Shown here one piece after another: positions 1 through 47,645 of a stretch of 47,645 nucleotides of DNA. The DNA lies in the NCBI GenBank assembly GCA_011191985.1, contig DUEU01000081.1, forward strand, positions 1 through 47,645. The letters run 5' to 3'. The stretch is from Dehalococcoidia bacterium (GTDB lineage: Bacteria > Chloroflexota > Dehalococcoidia > Dehalococcoidales > W111). Position numbers and translations under genes: made by a program. Each line of letters opens with the position of its first letter. Within the stretch, counting starts at the first letter, position 1. The notes below the pieces were generated by a model. It ran no database searches. It saw only the letters and a program-made list of their open reading frames with translations, and had not been told where the DNA came from.

Positions 1-1618
1 TGGCGGTGATGACCATATCCGGGCCGCTGACAGCATCTCCACCGGCAAAAATACTCTCTATATTGGTGGCCAGAGAGGTTGCATCGGCGGCGATTGTCCC
101 CCTCTCGGTGACCTCCAGCCCCGGCCCTTTGGCAAATGCAAGGTTCGGTGCCTGGCCCAGGGCGGGGATAACGGTGTCAACATCAATGGTGAACTCTGAG
201 CCTTCGATGGGGATAGGCTGGCGCCGCCCGCTGGCATCTGGCTCGCCCAGTTCCATCATGATGCACTCCATTTGAGAGGTCCTGCCATCCTTGGCGATTA
301 TCCTGGTCGGCGCTGCCAGGAACATAATCTCGATGCCTTCCGCTTCAGCCGCCTCGACCTCGGCAGAATTGGCCGGCATTTCCGGGCGCGAGCGCCGGTA
401 GACAACGGTAACCGAGGCAGCGCCTAGACGCTGGGCTACCCTGGCAGCATCGATGGCCGTGTTGCCGCCGCCAATTACCGCTACTCTCGCGCCCACCGCA
501 ACTTTTTTACCCATGTTTACATCGTGGAGGAAGCTGAGGGCACTGATAACCCCCGGGGTGTCTTTGCCGGGTACGTCGAGTTCCAGGCTATCCTGGGCGC
601 CGGCGGCAATAAAGATGGCCTGATATTTGTCCCGTAGTTCCTCAAGGCTTAGCTGCTCGCCTATTCTAGTACCGGTCTTTATCTCCACCCCCAGCCTCTG
701 GATGTAGGCTATCTCCCTGGCCAGCATTTCCTTGGGCAGGCGGTATTCGGGGATGCCCACCCTCAGCATACCGCCCGGCTCCGGATGGGCTTCGAATATG
801 GTGACGCCGTAGCCCAGCAGGGCAAGGTCATTGGCCGCGGTCAGCCCGGCCGGCCCGCTGCCGATGATGGCAACCTTCTGGTCATTTCTGGTTATCTGTG
901 GTGTTTCCAGCTTATCAATGTCTACCTGGTCGGCGGCAAATCTCTTTAAGGCAGCGATAGCCAGGGGGTCGTCAACTTGGCCCCGGTTGCAGGCGTCCTC
1001 ACAGGGGTGGTAACAGACCCGCCCGCAGACGGCCGGGAGCGGGTTGGTCCGTCTTATCAGGTCATAGGCCTCTTGCGGTTTGCCGGCGGCGATCAGCGCC
1101 AGATAGCCTGGCACATTGGTGCCGATGGGGCAGGCCGTTTTGCAGGCGGCCTTGCAGGGGCGCTCCTCTCTTTTATCTATGGTGTATTTGGCCGGCACCG
1201 CCTGGGGGAAGGGGATATAGGCCGCCTTCCGGGTGCTCATACCGATGTCCCATTCGCTGGGCAGGCTGACCGGGCAGACATTGGCACATTCCCCGCAGCC
1301 GGTGCACTTATTTATATCAACATATCTCGGCTTCTTCTTTATCCTGACTTTGAAGTCGCCGACACGGCCGGTGACACTCTCCACCTCGGAATAGGCCATT
1401 AGCTCTATGTTGGGGTGTGACCCGACCTCGACCATCTTGGGGGTGCCAATGCACTGGGGGCAGTCCAGGGTCGGGAAGACCTCGGAGAACTGGAGCATAT
1501 GCCCCCCGATGGTGGGGCTTTTCTCCACCAGGATGACCTTGAAACCAGCGTTGGCGATATCCAGGGCCGCCTGCATACCGGCGATCCCACCGCCTATTAC
1601 TAGTGCTGACGGAGTCAT
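1..1618 (-). CDS. HdrA-like / glutamate synthase small-chain-like flavoprotein, 3' end outside window
   Basis: The visible 539 residues begin at an ATG at 1618 and remain open to the window edge, so the C-terminus is missing. The N-terminal part has a [10 protein letters not shown] flavin-binding loop, then DCPQC and PKMVEVG, as in heterodisulfide reductase subunit A, and a ferredoxin motif [13 protein letters not shown] near residue 105. It continues into a GltD-type half: a cysteine-rich Fe-S domain ([25 protein letters not shown]), a second dinucleotide fold ([12 protein letters not shown]) and an NAD(P)H fold ([13 protein letters not shown]). The family moves electrons between NAD(P)H, flavin and Fe-S partners in the cytoplasm. 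It lies 57 bases downstream of the HdrD-like gene and is inferred to be the pyridine-nucleotide or ferredoxin-facing end of an acyl-CoA dehydrogenase/ETF electron route. Direction of electron flow cannot be read from sequence. Confidence 0.88.
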
Positions 1619-1675
1619 GCAATACCACCTTTATCAGAGGAAGTCAGGGTGTCAATCTTGCGAGATAGGTGAAAC

Positions 1676-2794
1676 TCAGATTGCTTGAGCAACCAGCTCC
1701 ATAATATCCTTGATTTCAATTTTGCCATCTAAACCAGCGGTCTTGGCCGCGTCCTCGAGGGTCAACAGGCAGAAAGGACATGCTGTTGCCACGATGTCCA
1801 CGCCCATTTCCACCGCATCTCTAATTCTGATTCCGGACAGGCGTTCTCCAGCATCCGTCCCCTCCACCCACATCCGTCCGCCTCCTCCCTCACAGCACAG
1901 GCTCCTCTCCCGACAGCGGTCAAAGTCAACGAACTGTATCCCCGGTATGGACTTGAGTATATATCTGGGCTCATCGTATATGCTGTTCTGCTTCCCCAGG
2001 TAGCACGGGTCGTGGTAGGTAACCACCTTGTTCAGCTCTTTGGAGAAAGTAAGTTGCCCCTGGCTGATGAGGTCGGCCACGAGCTGAGTGTAGTGCTGGA
2101 ACTCGATTTCGCTGTCCTGATATTTGTTCTTGAAAGCGTCGTAGCAGTGGGGGGAGGTGGTGACTACCTTGGTTATACCGCGCTCATGAAACAGCTTGAG
2201 GTTGTCCTCGACCAGCATTTCGAAGAGCCCTTCTTCGCCCATCCTGCGGACTTCACTGCCGCAGCAGCTTTCTTCATTGCCCAGAATACCGAAGTCAACC
2301 CCGGCCTTGGCCAGGCTGTCGGTCAATGCTTTAGCTACCTCCTGTACCCTGGGGTCATAGCTGGCAGCGCAGCAGACAAAATACAGCAGGTCAGCCTTAT
2401 CTCCCTTAGAGAGGTCCTTGATGCCAAGGTCAGCCGCCCACTCTGACCTCTTGCTCCTGATCCGCCCCCAGGGATTGCCGTGCTTGAATACCCCCTCCAG
2501 GGCATCCCGGGCCGTTGCTGGAATGCGTCCTTCTTCGATAAGGGCACCCCGGATGCCTATTATCAGCTCGTGGGGTTCCAGGCCGCGAGGACAGCGCAGG
2601 CTACAGGTCGAGCAGGTCGTGCAGTCCCAGAACTCAGGCCGTGCCGCTGCCTCCAGGTTCCGGTCAATCATTACCTCACGGATCAGTCTCCTGATATTGA
2701 GCGGGCCTCTCAAGGAAACGGGGCAACCGGCCGTGCACTTGCCACACTGCATACACCCGAACAGTTCATACTTTTCAGCAAGACCTTGCTGCAT
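1676..2794 (-). CDS. HdrD-like (Fe-S)-binding oxidoreductase, two CCG domains
   Basis: The 372-residue protein starts with two [4Fe-4S] ferredoxin motifs (cysteines 14, 17, 20, 24 and 58, 61, 64, 68), the HdrC-like part. Two CCG domains follow, the HdrB-like part: SCCGSEVRR with SPHC, and LCCEGGGGRMW with CPFC. Family members (HdrD, GlpC, LldE) carry electrons between a membrane or ETF donor and a second oxidoreductase. In the first CCG domain the usual CxxC is SPHC, so one cysteine is missing there, while the second domain is complete. The gene sits 11 bases after the acyl-CoA dehydrogenase and before the HdrA-like gene, so it is likely the electron link between ETF and HdrA. Soluble; no membrane segment seen. 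Confidence 0.9.
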   Translation of the reverse strand: MQQGLAEKYELFGCMQCGKCTAGCPVSLRGPLNIRRLIREVMIDRNLEAAARPEFWDCTTCSTCSLRCPRGLEPHELIIGIRGALIEEGRIPATARDALEGVFKHGNPWGRIRSKRSEWAADLGIKDLSKGDKADLLYFVCCAASYDPRVQEVAKALTDSLAKAGVDFGILGNEESCCGSEVRRMGEEGLFEMLVEDNLKLFHERGITKVVTTSPHCYDAFKNKYQDSEIEFQHYTQLVADLISQGQLTFSKELNKVVTYHDPCYLGKQNSIYDEPRYILKSIPGIQFVDFDRCRERSLCCEGGGGRMWVEGTDAGERLSGIRIRDAVEMGVDIVATACPFCLLTLEDAAKTAGLDGKIEIKDIMELVAQAI

Positions 2795-2805
2795 ATTGTT
2801 ATATC

Positions 2806-3975
2806 CTATTCCAGCTTACCTAGCAGGGAACGGGCAATGGTATTCTTGTGTATTTCCCTCGTCCCCTCAATAAGCTCATATACCCGGGCATCGCGGTAGA
2901 AGCGTTCCACTTCGTTCTCGAGCATATAGCCGTGGCCTCCCAGGATTTCAATGGCCTCGTCGGCCACCTCCACTGCTACCCTGGCCGGGTACCACTTTGC
3001 CATCGAGGAAAGCTTGGGGTCAACCTTGCCCTCTTTGTCAAACTGCCAGCCGGCTTTGTAGACTATCAAGCGGGCCGACTCTATCTTGGTAGCCATATCG
3101 GCCAGCTTATGCGAGATGGCCTGAAAGGTACCTATCTTACGCCCGAAAGCCTCCCGCGTCTTGGCATAGGCCAGGGCTTTCTCAAAGGCACCTTGGGCCG
3201 TCCCCACGCTGCAAGCCCCTATCTCTACCCGGAACTCATCAAGAAAGTTAATAGTATGGTAGAAGCCTCGGTTCTCCTCGCCCACCAGATTCTCCTGGGG
3301 TACTCTCACTTCGCTGAAAGACATCTGGGTGGTGGCGCACGACTTCCAGCCCATCTTTACAAAATCAGTGATAGTTATTCCTGGCTGTTCTGATGGCTTA
3401 TCAACGATGATGGTGCTGTGCCCCCGGTAGGGAGGTTTGGCCTCGGGGTCTGTCTGGCACAGCACCACGCCGAACCCGGCAACGTCGGCAAAGCTAATAA
3501 AGGTCTTGGGCCCGTTGATAACGTAGTCGGCACCGTCCTTGACTGCGGTGGTCGATAGAGGAAAGGTGACCAGGTCACTGCCCCGGTCTGGCTCGGTAAA
3601 GCAGCCGGCTACCGGAAGGCTTTCACCGCTACATACCGAAGGAAGGTACTTTTTCTTCTGCGCCTCGTTCCCCGACCTCAACACTATCTTAGAGGCAAAA
3701 TGAGAGGTACTAACAGTGGTACCGACGCCGCCGCCAACCCGACCGAACTCCTCACACACCAGTGCTTTTTCCATCAGGCCGTAACCAGCCCCGCCGTACT
3801 CCTCGGGAAAGTCTATGCCGAGAAATCCCAGGTCACACGCCTTCTTCAGCAGCTCGTGGGGGAATTTGTGGTTCAGTTCGAGGTCAAGCATATAGTCCTT
3901 ATCGAACTCAGCCTCGGCAAACTCACGAGCCGCCTTTTGAATATCTCGCTGCTCTTTAGAAAGCCCGAAATCCAT
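2806..3975 (-). CDS. acyl-CoA dehydrogenase
   Basis: A 389-residue protein of normal family length. It oxidises an acyl-CoA to the enoyl-CoA using FAD and hands electrons to ETF. The N-terminal helical domain opens with DFGLSKEQRDIQKAAREFA. The middle domain carries the flavin-binding CFTEPDRGSD. The C-terminal domain has AFGRKIGTFQAISHKLADM, EILGGHGYM and the terminal YELIEGTREIHKNTIARSLL. The Glu near residue 370 is at the usual catalytic-base position of short/medium-chain and butyryl-CoA types. Acyl chain length cannot be told from sequence. Its stop is 2 bases from the etfA frame end, and co-transcription with etfBA and the Hdr-like genes is evident from spacing. Confidence 0.95.
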   Translation of the reverse strand: MDFGLSKEQRDIQKAAREFAEAEFDKDYMLDLELNHKFPHELLKKACDLGFLGIDFPEEYGGAGYGLMEKALVCEEFGRVGGGVGTTVSTSHFASKIVLRSGNEAQKKKYLPSVCSGESLPVAGCFTEPDRGSDLVTFPLSTTAVKDGADYVINGPKTFISFADVAGFGVVLCQTDPEAKPPYRGHSTIIVDKPSEQPGITITDFVKMGWKSCATTQMSFSEVRVPQENLVGEENRGFYHTINFLDEFRVEIGACSVGTAQGAFEKALAYAKTREAFGRKIGTFQAISHKLADMATKIESARLIVYKAGWQFDKEGKVDPKLSSMAKWYPARVAVEVADEAIEILGGHGYMLENEVERFYRDARVYELIEGTREIHKNTIARSLLGKLE

Positions 3976-3977
3976 TC

Positions 3978-4952
3978 TTAACTCCCTTTCAATGCCGTTA
4001 CCTTATCTTTTAACAGGGGGACTACCTGGAAAAGGTCGCCAACAATACCGTAGTCGGCCACGCGGAAGATGGGGGCTTTAGGGTCCTTGTTTATGGCAAT
4101 GATAGTGCTGGCTTTAACGCCAGCGACGTGCTGGAAGGCGCCGCTGATGCCGATAGCCAGGTAAACCTTCGGTTTGACCGTCTTGCCCGAGGTGCCAACC
4201 TGGTGCCCTTTGGGCAGCCATTTCCGGTCCACCACGGGGCGGGAACAGGACAGGGTTGCCCCGAGTGACGATGCCAGTTCTTCCACCAGCGGCATATTTT
4301 TAATATCGCCAATACCCTGCCCCACCGAGACCAGGACATCGGCCTGGGTTATATCCACGGCCCCAATCGCCGCCTCCAGGTATTCGATAAACTTTTTCCG
4401 GTCAGTCGCTGACGGGGGAAAGTCTGATTTCTCTATCTTACCGTCTTTGGTAGCGGCCGCCTCGGCGGGGAACATACCCGACCGCAGGGTTACCAGGTAT
4501 TGCTTGGCCGGGGCAAAGGAGACCTCAGCATTCACTTTGCCGCCGTACATCTGCCTGGTAGCGGTAAGCTTGTCCCCTTCCAGGTCTACGTCGATACAAT
4601 CAGTGGACAGGGGCATCCCCATCTCCGCTGCCAGGCTGGGGGCTAAATCCATGCCAAAGGCAGTGTGTCCGATGAGAGTAAGCACTGGTTCATACTCACT
4701 GAGCAGGCGGGATAATACGTTTTGGTAGATTTCGCTGTTATAGTTTTCCAGCTGTTCATCTTCGACCACTAGCACCCGGTCTGCCCCGTGAGCCAGTTCA
4801 CCGGCAAAGCTATCCATCCGGTTTCCCAATAACACGGCCACCAGCTCGCTGCCGGAACGCGAAGCCAGTTCGGCTCCTTTGTTCAACATTTCCCAGGTGA
4901 TTTCCCGGAGACTACCCTTTCGGTGCTCGGCAAGAACAAATATCTGGCTCAT
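3978..4952 (-). CDS. etfA: electron transfer flavoprotein alpha subunit
   Basis: The 324-residue EtfA forms a heterodimer with EtfB and holds the electron-shuttling FAD. The N-terminal half is an alpha/beta domain that includes HGADRVLVVEDEQLENYNSE. The C-terminal FAD domain has VSVGQGIGDIKN, GTSGKTVKPKVYLAIGISGA and FQHVAGVKASTIIAINKDP, all family signatures, and ends with IFRVADYGIVGDLFQVVPLL. It starts 1 base after the etfB stop and is followed directly by the acyl-CoA dehydrogenase, its expected electron donor. The likely acceptor is the HdrD/HdrA-like pair downstream, because no ETF:quinone oxidoreductase gene is in this cluster. Confidence 0.96.
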   Translation of the reverse strand: MSQIFVLAEHRKGSLREITWEMLNKGAELASRSGSELVAVLLGNRMDSFAGELAHGADRVLVVEDEQLENYNSEIYQNVLSRLLSEYEPVLTLIGHTAFGMDLAPSLAAEMGMPLSTDCIDVDLEGDKLTATRQMYGGKVNAEVSFAPAKQYLVTLRSGMFPAEAAATKDGKIEKSDFPPSATDRKKFIEYLEAAIGAVDITQADVLVSVGQGIGDIKNMPLVEELASSLGATLSCSRPVVDRKWLPKGHQVGTSGKTVKPKVYLAIGISGAFQHVAGVKASTIIAINKDPKAPIFRVADYGIVGDLFQVVPLLKDKVTALKGS

Positions 4953-4953
4953 T

Positions 4954-5745
4954 TTAGCTAAAGCCCCCCTTGTCCTTTATTATCTGGGCCAATCTTGTTG
5001 ACGCCTCGTCGGGGCTGCCCTGGATTATCTCGGCCTCCTTGGTTACCGGGGGCAGGAATAACCTCTCGACCTTCGTCATGGAGCCTTTCTCGCCGACGTC
5101 TTCGGCCGTCAGGCCCAGGTCAGCCAGGCCGGCGGTTTCTATCTCCTTCCCGGCCGCCTTTCTCACGCCCATAATGCTGACGTATCTCGGCTCGTTAATG
5201 CCGGTCTGAATGGTAAAGACTGCCGGCAGCGGTACCTCCACCACCTCGCTCAGCCCACCCTCCAGCTCCCGTTGCACCCTGGCCTTGCCGTCGGCGATAT
5301 CAACCTGGGTCACCACAGACGCATGGGGTGTACCCAGCAACGAAGCCAGTACCGGCCCTACCTGCCCGTAACCGTCGTCGCTCGCCTGGGTACCGGTAAA
5401 TATAAGGTCGAACTTCAGGTCTTTGACCGCCTGGTGGATAATCTTGGCAATGGCGGCCGCGTCCGAGCCCTCAAAGGCGCTGTCGGTCAGCCTGATGGCC
5501 TTATCGGCACCGGTAGCAAAGCACCTCCTCAGGGTATCCTCCGTCTCATCAGGGCCCAGAGTTACTGCGGTTACTGTACCGCCGTACTTCTCCTTTAGCA
5601 GCACGGCCTCCTCCACCGCATATTTGTCCCACTCGTTGATGTCAAAGACCAGGTCTCCGGCCTCGACCGTCCGCTCGTCTTTGGCGATGATAACATCGGC
5701 CTCGCTGGTATCGGGGACCCTCTTAACACAGACTACTATGTCCAT
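4954..5745 (-). CDS. etfB: electron transfer flavoprotein beta subunit
   Basis: The 263-residue EtfB has the family start IVVCVKRVPDTSEADV, then FDINEWDKYAVEEAVLLKE and LIFTGTQASDDGYGQVGP, and late TGINEPRYVSIMGVRKA. It is the first gene of the minus-strand operon, with a promoter about 95 bases upstream. The nucleotide-site motif reads SDDGYGQVG rather than the DGDTAQVG seen in well-studied NADH-bifurcating ETFs. Whether this protein binds AMP (plain ETF) or a second FAD (bifurcating) is therefore open from sequence alone. Confidence 0.96.
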   Translation of the reverse strand: MDIVVCVKRVPDTSEADVIIAKDERTVEAGDLVFDINEWDKYAVEEAVLLKEKYGGTVTAVTLGPDETEDTLRRCFATGADKAIRLTDSAFEGSDAAAIAKIIHQAVKDLKFDLIFTGTQASDDGYGQVGPVLASLLGTPHASVVTQVDIADGKARVQRELEGGLSEVVEVPLPAVFTIQTGINEPRYVSIMGVRKAAGKEIETAGLADLGLTAEDVGEKGSMTKVERLFLPPVTKEAEIIQGSPDEASTRLAQIIKDKGGFS

Positions 5746-5837
5746 TTAGCCTCCTATGCAAGCAGAATGATAACCACTGGCGGGAACCACATGGAACTTG
5801 CTGAGGAATCCAGGCCTTGGTACTTCCAGCCATAACT

Positions 5838-5866
5838 ATTATATCAGTACAGGCACGAAACGGCAA
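5838..5866 (-). promoter_or_regulatory. sigma-70 type promoter for the etfBA-acd-hdr operon
   Basis: On the minus strand the sequence reads TTGCCG, 17 bases, TATAAT. The -10 is a full match and the -35 matches 4 of 6. It lies about 93 bases in front of the etfB start, with nothing else between, in the divergent spacer shared with the histidine phosphatase gene. The rest of spacer 5746-6030 holds no gene; a plus-strand TATAAT at 5941-5946 has no fitting -35. Confidence 0.6.
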
Positions 5867-6030
5867 ACTGAAAACGCCGGTCGTTCTCATGAGCAGGCAC
5901 TATTGTAAAGCATCCCCTCGCATTTATGCCTCATAGGCTTTATAATAATGCACAGCACTGTAAAAACACGTCTCACCAAAACCAGGTGTCGTTCACACTG
6001 CATTATATTGGCTCTTAAATGGAAGATAAG

Positions 6031-6642
6031 ATGAGCACGACCATCCTGCTCGTTCGTCATGGACAGACTGATTCAAACATAAGTAACTTCTATATGGGTT
6101 GGTCCAGTGAAGACCTGAATGAGGCCGGCTATAACCAGGCATCTCGCCTGTCTTCCCGGCTCTCCAGCCTACCCCTCCGTTCGGTCCACACCAGTCCACT
6201 GCGGAGGGCACATACTACCGCCGCCATTCTGGCGGAACCCCACGGACTTAAGCCAGCGGTCATGGACGACTTGGTTGAAGTAAACCTTGGCGACTGGCAG
6301 GGACTATACCCAACTGAGATCGAGCAAAGATGGCCGGAAGTCTGGCGGCAGTGGCGGAGTGACCCATCATCTGTTACTGTGCCCGGTGGCGAAAGTTTAA
6401 CTCAGGTAACCGAGCGCGCTATCCGGGCCCTGCACAGAATAGTGGCGTCCGACCAGGGCGAAATAATGGCAATCGTTACCCACGAGGTCATTATCAAGGT
6501 GCTGGTAGCCTATGTTCTCGGGTCACCAAATTATATCTACCGCCGTTTCGACATCAATAACGCCTCGTTGAGTGTGGTCCGGATTGCTGGCGACCAACGC
6601 TGGCTGGCCGGGCTGAACGATATGTCACATCTGGAAAGCTAG
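6031..6642 (+). CDS. histidine phosphatase (phosphoglycerate mutase-like) family protein
   Basis: The 203-residue protein has the phosphohistidine motif LLVRHGQTDSN with catalytic His at residue 10, a second-site ..VEVNLGDWQG block, and VTHEVIIKVLV with the second catalytic His. The family removes or moves phosphate on sugars or small metabolites such as alpha-ribazole phosphate; the substrate here cannot be named. I prefer the ATG at 6031 to the in-frame ATG at 6019, because a GGAAG sequence lies 5 bases before 6031 and nothing like it precedes 6019. The gene is divergent from etfB and 51 bases before the alcohol dehydrogenase. Confidence 0.9.
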   Translation: MSTTILLVRHGQTDSNISNFYMGWSSEDLNEAGYNQASRLSSRLSSLPLRSVHTSPLRRAHTTAAILAEPHGLKPAVMDDLVEVNLGDWQGLYPTEIEQRWPEVWRQWRSDPSSVTVPGGESLTQVTERAIRALHRIVASDQGEIMAIVTHEVIIKVLVAYVLGSPNYIYRRFDINNASLSVVRIAGDQRWLAGLNDMSHLES

Positions 6643-6693
6643 ACCGTCGCCCTGAGCATTGTTCAGGGTAAAAAGGTGAAAGAGAAGGTCAGC

Positions 6694-7698
6694 ATGAGGG
6701 CACAGATTTTGCGGCGGATTTCGCCGGTGGAAGACCGGTCCCTCGAACTGGTAGAGCTGCCGGTACCGCAGCCGGAGTCAAGGCAGATACTGGTGAGGGT
6801 ATCCGCCTGTGGGGTTTGCCACACCGAGTTGGACGAAATCGAGGGACGACTCAGGCCCAAGCTCCCGGTCATCTTGGGCCATGAAATCGTTGGCAGGGTA
6901 GAAAAACTGGGTCCAGGAGTAACCAGGTTTAAAACTGGGGACCGGGTTGGCATCGCCTGGATATACACTGCCTGCGGAAGCTGCTATTTCTGTCGGGAGG
7001 GTAACGAAAACCTGTGCCCCGATTTCGAGGGCACCGGCTGTCAGGCTAACGGAGGCTATGCCGAATATACGCTGGTTTCTGAAGATTTCGCCTATCCGAT
7101 CCCTGACCGCTTCAGCGATTCTCAGGCAGCGCCCTTATTGTGTGCCGGGGCCATCGGGTTTCGAGATTTAAGACTTGCCGACATTAAGCCGGGGCAAACG
7201 CTGGGGCTTTTCGGATTTGGCGCCTCGGCCCACATCGTCATCCAGGTCGCCAGATACTGGGGCTGTGAAGTTTACGTTTTCACCAGAAGTGCGGAGCACC
7301 AAAACCTGGCTCGGGAACTGGGCGCGGCCTGGGCGGGCAAAGCCGAAGATGACCCTCCCCGAAAACTTAACTGCGCCATTGATTTTACTCCGGTCGGCGA
7401 GACAGTACCCAGTGCCCTGCGAGTCCTGGAAAAGGGCGGACGGCTGGTGATGGCGGTGATTCGAAAGAGAAATCCAGTGCCGCCGCTGGACTATTCCCGC
7501 TTGCTGTGGTATGAGAGAGAGCTGAAAAGTGTCGCCAACGTCACCCGACAGGATGTGCAGGATTTCCTGGCTCTGGCGGCGGAAGTTCCGATTGTCCCCG
7601 AGGTCCAGGAGTTCAGACTGGAGGAAGCCAACGAAGCCCTGGTTTTGCTGAAGCAGGGGAAAATCCAGGGGGCCGCGGTATTGCGGATGCACGGATAA
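6694..7698 (+). CDS. zinc-dependent alcohol dehydrogenase family protein
   Basis: The 334-residue MDR-family enzyme oxidises alcohols or reduces aldehydes with NAD(P)H. Catalytic zinc ligands are Cys39 (SACGVCHTE), His62/Glu63 (GHEIVG) and the cysteine of LLCAG. The structural zinc site has cysteines 93, 96, 99 and 107. The cofactor loop is GLFGFGASAHIVIQVA. Motifs such as VYVFTR and GKIQGAAVL fit the subgroup known as zinc-binding alcohol dehydrogenase family 2. ATG 6694 is chosen because GAGAAGG sits 6 bases before it; a GTG at 6676 in frame is the alternative. The next gene, a crotonase, begins 30 bases downstream, so they may be co-transcribed. The physiological alcohol is unknown. Confidence 0.92.
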   Translation: MRAQILRRISPVEDRSLELVELPVPQPESRQILVRVSACGVCHTELDEIEGRLRPKLPVILGHEIVGRVEKLGPGVTRFKTGDRVGIAWIYTACGSCYFCREGNENLCPDFEGTGCQANGGYAEYTLVSEDFAYPIPDRFSDSQAAPLLCAGAIGFRDLRLADIKPGQTLGLFGFGASAHIVIQVARYWGCEVYVFTRSAEHQNLARELGAAWAGKAEDDPPRKLNCAIDFTPVGETVPSALRVLEKGGRLVMAVIRKRNPVPPLDYSRLLWYERELKSVANVTRQDVQDFLALAAEVPIVPEVQEFRLEEANEALVLLKQGKIQGAAVLRMHG

Positions 7699-7728
7699 GA
7701 AGGCTCGAAGATAACGAGAGGAGGATTG

Positions 7729-8514
7729 ATGAAAACCTACGAAACTATCCTGTATGAGAAGGATGGGGGAGTGGCCACGATTACTTTGAACCGCCCCGAG
7801 GTATTGAACGCCATAAACATGAAGATGCACCATGAGCTAATGGAGGCCTTTGCTAGCGCCCGAGAGGACCGGGATGTAAGAGTAGTCGTTCTCACCGGTA
7901 GTGGCCGGGCCTTCTGTCCGGGGGCTGACTTGAAAGAAATAAGCGAAATGTTCGCCGATCCGGAGCGACAAAAAGCGTTTTACCAGAACCTGCCGGGCAC
8001 GTTTGATGTCATCACCAGTTTCCCCAAGCCCGTCATAGGGGCTGTTAACGGTGTGGCCACCGCCGGTGGTCTGGAACTGATCCTGTGCTGTGACATAGTG
8101 ATTGCCTCAGAAGAGGCACGCATCGGGGACGCACACGCCAACTTCGTGGGCATAGGCCCCCTGTTTTGTTCCCTGGCACCGAGGAAGATGGCCTTCATGA
8201 AGGCGGTGGAGATGGCCCTCACCGGTGACATCTGGACAGCCCGCGAGTGTGAGAAGGCCGGGCTGGTAAACTACGTTGTCCCGCCGGACGAGCTTGGGGT
8301 AAAAGTGCGCGAGATAGCCGCCAAACTGACCGGCAAAATGCCCCTGGGATCACGGGCTATAAAGACGGTGATTAAGCAAGCTCTGGAAGGCGGCCCAGAA
8401 TCAGCCCTGAAGGTTGCCTACCGGGAGCACGAAGCCCTGGGCCAATCAAAGGACCATGCCGAAGGCCTGAGAGCATTTGCCGAAAAAAGGAAGCCAGTAT
8501 TCACTGGCGAATGA
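7729..8514 (+). CDS. enoyl-CoA hydratase/isomerase (crotonase) family protein
   Basis: The 261-residue protein is a full-length crotonase: TITLNRPEVLNAIN, then GRAFCPGADLKEI, one oxyanion-hole block, and GVATAGGLELILCCDIVIASE, the second. The glutamate in GGLEL matches the first catalytic Glu of enoyl-CoA hydratase. The second catalytic Glu position (normally GQPEI) reads GDAHANF, so it is not conserved. Canonical hydration is therefore less certain, and an isomerase or another crotonase reaction is possible. ATG 7729 follows an AGGAGG box. The gene runs head-on into the MaoC-like gene, with 8 bases between the stops. Confidence 0.92.
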   Translation: MKTYETILYEKDGGVATITLNRPEVLNAINMKMHHELMEAFASAREDRDVRVVVLTGSGRAFCPGADLKEISEMFADPERQKAFYQNLPGTFDVITSFPKPVIGAVNGVATAGGLELILCCDIVIASEEARIGDAHANFVGIGPLFCSLAPRKMAFMKAVEMALTGDIWTARECEKAGLVNYVVPPDELGVKVREIAAKLTGKMPLGSRAIKTVIKQALEGGPESALKVAYREHEALGQSKDHAEGLRAFAEKRKPVFTGE

Positions 8515-8522
8515 CCGCTGAT

Positions 8523-9596
8523 TTACTTGCCGTCACTCTGCCGGTTTTTACCCTGCCTAGTCGTGCTGAACACCCACGTAGTCTCATGGAGCTGAGCGGC
8601 CGCCGCCCGGGTGGGCATCATCATTAAGGTTTGCATGTCCACCAGCACTTCATTTCTCTGATTGATGGCCTGCTGACGGAAGGTGATGAGCCCCCTATCC
8701 GGCTTGGTCTTGGAAATCCGGTTGGCGTTACAGCGGATGCGGCAGTGGATAACGTCGCCGATTCTAGCCGGCGCCAGGAATGAAATCTGCTCGCTGAGGT
8801 GGCCGATGTAAGGGGCATTGAGCCTCTTTATCTTAAAATAGGGCCCATCCCGGCTGGCCAGAACGAGAGCCATAGTGGTCACCAGCAACCATGGAACAAT
8901 CTTGCCACCATATACGGTCTTCTCAGCGTAGGACGGGTCCAGGTAGAGGCGGCTATAGTCCTGAGTAAGCCCCATCAGGTTGACAACGTCGGTTTCGGTA
9001 ATCATCCGCCCGTAGCTCTCAGACCCCTCCCCGATCACCAGGTCTTCCAGGGCGTAAATCTTGTCGAAGTCCGGGACGAACTCCACGAAATCGGCCGGCA
9101 CCTCCGGCCGATACTCTATCCGGGCGCCATCGGCATGCCGCATCCTGACCTTGGTGGTCAAAACACCATCACAGGCGATTTCATCCTCCTGGTCCAGCAA
9201 CCGGTAAGCGGTCCTGACCGTGCCGAATCCCGGCCGGTCTGAATCAGGAGTTTTCTCTTCAATAGACCATCGAAGTCTCAGGGTATCTTCCAGGAAAACC
9301 GGCTTCGGGTACCTCGATTCAATGGCCCACAGACACACCGCCGGTGTATCACGACCGACAATATGAGGCGCATAATATGAAAGCATACCTACTACCAGAC
9401 AGGTGCTTAAAAATCCGTGACCGACCCTCACGCCCGGTTCGCCTTTGGCCATGACGTGTTTATCCATATGCGCCGGGGCAAAGTCCCCGGTTATGCTGGC
9501 GAACTGAAGGACATCGGCCCCGGTAACGGTCCGGCCGCAGGTCTCTCCCCACTCCCCCACGCGGTAATCTTCAAAATATAAATCGTTGCTCTCCAT
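8523..9596 (-). CDS. MaoC-like double-hotdog dehydratase
   Basis: The 357-residue protein has two hotdog domains. The first (about 1-160) holds the hydratase-2 motif FASITGDFAPAHMD with the Asp/His pair, then GHGFLSTCLVVGML. The second (about 190-320) has the equivalent GLTQDYSRLYLDPSYAEK but lacks the His, so probably only the first half is catalytic, as in eukaryotic-type double-hotdog hydratases. It would hydrate or dehydrate enoyl/hydroxyacyl-CoA esters. ATG 9596 is chosen because GGAGG lies a few bases upstream; an in-frame ATG at 9638 has no such site. The gene is downstream of the NmrA-like gene, 78 bases away, and probably shares its transcript. Confidence 0.88.
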   Translation of the reverse strand: MESNDLYFEDYRVGEWGETCGRTVTGADVLQFASITGDFAPAHMDKHVMAKGEPGVRVGHGFLSTCLVVGMLSYYAPHIVGRDTPAVCLWAIESRYPKPVFLEDTLRLRWSIEEKTPDSDRPGFGTVRTAYRLLDQEDEIACDGVLTTKVRMRHADGARIEYRPEVPADFVEFVPDFDKIYALEDLVIGEGSESYGRMITETDVVNLMGLTQDYSRLYLDPSYAEKTVYGGKIVPWLLVTTMALVLASRDGPYFKIKRLNAPYIGHLSEQISFLAPARIGDVIHCRIRCNANRISKTKPDRGLITFRQQAINQRNEVLVDMQTLMMMPTRAAAAQLHETTWVFSTTRQGKNRQSDGK

Positions 9597-9674
9597 TTTG
9601 CCTCCTCCGAAGGCAGCACGCTTCACGGCCAAAAACAACGGGGTGGGCTGACCCAGGTATGAGATCCCTGGTTA

Positions 9675-10628
9675 TCAGGTATTGAGGAGGTGCTGGTAAC
9701 TTTCGGGGTACTTGTCCAGGTACTCGGCAAGCGAAATTGCCTTGTGTCCGGTCAATCTGGGGACCGTGTCGCTGACGATGGCCGCCTCGCCGGTGGCCAT
9801 CTGGAGGTAGTGGGAGACCCAGACCTCCACCTCGTAATCGGTGATGCCGTGCCCCGTTACCGCCCGGCGGTTGGCCTCCCACTCGTCAAGGCGGCTCGCA
9901 TTGCGCAAAGTCCTCGTTTCATGGGGGGTCTGCGCCTGGTAAGTGATTTTCCGGCCGGTTACCGCCGACAACCGCTCGGCAGTCTCTGCCAGCGTGAGTG
10001 CCTCGGGGCCGGTGACATCGTAGGTAAGTCCTTCGTGTCCACTCCCGGTCATGACCGCCACCGCTACATCTGCAATATCGTCGCGTGCTGTCCAAGCTGA
10101 CCGCCCTTCGCCGGCTGGCCCCCGGATAACGCCGTCGGCCGAGACATGTAGCGGCGCCTTGTCCATGTAAAGGCTCTGCCGCAGAAAGGTGAATGGTACC
10201 CCTGTGGAGCGTATGTACTCCTCGGTGTGGAAGTGGTCGCGGCCCAGGATGAAGGTCGCGTCGGGCGCGGCGCTTATGAACGAGAGGTAGACAATGTGCT
10301 TGACCCCGACCGCCGCGGCCGCGGCGACCGCTGCCGTATGCTCCTGTACACGGTCATACGCGGGGAGGGGTGCTCTGGCCTCGGCGCAGCGCCTGATAAA
10401 CCCCATCCGGTCTTGTGCTGAGACCAGGAACAGCGTCTCTACGCCGGCCAGGGCCCGGCCCATGGCCACGGCATCTCCGTAGGAAGAAGCTACCATAACC
10501 TCGGCGCCCGGCAGACTCGGTGCCCGGCTGGGGTCGCGGACGATGAGCCGCTGCGCCAGCTCCAGCTTGGCCAGCCGGGCCGCTATCCTGCCGCCGACTT
10601 CACCGGTCACGCCAGTAACTGCTAACAT
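9675..10628 (-). CDS. NmrA-like / atypical SDR NAD(P)-binding protein
   Basis: The 317-residue protein opens with the NAD(P)-binding loop LAVTGVTGEVGGRIAARL, continues with LIVRDPSRAP, and has VKHIVYLSFISAAPDA and TFLRQSLYMD, typical of NmrA/quinone-reductase-like atypical short-chain dehydrogenases. It closes with YDVTGPEALTLAETAERLS, the region that contacts substrate in this group. Such proteins bind NADP(H) and act as reductases or redox sensors; the substrate is not predictable. GGGAGG lies 6 bases before the ATG. It is the first gene before the MaoC gene. Confidence 0.9.
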   Translation of the reverse strand: MLAVTGVTGEVGGRIAARLAKLELAQRLIVRDPSRAPSLPGAEVMVASSYGDAVAMGRALAGVETLFLVSAQDRMGFIRRCAEARAPLPAYDRVQEHTAAVAAAAAVGVKHIVYLSFISAAPDATFILGRDHFHTEEYIRSTGVPFTFLRQSLYMDKAPLHVSADGVIRGPAGEGRSAWTARDDIADVAVAVMTGSGHEGLTYDVTGPEALTLAETAERLSAVTGRKITYQAQTPHETRTLRNASRLDEWEANRRAVTGHGITDYEVEVWVSHYLQMATGEAAIVSDTVPRLTGHKAISLAEYLDKYPESYQHLLNT

Positions 10629-10682
10629 GATTGCCTCCCTTATTGTGCCCTTTAAAGTGCCACTAATTACCGCAACGGGCCT

Positions 10683-10711
10683 ATTTTAAGGTGTTTCGCT
10701 CGAATAAGCAA
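10683..10711 (-). promoter_or_regulatory. possible promoter for the NmrA/MaoC pair
   Basis: The minus strand reads TTGCTT, 17 bases, TAAAAT. The -10 matches 5 of 6 and the -35 only 3 of 6, so this is a moderate candidate, placed 55 bases before the NmrA-like ATG. Confidence 0.35.
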
Positions 10712-10806
10712 ACTTCTACCTGTGCTAACTTTTCAAATGGACGACTCTCGACTGAAAATGAAAAACAATAACGCGAGAGACGGACTATCGTAAGGGCACC
10801 GTAATG

Positions 10807-12711
10807 CTAGGGCAACTTGCCCAAACCGGCCAGCTCGTCGGCGATGTCCTTAAGGCCCAGTTCTTCCAGCTTGGCCCTTTTCGGCCGCCCGGTCTTGACA
10901 TCCCAGCCGCGCCGCTCGTAGTACCGGTCTTTAAGCGCTTCGAATTTACTCCTGTCTATCGGTCCGTTTTTCTTCCCGAGCATGGAGCCACCATAGCAGG
11001 TGATAGCCTTCTTAAAGTACGGCTCGTTAATAATGTCGTCTTCCCGGGTGCGGCCTTCTCTTTTGACCATAACCGCCCGGCGTAGGTTCCAGATTCTCTC
11101 GCCAGCCCTGGCCAGCTTCTCAACATCCATATCAATACCAGTAACGGCCGAGAACAACCTGCTTTCCATGACCCTGAGGTCCAGCTCGGGAGGTTTGTAG
11201 AAACTTTTAACATGGCTCCAGTACTCACATACCGTCAGAGAATTTTTCAAACACTGGTTCTCCTGAACCCAGGTAGTTACCAGTTCGGCCCCCGCGTAGA
11301 CCGTTTTGCTGGTATCAAGAATCTGGTAGCCGCTGTATGGCGGCAGACCGAAGTAATCCGTGATTTCTGGCGGCGGGTCTTTGTATTCATGAGTTGACCC
11401 CAGAGGGTCCCGACTGTCGGTAGCCCAATGCAGGGCACTACCAAGGTTATCCACATGGTGATAGGCGCTACCGTGGGCGGTATAAAGCTCTTCCTGCAAA
11501 CTCATCAGCTCTTCGCCATGCGGTAGCCGCTGCCTGAAGTACTCAGTAAACCTCGGCGTGCCTTCACCGTAGGGGATTTCCCCGCTGGCGGCTTTGTTAA
11601 AGAACACCCTCAGGAATTCTTGTTCGGTGGCCGTACCGCCTAACCATTGGCTCGCTGGCAGACCTACATCCTCTTCGATTTCCCTGGTTGATAGGATGCC
11701 GGCTTGATAAGCGAGCAGTAGCAGGAGAGGTATTCCACAGGTTATATCAAAGCTATTTATGCCCACCTTTTGCATCGACACATTTGCCTGCCAGATATCC
11801 CTGGGGGCATCGCTGAACAATGGTGACCATCCCCAGTTGGCACATTTGCTACCGCTCAGTCCTATGCCGGGGATGTAATTGACACTTTGACATTGTTGCG
11901 GACAGCCGTAGCACCCGTGTTGCTTGACATAGTATTTATTGGCGAATATCTCCTGTATTTCATCCGGGGAGCCGTAAGGGGTACGAAAAATTCTGCCCAT
12001 TTGCCCGGCATTCTGATTATTCTCTTCGGTAATAACGCTGGTTAACTGCACGACATCGCGGGCCCGGGCAACGTGCACCGCCCCGTTGCCTCTAACGGCG
12101 ATTGCTTTCAGGTTCTTGGAACCCATGACAGCCCCGAAGCCACCCTGTCCGGCGGCGGAGTTGGTCTCCGTTAAAATTATCGAGATGCGGCTGAGGTTTT
12201 CGCCGGCCGGCCCGATAACCAGTATTGATGCCCCCGCCTCATTGGCCAGTAATGCCTGCTGTGCTTCAAAAGTATCTACGCCCCAGAGGTCATCGGCGTT
12301 CTTGATGGCGATATCTTCATCGCGTATTGAAAGATAGACCGGTTTTGCCGATTTCCCTAGGACGACCAGAGCATCGTACCCGGCGTATTTCAGCTCTGTT
12401 GAGAACCTGCCCCCGAACGAAGAGTAGTTAAATAGTTCCCGGGGGTAGCTCTGCGGTGATATCGAGCAGATTAGCCCCTTGCCAAACGGGCCGTATATCC
12501 CGGCGAGCGGCCCATTGGAAATGATGAGGGGATTATCAGGGTGATAAGCCGCTACTTCCGGACAGCCAAGGTCCCAGAAAATCCGGGTATTAAGCCCTAG
12601 CCCCCCGATAAACTCTTCCGGTCGGTAATCTGTTGTGGCGACTTTGGTTACTTTCCCGCTTGACAGGTCAACAAACAAAACTGTCCCGGCCCAACCAAAT
12701 GTTATTGCCAT
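10807..12711 (-). CDS. aldehyde:ferredoxin oxidoreductase (tungsten/molybdopterin)
   Basis: The 634-residue enzyme of the AOR family oxidises aldehydes to acids with ferredoxin, or runs in reverse, using a bis-pyranopterin tungsten cofactor and one [4Fe-4S]. The N-terminal AOR fold opens with GWAGTVLFVDLSSGKV and FIGGLGLNTRIF. The cofactor region includes GGRFSTELKYAGYDALVV, GPAGENLSRIS and GFGAVMGSKNLKAIAVRG. Cluster cysteines lie in CYGCPQQC, and the distant fourth is probably the Cys in NSLTVCEY. The start is ATG 12711, 2 bases after the ferredoxin subunit stop; the longer frame would overlap that gene. Pairing with a HycB-like subunit resembles the WOR5-like two-subunit AORs. The aldehyde substrate is unknown. 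Confidence 0.94.
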   Translation of the reverse strand: MAITFGWAGTVLFVDLSSGKVTKVATTDYRPEEFIGGLGLNTRIFWDLGCPEVAAYHPDNPLIISNGPLAGIYGPFGKGLICSISPQSYPRELFNYSSFGGRFSTELKYAGYDALVVLGKSAKPVYLSIRDEDIAIKNADDLWGVDTFEAQQALLANEAGASILVIGPAGENLSRISIILTETNSAAGQGGFGAVMGSKNLKAIAVRGNGAVHVARARDVVQLTSVITEENNQNAGQMGRIFRTPYGSPDEIQEIFANKYYVKQHGCYGCPQQCQSVNYIPGIGLSGSKCANWGWSPLFSDAPRDIWQANVSMQKVGINSFDITCGIPLLLLLAYQAGILSTREIEEDVGLPASQWLGGTATEQEFLRVFFNKAASGEIPYGEGTPRFTEYFRQRLPHGEELMSLQEELYTAHGSAYHHVDNLGSALHWATDSRDPLGSTHEYKDPPPEITDYFGLPPYSGYQILDTSKTVYAGAELVTTWVQENQCLKNSLTVCEYWSHVKSFYKPPELDLRVMESRLFSAVTGIDMDVEKLARAGERIWNLRRAVMVKREGRTREDDIINEPYFKKAITCYGGSMLGKKNGPIDRSKFEALKDRYYERRGWDVKTGRPKRAKLEELGLKDIADELAGLGKLP

Positions 12712-12713
12712 AC

Positions 12714-13169
12714 CTATAACCTCTCGTCCTTGGTTACATATGTTAAAGCCTGAAAGGGGCAGTACTCGACGCATACCGGTCCCTGTTCTCTGTCCTTACA
12801 CAGGTCACACTTAAAGGCGACCTTTTTCTCAGCGTTATACTTTGTCCTTGATGGCTCAAAAGGGCAGGCGTCGATGCACAGCTCGCAGCCAATACATTCC
12901 GCCTCGTTGACATATACGGTACCGGTAGCCTCATCAATACACAGGGCTTTATCCGGGAGAGGGCAGGCGTAGTAGCAACCGGGGTAAAGGCACTGCTGAC
13001 ATGCGATGTGGCGGTGCTTGGCGGTAAATGCATCTCTAATAATGTTTGCCCTAGCCAATGCCGGCCCGATGATACCCTCGTGCCACAGCGAGCACATTAT
13101 CTCGCATACTCCGCAGGCAGAGCACACGCTCTGATTATAAATAATCACTCCCGACTTCAGGGCCTCCAT
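12714..13169 (-). CDS. four-cluster ferredoxin subunit of the AOR (HycB/DmsB-like)
   Basis: The 151-residue protein has 16 cysteines in four groups: CSACGVCEIMC, then CQQCLYPGCYYAC, then CIGCELCIDACPF and CDLCKDREQGPVCVEYCPF. This is the 4x[4Fe-4S] pattern of electron-transfer subunits for molybdo/tungsto-enzymes. ATG 13169 follows AGGAGG by 7 bases; an ATG at 13199 in frame lacks a site. It is inferred to take electrons from the AOR catalytic subunit, whose gene follows 2 bases later, to soluble ferredoxin or another acceptor. No twin-arginine signal is seen, so the complex is cytoplasmic. Confidence 0.92.
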   Translation of the reverse strand: MEALKSGVIIYNQSVCSACGVCEIMCSLWHEGIIGPALARANIIRDAFTAKHRHIACQQCLYPGCYYACPLPDKALCIDEATGTVYVNEAECIGCELCIDACPFEPSRTKYNAEKKVAFKCDLCKDREQGPVCVEYCPFQALTYVTKDERL

Positions 13170-13279
13170 ATGGCTGCCTCCTTCTGCTTTGCGACCCATG
13201 CCGTCTCTATAATATAGCTTGACTTGAGGTGGTGCCCCCGGTGGCCATCAGGGGAAGAGAACCACTATATATACTATAT

Positions 13280-13308
13280 AATGTACCCCTATGCCATAAT
13301 GACGTCAA
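13280..13308 (-). promoter_or_regulatory. probable promoter of the ferredoxin-AOR operon
   Basis: The minus strand reads TTGACG, 17 bases, TACATT, matching the consensus 5 of 6 and 4 of 6, about 110 bases before the ferredoxin subunit start. The surrounding DNA 13262-13285 is notably AT-rich. Spacer 13170-13418 holds no gene. Confidence 0.45.
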
Positions 13309-13418
13309 ATACCAGCCGCAGAATGGCTAAAACAGAATAATAAGGGATGTCAACACCGACTGACGATTTATGAGCAAGTTCAGTACATCTTGAATAAAGA
13401 CCGCCATCGAGAAAGCTT

Positions 13419-14183
13419 TTAATGTGGTAGGTGGTGCGGTGTCTGGTGCGGCACCAGAGAATGGGGCTTTTCCTGCCCGTGGGCTTCCATCAGCCTGTCG
13501 TTGCCCATAATCTCACGGGGGTCGCCATCGGCAACGATACGCCCATCGTCCATCAGCACAACGCGGTGGCATATCTCCAGGATGAGTTCTAGGTCATGAG
13601 AGGCAATCAGTAACGTCTCCGCCGATGCCTGCAACAGGCGGATGAGACGGCGACGGGAGCGGATATCCAGGTTGGCACTCGGTTCGTCATAAAGAATCAA
13701 TCTGGGCCTCATTGCTAGCACGCCAGCGATGGATACCATGCGTTTTTCCCCCCCTGAAAGGTGGTGCGCCGGTCGGTCAGCAAGCTCGACGGCACCCACG
13801 GCAGCCAAGGCTGCCAGTACTCTTGCCGCAACCTCGTCTTTGGCCAGCTTCATGTTCTGCGGGCCGAAAGCGACGTCGTCCCATACCGATGGGCAGAACA
13901 GCTGGTCATCCGGATTTTGAAAAACAAGGCCAACATCGGGGCGAAAGTCGCCATTGCGCACCGGTTTGCCCAGCACCGTAATCTCCCCGGCGGCTGGTTT
14001 CAGCACCCCGCATATCTCCAGGAACAAAGTAGTCTTGCCCGAACCATTGGGACCGATAAGACCGACCCGTTCCCCTGGCACTACCCTCAAGTTTACGTCC
14101 TTCAGGACATCAGACCGGTCCGGGTAGGAGAACCACAGGCCGGAAACGGTTAGCACGGGCTCAACCAGTTCTTCTGATGACAT
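13419..14183 (-). CDS. cbiO: ECF transporter ATPase for cobalt/nickel (CbiO type)
   Basis: The 254-residue ABC ATPase has Walker A GLIGPNGSGKTTL, Q-loop FQNPDDQLF, signature HHLSGGEKRMVSIAGVL, Walker B LILYDEPSANLD and switch His in LIASHDLE. It powers the membrane parts CbiM and CbiQ encoded just upstream. GAGG lies a few bases before its ATG, 30 bases after the cbiQ stop. It is the last gene of the metal-uptake operon and is a single ATPase, so it probably works as a homodimer. Confidence 0.95.
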   Translation of the reverse strand: MSSEELVEPVLTVSGLWFSYPDRSDVLKDVNLRVVPGERVGLIGPNGSGKTTLFLEICGVLKPAAGEITVLGKPVRNGDFRPDVGLVFQNPDDQLFCPSVWDDVAFGPQNMKLAKDEVAARVLAALAAVGAVELADRPAHHLSGGEKRMVSIAGVLAMRPRLILYDEPSANLDIRSRRRLIRLLQASAETLLIASHDLELILEICHRVVLMDDGRIVADGDPREIMGNDRLMEAHGQEKPHSLVPHQTPHHLPH

Positions 14184-14213
14184 TTTTACCTCTAGTCTTT
14201 CTACAAATACGTT

Positions 14214-15005
14214 TCATGGCAGCAGTGTGGCCGCCCCGTGTCCGTACAGGATATCGCCGACCACGAACCCGGCGGCGACCATGATAAAAACGCCGAGGAC
14301 AGCCAGATCGCGGGCATGGAGCGGCAGTTCGCCGCCGGTATACGAGGCCTGGCCGTAGCCCCGTAGAATCATGGCCTTGTATACCCACTCCGACCGCTCG
14401 TAGCTGTGCACGAGGAGGCTGCCGCCCAGCCAGGCCGGGATACGCAGGCCGCGCAGACTGAAGCGGTCCCGGTGAAATCCCCGGAGCTTCATCGAGGTCT
14501 GCATTCTTCGCAGGTCGTCACCAATCTCGTGCAGGTAGCGGAAGGAGAGAAGCACCATATCCGCCATGATGGCCGGCAGGCCCAGCGCCCGCATGGCTTT
14601 GATGGTAGTCAAAAAGGGAGTGGTACCGAATAGAACCAGGCCAACAGTCAGTATGGAGAGAAACCTGATAGCTATTGTAAATACTGCCATAATTCCTTCC
14701 TGTCGCAGGTCAACGGGGCCGAGGCTCATCACGATGGTCTGGCCGGAAACAAAAGGCAGGACGAGGACCACTACTAGGAGAAAGAGGGACGGGTAACGCA
14801 ACCGCCCGAGTATGAAAGAAGCGGGCAACCGGGAAACAAGATAGATAGCCGCGGTAACCACTACCATTGCCAGCAGCATGCTCAGGTTGCGTACAAAGGA
14901 GAAGGCAAAGATTAAGGCTATAAAGCCAATCAGCTTGCACCGGGGTTCCCAGCGATGGAGCGGTGAGCTAAGGCCAGAATACTCGTCTATTATGCCCAGT
15001 TTCAT
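14214..15005 (-). CDS. cbiQ: ECF transporter T component (CbiQ type)
   Basis: The 263-residue membrane protein has about five to six hydrophobic segments and two Arg-containing coupling helices, RRMQTSMKLRG and SEWVYKAMILRGYG, that dock on the ATPase in this family. It joins the substrate-binding CbiM to CbiO. Its ATG overlaps the cbiM stop in an ATGA, which supports tight co-translation. Confidence 0.93.
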   Translation of the reverse strand: MKLGIIDEYSGLSSPLHRWEPRCKLIGFIALIFAFSFVRNLSMLLAMVVVTAAIYLVSRLPASFILGRLRYPSLFLLVVVLVLPFVSGQTIVMSLGPVDLRQEGIMAVFTIAIRFLSILTVGLVLFGTTPFLTTIKAMRALGLPAIMADMVLLSFRYLHEIGDDLRRMQTSMKLRGFHRDRFSLRGLRIPAWLGGSLLVHSYERSEWVYKAMILRGYGQASYTGGELPLHARDLAVLGVFIMVAAGFVVGDILYGHGAATLLP

Positions 15006-15643
15006 ACGCCTTCCAGAATTCTTGGTCTTACCCGCTGCAGGAAGACAGCTAATATTGAGGTAATAGCGCCTTCGATGGCAATCAAGGGCAGGTGAGCTAT
15101 GGCCAGGGTATAGATGGCCGCCCGCTCGGTGACGGCGTCCAGCTCGGCCGGCAGGTTGGTCAGCAGAATCACCACAAACAGGGCAACCGATAGCCCCAGG
15201 GCTATCGCCCCGGCCAAGAATCCGAAAACCGCCGTCCTCCTCCGGCCCTTGTTATCACCCAGTTTACGGAGACGGAATATGTAGTGGGCTATTATGGCCG
15301 GGATGCCCATTATCACCGCGTTTACGCCCAGCGTAGTCAGTCCCCCGTGCTGAAACATCACCGCTTGGAAGAACAGGCCGATGAGAATAGCCGGAAAGGC
15401 AAAATAACCCAGTACAGCCCCTAGGAGACCGTTCAGCACCAAGTGGACGCTGGTCGGTGGCACCGGGATGTGAATCCAGGAAGCCACGAAGAAGGCCGCC
15501 GTCAGCAAAGACGCCTTGGGAACATCCTGGCGCGGGTTCTCCCTCTGGTTAATCTTGTGTATTGAATACCAGGTAACGGCCGCGGTAACTGCATACCCGG
15601 CCGCAGTTACCGGAACAGGCAAAATGCCATCGGGGACGTGCAT
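15002..15643 (-). CDS. cbiM: cobalt/nickel ECF substrate-binding protein (CbiM/NikM type)
   Basis: The 213-residue protein starts MHVPDGILP; in CbiM/NikM the amino terminus and His2 bind the metal. A second conserved His sits in PPTSVHLVLNGLLG. The rest is about six membrane helices. The start is ATG 15643 in a TGATG overlap with the preceding gene; longer in-frame extensions would place residues before the obligatory Met-His. No CbiN domain is fused and no cbiN gene is present. The NikL-like gene takes its place, which points to nickel rather than cobalt, though that stays an inference. Confidence 0.93.
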   Translation of the reverse strand: MHVPDGILPVPVTAAGYAVTAAVTWYSIHKINQRENPRQDVPKASLLTAAFFVASWIHIPVPPTSVHLVLNGLLGAVLGYFAFPAILIGLFFQAVMFQHGGLTTLGVNAVIMGIPAIIAHYIFRLRKLGDNKGRRRTAVFGFLAGAIALGLSVALFVVILLTNLPAELDAVTERAAIYTLAIAHLPLIAIEGAITSILAVFLQRVRPRILEGV

Positions 15644-16095
15644 CAGGCCCGCCTCCGCCAGAAATAGAGTGACGTGCCGACCGCCCCCCAGATAACGCAA
15701 GCCGCCATCAGGATAATCTGAAGGGGAGTATAGCCACCGGCACTACCAGCCCCGGTCGAGCCTTCCCCGATGGGGATATGGACGATATCGCCGTGGCCGG
15801 CCTTGCGTACCTGGACATCCCAGGTGCCGGGCCTGGAGGTATCCGGAACGAAGCGGAAACGCCCCTCGTCGTTACAGACGCCGGTCAGCCAGGGGTCAGT
15901 CGGGTCATCAGGCGCGTATATGACAACCTGGGCGCCGGCCATCGGTTCGCCGCTGTCATAGGCAGCGACGATCTCAATCACCACGTCAACCGTGTACTCA
16001 ATTTTGGCCCCGTGGGCGTGGGCCGGTACCGCTAGCATCAGGCATAGCGTCAGAGTAAAAATAAGATCGGTAATAAGCTTCCACTTAGCACCCAT
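15643..16095 (-). CDS. secreted, membrane-anchored NikL/CbiL-like accessory protein
   Basis: The 150-residue protein has a signal peptide (KWKLITDLIFTLTLCLMLAVPAHA) predicted to be cut after AHA. That would leave a mature amino terminus starting His-Gly, a plausible metal ligand. A beta-sandwich like a carboxypeptidase regulatory domain follows (GEPMAGAQVVIYAP, CNDEGRFRFVPDTSRPGTW), and a C-terminal membrane helix near 125-145 ends in WRRRA. It matches the role of the L component in NikKMLQO-type uptake systems, which substitute for CbiN. The gene overlaps cbiM by one base and follows the lipoprotein gene by 75 bases. Confidence 0.75.
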   Translation of the reverse strand: MGAKWKLITDLIFTLTLCLMLAVPAHAHGAKIEYTVDVVIEIVAAYDSGEPMAGAQVVIYAPDDPTDPWLTGVCNDEGRFRFVPDTSRPGTWDVQVRKAGHGDIVHIPIGEGSTGAGSAGGYTPLQIILMAACVIWGAVGTSLYFWRRRA

Positions 16096-16170
16096 AATTA
16101 CGCCCCCTTCCCAAAGCGCGGCTACACTGTGCGAATTCCGAAACTTCCCTTTATATCAAGTATGACAGGA

Positions 16171-16926
16171 CTAGTCACAAAGGCAGTGACAATGGCCTTC
16201 GCCGACATGACCCAGGTGCATCTCGGTCATGTTAATGTCCACCGTCTGGCCGTCGGCGTAACCGATAAAGTACTCAAAGCCGAGAGCGCCCTGGTTGAGC
16301 TCGTCGTCCAGCGGTGTCTCCGCGTCGCCAAAAATGTGGTCAAAGTGGAAGGTCATTTCCAGGTCGGCGGTGCCGCCGTCTGAGACTATGCCTTTACGCT
16401 CATCGCCCACGTATTCGCCGCAGTCGTAACTGCATTCGGCGTCAATATTGATGGTAAAGTCCACGGTCTGGCCATCTTTCTCCGCGGTGCCTATCATGAC
16501 CAGAGAGTGGCCAGCCGACGGGCTGGAAGCTGCCCTGACCATATTCCAGGATATGGCATTGTAGTGGCCCGCAGGGACATTTTGTATTTCATCCACCAGT
16601 ATCGACGGTGCATCTTCGCCGCCCTCTGCCAAGTCTACAGTGTACGCATTGCTAAGGCCGACGGTAACCTTCCCATTAATGTTATCACCCATGTGGGGAT
16701 CATACGGTGGGTCGGTCTGATAGGCGGTAATATCGGCCAGGGTAATGTAAACATGGTCGAACCTGATGCTCCAGCCGTCTTTGGAAACAAAACCCTGCCG
16801 GACAAAGTCTTCACCATTGGCATAAAACTGGAGCGTGCCCTTTTCACCGCCTCCAGAACATCCGGAGAGCGTAAAGCTGACGGCCAGCAAAGTGGTAGTT
16901 AGTAGTACCAGTATTCCCTTTTTCAC
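16171..16926 (-). CDS. lipoprotein with His/Cys-rich tail, likely metal-binding partner of the ECF transporter
   Basis: The 251-residue protein starts at a GTG with GGAGG 6 bases upstream. A lipoprotein signal ends in LSGC with the lipid-attached Cys at residue 23, so it is anchored on the outer face of the membrane. The body looks like an all-beta domain (WSIRFDHVYITLADITAYQ, GHYNAISWNMV, TFHFDHIFG). It contains AECSYDCGEY and ends with a dense ligand cluster, MHLGHVGEGHCHCLCD. I do not recognise a named family with certainty; it is somewhat DUF4382-like. Position as first gene of the operon suggests it captures the metal (nickel or cobalt) for CbiM, taking the place of NikK. Confidence 0.82.
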   Translation of the reverse strand: MKKGILVLLTTTLLAVSFTLSGCSGGGEKGTLQFYANGEDFVRQGFVSKDGWSIRFDHVYITLADITAYQTDPPYDPHMGDNINGKVTVGLSNAYTVDLAEGGEDAPSILVDEIQNVPAGHYNAISWNMVRAASSPSAGHSLVMIGTAEKDGQTVDFTINIDAECSYDCGEYVGDERKGIVSDGGTADLEMTFHFDHIFGDAETPLDDELNQGALGFEYFIGYADGQTVDINMTEMHLGHVGEGHCHCLCD

Positions 16927-16978
16927 CGATGTCCTCCAATCTTATGTTATTATTCACATTGATGGCACGAGGGCAATA

Positions 16979-17008
16979 TGCAATTTAATGTATCTGCATA
17001 AATTTGCA
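16979..17008. promoter_or_regulatory. operator array copy A: TGCA-N12-TGCA-N6-TGCA
   Basis: Three TGCA half-sites start at 16979, 16995 and 17005, in the untranslated leader of the lipoprotein-cbi operon. The spacing is identical to copy B exactly 78 bases away, and about 24 of 35 bases agree between copies. The TGCA core is shared with nickel-responsive Nur boxes, though the match here is looser than in copy B. Confidence 0.5.
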
Positions 17009-17027
17009 TTTTTCAAGCCCCTAAATA

Positions 17028-17048
17028 AGCCCTGTTTGTTACAGGGCT
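17028..17048. promoter_or_regulatory. leader hairpin between the two operator arrays
   Basis: AGCCCTGT and ACAGGGCT form a perfect 8-base stem with a 5-base loop, in the predicted 5' leader of the lipoprotein-cbi transcript. There is no clear U-run, so it may be a pausing, stability or attenuation element rather than a terminator. Confidence 0.4.
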
Positions 17049-17056
17049 AAGAAGTC

Positions 17057-17087
17057 TGCAAACTATTGTGTTTGCAATAAATTGCAA
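17057..17087. promoter_or_regulatory. operator array copy B: Nur-box-like TTGCAA inverted repeat
   Basis: Half-sites TGCA start at 17057, 17073 and 17083. The last two sit in TTGCAATAAATTGCAA (17072-17087), an inverted repeat with 7-base arms. It lies just downstream of the predicted start point of the lipoprotein-cbi promoter, where a bound repressor would block transcription. Known Nur (nickel-responsive Fur family) sites have two TTGCAA-like halves with a 5-base gap; here the gap is 4. Assignment to a Nur-like regulator is inference. Confidence 0.5.
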
Positions 17088-17098
17088 TATTTAATCAA

Positions 17099-17127
17099 AT
17101 ATTACCATATCTCTACTACCATGTCAA
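17099..17127 (-). promoter_or_regulatory. extended -10 promoter of the lipoprotein-cbi operon
   Basis: On the minus strand TTGACA is followed after 17 bases by TAATAT, with TGG directly before the -10 (extended -10). The -35 is a perfect match. It lies about 170 bases before the lipoprotein start, so the transcript would have a long leader holding operator copies B and A and the hairpin. Confidence 0.6.
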
Positions 17128-17360
17128 GCTACAGGTCTTAAACACTTAAGTAACAGCATTAAAGTCTCATCTCCTAACAATTGTCAGTCGGCACTATGGT
17201 AGGCTATGTGATGACTCCTGTCATGGCGTCTCTGGGGCAGCTCATACAGCTTTAAAAGTACCATTAATAAACGGCCTTCTCCAAAAGGGCAGGTATACGA
17301 AGAGGTTCTGGCCACATGCCATTGACCTTCCCCCGTTTAATAGGCTAATAACTAACAACA

Positions 17361-17389
17361 TTGACACCGCGATGGCCATATGGTATTAT
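17361..17389 (+). promoter_or_regulatory. arsR promoter
   Basis: TTGACA, 17 bases, TATTAT: the -35 is perfect and the -10 matches 5 of 6. It overlaps the upstream in-frame extension of the arsR frame (ATG at 17372), which argues that translation starts further in, at 17429. Confidence 0.7.
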
Positions 17390-17413
17390 ATGCTTATAAG
17401 CGCATATAGTATC
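17382..17413. promoter_or_regulatory. ArsR operator at arsR
   Basis: GGTATTATATG and CATATAGTATC form an inverted repeat (9 of 11 matching) around a 10-base centre, overlapping the -10 of the arsR promoter. Its core 17384-17405 recurs downstream at 17816-17837 (18 of 22 bases), so it is a likely autoregulatory ArsR site. Confidence 0.6.
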
Positions 17414-17428
17414 AAAGGGGTTAAGAGC

Positions 17429-17803
17429 TTGAGAGATACGATTAAAGCCTTCAAAGCCCTTTCCGACGAGACAAGGATCAGGATACTGAATATTCTCATG
17501 GAGCGGGAGTGTTGCGTCTGCGAGGTTATGCAGGCACTTGATATCTCGCAGACCAGGGCCTCGCGTAATCTGGCTGCACTCTACGACGCCGGTTTCCTAA
17601 GGCTGAGGAAGGATGGCCTCTGGTCGCTCTATTCCATCGATAAGGAAAGTATGCCGGAGTATTTAACCGACCTGGTACGGGCGGTGACCAAGGCCCTGGA
17701 AGGAAATAAGGAGGTCGGGTTGGACTGCGAGCGACTCAAAAAAGCAGAGCGGGTAGGCCCGGGCTGTGCCGACAGGATGCGCTGGGGGAAGCCTTCCGCC
17801 TAG
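17429..17803 (+). CDS. arsR: ArsR/SmtB family arsenite-responsive repressor
   Basis: The 124-residue winged-helix repressor has KALSDETRIRILNILMERECCVCEV, in which Cys29 and Cys31 form the CVC arsenite site of classical ArsR (ELCVCDL type). The recognition region is DISQTRASRNLAALYDAGFL. Without arsenite it would sit on the operator over its own promoter and release on binding As(III). TTG 17429 is chosen because AAAGGGG lies 8 bases before it and because the longer frame from ATG 17372 would begin inside the promoter and operator. It precedes the arsenite pump gene. Confidence 0.9.
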   Translation: MRDTIKAFKALSDETRIRILNILMERECCVCEVMQALDISQTRASRNLAALYDAGFLRLRKDGLWSLYSIDKESMPEYLTDLVRAVTKALEGNKEVGLDCERLKKAERVGPGCADRMRWGKPSA

Positions 17804-17815
17804 ATTTTTTAACCT

Positions 17816-17837
17816 TATTATATACTTTAATGCGCAT
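17816..17837. promoter_or_regulatory. second ArsR operator copy, before acr3
   Basis: The stretch matches 17384-17405, the arsR operator core, at 18 of 22 positions. It lies between the arsR stop and the small ORF/acr3, so the pump gene may have its own ArsR-controlled promoter. TATTAT or TATACT could serve as -10, but no clear -35 is visible. Confidence 0.5.
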
Positions 17838-17853
17838 TATAGGATAGAACTAG

Positions 17854-17967
17854 GTGGCATCGGGCCTAATGATTGATGAGAAGCAGGTCCGTTCAGGGCT
17901 GGTGCCTACCAAGGTAGAAGTGACAACCTTCATCACCAATGCCTGGCTGAGGAATAAGCATGACTGA
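17854..17967 (+). CDS. small ORF of unknown function between arsR and acr3
   Basis: A GTG-started frame of 37 codons ends 8 bases inside acr3, with an alternative ATG at 17869. An AGGA lies 9 bases before the GTG. The product ([20 protein letters not shown] at its start, ending NAWLRNKHD) has no membrane segment or known motif that I recognise. It may be a leader peptide that couples translation to acr3, a remnant, or chance. I am unsure it is a gene. Confidence 0.3.
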
Positions 17968-19033
17968 TAGTAAATCAGATAACGTAGTCGGCAAGCTATC
18001 GTTTCTAGACCGGTTTTTAACCCTCTGGATATTCCTCGCCATGGGTTTCGGGGTGGGGCTGGGTTATTTTGTCCCACGGGTGGCTGATTTTATTGGATTC
18101 TTCCAGGTGGATACCACTTCCATCCCGATTGCCATTGGTCTTATCCTGATGATGTACCCGCCGCTGGCCAAGGTGCGCTACGAGGAGATGGGCCCTGTAT
18201 TTCGCAACTGGAGGGTACTGTGCCTGTCGCTGGTGCAGAACTGGATTATCGGCCCGATACTCATGTTCTTCCTGGCCATTCTGTTCCTCGGCTTCATATG
18301 GCCATACCCGGAATATATGTACGGCCTAATCATGATCGGGCTGGCCCGCTGTATTGCCATGGTCATTGTCTGGAACGAACTGGCCAGGGGTGATAGGGAG
18401 TACGCCGCCGGTCTGGTGGCCTTTAACTCCGTATTCCAGATAGTCTTCTATACCGTCTACGCTTACGTCTTCATCACCATATTACCGGGCTGGTTCGGCC
18501 TGGAGGGCTCCGCGGTCGAGGTGACTATGGGCGAGATAGCCAGGAGTGTGTTCATCTATCTTGGTATCCCCTTCTTCGGTGGTATGATTACCCGGTTCGC
18601 CCTCATCAAAGCCAAGGGACGTGAGTGGTATGAGAGCAGGTTTATCCCCAGGATAAGCCCCATCACGCTGGCGGCATTGCTGTTTACCATCGTGGTCATG
18701 TTCTCGCTCAAGGGCGAACTCATCGTACAGATACCGCTGGATGTGGTGCGTATCGCTGTTCCCCTGCTTGTCTATTTCGTGGTAATGTTTCTGGTATCGT
18801 TCTATATGGGCAAGAAAATCGGGGCCGACTACGCCAAAACGACCAGCATTGCCTTTACCGCCGCCAGCAACAACTTCGAACTGGCTATCGCCGTGGCCGT
18901 GGCCGTTTTCGGCATCGGCTCCGGTCAGGCCTTTGCCGCGGTCATCGGTCCGTTGGTCGAGGTGCCGGTGCTCATCAGCCTGGTTAACGTAGCCTTTTAC
19001 TTCAAACGAAAGTTATTTGCCATGGAGACATAA
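17960..19033 (+). CDS. acr3: arsenite efflux transporter ACR3
   Basis: The 357-residue membrane protein has ten predicted helices of the bile acid:sodium symporter superfamily and exports As(III) from the cell. The essential cysteine is in [14 protein letters not shown] (Cys131), and the essential glutamate in [18 protein letters not shown] (Glu307); both are diagnostic of ACR3. A GAGG lies about 7 bases before the ATG. It is the effector gene of the arsR operon. No arsenate reductase (arsC) is next to it, so arsenite may be the main form met in an anaerobic habitat. Confidence 0.95.
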
Positions 19034-19155
19034 TCAGGTTCTGCTATCTGGCAGGAAAAAGGGGACACACTCGGGATAGACTTGAGTATTGCCGTTTCAT
19101 ATCAACCCCCACTCGGTCGGCCTGTATGAAAAAAATCGACTTATGACAGGTTACT

Positions 19156-19530
19156 CTATCCCGTTCCGGCAGGCACTTTGTCTATCGCCACCAGGACCTT
19201 ACCTCCCTCGACCTTTACCCGGTAGGTATTCAGCGGCCTGGGTGATTTGACCATTCTGGCCAGGGACAGCTTGACCCCGCTCCAGTCCGTCCACTTGACC
19301 ACATGACCGTCAATCAGGTCAAACTGAGAATGATGGCGCGGGCAGGTGACAATAGTTTTTTCCAGCTTTCCTTCGGACAGTCTGCTACCCAGGTGAGGGC
19401 AGCGGTTGTCAGCAGCATAGAAGTCGTCACCGACTCGCGCCAGGAGAATCTCGCCTTTGCCGGTGTTGAACATCTTCATTTGTCCGCTCTGGAGCTCATT
19501 ACCTCCCGGAGCTTCTATAAAGTCAGTCAT
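19156..19530 (-). CDS. Rieske-type [2Fe-2S] ferredoxin
   Basis: The 124-residue soluble protein has the Rieske pair CPHLGSRLSEG (Cys44, His46) and CPRHHSQFDL (Cys63, His66). It resembles small Rieske ferredoxins that feed electrons to oxygenases or reductases, and lacks a membrane anchor. GGAGGTG precedes the ATG. It is a single gene, with no oxygenase next to it, so its redox partner is unknown. Confidence 0.92.
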   Translation of the reverse strand: MTDFIEAPGGNELQSGQMKMFNTGKGEILLARVGDDFYAADNRCPHLGSRLSEGKLEKTIVTCPRHHSQFDLIDGHVVKWTDWSGVKLSLARMVKSPRPLNTYRVKVEGGKVLVAIDKVPAGTG

Positions 19531-19740
19531 TTTGCACCTCCGATGTACTCCATGATTTACCCTAGCTTAGCAATCAAAGTATCTAGAAGTCATAAAACCA
19601 GGCGGTAAATAATTACCAAACTATGACATTTCAAATCCATGTATCGCAGTAGCGGGTGATAAAAGTCACCGACGGCGCTAAAGCTTGCTTGTATCATACA
19701 ATGATAAGCAGAGGTGGTCTGAGGTGCTAGAAGAGAGGAG

Positions 19741-19973
19741 GTGGAGTGTGACAAACATAATCTTGTTGGGTCAATGGATCTTTCCCAGGTCCAGCTCCTC
19801 GCTGGCGGCGGTGAATCGGCGGGGAGTGGTTTAAGGTTCCCGAGCTCCTCGTGAGCGTTTGGAGCTCTCTAGATGAGAGGGCGATTTGGCGAAGGTAACC
19901 AAAATGGAGGAGTAGTGGAACGAAGTTAAGGGCAGGCTCCGGCAATATGGCTGCTGAGAGGCCTGCTCTTTTT
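19741..19973 (+). ncRNA. candidate structured RNA in the spacer before the PP2C gene
   Basis: Spacer 19531-20039 (509 bases) has no convincing ORF. From about 19741 it is rich in stems: CCAGC/GCTGG (19791-19805), GAGCTCC/GGAGCTC (19842-19867), CTCTC/GAGAG (19865-19879), and a terminal stem followed by T5 at 19969-19973. AGCTCCTCG occurs twice. No promoter could be fixed and no known RNA family is recognised. A decayed insertion element is the main alternative. Confidence 0.25.
19930..19973 (+). terminator. terminator-like hairpin with U-run
   Basis: GGGCAGGC pairs with GCCTGCTC (8 bases, one G-U) across a 23-base loop and is followed by five T. It may end the candidate RNA or attenuate transcription into the PP2C gene. 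Confidence 0.4.
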
Positions 19974-20009
19974 GGGCGCCAGTATACAGCGCAACTCTGC
20001 CTAAGTTTG

Positions 20010-20018
20010 TGGTATAAA
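20010..20018 (+). promoter_or_regulatory. possible extended -10 promoter of the PP2C gene
   Basis: TGG followed by TATAAA lies 22 bases before the PP2C ATG. There is no good -35, so this would be an extended -10 promoter. Confidence 0.3.
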
Positions 20019-20039
20019 ATAAAAGGTAGTGGGGGAGTT

Positions 20040-20777
20040 ATGGAAGTTGCCATAGTTTCGGAAAAGGGAATGCGGCCGACTATGGAGGATGCCCATTTCG
20101 TGGACTCAGACTTTGCTGGTAAAGGGTGGCTGTATGCTGGCATCTATGACGGCCATGGTGGTGAGGCGGCGGCGGAGTATGCTTCACAAAACTTGTCCCG
20201 GATATTCCGGGAGCGACTGCTATCCGGCTTGCCTCCGGCAAAGGCATTTATGGAAAGCTACCAAGCGGTATCAGACCAGATGAACGAGCTTGATTCGGGA
20301 ACGACCTCGGTGGACGTACTTATCAGAGAAGGTAAGGCCTATGCCGCCAATGTGGGTGATGCCAGAGCTATCGTAGTCGGCAGGAAAGGCGTTCAGCAGT
20401 TGACCGTTGACCATAGACTAGATAACCCTGATGAAAGACAGCGGGTGGAGAGAATGGGAGGACGTATCTGGTACCCTTATACCTACCGAGGGGTGCAGGG
20501 GATAATGCCGACCCGCACCCTGGGCGATAGTTACTTCAAGCCGGTGGGAATCATCGCCACACCTTCGGTTGGTGAGTACGAGATTACAGATGACGACTTT
20601 TTACTACTGGCAGCGTGCGATGGACTTTTTGACTTCATGGAGAACGAAGAGATTGCTCGTCTCGCCAGAGAATATATTAGCCCAGAAAGCCTGCTTGAGG
20701 CATTAAAACATGAAATACTAGTAAACCGCCTGGGCACGGACAACCTGACTATGGTTGCTGTTTCCCTGGCGCTATAG
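20040..20777 (+). CDS. PP2C-family serine/threonine protein phosphatase
   Basis: The 245-residue catalytic domain stands alone: RPTMEDAHF, then YDGHGGEAAAEYA, GTTS, AANVGDARAI, LTVDHRLDNPDERQRVERMG, TRTLGD, AACDGLFDFM and DNLTMVAVSL. The aspartates that bind the two metal ions are all present (MED, YDGHGG, CDGLFD, DNLT). It removes phosphate from Ser/Thr of proteins in the cytoplasm. ATG 20040 follows GGGGGAG closely; the longer frame upstream extends into the structured spacer and is rejected. No partner kinase gene is adjacent. Confidence 0.93.
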   Translation: MEVAIVSEKGMRPTMEDAHFVDSDFAGKGWLYAGIYDGHGGEAAAEYASQNLSRIFRERLLSGLPPAKAFMESYQAVSDQMNELDSGTTSVDVLIREGKAYAANVGDARAIVVGRKGVQQLTVDHRLDNPDERQRVERMGGRIWYPYTYRGVQGIMPTRTLGDSYFKPVGIIATPSVGEYEITDDDFLLLAACDGLFDFMENEEIARLAREYISPESLLEALKHEILVNRLGTDNLTMVAVSLAL

Positions 20778-20794
20778 AGGCCCCACGAGGCCTC
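20777..20794 (+). terminator. weak hairpin at the PP2C stop
   Basis: GAGGCC and GGCCTC pair over a 6-base loop starting at the last base of the stop codon. There is no T-run, so this is only a weak terminator candidate. Confidence 0.25.
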
Positions 20795-20919
20795 GGGGAC
20801 GGCCGCGGCAGCCCGCGAGCAGTTGATGATAAAATGTTGAACCTGCGCGGCTCAGCGCTAGTGCTTTCATCTCCACACCATTCAAAGCCAGCGACGTGGC
20901 GACTAGAATCAATGCGTTT

Positions 20920-22191
20920 CTAAGCCACTTGCGTCCTATCGCCGGCTGAGGGAGTCGTTAACAAGCTGACCGTACCTACGATGACTACGCCGGCAAAGGC
21001 ATACCAGGCACCTTGATAACTCCCGAAATTGTCAAATACCCATCCAGCAAGAGGTGAGCCTATTATTTGGCCTATCATCATTACACCCATAACAAGGCCA
21101 AGTATAGTGCCCAACCTGACCCTACCAAAGTATTCCCGTACTAAAGCTGATGTCATAGGAATGGGAGCCCCGAAACCGACGCCAAAAAAGATAACGAATA
21201 GCACAAGTAGCCATGGTTCTGCGTTAGAAGCGGTATAACCGAGCAACAGCATACCTAGAACGGTCACAGCAAAGCCTAGAGACGTTACCCACCTTTTTTC
21301 GTATCTATCCCCGAACCAACCAAAGCTGAGGCGGCCGAAAATGCTTACTAGTGATATAGCGCTGGCCACCAAGCTAGAGGTTGACCTGGCAACGCCAACA
21401 GTGCTCAGGTAAGGCATTACGTGGGTTATCACGGCCATTACCGCCAAAACATGACACGCCAGTCCCAGTGATATGTGCCAGAAGGCTCTACTCTTCAAGG
21501 TTTGCCGAACTCCTATGTCCACCTCGGTGCTTTGTACGGAGGTCAGACCATTGTCAGTAACTATCTTTTTGCTTACATCACCATCAGGCAAATAGCCATA
21601 CTGCTCGGGCTTGTGCCTGATTATAGGCACAAGCGGCAAAAGGATAACCCATGCACCCAGACCAAGGATTATCATTGCCGTTCGCCAGCGGAATATATCA
21701 ATGAGTAGAGTTATTAACGGGACGAAGAGACCCCCAATGGCGTGGCCACTCATTGCAATACCAGTAGCGGTAGACACTTTCCTCTGAAACCAGTTCCCCA
21801 CCAACGTCATCGTAAGAATGCCGCCACACGCACTTATGCCTATGGATAGCAGGATGAAAGCCCCATAGAAAGTCACCAAAGAATTAATGCGGCTAAGAAG
21901 CAACAAGCCAAGACCGATGATGACAATTCCGGCGAAAACTGGCTTCCTTGGCCCCAAGCGGTCAATAAGAAATCCTACCAGTGGGGCGAGAAGGCCTGTT
22001 TCCACGCCGCGTATTGAAGCGGCAAAGGAGACCTGCGCATAGCTCCAGCCAAAATCATTCGCAATCGGCTCAAAAATAGCGGTGAAACCATAGAAGACAA
22101 TCCCGGATACATATGCCGCCATCAGAGAAACGGCACCGATAATCCACCAGCCGTAGAACACCCTATGCTGCTTCTGTTCAAAATCGCTCAT
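20920..22191 (-). CDS. MFS transporter, oxalate/formate antiporter-like (monocarboxylate type)
   Basis: The 423-residue protein has twelve predicted helices. The N-terminal half starts FYGWWIIGAVSLMAAYVSGIVFYGF and has GFLIDRLGPRKPVFAG, the loop 2-3 MFS signature. The second half holds GRLSFGWFGDRYEKRW. FYGWW near the start and the overall pattern fit the OxlT/MCT-like group of organic-acid carriers. The substrate is likely a small carboxylate, but this is not certain. No strong ribosome binding site precedes the ATG. Confidence 0.9.
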   Translation of the reverse strand: MSDFEQKQHRVFYGWWIIGAVSLMAAYVSGIVFYGFTAIFEPIANDFGWSYAQVSFAASIRGVETGLLAPLVGFLIDRLGPRKPVFAGIVIIGLGLLLLSRINSLVTFYGAFILLSIGISACGGILTMTLVGNWFQRKVSTATGIAMSGHAIGGLFVPLITLLIDIFRWRTAMIILGLGAWVILLPLVPIIRHKPEQYGYLPDGDVSKKIVTDNGLTSVQSTEVDIGVRQTLKSRAFWHISLGLACHVLAVMAVITHVMPYLSTVGVARSTSSLVASAISLVSIFGRLSFGWFGDRYEKRWVTSLGFAVTVLGMLLLGYTASNAEPWLLVLFVIFFGVGFGAPIPMTSALVREYFGRVRLGTILGLVMGVMMIGQIIGSPLAGWVFDNFGSYQGAWYAFAGVVIVGTVSLLTTPSAGDRTQVA

Positions 22192-22415
22192 GTATCAGCT
22201 CTGGCCTAAATATCTCTGAACCACAACTCTTAGAAAAAATGCTCGGAGGTACGTACGATGCATCAGTTGTTAATGCTATCACCCCTGTTTGTGATATGCA
22301 AGGCTTATTAAGGACTGAAAGCCCCCGGCAGAATAATAATAGTCCCGGGGCGGTAGCTCACAATAGCAAGTGAAGGAGATTTAATTACAAGTAGTTTTGG
22401 AGTTGCTGGATTGTC

Positions 22416-22459
22416 AGCTCATAACCAGAAGGTCGTTGGTTCGGAGCCAACCCCCGCTA
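22416..22459 (+). pseudogene. 3' half of a tRNA-Met-like gene, possible attachment-site scar
   Basis: The stretch matches the typical 3' half of a tRNA-Met from the anticodon loop on: CTCATAA with anticodon CAT at 22420-22422, AAGGTC, a T-arm GTTGG-TTCGGAG-CCAAC and acceptor CCCCGCT plus A. The upstream half does not pair: the five bases before the loop cannot form the anticodon stem. A 5'-half-like GGTAGCTCA occurs 70 bases upstream, too far for a working tRNA. Similarity starting at the anticodon loop is what tRNA-targeting integrases leave behind. Nothing else is seen in spacer 22192-22536. Confidence 0.5.
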
Positions 22460-22536
22460 CTGAGGGGACAAAAAGGGGAGCAAATATGCCGCCTTCTTTT
22501 TATTTTTATCTTAGGCTTTTATCGAATTCCATAGCT

Positions 22537-23979
22537 TTATTTGCCAATATATTTCAAGATATTCTTGCCGGCGATGCGACCGGAATTAATGGCAAATGCT
22601 GATGAACCTCCCGAAGCAACATTAATGGGGTAACTATCTCCCCACATACCACCAGCATCAAATCCGCCAGCGTAGAGGCCGGTGATGGCTATGTCTTTTT
22701 TATTCACTACCTCTGCTTTGTGGTTGATTTTGATTCCTCCCTTGGTTCCCAGAAAGACAGTGTGGGCCTTTACGGCGTAGAACTTCGGCCCTTTCAGTGG
22801 CCGGAGGTATTTGGGATCCTTGGCAAAGAGGTCGTCATAGCCTTTTTCACAGAAATGGTTGTACTCGTTAACGGTAGCCCTGAGCACCGCCGGGTCAATA
22901 TCTATTTTCTTGGCTAATTCTTCCACGGAGTCGGCCACAAATATTTGCGTATTCCCCCTTTCCAGCGCGGCATTCAGTTCTTTGTCGAAGCCAACCGGGC
23001 GGGTGCCGGGAAGATTGTCCCAAGCTACATTCCGGTCGATTCCCCCCTCAAGCAGGCGCTGCTTGATGGACTCATCAAATATGCTGTAGGTGTAGCCTTC
23101 TTTATGCCTGGCGTTAACGTTGCCTACCGAGGTATCGTAAAAGGCGATACCCTCGTTACAGAACCGCTCTCCTTGCTGGTTGACCCAGAGGTCGGGCTGG
23201 ACCACGGCAAACTCGATGGGATTCTTCATAGCGAACCCCTCCCCCAGAGGCCCAACACGAAACACCTCCAGGACGCCTATACCTTCCTCGGCAGCGCCGA
23301 CTTCCCAGGCCATGCGTATGCCGTCACCCACCTTATCAACGTTACCGATGGGAAGAATGTTAACGTCCAAATCAAAACCAGTGTACTTCTTTATCCACTC
23401 TTTGTTGTTGGCGTAGCCGCCACTGGCGACCACGACCGCCTTGGCTGCCACCGTTATTTCTTCGCCGCCTTCTGTCTCCGCAATAACGCCGGTGACCCGT
23501 TCGCCTTCCTTGAGGATTTTCTTTACCGGAGTCGCCAGCCTGATATCAACTCCCTTTTCTCTGGCCCGGGTGGCCAGCGTTTTCACCACCGCCTCTCCGG
23601 TACCCTTGACAACATGATAGGTACGAGGCGCATCGGGCATGTTAATACCGACCTCGATGAACTCAACCCCCTGTTTCTGCAGCCAGTCAATGGTGCCGGC
23701 GGACTCATCAACGAAAGCCCTCACCAAGCGGGCGTTGGCCCGCCAGTGGCTGTACTCCATGATATTTTTGAAGGCCTGGTCCCGGGAGTAGGCAATGTAC
23801 CTCCGCCGCTGCATAGCGCTTTCAACGGCAAATATGCCTTCGAAGAAGTTGGATGACCCTCCCAGGGAGCGTTGCTTTTCAAAAAGGATGACCTTGGCCC
23901 CCCCCTCGGCCGCGGTTAAGGTCGCCGCCAAGCCGCACACACCAGAGCCAATAACAACAACATCGGTTTCTGTATGCAC
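22537..23979 (-). CDS. FAD-dependent oxidoreductase, fumarate reductase flavoprotein family
   Basis: The 480-residue protein has a FAD fold at the start (VVVIGSGVCGLAATLTAAEGG, then LFEKQRSLGGSS). The mid-domain contains AKAVVVASGGYANNKEW. The C-terminal block has GTKGGIKINHKAEV, LYAGGFDAGGMWGDSYP and GSSAFAINSGRIAGKNI. These match the FAD_binding_2 family (fumarate reductase, urocanate reductase, ketosteroid dehydrogenase). No signal peptide, haem domain or FMN domain is present, so a soluble cytoplasmic enzyme reducing or oxidising an alpha-beta double bond is likely. The substrate is unknown. GAGAGGTG precedes the ATG, and a strong promoter lies upstream. Confidence 0.92.
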   Translation of the reverse strand: MHTETDVVVIGSGVCGLAATLTAAEGGAKVILFEKQRSLGGSSNFFEGIFAVESAMQRRRYIAYSRDQAFKNIMEYSHWRANARLVRAFVDESAGTIDWLQKQGVEFIEVGINMPDAPRTYHVVKGTGEAVVKTLATRAREKGVDIRLATPVKKILKEGERVTGVIAETEGGEEITVAAKAVVVASGGYANNKEWIKKYTGFDLDVNILPIGNVDKVGDGIRMAWEVGAAEEGIGVLEVFRVGPLGEGFAMKNPIEFAVVQPDLWVNQQGERFCNEGIAFYDTSVGNVNARHKEGYTYSIFDESIKQRLLEGGIDRNVAWDNLPGTRPVGFDKELNAALERGNTQIFVADSVEELAKKIDIDPAVLRATVNEYNHFCEKGYDDLFAKDPKYLRPLKGPKFYAVKAHTVFLGTKGGIKINHKAEVVNKKDIAITGLYAGGFDAGGMWGDSYPINVASGGSSAFAINSGRIAGKNILKYIGK

Positions 23980-24033
23980 AGTTACACCTCTCTATTTTTA
24001 TTGGGGACCACTTATTTCGCCGACTGGAATTTG

Positions 24034-24062
24034 AGTATAATCTTACAGCCATGTTCTGTCAA
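24034..24062 (-). promoter_or_regulatory. strong promoter of the FAD oxidoreductase gene
   Basis: The minus strand reads TTGACA, 17 bases, TATACT: a perfect -35 and 5 of 6 in the -10, 54 bases before the start codon. Confidence 0.7.
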
Positions 24063-24200
24063 CCTCCCGCCATTTGTCCCTTCAAATCCAATCCCCAGTT
24101 TACTATAATTTTCAAGCCCAACATGAATACTGGTTTCCTTTTTTGATTTATCATTTTACAGTTACAATCTATGACTGCTAAAAATATTATTGTCTAGGTA

Positions 24201-24229
24201 TTGACAAAATTAATATTATATATTATAAT
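24201..24229 (+). promoter_or_regulatory. perfect-consensus sigma-70 promoter of the DUF2089 operon
   Basis: TTGACA, 17 bases, TATAAT: all 12 positions and the spacer match the consensus. It sits in very AT-rich DNA 50 bases before the DUF2089 ATG. Such a promoter is expected to be strong or to need a repressor. Confidence 0.8.
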
Positions 24230-24278
24230 ATATGAAGATATTTAATATGTATATTAATAAAATTAATGGTGGTTAAAA

Positions 24279-24641
24279 ATGGCTAAAGAGTGGCAAGAAC
24301 TGACAAAAATGACCCAGGGTAAACCAGTAACCGTCGAACGTGTCCGTCTGGCGGATAGCGATATTGCCATCGAAGGCAGCTTTACGCTCCCTCCTCTAGC
24401 CAACCTCTCAGCCGAGGACCAGGTCTTTGTGATGGCCTTTGTCCGCTGCCACGGCTCCATCAAGGAGATGGAAGAGATGTTTGGCATAAGCTATCCCACC
24501 GTGAAAAACCGGATTAACCGCATCGCCCGGCAGCTTGAGTTCGTTGAGATTGTCAAGGTCTCCGCCGAAACAGAAGTAATTGGCGAATTAGAACGGGGTG
24601 AAATCTCCGCCGAGGAAGCAATAAGGAGGTTATCGAAATGA
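24279..24641 (+). CDS. DUF2089 family HTH protein
   Basis: The 120-residue protein has a helix-turn-helix region around FVRCHGSIKEMEEMFGISYP and TVKNRINRIARQLEF, and a C-terminal helix EVIGELERGEISAEEAIRRL that is repeated in style by the downstream YvlB-like protein. It matches the DUF2089 family, small probable DNA-binding proteins found beside YvlB-type envelope-stress genes. A weak GGTGG lies 7 bases before the ATG. The stop overlaps the next start in ATGA. It is a likely regulator of its own operon. Confidence 0.88.
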   Translation: MAKEWQELTKMTQGKPVTVERVRLADSDIAIEGSFTLPPLANLSAEDQVFVMAFVRCHGSIKEMEEMFGISYPTVKNRINRIARQLEFVEIVKVSAETEVIGELERGEISAEEAIRRLSK

Positions 24642-24916
24642 AGCGACCACCCGTGTTAATGCGTGTGAAAATTAAGGGAGGGGACAGGGGATTCGGCTTG
24701 TGGCTGCCGCTCTTTCTGCTGCTACCCTTGGCGCTGGTAGTATTTATTATCCTTTCGCCGCTGATATTAATCGCTGTCATTGTTCTATGGCCAAGTGGCT
24801 GGGGGAAGAGGGCTCTCCTCGTATTGCAGGCTGCCCTCGAGATATTCTGCTCAATGCGCGGCTTAAAAGTTGCTGTTCAGAACCGTCAGCAATACGTATT
24901 TATTTCCGTCGTATAG
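24638..24916 (+). CDS. small basic membrane protein
   Basis: The 92-residue protein has a long hydrophobic stretch from about residue 22 to 52 (LWLPLFLLLPLALVVFIILS and onward), enough for one or two helices, then a basic tail. No named family is recognised. It is translationally coupled to the DUF2089 gene by ATGA overlap and followed 25 bases later by the YvlB-like gene, so it is probably the membrane part of this three-gene unit. Confidence 0.75.
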   Translation: MKRPPVLMRVKIKGGDRGFGLWLPLFLLLPLALVVFIILSPLILIAVIVLWPSGWGKRALLVLQAALEIFCSMRGLKVAVQNRQQYVFISVV

Positions 24917-24941
24917 ACAGTTAAAAAAGGAGGGTATTACC

Positions 24942-25385
24942 ATGACTGAGAACCAGAAAAAAATACTGGAGATGCTGGCTGAGAAAAAGATGAGCGTTGA
25001 CGATGCTTATCGCCTGCTCAACGTAATCGACTCTGCGGAGAGCGGCCAAGAAAGCACACACAAGGCGGAAACAGCGGTTAAAGCAAAGCCCAAATACCTG
25101 CGCGTCACTGTTCTGCCCGACCCGGCGAACGAGCATTCCCAAAATGTTGATCGGGTCAACGTGCGCGTGCCCATGTCACTGATACGCGCCGGCATCAAGC
25201 TGACCTCCCTGATACCGCCTGAGGCCAGAGACAAAGTAAACGGGGCCTTGCGGGAGAAGGGTATCGATTTCGATGTGCGTAATGTAAAACCAGAAGACAT
25301 CGAGGAGTTGGTCGAAGCTTTAAGCGACCTTGAAGTGGATGTTGTCAGCAGTAAGGGGGAAAAGGTAAAGGTCTTTGTCGAATAA
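24942..25385 (+). CDS. YvlB/SHOCT-like protein
   Basis: The 147-residue protein begins with a short helix pair (NQKKILEMLAEKKMSVDDAYRLL) like the SHOCT-type domain at the start of Bacillus YvlB/LiaX proteins. A linker rich in Glu, Lys and Ala follows, then a beta-rich domain (KYLRVTVLPD, DRVNVRVPMSLIRAGIKL). ATG 24942 follows AAGGAGGG by about 7 bases. Operon position with DUF2089 and a membrane protein suggests an envelope-stress role, by analogy only. Confidence 0.75.
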   Translation: MTENQKKILEMLAEKKMSVDDAYRLLNVIDSAESGQESTHKAETAVKAKPKYLRVTVLPDPANEHSQNVDRVNVRVPMSLIRAGIKLTSLIPPEARDKVNGALREKGIDFDVRNVKPEDIEELVEALSDLEVDVVSSKGEKVKVFVE

Positions 25386-25542
25386 CAGCATAATAGCGTC
25401 AAAAAGAGAATATCAAGAACCTGTGTAGTAGTCTCAACGCTCAGCGCTCTGTTGCGATAGCACACTTTGAATATTCGTGACTTCAATCTTACTCATGTCA
25501 ATAGCTGAGATGGGAAATCCTAGACTATAAAGGAGTATTAAA

Positions 25543-25734
25543 ATGGGTTACTTCAGAATACTAGCGGCAATACCGGGTTTCTTCCTAAGTTCATTCTTTT
25601 TCATGCTCCTCTGGGATGTTATTGCGCCGAAACTCGGTATGGTGGATATCAATTACGTAACGTCCATGCTAATTACAATCACACTCTGGATAGCAGTAGC
25701 CCCGTTAGCGGCTGTGGGTAAAAGAAGAGAATAG
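25543..25734 (+). CDS. small two-helix membrane protein
   Basis: The 63-residue protein has two hydrophobic segments, about 5-27 and 38-58, and a positively charged end GKRRE. AAGGAG lies 7 bases before the ATG, which supports translation. No family recognised. It follows the YvlB-like gene by 157 bases and may belong to the same envelope-related group. Confidence 0.65.
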   Translation: MGYFRILAAIPGFFLSSFFFMLLWDVIAPKLGMVDINYVTSMLITITLWIAVAPLAAVGKRRE

Positions 25735-25873
25735 CCTTTCATTCTCAAAGGGTAGTTCACGAACTGTTCTGAAGCTAAGTAGAGTTGGGGGGACAATAGG
25801 CAGGACTTCCGAACTCGCTTTTTATCCCACTTTTTAAGGGGATTATTGCGCCATACGGCTGAATGCTCATCTA

Positions 25874-26005
25874 TGTCCCCACACATTTGCCATCGACTCC
25901 CGGCTTAACGGTGGATATACTTTTTCGCTCCGCGAGATACTAGGCTATGCCACGCTAGAGATGGTCAACCGCTATCTACATTTCGCTAAATCAACTTTAC
26001 AGTAG
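25874..26005 (+). pseudogene. C-terminal remnant of a tyrosine recombinase/integrase
   Basis: The frame ending in TAG at 26003 encodes PHTFAID, then SLREILGYATLEMVNRYLHF and AKSTLQ, the C-terminal box of phage/XerD-type integrases with the catalytic Tyr in NRYLHF. It lacks a start and the rest of the enzyme, and the usual RHTFA segment seems shortened. It is a broken relic of a mobile element. The remainder of spacer 25735-26101 shows no gene apart from this and the MarR operator. Confidence 0.7.
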
Positions 26006-26017
26006 GATAAGGGCATG

Positions 26018-26049
26018 CTATCATATGATAGTTTACATTCTAAACTATC
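26018..26049. promoter_or_regulatory. nested palindromes, likely MarR operator
   Basis: Two perfect palindromes overlap: CTATCATATGATAG (26018-26031) and GATAGTTTA-N5-TAAACTATC (26027-26049). They share the half-site GATAG. TATAAA directly follows at 26050, so a bound dimer would cover the promoter of the MarR/MATE pair. Perfect 9-base arms are typical of MarR-family operators. Confidence 0.6.
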
Positions 26050-26101
26050 TATAAAATAAATAATATTCCCGGCAGTAATCTTTGTCGGAGGAATGCCAGA
26101 G

Positions 26102-26557
26102 ATGCCGATGGATATTTTGGACAGAATCTCCGCAGACCTGTTCTCCGTGCCGCCTCTTATCTTCAGGGGGATACGGAGAAAATTGCTTAAGCCGGCCATT
26201 GTCGATATCGATATAGATATTTCACCGCTTCATTTTGAAATAATGTTGCTACTAAAGGAAGCCGGGACTCTCCATGCTGCTGGAATTAGTGAAAGGTTAA
26301 ATATTGCCCGGGCACAGATGACTCATCTGATAGACAGACTGGTTAGTCTGGGTATGGTCGAGAGGCAGATGAATGCCACCGATAGAAGAATGACCGATAT
26401 TATGCTCACTGCTAAAGGGGCGGCTTTCCTGGAGGGGCATGAAATTAATATAAGGAACGCAATAAAGGACACCCTGTCTTGCCTCACCAGGGAAGACCTG
26501 GAGAGTTTATCGGATTCGCTGAGAAAGCTACGAGATGTATTATTGAAATTACAGTAA
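26102..26557 (+). CDS. MarR family transcriptional regulator
   Basis: The roughly 151-residue winged-helix protein has ISPLHFEIMLLLKEAGTLHA, the recognition segment ISERLNIARAQMTHLIDRL and wing residues VERQMNATDRRMTDIMLTAKG, typical of MarR. It is likely a repressor of itself and the MATE pump downstream, relieved by a small molecule. Start choice is uncertain: ATG 26093 is only 1 base after GGAGG, so ATG 26102 or 26108 is more likely. Confidence 0.9.
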   Translation: MPMDILDRISADLFSVPPLIFRGIRRKLLKPAIVDIDIDISPLHFEIMLLLKEAGTLHAAGISERLNIARAQMTHLIDRLVSLGMVERQMNATDRRMTDIMLTAKGAAFLEGHEINIRNAIKDTLSCLTREDLESLSDSLRKLRDVLLKLQ

Positions 26558-26611
26558 GTAAAACAATCACTAGCTGTTACCGTAAAATAAGAAAGATATA
26601 AAACTCGTCGT

Positions 26612-27994
26612 ATGAATAATAACAATCAGAATGTACTTGATGATGACCGAATCGGCCGGCTGTTGCTGAAACTATCCCTACCGGCCTTTGTGGGCATGTT
26701 TGTCATCACCTTGTATAACGTGGTGGACACCATTTTTATCGGTCGCTACGTTGGTCCCCTTGGTATTGCTGGGCTTTCCATCGTTTTCCCGGTTCAAATG
26801 CTGTCGATGGGAATCGGGCAGATGACGGGGATGGGTGGTGCGTCGGTAATCTCGAGATTAATAGGGGCTGGTAACATACCCAAAGCGGAGCGTGCTCTTG
26901 GCAACGCTATAACCTCTACTATAGTGCTATCCGCCGCACTAATGATAATCGGCTTGTCCGATGCAGACTTCTGGCTCAGACTCATGGGTGCTTCAGAGAC
27001 CATTCTGCCCTATGCTCGGGACTACATGACGATTATACTTATCGGTATGTTTTTCCAGACTTTTGCCATGGCCCTAAACGGCCTGATAAGGGCCGAAGGA
27101 AATGCCCGCGTGCCCATGACCGGAATGATTATTGGTGCCGTAGTGAACGTAATACTTGATGCAATATTCATCATACCGCTGGCAATGGGGATAAAGGGAG
27201 CGGCGCTGGCCACCGTAATCGCCCAATTCATTTCGGTTGCCTACTTTTTACGCTATTACTTCTATGAAAAAGGGTTCCTCAAAATTTATTCAAGAAATTT
27301 AGTGCCTGAGCTTGGCATATTGAGAGAAATTCTGGCTATAGGAATTGCATCATTTGCCAGGACGGTAGCCGGCAGTATAACCGCTATTTTTGTGAACAGA
27401 GTCCTGGTTGCCTATGGCGGTGATTTCGCCGTGTCTGCTTTTGGCATAGTGAACCGTATAATGATGTTTGCCCTGATGCCGAGTATTGTTATTGGTCTGG
27501 GCCTTCAGCCGATAATCGGTTTCAATTATGGGGCAAAGCGCTACGACAAGGCAATGAAGGCTATAAAGATGGCAATTGTTGCGGCTACAGCCTGTTGTGT
27601 TATAGTATTTGCGGTTCTTTATTTAGCGCCGGAGCCGATTATTGGCATATTCACCACCGATAATGGACTGATTGCTCTGGGCGTTTATGCTATGAAGCGC
27701 GTCTTTCTCTTTCTGTATCTGATAGGCTTTATCATGGTCGGCTCCATAATATTCCAATCCACTGGGAAAGCTACTCAGTCGTTCGCCACTGCTGTAGCGA
27801 GGCCATTTCTGTTCTTGCTACCTGTGATATTCATACTGCCACGATTTCTACAACTGGACGGCGTATGGTTGGCATTTCCTATCTCCGATGTCCTTACCGG
27901 CATACTAACCCTTATACTTCTTGTCCCCCAGATAAGGGAGCTCCGGAGGAAAGACATATTTACCGGCGGGGAGGCAATTATCGGAGTTCATTAG
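26612..27994 (+). CDS. MATE family efflux transporter
   Basis: The 460-residue protein has twelve predicted helices in two similar halves. The first contains FVITLYNVVDTIFIGRYVG, typical of the DinF/NorM-like MATE group. The second contains IVNRIMMFALMPSIVIGLGLQP and IGFNYGAKRYDKA. It would export drugs or metabolites with a sodium or proton gradient. It follows the marR gene by 54 bases and is the likely target of that repressor. The ribosome binding site is weak. Confidence 0.93.
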   Translation: MNNNNQNVLDDDRIGRLLLKLSLPAFVGMFVITLYNVVDTIFIGRYVGPLGIAGLSIVFPVQMLSMGIGQMTGMGGASVISRLIGAGNIPKAERALGNAITSTIVLSAALMIIGLSDADFWLRLMGASETILPYARDYMTIILIGMFFQTFAMALNGLIRAEGNARVPMTGMIIGAVVNVILDAIFIIPLAMGIKGAALATVIAQFISVAYFLRYYFYEKGFLKIYSRNLVPELGILREILAIGIASFARTVAGSITAIFVNRVLVAYGGDFAVSAFGIVNRIMMFALMPSIVIGLGLQPIIGFNYGAKRYDKAMKAIKMAIVAATACCVIVFAVLYLAPEPIIGIFTTDNGLIALGVYAMKRVFLFLYLIGFIMVGSIIFQSTGKATQSFATAVARPFLFLLPVIFILPRFLQLDGVWLAFPISDVLTGILTLILLVPQIRELRRKDIFTGGEAIIGVH

Positions 27995-28045
27995 AACGGC
28001 TGAATAAATAGGATACTTCAGCTAAGTTCTGGCAGGTATGGGCCG

Positions 28046-29338
28046 ATGGTAGAAGAAGCGAAAATAGAGACCAGCGACACCGAAGACAAGCCATCTTCAC
28101 CGCGACCGGCGGGCCATCTCCTGGGCAGGTTCGGTCTGCTGGTCGTGCTGGCGGGTTTGTTGCTGGCGGCATGGTATGGCCAGGTAGTCATAGTTGTCCT
28201 GCTTGGCCTTGTCCTGTCGGCGGCGGGGTTGGCCAGTTTGTGGAGCCGACTGTCGCTGGTGGGCGTCAGTTGCCAGCGCCTGCTCAGTGAGCAGCGTGTC
28301 TTCCCCGGTGAGCAGGTCGAACTGAAGCTGCGGCTCGTCAACCGCAAGCTACTGCCGCTTCCCTGGATTCAACTGGATGATAAAATACCAATCAAGCTAT
28401 CTCCCGATGCCCCGCTTGTGGCCGACGGCAGCGACGGCTCCGGTTTATTGAGTAAATCAGCCGCACTGCTCTGGTATACTGGGGTCAATTGGAAAGAGCG
28501 CCTGTACTGTCACCGGCGCGGTTATTACCGGCTGGGGCCGATAACATTGACCTCCGGCGATATCTTTGGCTTCTATCCCCGCTCTATTACTGACTCCCTG
28601 ATAGATCATATAATTGTTTATCCCAGAATCTTTCCCGTCGCCCATATGGGGATACCGTCATTGTATCCCGTTGGTGAGACGACTGCCGAGCGGCGCATTT
28701 TTGAGGACCCGAGCCGTGTTATCGGAGTCCGTGACTACAACCCTCGTGATAGCCGCCGTCATATTCACTGGAAAGCCACCGCCCGCCGCCAGGAACTGCA
28801 GGTAAAGGTCTTCGAGCCAACAACGACACTGAAAGTGGCCATTTTTCTGGCTGTTGATAGCTTCAAGAACGAGCTGGACGAGGGGTATAGCGAGGAGGAC
28901 TTTGAGATGGGCATCAGCACCGCCGCCTCAATAGCCAACTATCTTACCGAGCGGCGCAGTGCGGTAGGACTGCTGGTGAATTCGCGTCTGGCTGACTCCG
29001 GTGAGCCGTTCATGCTACCGCCCGGCAGCAGCGCCGGTCAGATGGTGGCCATACTGGAAGCCCTTGCCAAAGTTACCCCCTCACCCAGCTGTCCCTTTGA
29101 AGAGTTCCTGCAGGCGGAGCGGGCGATGCTACCCTGGGGAACGACCCTGGTTTTCATACTATACCGGCCTTCACGGTCGCTAACCGAACTGCTTACGGAC
29201 CTGAAGGAGAGCGGTCACAAAATGCTGGTTCTCCAGGTTGGTGATGCCGAGAAAGATGAAAGCGTGGCTGCCATCGCCTGGCACCATATCAGGCAGCCCG
29301 GAGATATTACCCAAGTTGAGGCTGAGGCAGTGGTATGA
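28046..29338 (+). CDS. DUF58 domain protein
   Basis: The 430-residue protein has an N-terminal pair of membrane helices (about 24-70). A periplasmic beta region and the DUF58 core follow: RVIGVRDYNPRDSRRHIHWK and TARRQELQVKVFEP, then a von Willebrand A-like fold (KVAIFLAVDS). DUF58 proteins accompany MoxR ATPases and DUF4129/transglutaminase proteins and are thought to take part in assembly or maturation of membrane or metalloprotein complexes. The stop overlaps the next start in ATGA. Confidence 0.9.
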   Translation: MVEEAKIETSDTEDKPSSPRPAGHLLGRFGLLVVLAGLLLAAWYGQVVIVVLLGLVLSAAGLASLWSRLSLVGVSCQRLLSEQRVFPGEQVELKLRLVNRKLLPLPWIQLDDKIPIKLSPDAPLVADGSDGSGLLSKSAALLWYTGVNWKERLYCHRRGYYRLGPITLTSGDIFGFYPRSITDSLIDHIIVYPRIFPVAHMGIPSLYPVGETTAERRIFEDPSRVIGVRDYNPRDSRRHIHWKATARRQELQVKVFEPTTTLKVAIFLAVDSFKNELDEGYSEEDFEMGISTAASIANYLTERRSAVGLLVNSRLADSGEPFMLPPGSSAGQMVAILEALAKVTPSPSCPFEEFLQAERAMLPWGTTLVFILYRPSRSLTELLTDLKESGHKMLVLQVGDAEKDESVAAIAWHHIRQPGDITQVEAEAVV

Positions 29339-30744
29339 AAATGGACTGGCGACAGGCCGCTGTGTATATCACCGTAATGGGCATGGAAGGTTGCTGGCTT
29401 TACGCCCTGTTAGAACTGCTGAACAATCGCGCCGTAAATGGGCAGCTTTCCATCTTGGGAATACTGGCCTTATTGCCGGTTGCTTTCATCTTTAACTTTT
29501 TGCTGGGGCGGCTCAGATGGCCGAGGGCCGGCGTTTGGTTGGTAAGCTGGCTGGGATGGGTGTTGGGTATGCTGCTAATGGTAAAAATTCAGCTGTTCGG
29601 TGGCCTGCCGCTGTCAGACCCGCAATGGCTTATGGCAATACCTCACGCCATAACCGGAGTGCTTTATGCCTTCGGGCCAGAGCTGCTGATTCTTCTGGCA
29701 ACCGCCGTTATCTGGTGGCTGGGCCGGCGATTGGTTTTCCGGGCCGGCAATTTCCCGACAACGGTCAGCGAATTCCAGTTCGGACTTATCATGCTTGTCT
29801 TCATCTTTTTGATTGCTTCCGGCTTGAAAACCAAATTAGATAGTCCGGTGCCCATAGCCATAACCTTTTTCCTGCTGGCGCTGCTCGGTATGTCGGTATC
29901 GCACGCTTTGGCAGGGACAGGCTGGCTATCCGGCTTACACCAGGGACACTGGTCAGGACTATTACTGGCGACTATCGGCGTTGTCCTTATCTTTGGTCTG
30001 CTTATCGCCTGGATGGTGACCCCTGACCTGCTGCAAATTATTTGGGTAGCTATTAAGACGGCGTGGGGATTTATCTGGTCGCTAATCGTAAAGTTGCTTC
30101 TCTTTATTGCCAGCCTTTTCCCGCCGGCGGAGCCGGCGGAACTGCCACCTATGCCGGTCGCACCGGAAACGGGGCCGGATGAGGTGTTCAGGATGTGGAC
30201 TATGCCCGAGTGGCTCAAGAGCAGTACCAAGCTGTTGATGACAATTGCCTGGGCAGGCTTGTTGCTCGCCGCACTCTGGCGTATCTCATCGGATGTATTT
30301 CGCTGGCTGCGGCGCAGGCTGGCTGGTATGGCTGGTGCCGAGTTTGAACCACTGCCGGGCGCTTTCAGAGCCGATCTCCTTGGCTTTTTGAAGCGTGTTA
30401 TCTCCAGATTGCTCGGCTTAAAATTGCCCTTCCGGTTGGGAAAGGGACAGAGGGCATTGCCGCCTGAGGTGGCTTCTGTTCGCCAGGTTTATCGCCAGCT
30501 CCTGCGCTGGGCCGCTGCTGGCGGCTATCCCCGCCATCTTTCACAGACTCCCGGAGAGTACAGTGAAAAGCTGGCCGGCCTGCTACCAGAGGCCGGGGGT
30601 GATTTGGATCTGGTCACGCAACGCTATATTAGAGCGCGCTACGGAGCCTTCCTATCTACTGGAGATGAATTGAATGAGCTGGGCGAGGCCTGGCACAGGC
30701 TAAAACAAGCTCGCCTGAGGAGAGCAGCGACTAGGCTTGCTTGA
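29335..30744 (+). CDS. multi-pass membrane protein with C-terminal DUF4129 domain
   Basis: The 469-residue protein has about eight helices up to residue 270, a proline-rich loop (PPAEPAELPPMPVAPETGPD), another helix near 300-318, and a C-terminal cytoplasmic DUF4129 domain (VRQVYRQLLRWAAAGGYPRH, SQTPGEYSEKL). In other bacteria this domain is attached to a transglutaminase-like enzyme; here no transglutaminase part is visible. It is coupled to the DUF58 gene and lies 19 bases before moxR. Confidence 0.85.
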   Translation: MKMDWRQAAVYITVMGMEGCWLYALLELLNNRAVNGQLSILGILALLPVAFIFNFLLGRLRWPRAGVWLVSWLGWVLGMLLMVKIQLFGGLPLSDPQWLMAIPHAITGVLYAFGPELLILLATAVIWWLGRRLVFRAGNFPTTVSEFQFGLIMLVFIFLIASGLKTKLDSPVPIAITFFLLALLGMSVSHALAGTGWLSGLHQGHWSGLLLATIGVVLIFGLLIAWMVTPDLLQIIWVAIKTAWGFIWSLIVKLLLFIASLFPPAEPAELPPMPVAPETGPDEVFRMWTMPEWLKSSTKLLMTIAWAGLLLAALWRISSDVFRWLRRRLAGMAGAEFEPLPGAFRADLLGFLKRVISRLLGLKLPFRLGKGQRALPPEVASVRQVYRQLLRWAAAGGYPRHLSQTPGEYSEKLAGLLPEAGGDLDLVTQRYIRARYGAFLSTGDELNELGEAWHRLKQARLRRAATRLA

Positions 30745-30763
30745 AATAAGGAGGTGAGTTGAG

Positions 30764-31738
30764 GTGAATGAAGCAATACCAGAAACCGGGCCGGAGTTGA
30801 CGCGCGTAAAGCAGGCGGCTGATACATTATTAAATAATGTCAACAAGGTAATCGTTGGTAAGAAAGAGACCATTGAACTGGTGCTGGTAGCCCTGCTGTG
30901 TGAAGGCCATGTGTTAATTGAAGACGTGCCTGGCATCGGCAAGACTATGCTGGCTAAGGCGGTGGCCAAATCGCTGGGTTGTAGCTTTAAAAGGATACAG
31001 TCAACCCCTGACCTGCTACCTTCGGATGTAACCGGCATCCACTATTTTAACCAGAGGAACTCGGAATTTGAATTTCGACCAGGACCGGTTATGGCCAATA
31101 TAGTACTGGTTGATGAGATAAACAGGGCCACGCCGCGGACACAGTCGTGCCTATTGGAGTGCATGCAGGAGCAGCAGGTAACCGTGGACCTGGAGACCAT
31201 ACCGTTGCCGCGCCCGTTCATGGTTATTGCCACGCAGAATCCTGTTGAGCTTGAGGGTACCTTTCCATTGCCTGAGGCACAGCTGGACCGGTTCCTCCTG
31301 CGGTTGGGTCTTGGCTATCCCGTCGGCAATGAGGAGGGGGAAATATTATTACGATTCGGGAAGTCAAACCCTTTAGACAGCCTTACCAGTGTTATTGAGG
31401 CTACAGAACTATTGGAACTCCAAAAGTTATGCCGACAGGTGTACGTAGACGATGCGGTTCGTGACTATACCATAGCCATTACCGGAGCGACGCGCAACCA
31501 TGAGGGGATTAAGTTGGGGGCCAGTCCCCGCGCCTCGCTCGGTATTTACTTAGCGGCACAAGCCCTCGCGGCGATTCGCGGGCGGGGATATGTGATACCG
31601 GATGACATAAAGTATCTGGCTGTCCCCGCGCTGACTCATCGTCTGATCTCCAAGACCGAAGCCCGGTTAAGGGGGCGCTCTCTGGAGTCTATTATAAACG
31701 AGATCGTATCTACGGTGCCGGTACCGGTAGAAGAATAG
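30764..31738 (+). CDS. MoxR family AAA+ ATPase
   Basis: The 324-residue ATPase has Walker A EDVPGIGKTMLAKA, Walker B VLVDEINRATPRTQSCLLEC, sensor 1 VIATQNPVELEGTFPLPEAQ and LDRFLLRL, all MoxR signatures. MoxR proteins act as chaperone-like partners of DUF58 and VWA proteins. GTG 30764 is used, with AAGGAGG 9 bases upstream. It is the last gene of the DUF58-DUF4129-MoxR unit; a VWA-domain gene often found in such clusters is absent here. Confidence 0.94.
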   Translation: MNEAIPETGPELTRVKQAADTLLNNVNKVIVGKKETIELVLVALLCEGHVLIEDVPGIGKTMLAKAVAKSLGCSFKRIQSTPDLLPSDVTGIHYFNQRNSEFEFRPGPVMANIVLVDEINRATPRTQSCLLECMQEQQVTVDLETIPLPRPFMVIATQNPVELEGTFPLPEAQLDRFLLRLGLGYPVGNEEGEILLRFGKSNPLDSLTSVIEATELLELQKLCRQVYVDDAVRDYTIAITGATRNHEGIKLGASPRASLGIYLAAQALAAIRGRGYVIPDDIKYLAVPALTHRLISKTEARLRGRSLESIINEIVSTVPVPVEE

Positions 31739-32254
31739 CCCCAAAGACACCAGGATTAAAAAAGCTGATAATGATAATATGATGTCATATTAGCTTAGAT
31801 TGTGTAGCGAGTCTTCTAGAGTGTTAGAGTAAAAGAGAAAGTTAAAGTTCTGCCCTAAATATCTGGTTCAGATGTATGTTCTATTACAGTCCCCGGTGTT
31901 TGGATGCTAAAGACCTGCGAAGCATAACTTTACTGTAAAGTACATTGTTGAATGTCGAGAATTCAAGCTTTTATCACTTGAAATTAAGGTCTAAAAACCA
32001 TAAAATCAGGGTGCTGCAGGAAGTTTTCAGTCTCTTTTCTGCCTAGCAGCTTAAATTGGCCTCAACCCCTCCGGCTAGGGAAGCCCTGATTGAAATCCGG
32101 CAAGTGGCATCCCACCTTCCAGTCATATAGCAAAGGTAGCATTGGGTAGAAACTAAGGTAACACTCCGTCATTTCGTGCAGTCGTAATTTGTTTTTGCGG
32201 AAACAGGTCTCCTTACTTAAATAGTTCGCACAGAGTTAAGTAGCATAACGTTGC
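31739..32254. other. gene-free spacer between moxR and the second AOR
   Basis: No ORF with a ribosome binding site or protein-like composition is visible. It has an AT-rich first half with an inverted repeat AATATGA-TG-TCATATT (31776-31791) that lacks a T-run. It may hold the ends of the converging moxR and AOR transcripts. Confidence 0.5.
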
Positions 32255-34108
32255 TTATTCGATGTAAAGCTCCTCTACCTTTTCTGGTAAGGGTACTCCT
32301 TTGGCATCCCATCCCATTAAGGTGTAATAGAAGCTCTTGGCCTTCTCAAATTTTTCACGGTCAAGAGCTTTATCAGCTAGAGCGCCATCGGTCTTAGGTT
32401 GGAAAAAGCGCTCTGGTAATACATCATCAGCAGCAGAAAATCCTTCCCGTATATTGAATAACCTCGCCATCGTCAGAACTCTCTCAGCCACCCTGAGTAA
32501 CTCCGGGATACCGGTATCCCATCCGGTAGCCGCTTTCACGAGTTCAACCTTCTTATCTAAACTGTACTCCAGAAACAAACATGTAGCCAAACAGTCCCCC
32601 AATATTTTGTTAAGCTGGTCTAGCCTGAACAAGGCTACTTTACGGGGACCAATGTCATCAATAGGTAGCAAGTCAATTATTCCCAAGGGATGCATCCCTT
32701 GTAGCATTCCCTCTGACGAAAAGAAGAAGAAATCGATCAAAGCGCAGACGTGGTCAGCACCGTGAGGATTAACCATAAAACCAAGCCCCATACATGGAGA
32801 TAATCTTGGTTCGTGCATCCCGGCTTCCAGTCCTTTAACCTGCATGGCAAACTCCTCTGAGCCCTGGCCAATTTTCTGGGCTAACCGGGCACTACCTTCA
32901 GCCAACAGGTTGCCAATGCCCTCACGTCTGGCAATCAAATCGATAACTTTCAGCATGGCTTCATGATTGCCAAATCTCAGGTCGATTCCATCGGTGTCCT
33001 TGGTGGTCAATAGCCCTTTCTCAAAACACTCCATAGCAAAAGCAAGGGTACCCCCAGTTGAAATAGTGTCCAGTGAATAAGCGCCACAGCGTTCGTTAGC
33101 CTTTACGACGGCTTTGAGGTTACCCATCCCGCAGTTGGAACCCAGTGCCGCGATAGACTCATATTCCGGCGCACCATAGGCAGCGTCAACATGGTATGGT
33201 TCTTCAAATTGAACTACTTTCTTGCAGCGCACCGGACAGGCAAAGCAACCCTCCATACCGACCCACATGGTCTCTTTCATCACACCGGAGTGTATCTGCG
33301 CTGCCTCGGGGAATAAGCCGTCACGGAAATTGCGTACGGGTAAATTCCCCAAAGCCTGCTCTTCAACTAGACTAGGACCACCTGTACCGAGTGCCGATAG
33401 CCAGTGTGGCGGGGCTGCTAACACCTCCTGCCTTATTTCTTTTAAACGCTCACGGTCAGCTATTCTCGGCAAGTTGTGTCCTCTAACGGCGATCGCCTTC
33501 AGGTTCTTGGAGCCCATTACGGCACCAAGTCCGCCTCTGGCCGCGGCATCATAGAGGCCTTGCATAATGCAGGCATAACGCACCTTATTCTCCCCACCTG
33601 GTCCGATCAGTGCCATTTGTATGCGCTCGTCGTCCAACTCCGCTCTTATGGCAGCCTCTGTCTCCTTTGTCTCTTTACCCCAGAGGTGGTTTGCATCTCT
33701 TATACTCGCTTCGCCATCCTGGATCCACAGGTAGACTGGTGTCTCAGCTCTTCCCTCGACAATAATGGCATCATACCCGGCACGCTTTAGCTCAGCCGCC
33801 CAGAAACCGCCAGCCTCAGCTTTAGCAATACCGCCGGTTAGGGGGGATTTGGCACCAATACAGTGGCGAGCGGCACCTGGTAGCTGTAGACCTGATATTG
33901 GCCCCAGAGCAAAAATCAGCTTATTATCGGGAGCTAAAGCATCAACTCCTGGCCTCAATTCCTTCCATAGGTAATAGGTGATGAATCCAGCGCCTCCTAT
34001 ATATCGCCTGCAGAATAGTTCATCAATTGCCTCCGCAGTCGTACTTTTGTTAGAGAGGTTCACTCTTAGGATTCTACCGTTATAACCAGCGGGTGACTCT
34101 TTGGTCAT
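32255..34108 (-). CDS. second aldehyde:ferredoxin oxidoreductase family protein
   Basis: The 617-residue AOR has the N-terminal fold (GRILRVNLSNKSTTAEA, YIGGAGFITYYLW), the cofactor region (GGFWAAELKRAGYDAIIVEG, GPGGENKVRYACI, GLGAVMGSKNLKAIAVRG), cluster cysteines CFACPVRC and a late Cys in GDCLATC. It is complete but differs from the AOR at 10.8-12.7 kb (only family-level similarity), so substrates probably differ. AAGGAGGT precedes the ATG by 9 bases. No ferredoxin subunit gene is adjacent, so it likely uses free ferredoxin. It is flanked by 0.5 and 1 kb of gene-poor DNA, which suggests an isolated insertion. Confidence 0.92.
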   Translation of the reverse strand: MTKESPAGYNGRILRVNLSNKSTTAEAIDELFCRRYIGGAGFITYYLWKELRPGVDALAPDNKLIFALGPISGLQLPGAARHCIGAKSPLTGGIAKAEAGGFWAAELKRAGYDAIIVEGRAETPVYLWIQDGEASIRDANHLWGKETKETEAAIRAELDDERIQMALIGPGGENKVRYACIMQGLYDAAARGGLGAVMGSKNLKAIAVRGHNLPRIADRERLKEIRQEVLAAPPHWLSALGTGGPSLVEEQALGNLPVRNFRDGLFPEAAQIHSGVMKETMWVGMEGCFACPVRCKKVVQFEEPYHVDAAYGAPEYESIAALGSNCGMGNLKAVVKANERCGAYSLDTISTGGTLAFAMECFEKGLLTTKDTDGIDLRFGNHEAMLKVIDLIARREGIGNLLAEGSARLAQKIGQGSEEFAMQVKGLEAGMHEPRLSPCMGLGFMVNPHGADHVCALIDFFFFSSEGMLQGMHPLGIIDLLPIDDIGPRKVALFRLDQLNKILGDCLATCLFLEYSLDKKVELVKAATGWDTGIPELLRVAERVLTMARLFNIREGFSAADDVLPERFFQPKTDGALADKALDREKFEKAKSFYYTLMGWDAKGVPLPEKVEELYIE

Positions 34109-35098
34109 TTACCATTACCTCCTTTTTACCGCTCACGTGACCTGCCCCGACAATTTGGCCCAACTTTTAAGTTTGTATTTTCTGCATAATGGCTTAAGGA
34201 GCAGGGGGACGGGATCACAGTATACTATGCGGCCGAACATGATTGTACTCCTTTTGCCATTGGTCAATCAATATCTTTGACTTGGCTGTATTTGTCTGAG
34301 TTAGTGTAGTAGCTCCCACCCTTCTTCGCATAGGAGGGCCTCTTTATCTCTCAAAAACATCATCTCCTCCGGGTGATTACCCACAATTAGTTAAGTTTTC
34401 AAACATAGTCAAAGCCGCGGTTGTTACTTAATTGCTTTCAGATAATAAAGGGCGCTTAATCCCGGGGGTAGAGGATGCAATTGCTTCCTCTGATTTCACC
34501 AAATATCTTTTTATTCAATAATCAAGCTGTAAACACAAAAGCACCTTAACAGTTGAATATGGCAAAGCCCAAACCTGAATGCTTGCCTAGTCTATCGGGC
34601 GGAGTAAATGCCCTAGCCAGTGGTTGGCAGAGCTAGGCCAAGTCTAACAAGGGTAGCCCTATAGTCTACGCAGTAGACGAAAGAACTTCCCCCGCCAGCA
34701 ACTGGCCATTGCCTTAGTCGATTTTCTATGGAGCGATAAAGGTATGGCTATCATGGCGGCAAATTTCCAAATGCCGATTATGCCAGTGACCTGCCTACAT
34801 AAAAGATACTGACCTATTAGACAGTTTTTTTCAAATACCTTGATTCCGCGAATTTGCTTCTGTTAAAATACTGTTCTGAAAGGAAGCCGAGCGGTCGGTT
34901 TAGTCAGCACCTGCCAGCTTGTCTCACGGCCGCTATTACGAGCAGCCGGTCACAGACTCGAATACCCCTGTATAGCTAACCAGCTAGAGCTTTTACTTTT
35001 CCTGAGCGCAATGTAGTGCAAAAGGTCTAGTGGCACCAACAAAAGCCTATAAACTTTTATTGCCAGGAAGAAGTAACAAAGATATGGGAGGAATAATA
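34109..35098. other. 1-kb gene-poor spacer
   Basis: No intact gene is seen. It contains a decayed ORF at 34684-34812 and a possible promoter TTGATT-N18-TAAAAT at 34840-34869 pointing to the GlpA-like gene, which would give a leader of about 220 bases. Base composition is AT-rich and translations are broken by stops in all frames. Confidence 0.4.
34684..34812 (+). pseudogene. possible C-terminal remnant of a solute-binding protein
   Basis: The frame reads QLAIALVDFLWSDKGMAIMA and ANFQMPIMPV before a TGA. This resembles the helix near the end of ABC solute-binding proteins (FVDFLLSDEGQ-like). There is no start or upstream domain in frame. Weak evidence; it could be chance. Confidence 0.25.
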
Positions 35099-36628
35099 AT
35101 GGTAAAGCAGCGGGAAGCTGATGTCGTTATTATCGGCGCCGGTATCACCGGCACAACCATAGCGCGAGAGCTTTCGCGGTACAAAGTGGATGCCGTCGTG
35201 GTCGAAAAAGGTGGAGGTGAAGGCATCCAAGCACAAACCAAAGCTTCTGGCGGAATGGTCTACACCGGCTTCGCAATGCTCATGTCCTTTGTTCTAAAAA
35301 GCATAATGGCACCCGATGCTCCTCTTTATGACCCTGATAGCCAGAAGACCAAGTGGTTAGAGCAGGGTTTTGACATGGCATCTCAGCGATTTGAAGAGTT
35401 GGATGTTAGACATCGTAAACTAGTAACTTTAACGCCAGCTCTCAATAAAGAGGAAGTTAAAATTCTGGAGTCTCTGGTGAAGACCGCCGAGGGTATCGGT
35501 GTTAGGTATGCGACGCCAAGATGGGCAGACAGAAGAACGTGCCTTGAAATGGAGCCGCATCTGACGAAGGATGTCGTTGCCGGTTTGTACAGCGAGGGAG
35601 ACATGATGCAGGTCTCCCCTTACGAGTTAGCCATAGCCCAAGCCGAAAATGCCAGGCAAAATGGTATCAGGTTCATGTCGAGCGCCGAGGTTACCGGCGT
35701 GCTCCAGAAAAACGGGTACCAGATAGTAGAAACCAGCCAGGGCCCGATCAAGACACGTTTCGTCGTCAACGCGGCCGGGATGCTTGCCGACGTGGTGGCC
35801 GACATGGGCGGGGCGCGCGACTGGGATCTTACCTTCGCCAGAAATTTGATTATAGTTACAGACAGGCGCGCTGGCGGATTATTCCACACCTTTCTCAGCC
35901 GACCACCGGTCCCGGGCAAGGCACCCATCGGCGTTCCTACACTGGACGGCAACTTAATGCTAAGCCCAGGGGTATACAGCATACCCCGTGATAGATATGA
36001 TATGGGAGCCTACCCCGGCGAGGCTATGCAGAACCTCCTTGTGGCGAAAAGGTACATACCTGAGTTATCAGAAAAAGATGTAATCCATACTTTTGTGGGT
36101 ATGCGCGTTTTCAATGCTCGAGATCCAGAGGAGAACATTATTGAACCCTGCAGTACCAATCCACGGTTCATAAACGTAGCCGTCAGGTTACCTGGCATAG
36201 CGTCTTCCCTGCCCATAGCCAGATACGTAGTGGGGCTGCTTGGCGATGCCGGCCTGGAACTGACCACCAAGTCAGACTTCAACCCCTTTCGTGAGGCGAT
36301 ACCTCGCTTCCGTGAACTTTCGGAAAGCGAACGCAGCAGTCTTATTAACAAAGATTCTCGCTACGGCCACGTTGTCTGTCGCTGCGAGACGATAACCGAG
36401 GGCGAAATAGTGGAAGCGATCAAACGGGGGGCCAGAACAGTAGCCGGCGTCAAGTACATGACCAGGGCCGGTATGGGACGCTGCCAGGGAGGTTTCTGTG
36501 GTCCGCGCGTGGTCAATATCCTGGCTAGGGAGTTGAATATTCCGGCTACACAAATAATGGATTCAGGTTCGGGCTCACCAGTTGTGCCCTTCGTGAATAA
36601 GGGACTATTGCGGGTAAGTAACTTGTAA
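35099..36628 (+). CDS. GlpA-like FAD-dependent oxidoreductase with BFD-type [2Fe-2S] domain
   Basis: The 509-residue protein begins with a FAD fold, ADVVIIGAGITGTTIAREL, of the DAO family (glycerol-3-phosphate or 2-hydroxyglutarate dehydrogenase type). The C-terminal 90 residues form a Fer2_BFD domain: CRCETITEGEIVEAIKRGA and GRCQGGFCG, with cysteines near 426, 428, 462 and 467. This is the arrangement of anaerobic glycerol-3-phosphate dehydrogenase GlpA. No glpB or glpC is next to it, so the substrate may be another hydroxy-acid or amino compound. ATG 35099 follows GGGAGG by 8 bases; a longer frame from 35030 is less likely. Confidence 0.9.
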   Translation: MVKQREADVVIIGAGITGTTIARELSRYKVDAVVVEKGGGEGIQAQTKASGGMVYTGFAMLMSFVLKSIMAPDAPLYDPDSQKTKWLEQGFDMASQRFEELDVRHRKLVTLTPALNKEEVKILESLVKTAEGIGVRYATPRWADRRTCLEMEPHLTKDVVAGLYSEGDMMQVSPYELAIAQAENARQNGIRFMSSAEVTGVLQKNGYQIVETSQGPIKTRFVVNAAGMLADVVADMGGARDWDLTFARNLIIVTDRRAGGLFHTFLSRPPVPGKAPIGVPTLDGNLMLSPGVYSIPRDRYDMGAYPGEAMQNLLVAKRYIPELSEKDVIHTFVGMRVFNARDPEENIIEPCSTNPRFINVAVRLPGIASSLPIARYVVGLLGDAGLELTTKSDFNPFREAIPRFRELSESERSSLINKDSRYGHVVCRCETITEGEIVEAIKRGARTVAGVKYMTRAGMGRCQGGFCGPRVVNILARELNIPATQIMDSGSGSPVVPFVNKGLLRVSNL

Positions 36629-36637
36629 GAGAAGTAC

Positions 36638-36663
36638 GCTTCAGCTCACCTTTGAGCTGAAGC
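36638..36663. terminator. bidirectional terminator-like hairpin
   Basis: GCTTCAGCTCA and TGAGCTGAAGC form a perfect 11-base stem with a 4-base loop between the converging stops of the GlpA-like gene (36628) and the 7TM gene (36676). T-runs are poor, but position and stem strength fit a shared terminator. Confidence 0.55.
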
Positions 36664-36675
36664 CCTGGCAGGCTT

Positions 36676-37629
36676 TTAGAACTCAACCGTTTTCTTGGCA
36701 AATAGACGTTCAATTGCACGCTCTATCTTTTGCCGAACCGGCATGAGTATGGCAATAGCCACGGCTATGGATATCATGTGAATAAATATGGAGTGCTCGC
36801 CGAAGAATTCCCCGACATAGCTAGCCAGCAGGTGCTCGGAGAAGCTGAAGACAAAGACGATAATCGCCAGGAATATTGAATACAGGGTTGTCTTCTTTAC
36901 AACGACGGTAATGTCAAACAGGCGCTCTTTGACGATGGCTATCCCGATTAATGCCCCGAAAGCGGCGATGAGCAGTGTGCGGATTGGATATATTAGCCAG
37001 CTAACTTCGAGCTGGGTGGGCATGATTAATATTGACAGGAAAAGACAGGATATTGCCAGAAAGCTGATAAGGATGTACTGCATGTGGCGCCGGGCTAAAG
37101 GTGATGTTTCCCGCCGGCGGGCGCGGAACAGGAACCAGCATGCCGACCAGATAAAAACGAGGAGGACGCCTATAAAGCCTATGTGAGAAATAGGTCCCAT
37201 AGCCCCGCCGGAGAACGCTAAATAAGTGCCCCAGTCAGCGCGGATAAACTCCGTTGGCCCAAACCCAAAAATCAGGCCAGAGGCGGTAATAATAGTGATA
37301 ATTGCCGTATAAGCCCAGGCAAAAACTAAGGACTTCTTTCTCGGCTGGTTGAGATAACGGCAGGTAAAGTGGTATATACAGGGGACACTTAAGAATACAG
37401 CTGTCAGGTTTACCGAGAAATAGACAGTTAGCTCGTCAGGGTGGCTGTTTCTAATAATAAGGAGAAATATACTGAGGCTCGATATAGCATAGGCGGCTAG
37501 GACGGCGGCAAAAAGGTAATGATAGTTCTGCCTCCCCCGTGACAGGACCAGAAACAGCGCTCCGCCGTTAGCGAGAAAGGCGATGCCGGTAAGTATAGTG
37601 GAGACCAGAAGATAAGTAAACTGCAACAA
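36676..37629 (-). CDS. 7TM sensor-like membrane protein without kinase domain
   Basis: The 317-residue protein has about nine hydrophobic segments. It resembles the N-terminal 7TM module of membrane histidine kinases, including the linker KERLFDITVVVKKTTLYSIF and the ending MPVRQKIERAIERLF. In sensor kinases such a segment leads into a GAF or kinase domain, but here the frame stops after KKTVEF. It may be a sensor that works with a separate partner, or a truncated kinase. Function is not predictable. Confidence 0.75.
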   Translation of the reverse strand: MLQFTYLLVSTILTGIAFLANGGALFLVLSRGRQNYHYLFAAVLAAYAISSLSIFLLIIRNSHPDELTVYFSVNLTAVFLSVPCIYHFTCRYLNQPRKKSLVFAWAYTAIITIITASGLIFGFGPTEFIRADWGTYLAFSGGAMGPISHIGFIGVLLVFIWSACWFLFRARRRETSPLARRHMQYILISFLAISCLFLSILIMPTQLEVSWLIYPIRTLLIAAFGALIGIAIVKERLFDITVVVKKTTLYSIFLAIIVFVFSFSEHLLASYVGEFFGEHSIFIHMISIAVAIAILMPVRQKIERAIERLFAKKTVEF

Positions 37630-37803
37630 GCCTCCTTACCCAAGTTATAAATAGAGTAAAATGATATATTAGTTGTCAGCTCACATATGAATTACTGTGG
37701 CTATGTTAGGTTATTGGAAGGCTTGCTGTCAATCCCGTCAACGCAGCCCGCATAAATTCACCGCAGCGAGCCGATGGAGAGGCTCAATGCCTAGTGTTGA
37801 AAG

Positions 37804-37876
37804 TGGAGATAGGGGGATTCGAACCCCCGACCTCCGCGATGCGAACGCGGCGCTCTCCCAGCTGAGCTATATCCCC
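37804..37876 (-). tRNA. tRNA-Ala (anticodon CGC)
   Basis: The 73-base cloverleaf folds fully: acceptor GGGGATA/TATCTCC, D-arm GCTC/GAGC, anticodon stem CCGCG/CGCGG with loop TTCGCAT, T-arm GGGGG-TTCGAAT-CCCCC, discriminator A. The G3-U70 wobble pair, the identity mark for alanine, is present. CCA is not encoded. It decodes GCG. It has its own promoter. Confidence 0.97.
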
Positions 37877-37886
37877 AGACTATGAA

Positions 37887-37915
37887 ATTATAGCATACCG
37901 AAAGCTGTTTATTAA
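37887..37915 (-). promoter_or_regulatory. promoter of tRNA-Ala
   Basis: The minus strand reads TTAATA, 17 bases, TATAAT with TGC directly before the -10 (extended -10). The -10 ends 10 bases upstream of the tRNA 5' end. Confidence 0.6.
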
Positions 37916-37927
37916 GTACCGATTAAT

Positions 37928-37956
37928 TTGTCAGCCAGCACCGATGTTGCTATACT
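37928..37956 (+). promoter_or_regulatory. promoter of gatB
   Basis: TTGTCA, 17 bases, TATACT with TGC before the -10; both boxes match 5 of 6. It lies 25 bases before the chosen gatB start and is divergent from the tRNA-Ala promoter. It overlaps an in-frame upstream extension of gatB, which argues for the start at 37982. Confidence 0.65.
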
Positions 37957-37981
37957 AAATAGGCCGAGTGGTGGCCAGTTT

Positions 37982-39439
37982 ATGAACTACGAGACGGTTA
38001 TCGGGCTGGAGGTGCATGCCCAACTGCTCACCAGGAGTAAGATGTTCTGTCGTTGCAGCGCTGATTATGCCGGTGCTGCGCCCAATACGCATGTCTGCCC
38101 GGTGTGTTTGGGGATGCCCGGGGTGCTACCGGTGATAAACCGGCAGGCGATTAAATATACCATAATGACAGCGCTGGCCCTGAACTGTACTATCCCGGGA
38201 TATACCAAGTTTGACCGGAAGAACTATCCCTATCCCGACCTGATGAAGGGCTATCAGATATCCCAGTACGATGCGCCAATTGGGCAGGGTGGTTATTTGA
38301 CTCTGGAAATCGATGGCAAGCCGAAAAGAGTGGGCATAACCCGTGTTCACCTTGAAGAGGATGTTGCCAAACTGCTTCATCGCACTGCTGCCGGCGACGG
38401 GTCCTACAGCTTGGTGGACGTTAACCGCTCCGGGGTGCCACTTATGGAGATAGTCGGCGAGCCGGATATAAGTTCTGCCGAGGAGGCCCGGCAGTACTTG
38501 GTCAAGCTGCACGGTATCCTCCAGTACCTTGGCGTGTCTACCGGCAACATGGAGGAAGGGAGCTTCCGCTGTGACGCCAACATCAGTATCCGCCCTGAGG
38601 GTAGCACTGAGACGCTGGCCAAGGTAGAGGTCAAGAACATGAACAGCTTCCGGGCGGTCTACCGGGCACTGGAGTACGAAGCGAAACGGCAGCGGCAGCG
38701 GGCCGAAGAGGGGAAGCGGCTGGTTCAGGAGACAAGGGGCTGGGTGGAGGAGGCGGGTAAGACCGTTTCCCAGCGCAGCAAGGAGTATGCCCACGACTAC
38801 CGCTACTTCCCTGAGCCGGACCTGCCCCCGCTGGTGCTGAGTAAGGAGTGGGTGGAGGAAATTAGGTCGCAACTCCCCGAATTACCTGATGCCAGACGGG
38901 AAAGGTTTATCAGTGAGTACAAACTACCGTTATACGATGCCGGCCTGCTTGTCGCCTCCAATGCGATGGCTGAATACTTTGAAGATGTTCTCAAAGTAAA
39001 CGACCAGCTGTCGGCTAAAGAGGTGAGCAAGTGGATTCTGGGCGAGGTCAGCCGCATAATGAATGCCGACAATATTGAGATTGAGCAGTATAGAGAAAGG
39101 GTTGGTCCGGAGCGACTGTCCAAGCTAATACAAATCACCCAGAGTAATACTATTAACGTCGCCACGGCCAAGTCCGTGCTGGAGGAGATTTACCAGACTG
39201 GTAAAGAGCCTGATGAGATTATCAAGGAGCGGGGGCTGAGCCAGATAAGTGATAACGAGGTGATAGCGGCGGAGGTCATCAGGGCGATAGATAACAATAG
39301 CCAGGCGGTGGCCGATTATAAGGCCGGTAAGGCAACGGCGCTGAAGTTCCTCGTCGGTCAGGTGATGAAAGCCACCCGGGGTCGGGCCAATCCGAACCTG
39401 GTAAACGAGCTGCTGAAAAAGAGGCTTGAGGAAGGTTAA
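37982..39439 (+). CDS. gatB: aspartyl/glutamyl-tRNA amidotransferase subunit B
   Basis: The 485-residue GatB transfers ammonia to Glu-tRNA(Gln) or Asp-tRNA(Asn) in the GatCAB complex. Signatures seen: [20 protein letters not shown], then [61 protein letters not shown] and VEVKNMNSF. The C-terminal YqeY-like domain ends [16 protein letters not shown]. The zinc cysteines (CRCSADY, CPVC) are present. gatA and gatC are not in the window. Confidence 0.97.
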
Positions 39440-39440
39440 A

Positions 39441-39659
39441 ATGGATATCTACTTAAATGTGGTGCAGATAGTGATATCGGTAGCGTTGATACTGGCCATT
39501 CTGGTGCAGGTGCGGGGTGGTGGTCTGGGAGGTATCTTTGGCCAGGCGGACAGTGTCTATCGCAGTCGGCGGGGTGTGGAAAAAACGCTGTACCGCCTGA
39601 CTATTGTCCTGGTGGCCCTGTTCGTTGCCGTTTCGCTGGCGACTCTTATGATTATATAA
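39441..39659 (+). CDS. secG: preprotein translocase subunit SecG
   Basis: The 72-residue protein has two helices (about 5-24 and 52-71) around the conserved loop VQVRGGGLGGIFGQADSVYR. SecG assists SecYE in protein export. It begins one base after the gatB stop, with GAGGAAGG before the ATG, so both genes share a transcript. Confidence 0.95.
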   Translation: MDIYLNVVQIVISVALILAILVQVRGGGLGGIFGQADSVYRSRRGVEKTLYRLTIVLVALFVAVSLATLMII

Positions 39660-39683
39660 CTGATAGGCGGTGGTAAGGTTGGT

Positions 39684-40532
39684 ATGGCTGGCATAATAAC
39701 CATAACTACTGATTTTGGCTTGAGTGACGGCTATGTGGCCGCAATGAAGGGGGCAATACTTGATATCAACCCGGAAGTGAATGTGGTTGATATCTGCCAT
39801 AATATCAAGCCCCAGAATATCTCTCAGGCAGCCTTCGTCTTGAGTACCGCCTACCTTTTTTTCCCCAAGAAGACAATCCACCTGGTGGTGGTTGACCCCG
39901 GCGTCGGCACGGAACGGCAGGCCATTATCTTGAGGACGCCCCTGGCCGATTTTGTGGCCCCGGATAACGGCGTTTTGAGCTATGTTATTGAGCATTTTAC
40001 CGGCCAGCCGGTAACCGATGATAGCGATGTCCGGCAGACAAAGGTCCGGCCGGAGGTAGAGGCAGTGGTCCTCACCGAGCCCCGGTTTTGGCGGACGCCG
40101 GTCAGTCCTACCTTCCATGGCCGGGACATCTTTGCGCCGGTGGCAGCCTTCTTGTCCCTGGGATTTCCCCCCATTAACTTTGGCAAGGCAATAACCTCGG
40201 TCACCATGCTGCCGCTGCCCCGCCCCCATCAGGCATTGGATGGCTCGGTTCTGGGGCACGTTCTCCACATCGATGGCTTTGGTAACCTGATTACCGATAT
40301 CCGGGGCGACGACCTGCCGGAGACGGCGGGGCCGCTGAATATTGAGATTGGCCGTCATGCCATCTCGGGGCTGAGCCGCACATATGCCGAGGGCAAGGGT
40401 CTGCTGGCCCTTATCGGTAGCAGCGGGTATCTGGAGATATCCCTTAAAGGGGGCAGTGCCCATGCCTTTCTGGAGGTGGAGGTAGGCGGCGAGATAAGGG
40501 TGAAAAAGGTGCCCGGCCGTAGCCAGGAATAA
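39684..40532 (+). CDS. SAM hydroxide adenosyltransferase (DUF62/SAM hydrolase) family protein
   Basis: The 282-residue protein has TITTDFGLSDGYVAAMKGA with the active-site Asp, then DPGVGTERQAI, APDNGVLSYVI and HIDGFGNLITDI. Members split S-adenosylmethionine into adenosine and methionine with water; halide-using relatives are fluorinases and chlorinases. Without a halogenase-type insertion visible, hydrolase is the likelier role. It sits 24 bases after secG and 5 before menA. Confidence 0.93.
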   Translation: MAGIITITTDFGLSDGYVAAMKGAILDINPEVNVVDICHNIKPQNISQAAFVLSTAYLFFPKKTIHLVVVDPGVGTERQAIILRTPLADFVAPDNGVLSYVIEHFTGQPVTDDSDVRQTKVRPEVEAVVLTEPRFWRTPVSPTFHGRDIFAPVAAFLSLGFPPINFGKAITSVTMLPLPRPHQALDGSVLGHVLHIDGFGNLITDIRGDDLPETAGPLNIEIGRHAISGLSRTYAEGKGLLALIGSSGYLEISLKGGSAHAFLEVEVGGEIRVKKVPGRSQE

Positions 40533-40537
40533 CATTA

Positions 40538-41428
40538 ATGAAGTTGAAGATATGGTTTTTGGAGACGCGGCCGCAGTTCCTGTTGCTTTCTGTGGTGCTG
40601 GCCTTTCTGGGGGCCGCTATCGCCTGGTATGATGGTGCCTTTCACCTCGGCCATGCTGTTCTGGCCTTCGTGGGTCTCCTGCTGGCCCACATTAGCGTCA
40701 ACGTTCTTAACGATTACTTTGACTACCGCAGCGGGATAGACCTGAATACCAAACGGACACCCTTCAGTGGCGGCAGCGGCATCCTGCCGGCATCGCTGCT
40801 GTCGCCCAAGCAGGTCTTGTGGCTAGGGCTGGGCGCTCTAATACTGGCCGTACCGATAGGTGTCTATTTCGTGGTTATCAAGGGTTGGCTCCTGCTGCCG
40901 TTACTGGTGGTGGCGGCCGCGTGTATCCTTCTCTATACCCCGTTCATACTCCGGGTGAAGTGGCCCGAGTGGTCGCCTGGCCTGGGCATGGGGACGCTGC
41001 CGGTTCTCGGGGCCTATTTCGTTCAGACTGGTGAGTATACCTGGCCGGCGGTTATTGCCGCCATACCCTCCGGTATTCTGGTGCATAACCTGCTTCTCCT
41101 GAATGAGTTTCCGGATACCGAGGCCGACCGCCAGGCAGGCCGCCGGACTCTGCCGATTACCATGGGCAGAGAGAAGGCTGGTATTGTCTACTCGGTCCTC
41201 ACGGTAATAGTTTATCTCTGGATAGTCGTCGCGGCTGTTCTCACTATCATGCCGTGGTGGTCCTTAATCGCCCTGGCCACGATTCCCTTCGCTGTCAGGG
41301 CAATCAAGGGTGCCCGGCGGCCCCAGGAGATGGACCGGTTGGTGCCGGCGATGGCTGATAACGTAATGGTTATACTAATAACCCAGTTGCTGCTCGGCAT
41401 CGGTTACATTCTGGGCGGGATTTTCTGA
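40538..41428 (+). CDS. menA: 1,4-dihydroxy-2-naphthoate polyprenyltransferase-like UbiA family protein
   Basis: The 296-residue membrane protein has about eight to nine helices and the two Asp-rich loops of the UbiA family, NDYFDYRSGID and DTEADRQAGRRTLP. It joins a prenyl tail to a naphthoate ring. Because the menG-type methyltransferase follows 4 bases later, the menaquinone function is likely. Other men genes are not in the window. Confidence 0.92.
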   Translation: MKLKIWFLETRPQFLLLSVVLAFLGAAIAWYDGAFHLGHAVLAFVGLLLAHISVNVLNDYFDYRSGIDLNTKRTPFSGGSGILPASLLSPKQVLWLGLGALILAVPIGVYFVVIKGWLLLPLLVVAAACILLYTPFILRVKWPEWSPGLGMGTLPVLGAYFVQTGEYTWPAVIAAIPSGILVHNLLLLNEFPDTEADRQAGRRTLPITMGREKAGIVYSVLTVIVYLWIVVAAVLTIMPWWSLIALATIPFAVRAIKGARRPQEMDRLVPAMADNVMVILITQLLLGIGYILGGIF

Positions 41429-41432
41429 GGAT

Positions 41433-42173
41433 ATGGCCGCTATGATTGGTCGTGCCCACCGGGCGGTCCCGGGCCGTCCCCTTCATGATATGTTTACCGC
41501 GGTGCCGCCGCGCTATGACCTGATTAACCGTATCGTGACCTGGGGTCTGGACAGGAAGTGGCGTCGCCGCGCTGCCAGAGAGTGCCTGGCCTCGTGGCCG
41601 GAGAGGGTGCTTGACCTGTGCTGCGGTACCGGAGACCTGGAGATAGAGCTGGCCCGTCAGGCAAAGAACCGTCTGGCACTGGCCGGTATTGATTACAGCC
41701 GTCCCATGCTGGCGTTGGCCGCCAGAAAGGCCGGGACGTTGGTTCCGGGGGGTAGCCTCTCGCTTATCTCTGGCAATGCCGCCAGCCTCCCCTTTCCTGA
41801 TGGCTCCCTTGACTGTGTTGGAATATCCTTTGCCTTTCGCAACCTGACCTATAAGAACCCGCTGATGCAGCGGCACCTGGCCGAGGTGCTGAGAGTGCTG
41901 CGGGCCGGTGGCAAATTCGTCATCGTGGAGACGAGCCAGCCGGAGAATAAACTGGTACGGAAGCTGTACCACCGGTATTTACACTGGTTCGTCTACCCGG
42001 TCGGTTATCTGCTGTCCGGTAATAGGGGCGCCTATCATTACTTTGCCGAGTCGGCGGCCCATTTTTATGCTACTGATGAACTCAGGGGGGTGCTGATTGA
42101 GGCCGGATTCAGTGAAGTGTCTATTCAGCCCATTCTGTTCGGGGCAGTGGCAATTCATCGGGCGATTAAATGA
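41433..42173 (+). CDS. menG: demethylmenaquinone methyltransferase (UbiE/MenG family)
   Basis: The 246-residue SAM methyltransferase has YDLINRIVTWGLDRKWRRR, the SAM loop LDLCCGTGDLEIELA, FAFRNLTYKNPLMQ and VLRVLRAGGKFVIVETSQP, all UbiE signatures. It carries out the last methylation of menaquinone. It follows menA closely and likely shares its transcript. Confidence 0.94.
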   Translation: MAAMIGRAHRAVPGRPLHDMFTAVPPRYDLINRIVTWGLDRKWRRRAARECLASWPERVLDLCCGTGDLEIELARQAKNRLALAGIDYSRPMLALAARKAGTLVPGGSLSLISGNAASLPFPDGSLDCVGISFAFRNLTYKNPLMQRHLAEVLRVLRAGGKFVIVETSQPENKLVRKLYHRYLHWFVYPVGYLLSGNRGAYHYFAESAAHFYATDELRGVLIEAGFSEVSIQPILFGAVAIHRAIK

Positions 42174-42191
42174 GAAAGAGAGTTAGTTGGC

Positions 42192-43901
42192 ATGTCTTAC
42201 GCTGACCTAGTCCTGCTTCATGCGCCGAGTGTCTATGACTTCCGGCAGAAGGCGATCCTGTGCGGGCCGGTCAGTGACCAGATACCGTCGTCCAGTGTCT
42301 TCGAGATGTATCCTATCGGCTTTGCCAGCATTGCCGATTACCTGGAGCGGGCCGGCTACCGGGTGCGTATCGCCAATCTTGCCGTGCGCATGCTGAATAA
42401 CCGCCGCTTCGATGCCGGGGCATTTATCAAGCGCCTGAGGGCGCCGCTGTTCGGCGTTGACCTGCACTGGCTGGTTCATGCCCACGGCGCCGTCGAGGTG
42501 GCCAGGCTGGTGAAACAGCACCACCCCCAATCGAAGGTGATATTTGGTGGGCTATCCTCGTCTTACTTCTACCGGGAGCTGATGCAGTACCCGGAAGTTG
42601 ACTATGTAATGCGGGGGGACTCTACTGAAGAGCCCCTGCGCCAGCTAATGGTCTGCCTAAAAGAGCGGATGGAACCCGCCTCCGTGCCGAACCTTGTCTG
42701 GCGGGATAGCCGGGGTACGGTGAGGGAAAACCCCTTCTCCCATGTCCCTGCCGACCTCGGTGGCGTCATGGTCAGTCATTATACTAATGTAGTGCGTTCG
42801 GTGCTGAGGTACCGTGACCTTGTTAGCTATACCCCGTTCGGTAACTGGAAGGAATATCCGATTACCGCTGCCTTTACCTGCCGTGGTTGTACCGAGAGTT
42901 GTGTCATCTGCGGCGGCTCGGCGGCTGCCTACCGCCAGTTCTACAATCGGGACAGAGTCGCCTTCCGCTCACCGGAAGCGGTGGTCAAAGATGTCCGGCA
43001 GATTGGCCGTTTTAGCCGTGGCCCTATCTTCATCCTCGGCGACCTGCGCCAGGCTGGCGACGACTATGCTTACCAGGTTCTGAATTTGCTGCGGAGCAGC
43101 CGGATGAAGAACCAGTTCGTGCTGGAGCTGTTTAATCCGGCCCCCACGGAGCTGATACGGCAGATGGGCCTGTCCTGCCCCCGGTTCTGCCTGGAGATTT
43201 CCCCCGAGTCCCATGACCCCAAGGTCAGGCGGGCGGCTGGCCGGCACTATTCCAGTGAAGACCTGGAACAGACCCTTGGCGATGCCCTGGACGCCGGCTG
43301 CGGGCGGCTGGACGTATTCTTCATGATAGGTTTGCCCCGGCAGACCCCGCAGTCGGTGATGGACAACGTTGATTACTGTGAGTACTTGCTCCAGAAATTC
43401 GAGGGGGATAAGCGGCTTTCCCTGTTTCTGGCGCCGCTGTCGCCTTTCCTTGATCCGGCCAGCCTTGGCTTTGAAGAGCCGGAGCGCCATGGCTACCATG
43501 TCCTATTTCGGACGCTGGAAGAGCACCGCCAGGCGCTGCTTTCACCGAGCTGGAAATATTCCCTGAACTATGAGACGGATTGGCTGACGCGGCACCAGAT
43601 TGTCGAGATTACCTACGAGGCGATGCTGCGTCTTGTCCGCCTGAAAGCCAGATATGGCAACATTCCGCAGAAATTGGCTGAGGCCGGGGAAAAGCGCCTT
43701 CAGGCGGCATGGGAGATGACCCACCGCCTCGATGAGTTGCTGGCTGACGGCAGCCTCGAGGAGCAGCTGCCGCACTTGAAGCCGAAACTTGACGAGATAA
43801 ACGCCTATCCAGCGAGCGACCGGGTAGAGCTGCAACTGCCGGTGGGGTGGCTGAAAATCAGGCCTTGGCGTGCCCTGTGGTCACTGCTGACCGGGCGGTA
43901 G
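42192..43901 (+). CDS. B12-binding domain radical SAM protein
   Basis: The 569-residue protein has an N-terminal cobalamin-binding-like Rossmann domain (about 1-170, FASIADYLERAGYRVRIANL, KVIFGGLSSSYFYREL). The radical SAM core has CTESCVIC (cysteines near 233, 237, 240) and a following GG motif. C-terminal helices follow after 430. The B12-binding domain lacks the usual DxHxxG, so cobalamin may bind base-on or not at all. Function is unknown in this subgroup. Position 18 bases after menG suggests a link to quinone or lipid metabolism, but this may be mere neighbourhood. Confidence 0.88.
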   Translation: MSYADLVLLHAPSVYDFRQKAILCGPVSDQIPSSSVFEMYPIGFASIADYLERAGYRVRIANLAVRMLNNRRFDAGAFIKRLRAPLFGVDLHWLVHAHGAVEVARLVKQHHPQSKVIFGGLSSSYFYRELMQYPEVDYVMRGDSTEEPLRQLMVCLKERMEPASVPNLVWRDSRGTVRENPFSHVPADLGGVMVSHYTNVVRSVLRYRDLVSYTPFGNWKEYPITAAFTCRGCTESCVICGGSAAAYRQFYNRDRVAFRSPEAVVKDVRQIGRFSRGPIFILGDLRQAGDDYAYQVLNLLRSSRMKNQFVLELFNPAPTELIRQMGLSCPRFCLEISPESHDPKVRRAAGRHYSSEDLEQTLGDALDAGCGRLDVFFMIGLPRQTPQSVMDNVDYCEYLLQKFEGDKRLSLFLAPLSPFLDPASLGFEEPERHGYHVLFRTLEEHRQALLSPSWKYSLNYETDWLTRHQIVEITYEAMLRLVRLKARYGNIPQKLAEAGEKRLQAAWEMTHRLDELLADGSLEEQLPHLKPKLDEINAYPASDRVELQLPVGWLKIRPWRALWSLLTGR

Positions 43902-44216
43902 CTACTCCAGCACCACGGCGGTCCCGTAGGCCAGCACTTCGGCGGCGTTCTGCATTATCATCGAGGTGGTAAACCTAAGGCCGACGATGGCATTTGCCCC
44001 CTGCTGCTCGGCATCCGCTATCATTCTCTGTAGAGATTCTTCCCTGGCTTCGGCCATCATCTTGGTATACTCGGTTATCTCGCCGCCGACCATGCCCCGG
44101 AACCCGGCCATGATGTCCTTGCCCAGGTGCCGGGCGCGGATGGTGCTGCCCTTAGCCAGGCCGATGGTCTTGGCGATTGTCCTGCCCTGAACTTGCTCTG
44201 AGGTGGTAATAATCAT
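43902..44216 (-). CDS. YbjQ/UPF0145 family protein
   Basis: The 104-residue protein opens with IITTSEQVQGRTIAKTIGLA and has RGMVGGEITEYTKMMAEAR and GANAIVGLRFTTSM, as in YbjQ, a small oligomeric protein sometimes called heavy-metal-binding. The real role is unknown. The stop abuts that of the radical SAM gene on the other strand. It is translationally coupled (ATGA) to the small membrane protein upstream. Confidence 0.92.
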   Translation of the reverse strand: MIITTSEQVQGRTIAKTIGLAKGSTIRARHLGKDIMAGFRGMVGGEITEYTKMMAEAREESLQRMIADAEQQGANAIVGLRFTTSMIMQNAAEVLAYGTAVVLE

Positions 44217-44428
44217 TTATCTACTCCCTTGAAGTCCTCGGTTTTTGCCTTGGCTAGCCGGTCTTTTATGGCGACCCCGATGAGTACCAGGACCCCGGCG
44301 CCAATGGCGCCGACCGCTATTCTGATAAGCAGGGGAATCTCACTATCCATGAAGAAGCCCTGGACTGCCCAGCCGATTAAGACCAGTATGCCGACACCAA
44401 TCAGGATAAAGGCTATATTCTGCCACAT
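44213..44428 (-). CDS. small two-helix membrane protein
   Basis: The 71-residue protein has two hydrophobic segments (about 4-24 and 34-53) and a charged tail KDRLAKAKTEDFKGVDK. No family recognised. The overlap with the YbjQ gene suggests joint function. Its start lies next to one copy of the 19-base repeat. Confidence 0.65.
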   Translation of the reverse strand: MWQNIAFILIGVGILVLIGWAVQGFFMDSEIPLLIRIAVGAIGAGVLVLIGVAIKDRLAKAKTEDFKGVDK

Positions 44429-44429
44429 G

Positions 44430-44609
44430 GTTATCTACCTCACCCCCTTTAGACATATTACTAATATTGCTTCGGGTATCTCTTTTCGAGGGTGGCGGGT
44501 GGGAATAGATAAAAGAGAAAAGATGGATTTGTTATCTACCTCACCCCCTGTGTCCCCCTCTCCTATCAAGGAGAGGGGGAGGATTTTGAGAGAGGGGCCT
44601 TGCCCCTCT
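44430..44609. repeat. repeat-rich hairpin element in the spacer before cysS end
   Basis: GTTATCTACCTCACCCCCT occurs at 44430-44448 and 44531-44549, a 101-base period. Then come two hairpins: CCCCCTCTCCT/AGGAGAGGGGG (44554-44579, 4-base loop) and AGAGGGGC/GCCCCTCT (44591-44609, 3-base loop). It looks like a non-coding dispersed repeat or miniature element, and may also end transcripts. No gene fits spacer 44429-44691. Confidence 0.55.
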
Positions 44610-44691
44610 TGGACACCCTGTTGGTGTAACCTCCTTCAAAAAAGAAGATTAGTTTTACATAAAATAGGCGAAGCCCCTCTTTGGCGCACCG

Positions 44692-46308
44692 TTAAGACTG
44701 TAGCTGGGTTTTATATCTCACGACCGTTCCGTTCGGAGTGTCCTCAAGGATTATGCCGAGCTCACCCATTTTCGCCCGTATCTCGTCGGCAGATTGCCAC
44801 TGTTTGACTTGCCTAAGTTGTACTCGCAATTCACTATATGAACCTATATTGGCAGCGGCAGTGTTTGATAAGGCCCTCAAAGTACCCTTTATATCTTCAT
44901 ATTTAGCAGATTTAGCAATATGCTCATGAATAGTGGCCACATGAAGAGCATATTCCTGGGTAGTACTTGCCACTTTTACTAGTGCAGGAAATGAACTCTG
45001 CTCGAATTGCTCGCTAAGCTGCTTGAACAAAATAATGCGGATATCCCTGTTCTTATCTAGTATTGGTAAACTAGCTACAATACTTTCGACCTTAAGTTTA
45101 GCTTCAAATGATTGTTCTTCTGAAACTACAAGGCCCAATATATCAGCTAGCTCTAAAAGAAATTGCTGAGCATCTAAAACAAAGTAACCTTCATCACTCA
45201 GTTTATTGATGTCCCAAGTCAAATCAAACAGGGCAGCGAGAGCTTGTGGGGTATTAAAATCGTCTTCCATGGCTTCGATAAACTTGCTTCGATAAGCCTC
45301 AATATCTATCTGTTTGTCTGTCTTTTCTCCTGCAAATTTCCTTCGAGCTGCCAGCTGTAGTCTCTCGGCTCCCCTCTCTGCCGCCTCCAGCGCTTCCTCA
45401 GAGTAGGTAAGGGGACTGCGGTAGTGCGAGCTGAGGACGAAGATGCGTATGGCATCGGCGCTGTATTTGGCCAGCGCTTCCTTGATGGTTATCAGGTTGC
45501 CCAGGGACTTGCTCATCTTTTCCTGGCCAAGCTGCAGCAGTCCGTTATGCAGCCAGTACCTGACGAACGGCTTGACGCCGGTAAAACTCTCCGACTGGGC
45601 AATCTCGTTCTCATGGTGGGGGAAGATTAAGTCCTGGCCGCCGCCGTGGATGTCTAGGGTCTCCCCTAGGTATTTCAGGGACATGGCGCTGCACTCGATG
45701 TGCCAGCCTGGCCGGCCCTGCCCCCAGGGACTGTCCCAGGCAGGCTCCCCCGGTTTTGATGCCTTCCACAGGACGAAGTCCATCGGGTGCTCTTTCTCCT
45801 CGCCGACCTCGATACGGGCCCCGGCCATCATGGACTCTAGGCTGCGGTGGGAGAGTTGGCCGTAGTCGGCATCATTCCTTACCCGGAAGTAGACACTGCC
45901 CCCGGCGGCATAGGCATAACCCTTTTCTACCAGCCCTTCGACTACCTTGATGATATCGGGAATCATCTCGGTGGCCCTTGGTTCCACGTCGGGCGGCATG
46001 ATATTAAGGGTTTCCATATCTTCATGGAAACTGCTGGTATATTGCTCGGCCAGCTCGCGGGGAGAGATACCGCGCTCGTTGGCCCGGTTGATAATCTTAT
46101 CGTCAATGTCGGTGACGTTCTGCACGTACTTCACCTTGTAGCCGCGGAACCGGAGATAGCGCCGGATAAAATCGAAGATGATGTAGCTCATGGCATGACC
46201 GATGTGGGCGTCATCATAGGGGGTGACCCCACAGACGTACATTTTTACCTCGTCATCTTGAGGCGTGAACTCTTCTTTCTTGCCCGACAGGGTGTTGGAT
46301 ACTCTCAT
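44692..46308 (-). CDS. cysS: cysteinyl-tRNA synthetase with unusual C-terminal insertion
   Basis: The 538-residue class I synthetase charges tRNA-Cys. Zinc ligand Cys26 ([11 protein letters not shown]) precedes the HIGH motif (35-38); [50 protein letters not shown] and KMSKSLGN follow. Family length is usually about 460-480. Here roughly 80 extra residues (about 385-495) lie between the DALR-like domain and the final [19 protein letters not shown] motif, and the DNA there is clearly more AT-rich than its flanks. ATG 46308 follows AAGGAG. It is one base after the ispF stop. Confidence 0.95.
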
Positions 46309-46309
46309 G

Positions 46310-46798
46310 CTAGCTCCTTTTCTCAATTAAGGCTACCGCTCTGGCTTCGATGCCATTTCCTTTACCGATACAGCCGAGCTTGGATGATGTGCTAGCCTTG
46401 ACGCTTACCTGCCCCGTCTCGATACTGAGGGTCTGGCTTAGCTTGAGCCGCATCTGGTCGATGAATCCGGCCAGCTTCGGCTCCTCGGTGATAACCGTGC
46501 TGTCGATATTGACTATGCCCCAGTTTTGTGCCGCGAGCTTGTCATTGACCTCTTTCAGCAGGTCCAGACTGGAGATATCTTTGTAGCGTGGTTCGCCTGG
46601 TGGGAAGTGCTGGCCGATGTCACCCATGGCGGCTGCCCCCAAAAGGGCGTCCATGATGGCGTGGACAAGAACGTCAGCGTCACTCCAGCCGTCAAGCCCC
46701 TTGTTGAAGGGTATCTCCACCCCCCCGATGACAAGCTTCCGTCCCTTGACCAGGGGGTGGGTATCAAAACCAGTTCCGATGCGCCACTTATTTTCCAT
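46310..46798 (-). CDS. ispF: 2-C-methyl-D-erythritol 2,4-cyclodiphosphate synthase
   Basis: The 162-residue enzyme has [20 protein letters not shown] with the metal Asp/His, [20 protein letters not shown], and [12 protein letters not shown]. It makes the cyclic diphosphate in the MEP isoprenoid pathway. Its start overlaps the ispD stop by 11 bases, so IspD and IspF are consecutive steps coupled in translation. Confidence 0.97.
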
Positions 46799-47474
46799 AC
46801 TTATTTACCAGGACCTCGGCCAGCGCCAGGTCTTCAGGGGTGGTTATCTTTATATTATCATAAGAGCCTGGGTAGAGTTTGACCTTATACCCCAGGCGCT
46901 CCACGATGGCAGCATCGTCGGTAACCTCGGCGGTCGGCTGGCGGTAGGCCTCCTTGATGGTTTCACAGCGGAATACCTGAGGCGTCTGTGCTGCCCACAG
47001 GCTGCTGCGGGGCAGTGTCTCTCGGACTATGCGGTCATCGCCGGCTGTCTTAATGGTGTCGGTGACCGGCACGGCGGCTATAGCTGCCCCAGTCTCCTGG
47101 ACCTCAGCCAGGCCGCGCTTGATTAGCTCTTCGGTTACCAGCGGCCGGGCGCCATCGTGGACGACTACCCAGCCGCAGTCTTTCAGGCGGTCAAGACCGG
47201 CGGCCACCGAGTCCTGGCGCCTTTCACCGCCGACACAGATATCGGTTGTATCAGCCCACCCCTGCTCGTTAACCATCTGTCGGCATTCATTTATTTTACT
47301 GGCATTGACCACCACCACAATCTGACCGATGGACTGGCAGCGGTTGAAGGTTTCAATCACCCGGGCCAGTACCGGTTTTCCGCCCAGCTGGGCGAAGGCC
47401 TTATCGGTGCCGCCCATCCGCCGACTCTCCCCGGCGGCGACGATTATAGCGCCTGCTTTTTGATTACTGTGCAT
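46788..47474 (-). CDS. ispD: 2-C-methyl-D-erythritol 4-phosphate cytidylyltransferase
   Basis: The 228-residue enzyme has the nucleotidyltransferase loop AGAIIVAAGESRRMGGTDKAF, and then GGERRQDSVAAGLDRL, VVVHDGARPLV and TVKLYPGSYDNIKIT-like sequence at the end, typical of IspD. It activates MEP with CTP in isoprenoid synthesis. The start is ATG 47474; the longer frame contains the end of the upstream hydrolase gene region and is rejected. No classical ribosome binding site is close. Confidence 0.95.
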   Translation of the reverse strand: MHSNQKAGAIIVAAGESRRMGGTDKAFAQLGGKPVLARVIETFNRCQSIGQIVVVVNASKINECRQMVNEQGWADTTDICVGGERRQDSVAAGLDRLKDCGWVVVHDGARPLVTEELIKRGLAEVQETGAAIAAVPVTDTIKTAGDDRIVRETLPRSSLWAAQTPQVFRCETIKEAYRQPTAEVTDDAAIVERLGYKVKLYPGSYDNIKITTPEDLALAEVLVNKYGK

Positions 47475-47496
47475 AAATAGCGATGCCCTTACTGCC

Positions 47497-47645
47497 TCAT
47501 GCGGTATGTTTTTGCACGAATTCACCGATGCGGTCAATTGCCTGCTGCCCCTCCGGTAGCCTGGCGGCAAACAGGTGCCATACGTGTATCATGTCCTCCC
47601 AGGGCTCCAGAACTATATCCACTCCGTCCGATTTTGCCCTCTCAG
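47497..47645 (-). CDS. alpha/beta hydrolase, C-terminal end only
   Basis: The last 49 residues of a protein that begins outside the window: GVDIVLEPWEDMIHVWHLFA, then RLPEGQQAIDRIGEFVQKHT. This matches the end of HSL-type alpha/beta hydrolases, where the His in MIHVWH completes the catalytic triad. The substrate is unknown. Its stop lies 22 bases before ispD, so it may be co-transcribed with ispD-ispF-cysS. Confidence 0.8.
   Translation of the reverse strand, partial: ERAKSDGVDIVLEPWEDMIHVWHLFAARLPEGQQAIDRIGEFVQKHTA

Follow-up and report, generated by a model that had tools for sequence, protein, structure and literature searches.

The leader of a metal transport operon in a Dehalococcoidia genome carries two arrays of TGCA boxes directly behind the promoter, which raises the question of which protein reads them and in response to which metal. 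The initial annotation of the window, i.e. the whole stretch of 47,645 nucleotides analysed here, took this region for a regulated leader of a metal operon. The features needed for the argument are the following:

17099 to 17127, minus strand: extended -10 promoter of sigma-70 type for the operon (TTGACA, 17 nt, TAATAT, TG before the -10), by consensus match only
17057 to 17086, minus strand: promoter-proximal four-box array (array 1, putative operator 1), TGCAATTTATTGCA-aa-CACAATAGTTTGCA, inferred +7 to +36
17028 to 17048, minus strand: hairpin between the arrays with a perfect 8-bp stem, AGCCCTGT-AACAA-ACAGGGCT
16979 to 17008, minus strand: second four-box array (array 2, putative operator 2), TGCAAATTTATGCA-ga-TACATTAAATTGCA, inferred +85 to +114
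16171 to 16926, minus strand: NikK-like lipoprotein encoded at the head of the operon, with a GTG start behind GGAGGA and a weak DUF4382 match below the curated cut-off
15643 to 16095, minus strand: NikL-like subunit, sub-threshold match to the NikL family model (nickel/cobalt ECF subunit), CarboxypepD_reg
15002 to 15700, minus strand: CbiM/NikM substrate-binding membrane subunit
14214 to 15005, minus strand: CbiQ-type T component
13419 to 14183, minus strand: ECF ATPase (CbiO/NikO type)

Read on the minus strand, the order is promoter, array 1, hairpin, array 2 and NikK-like gene, with transcription presumably starting near 17092. The promoter ahead of the arrays had been recognised correctly in the initial annotation, and so had the arrays themselves: on the plus strand, TGCA-N12-TGCA-N6-TGCA matches perfectly both at 16979-17008 and at 17057-17086, an offset of exactly 78 bp, and the element TTGCAATAAATTGCAA, assigned to array B, lies at 17072-17087. 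A pattern search showed no further exact three-box match in the 47.6-kb window. With up to two mismatches, the three-box pattern occurred 5 times in the window compared to 4.1 expected matches, which is chance level, so that its significance had to rest on other evidence. In the direction of the operon (5' to 3'), each array has the form [TGCA-N6-TGCA]-N2-[YACA-N6-TGCA], and the four boxes at 0, 10, 16 and 26 comprise two TGCA-N6-TGCA dyads with centres 16 bp apart. Since one inner box per array is decayed to TACA or CACA in the window, three boxes instead of four were noticed at first reading. In the whole genome of 2.0 Mb, the four-box pattern with up to two mismatches was found at the two arrays of the window only, and its reversed control gave 0 matches even at three mismatches.

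The four-box array with up to two mismatches was present in 133 of 294 genomes of the class, compared to about 33 for the reversed control (a hand count from the table), and in 15 of 26 other genomes of the same order, compared to 0 for the control. Where loci were picked by NikM homology alone, the arrays again preceded this operon. In those leaders, TGCA-TGCA distances of 6, 10, 16 and 26 occurred 6, 13, 6 and 3 times, against about 0.15 times each in shuffled sequences; none of 1000 shuffles reached the observed counts, and the distance 11 never occurred. The stronger dyad, derived from 56 arrays, reads TGCAAYTARTTGCA and is often flanked by TAnTGCA, and the second dyad is weaker. As this four-box consensus was built from arrays selected for TGCA boxes, only the conservation of linker and flank is independent. 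Immediately ahead of Nur-like genes, degenerate four-box arrays were also observed in Chloroflexaceae and in Candidatus Fermentibacterota (L080, 319-348; L094, 2519-2548), which suggests that the operator may reach beyond Dehalococcoidia.

The genes behind the arrays in the window appear to encode a NikKLMQO-type nickel ECF transporter, since CbiM/NikM, CbiQ and the ECF ATPase are accompanied by NikL- and NikK-type subunits and no CbiN, NikK being assigned by position and neighbourhood and the NikL match lying below its cut-off. Of 393 class genomes, 17 encode homologues of the NikK-like protein, usually by the first gene of the same operon. The reading as a regulated leader is supported here for a presumed nickel-type ECF transporter. 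Elsewhere in the window, two genes resemble aldehyde ferredoxin oxidoreductases (10807-12774, Pfam-confirmed; 32255-34108, by eye).

As to the regulator, a Nur-like Fur-family gene was found at a distance of 0-57 bp for 35 of the 73 arrays listed, in 28 genomes. The Fur-family gene is located between two arrays or beside one in L016, L017, L020, L022, L023, L026 and many other genomes, frequently in the order array, nur, array, transporter, with the arrays 501-523 bp apart. The ortholog of this gene in the window genome is L096 on contig C68. Its closest solved structure is 3EYY, the Streptomyces Nur (5.9e-33 compared to 2.2e-26 for the next), and the profile comparison gave 2.5e-44 for Nur and 2.2e-35 for the next. 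L096 scores 115 bits to Nur; the genome encodes four more complete Fur-family proteins, which reach 50-70 bits. Both proteins have the recognition helix NISTVYRTLELL in common, and in the tree Nur falls inside the clade with L096 (support 92/84). Of the proteins with solved structures, L096 most resembles the Nur of S. coelicolor, and it is the likely regulator of the arrays in the window. The earlier proposal of a nickel-type Fur repressor appears largely right, with a Nur-like Fur-family protein as the most likely binder.

It counts against this reading that the nur-like gene is not located beside the operon in the window genome and that its own promoter has a degenerate array only. L096 is still found beside dtd, fmdB and nadC (by similarity to L016), which in L016 enclose nur and the nik operon. 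These shared neighbours suggest that the nik operon was relocated away from its regulator while its operators were kept. When L096 (633-3214) was compared with L016 (2276-8229), the gene order of relatives was fmdB-dtd-nur-[nik operon]-nadC, while the nik operon of the window genome is absent from this position and lies beside arsR-ACR3 instead.

A further point against this reading comes from the nickel-site residues. Nur H70, H72 and H126, which we take to be its nickel-site histidines, align with E79, D81 and H135, i.e. two of the three histidines are replaced by E and D. H42, H97 and H99 of L096 are invariant and align with Nur H33, H88 and H90, which together with H86 presumably form the four-histidine M-site; H86 aligns with G95 beside H96. 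The nickel site of Nur may itself be a crystallisation artefact (PMC7055735).

The metal can be approached via the genes behind the arrays. In relatives, these comprise NikKLMQO, NikM-PDGLE-CbiQ-ATPase, an SBP_5 binding protein and CooT, as well as a NicO-like permease just under the Pfam cut-off (L161) and ZnuA-like ABC systems (L141, L166, L170, L172 and the window genome). CooT binds nickel and serves CODH as an accessory protein (PMC6006190). It is located between the array and the ZnuA-like genes in L170, as is a CooT-like ORF in the window genome, and in L172 the arrays stand behind genes resembling the hydrogenase maturation genes hypD/hypE (by eye). The window genome encodes an NiFe hydrogenase and an acetyl-CoA synthase domain. 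A search for the arrays before nickel transporters and ureases had been suggested: in related genomes they do stand beside nickel transporter genes, whereas no urease was found in the window genome, so that a link to urease is not supported. From these gene contents, nickel would be the common denominator of the array-linked genes.

Two further groups of genes were observed in this context. FmdE-family proteins are encoded behind the array in L135, L140, L148, L150 and L165 (in L135 and L165 confirmed by Pfam, together with a DksA/TraR zinc finger), and genes for BtuF/FecB-like binding proteins follow them in L135, L140, L148 and L150; the two together are a candidate nickel uptake system. A conserved protein of about 75 aa with the motif MDxxxKLxxLLxYWIEHNxEHxxEFREWADK lies between array and CooT (L017, 3093-3308; L154, 3466-3696; L158, 2545-2793; L170, 4519-4752) and is a candidate for a nickel-related function.

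The same operator could also be bound by a Fur-family repressor that senses zinc, like Zur, or cobalt. The ZnuA-like systems would fit to this, CbiM-type transporters often go by the name of cobalt transporters, and the exchange of H70 and H72 in L096 points in the same direction. However, the ZnuA-like genes are separated from the array by CooT in L170 and by a CooT-like ORF in the window genome, the L172 arrays are next to hypD/hypE-like genes, the NikL and PDGLE subunits and the NicO-like permease point to nickel, and Nur is a nearer relative of L096 than solved Zur is. We regard zinc or cobalt as an unlikely signal.

Somewhat less probable still is that nickel control is exerted by another local protein. 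The gene nearest to the arrays that encodes a regulator is arsR (17372-17803), part of an arsR-ACR3 pair which diverges on the other side. At its own promoter, however, arsR has a palindrome of another kind, and relatives carry the arrays without this gene. This long inverted repeat, CCATATGGTATTATATGC/GCATATAGTATC at 17376-17419, overlaps the promoter of arsR together with the initial codons of its longest reading frame and is probably the ArsR operator; the true arsR start would therefore lie downstream, e.g. at the TTG near 17430. An alternative regulator is a second Nur-like protein of the window genome, encoded on contig C8 and truncated at the contig end (L154, 3273-3868, C-terminus). 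Its gene is itself followed by a four-box array, a 76-aa ORF, the CooT-like ORF and a ZnuA-like metal ABC operon with a methyltransferase, and this paralogue may share the array site with L096. NikR is no candidate, since no NikR_C match was found in the window genome, with positive search controls.

The hairpin between the arrays could suggest that the leader acts as an RNA attenuator. Its 8-bp stem is perfect, as had been annotated, the fold of 17020-17056 has a z of -3.9, and a T-run is present between the arrays in L177 and L188. Against this, no terminator was called at 17028-17048, where the U-tract is weak, and the between-array folds in L177, L178, L188 and L172 were no better than shuffles. 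Among the leaders folded, a strong hairpin was found in that of the window only, an Rfam search of this leader gave no match, and relatives keep the arrays without the hairpin. A riboswitch or attenuator was rejected on the grounds of the missing Rfam match and the lack of conservation, and we consider it very improbable. Even less can be said for a chance TGCA cluster in AT-rich DNA, for which the commonness of the loose three-box pattern speaks, and which is already refuted by the restriction of the four-box form to the window's arrays within 2 Mb and by the spacing and gene association kept in relatives.

Altogether, the two arrays probably serve as operators at which a Nur-like repressor of the Fur family shuts off the uptake of nickel. 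While the array, its conservation and position, the link to regulator and nickel genes and the kinship to Nur were computed, binding, sensed metal, repression and dimer stoichiometry are inferred. Each array would be a double operator of two TGCA-N6-TGCA dyads. With 16 bp, or some one and a half turns of the helix, between the dyad centres, two repressor dimers could sit on roughly opposite faces. The distance from the -10 to the first array is 13, 14, 13 and 14 nt in the window, L177, L178 and L188, respectively. At about +7 to +36, protein bound to array 1 would block initiation or escape; a metal-loaded repressor is thus proposed to prevent open-complex formation or promoter escape there, and array 2, some 80 bp downstream, may add a further barrier, either as a roadblock or as a reserve site. 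Under nickel shortage, release of the repressor would allow NikKLMQO to be made.

The leaders of stand-alone nik operons often contain a second array, but the distance between the arrays is not conserved. Compared to 78 bp in the window, it amounts to 76 bp in L188, 101 bp in L177, about 90 bp in L178 (where the second array is degenerate), 43 bp in L191 and 69 bp in one further paired leader, and L186 and L179 have a single array only. An importance of the exact 78-bp separation, which corresponds to 7.4 turns, is consequently not supported, and looping set by this distance or dependent on phase was dropped. Since the distance varies and some leaders have one array, the second array probably represents an additional block and not half of a loop of fixed length. 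An origin of the paired leader by loss of nur was considered as well, since taking about 430 bp out of the 501-523 bp that separate the arrays around nur would leave about 80 bp. Though attractive, it was not adopted because array 1 lies at the -35 before nur, but downstream of the -10 in stand-alone leaders (by eye).

Among known systems, Nur of S. coelicolor is the closest: a Fur-family nickel-uptake repressor with TTGCAA half-sites, the same recognition helix and the best structural match. Its Nur-box is tTGCaa-N5-ttGCAA with half-sites 11 bp apart (PMC3919588). The annotated likeness to this box holds for the half-sites; their distance in the array, however, is 10 bp (13 pairs in relatives, and none at 11), and the array unit is a double dyad of four boxes. 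Nur is linked to sodF and nikABCDE, whereas the arrays are linked to ECF NikKLMQO/NikM-QO, CooT, FmdE and ZnuA-like genes in Chloroflexota. Since box spacing and two nickel-site histidines differ, we describe a Nur-like regulon with a putative double-dyad operator and not Nur proper, although it would operate in the manner of Nur. Each Zur operator of E. coli takes up two neighbouring Fur-family dimers with high cooperativity, and the salt-bridge linker residues of Zur are stated as not conserved in Nur (PMC4219657); these operators are a model for the two-dyad array, but differ in sequence, metal and transporter. NikR also exerts nickel-dependent control of nickel import; unlike the protein proposed here, it is a ribbon-helix-helix protein, absent from the window genome, with the unrelated operator GTATGA-N16-TCATAC (PMC7055735).

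A wider reading is put forward tentatively, as possible but not favoured. Chloroflexota may have a distinct Fur-family nickel sensor, with E/D for the nickel-site histidines of Nur and a 30-bp double-dyad operator, that controls mixed nickel systems (ECF, NicO-like, ABC, FmdE with binding protein, CooT with ZnuA-like); in stand-alone operons, a second downstream operator may act as an elongation roadblock and result in two-step repression. The literature searched held no account of this operator in Chloroflexota, which is weak evidence as most subscription papers lay outside its coverage.

In Dehalococcoidia and other Chloroflexota, the four-box array would allow nickel control to be read across whole genomes. 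CODH/ACS and NiFe hydrogenase need nickel in these organisms, and the literature searched yielded no described nickel regulator for them. Furthermore, orphan transporters of the ZnuA-like and FmdE-linked kinds would gain a likely metal from the arrays, which may also offer a natural operator set for studying how members of the Fur family distinguish between metals and between half-site spacings.
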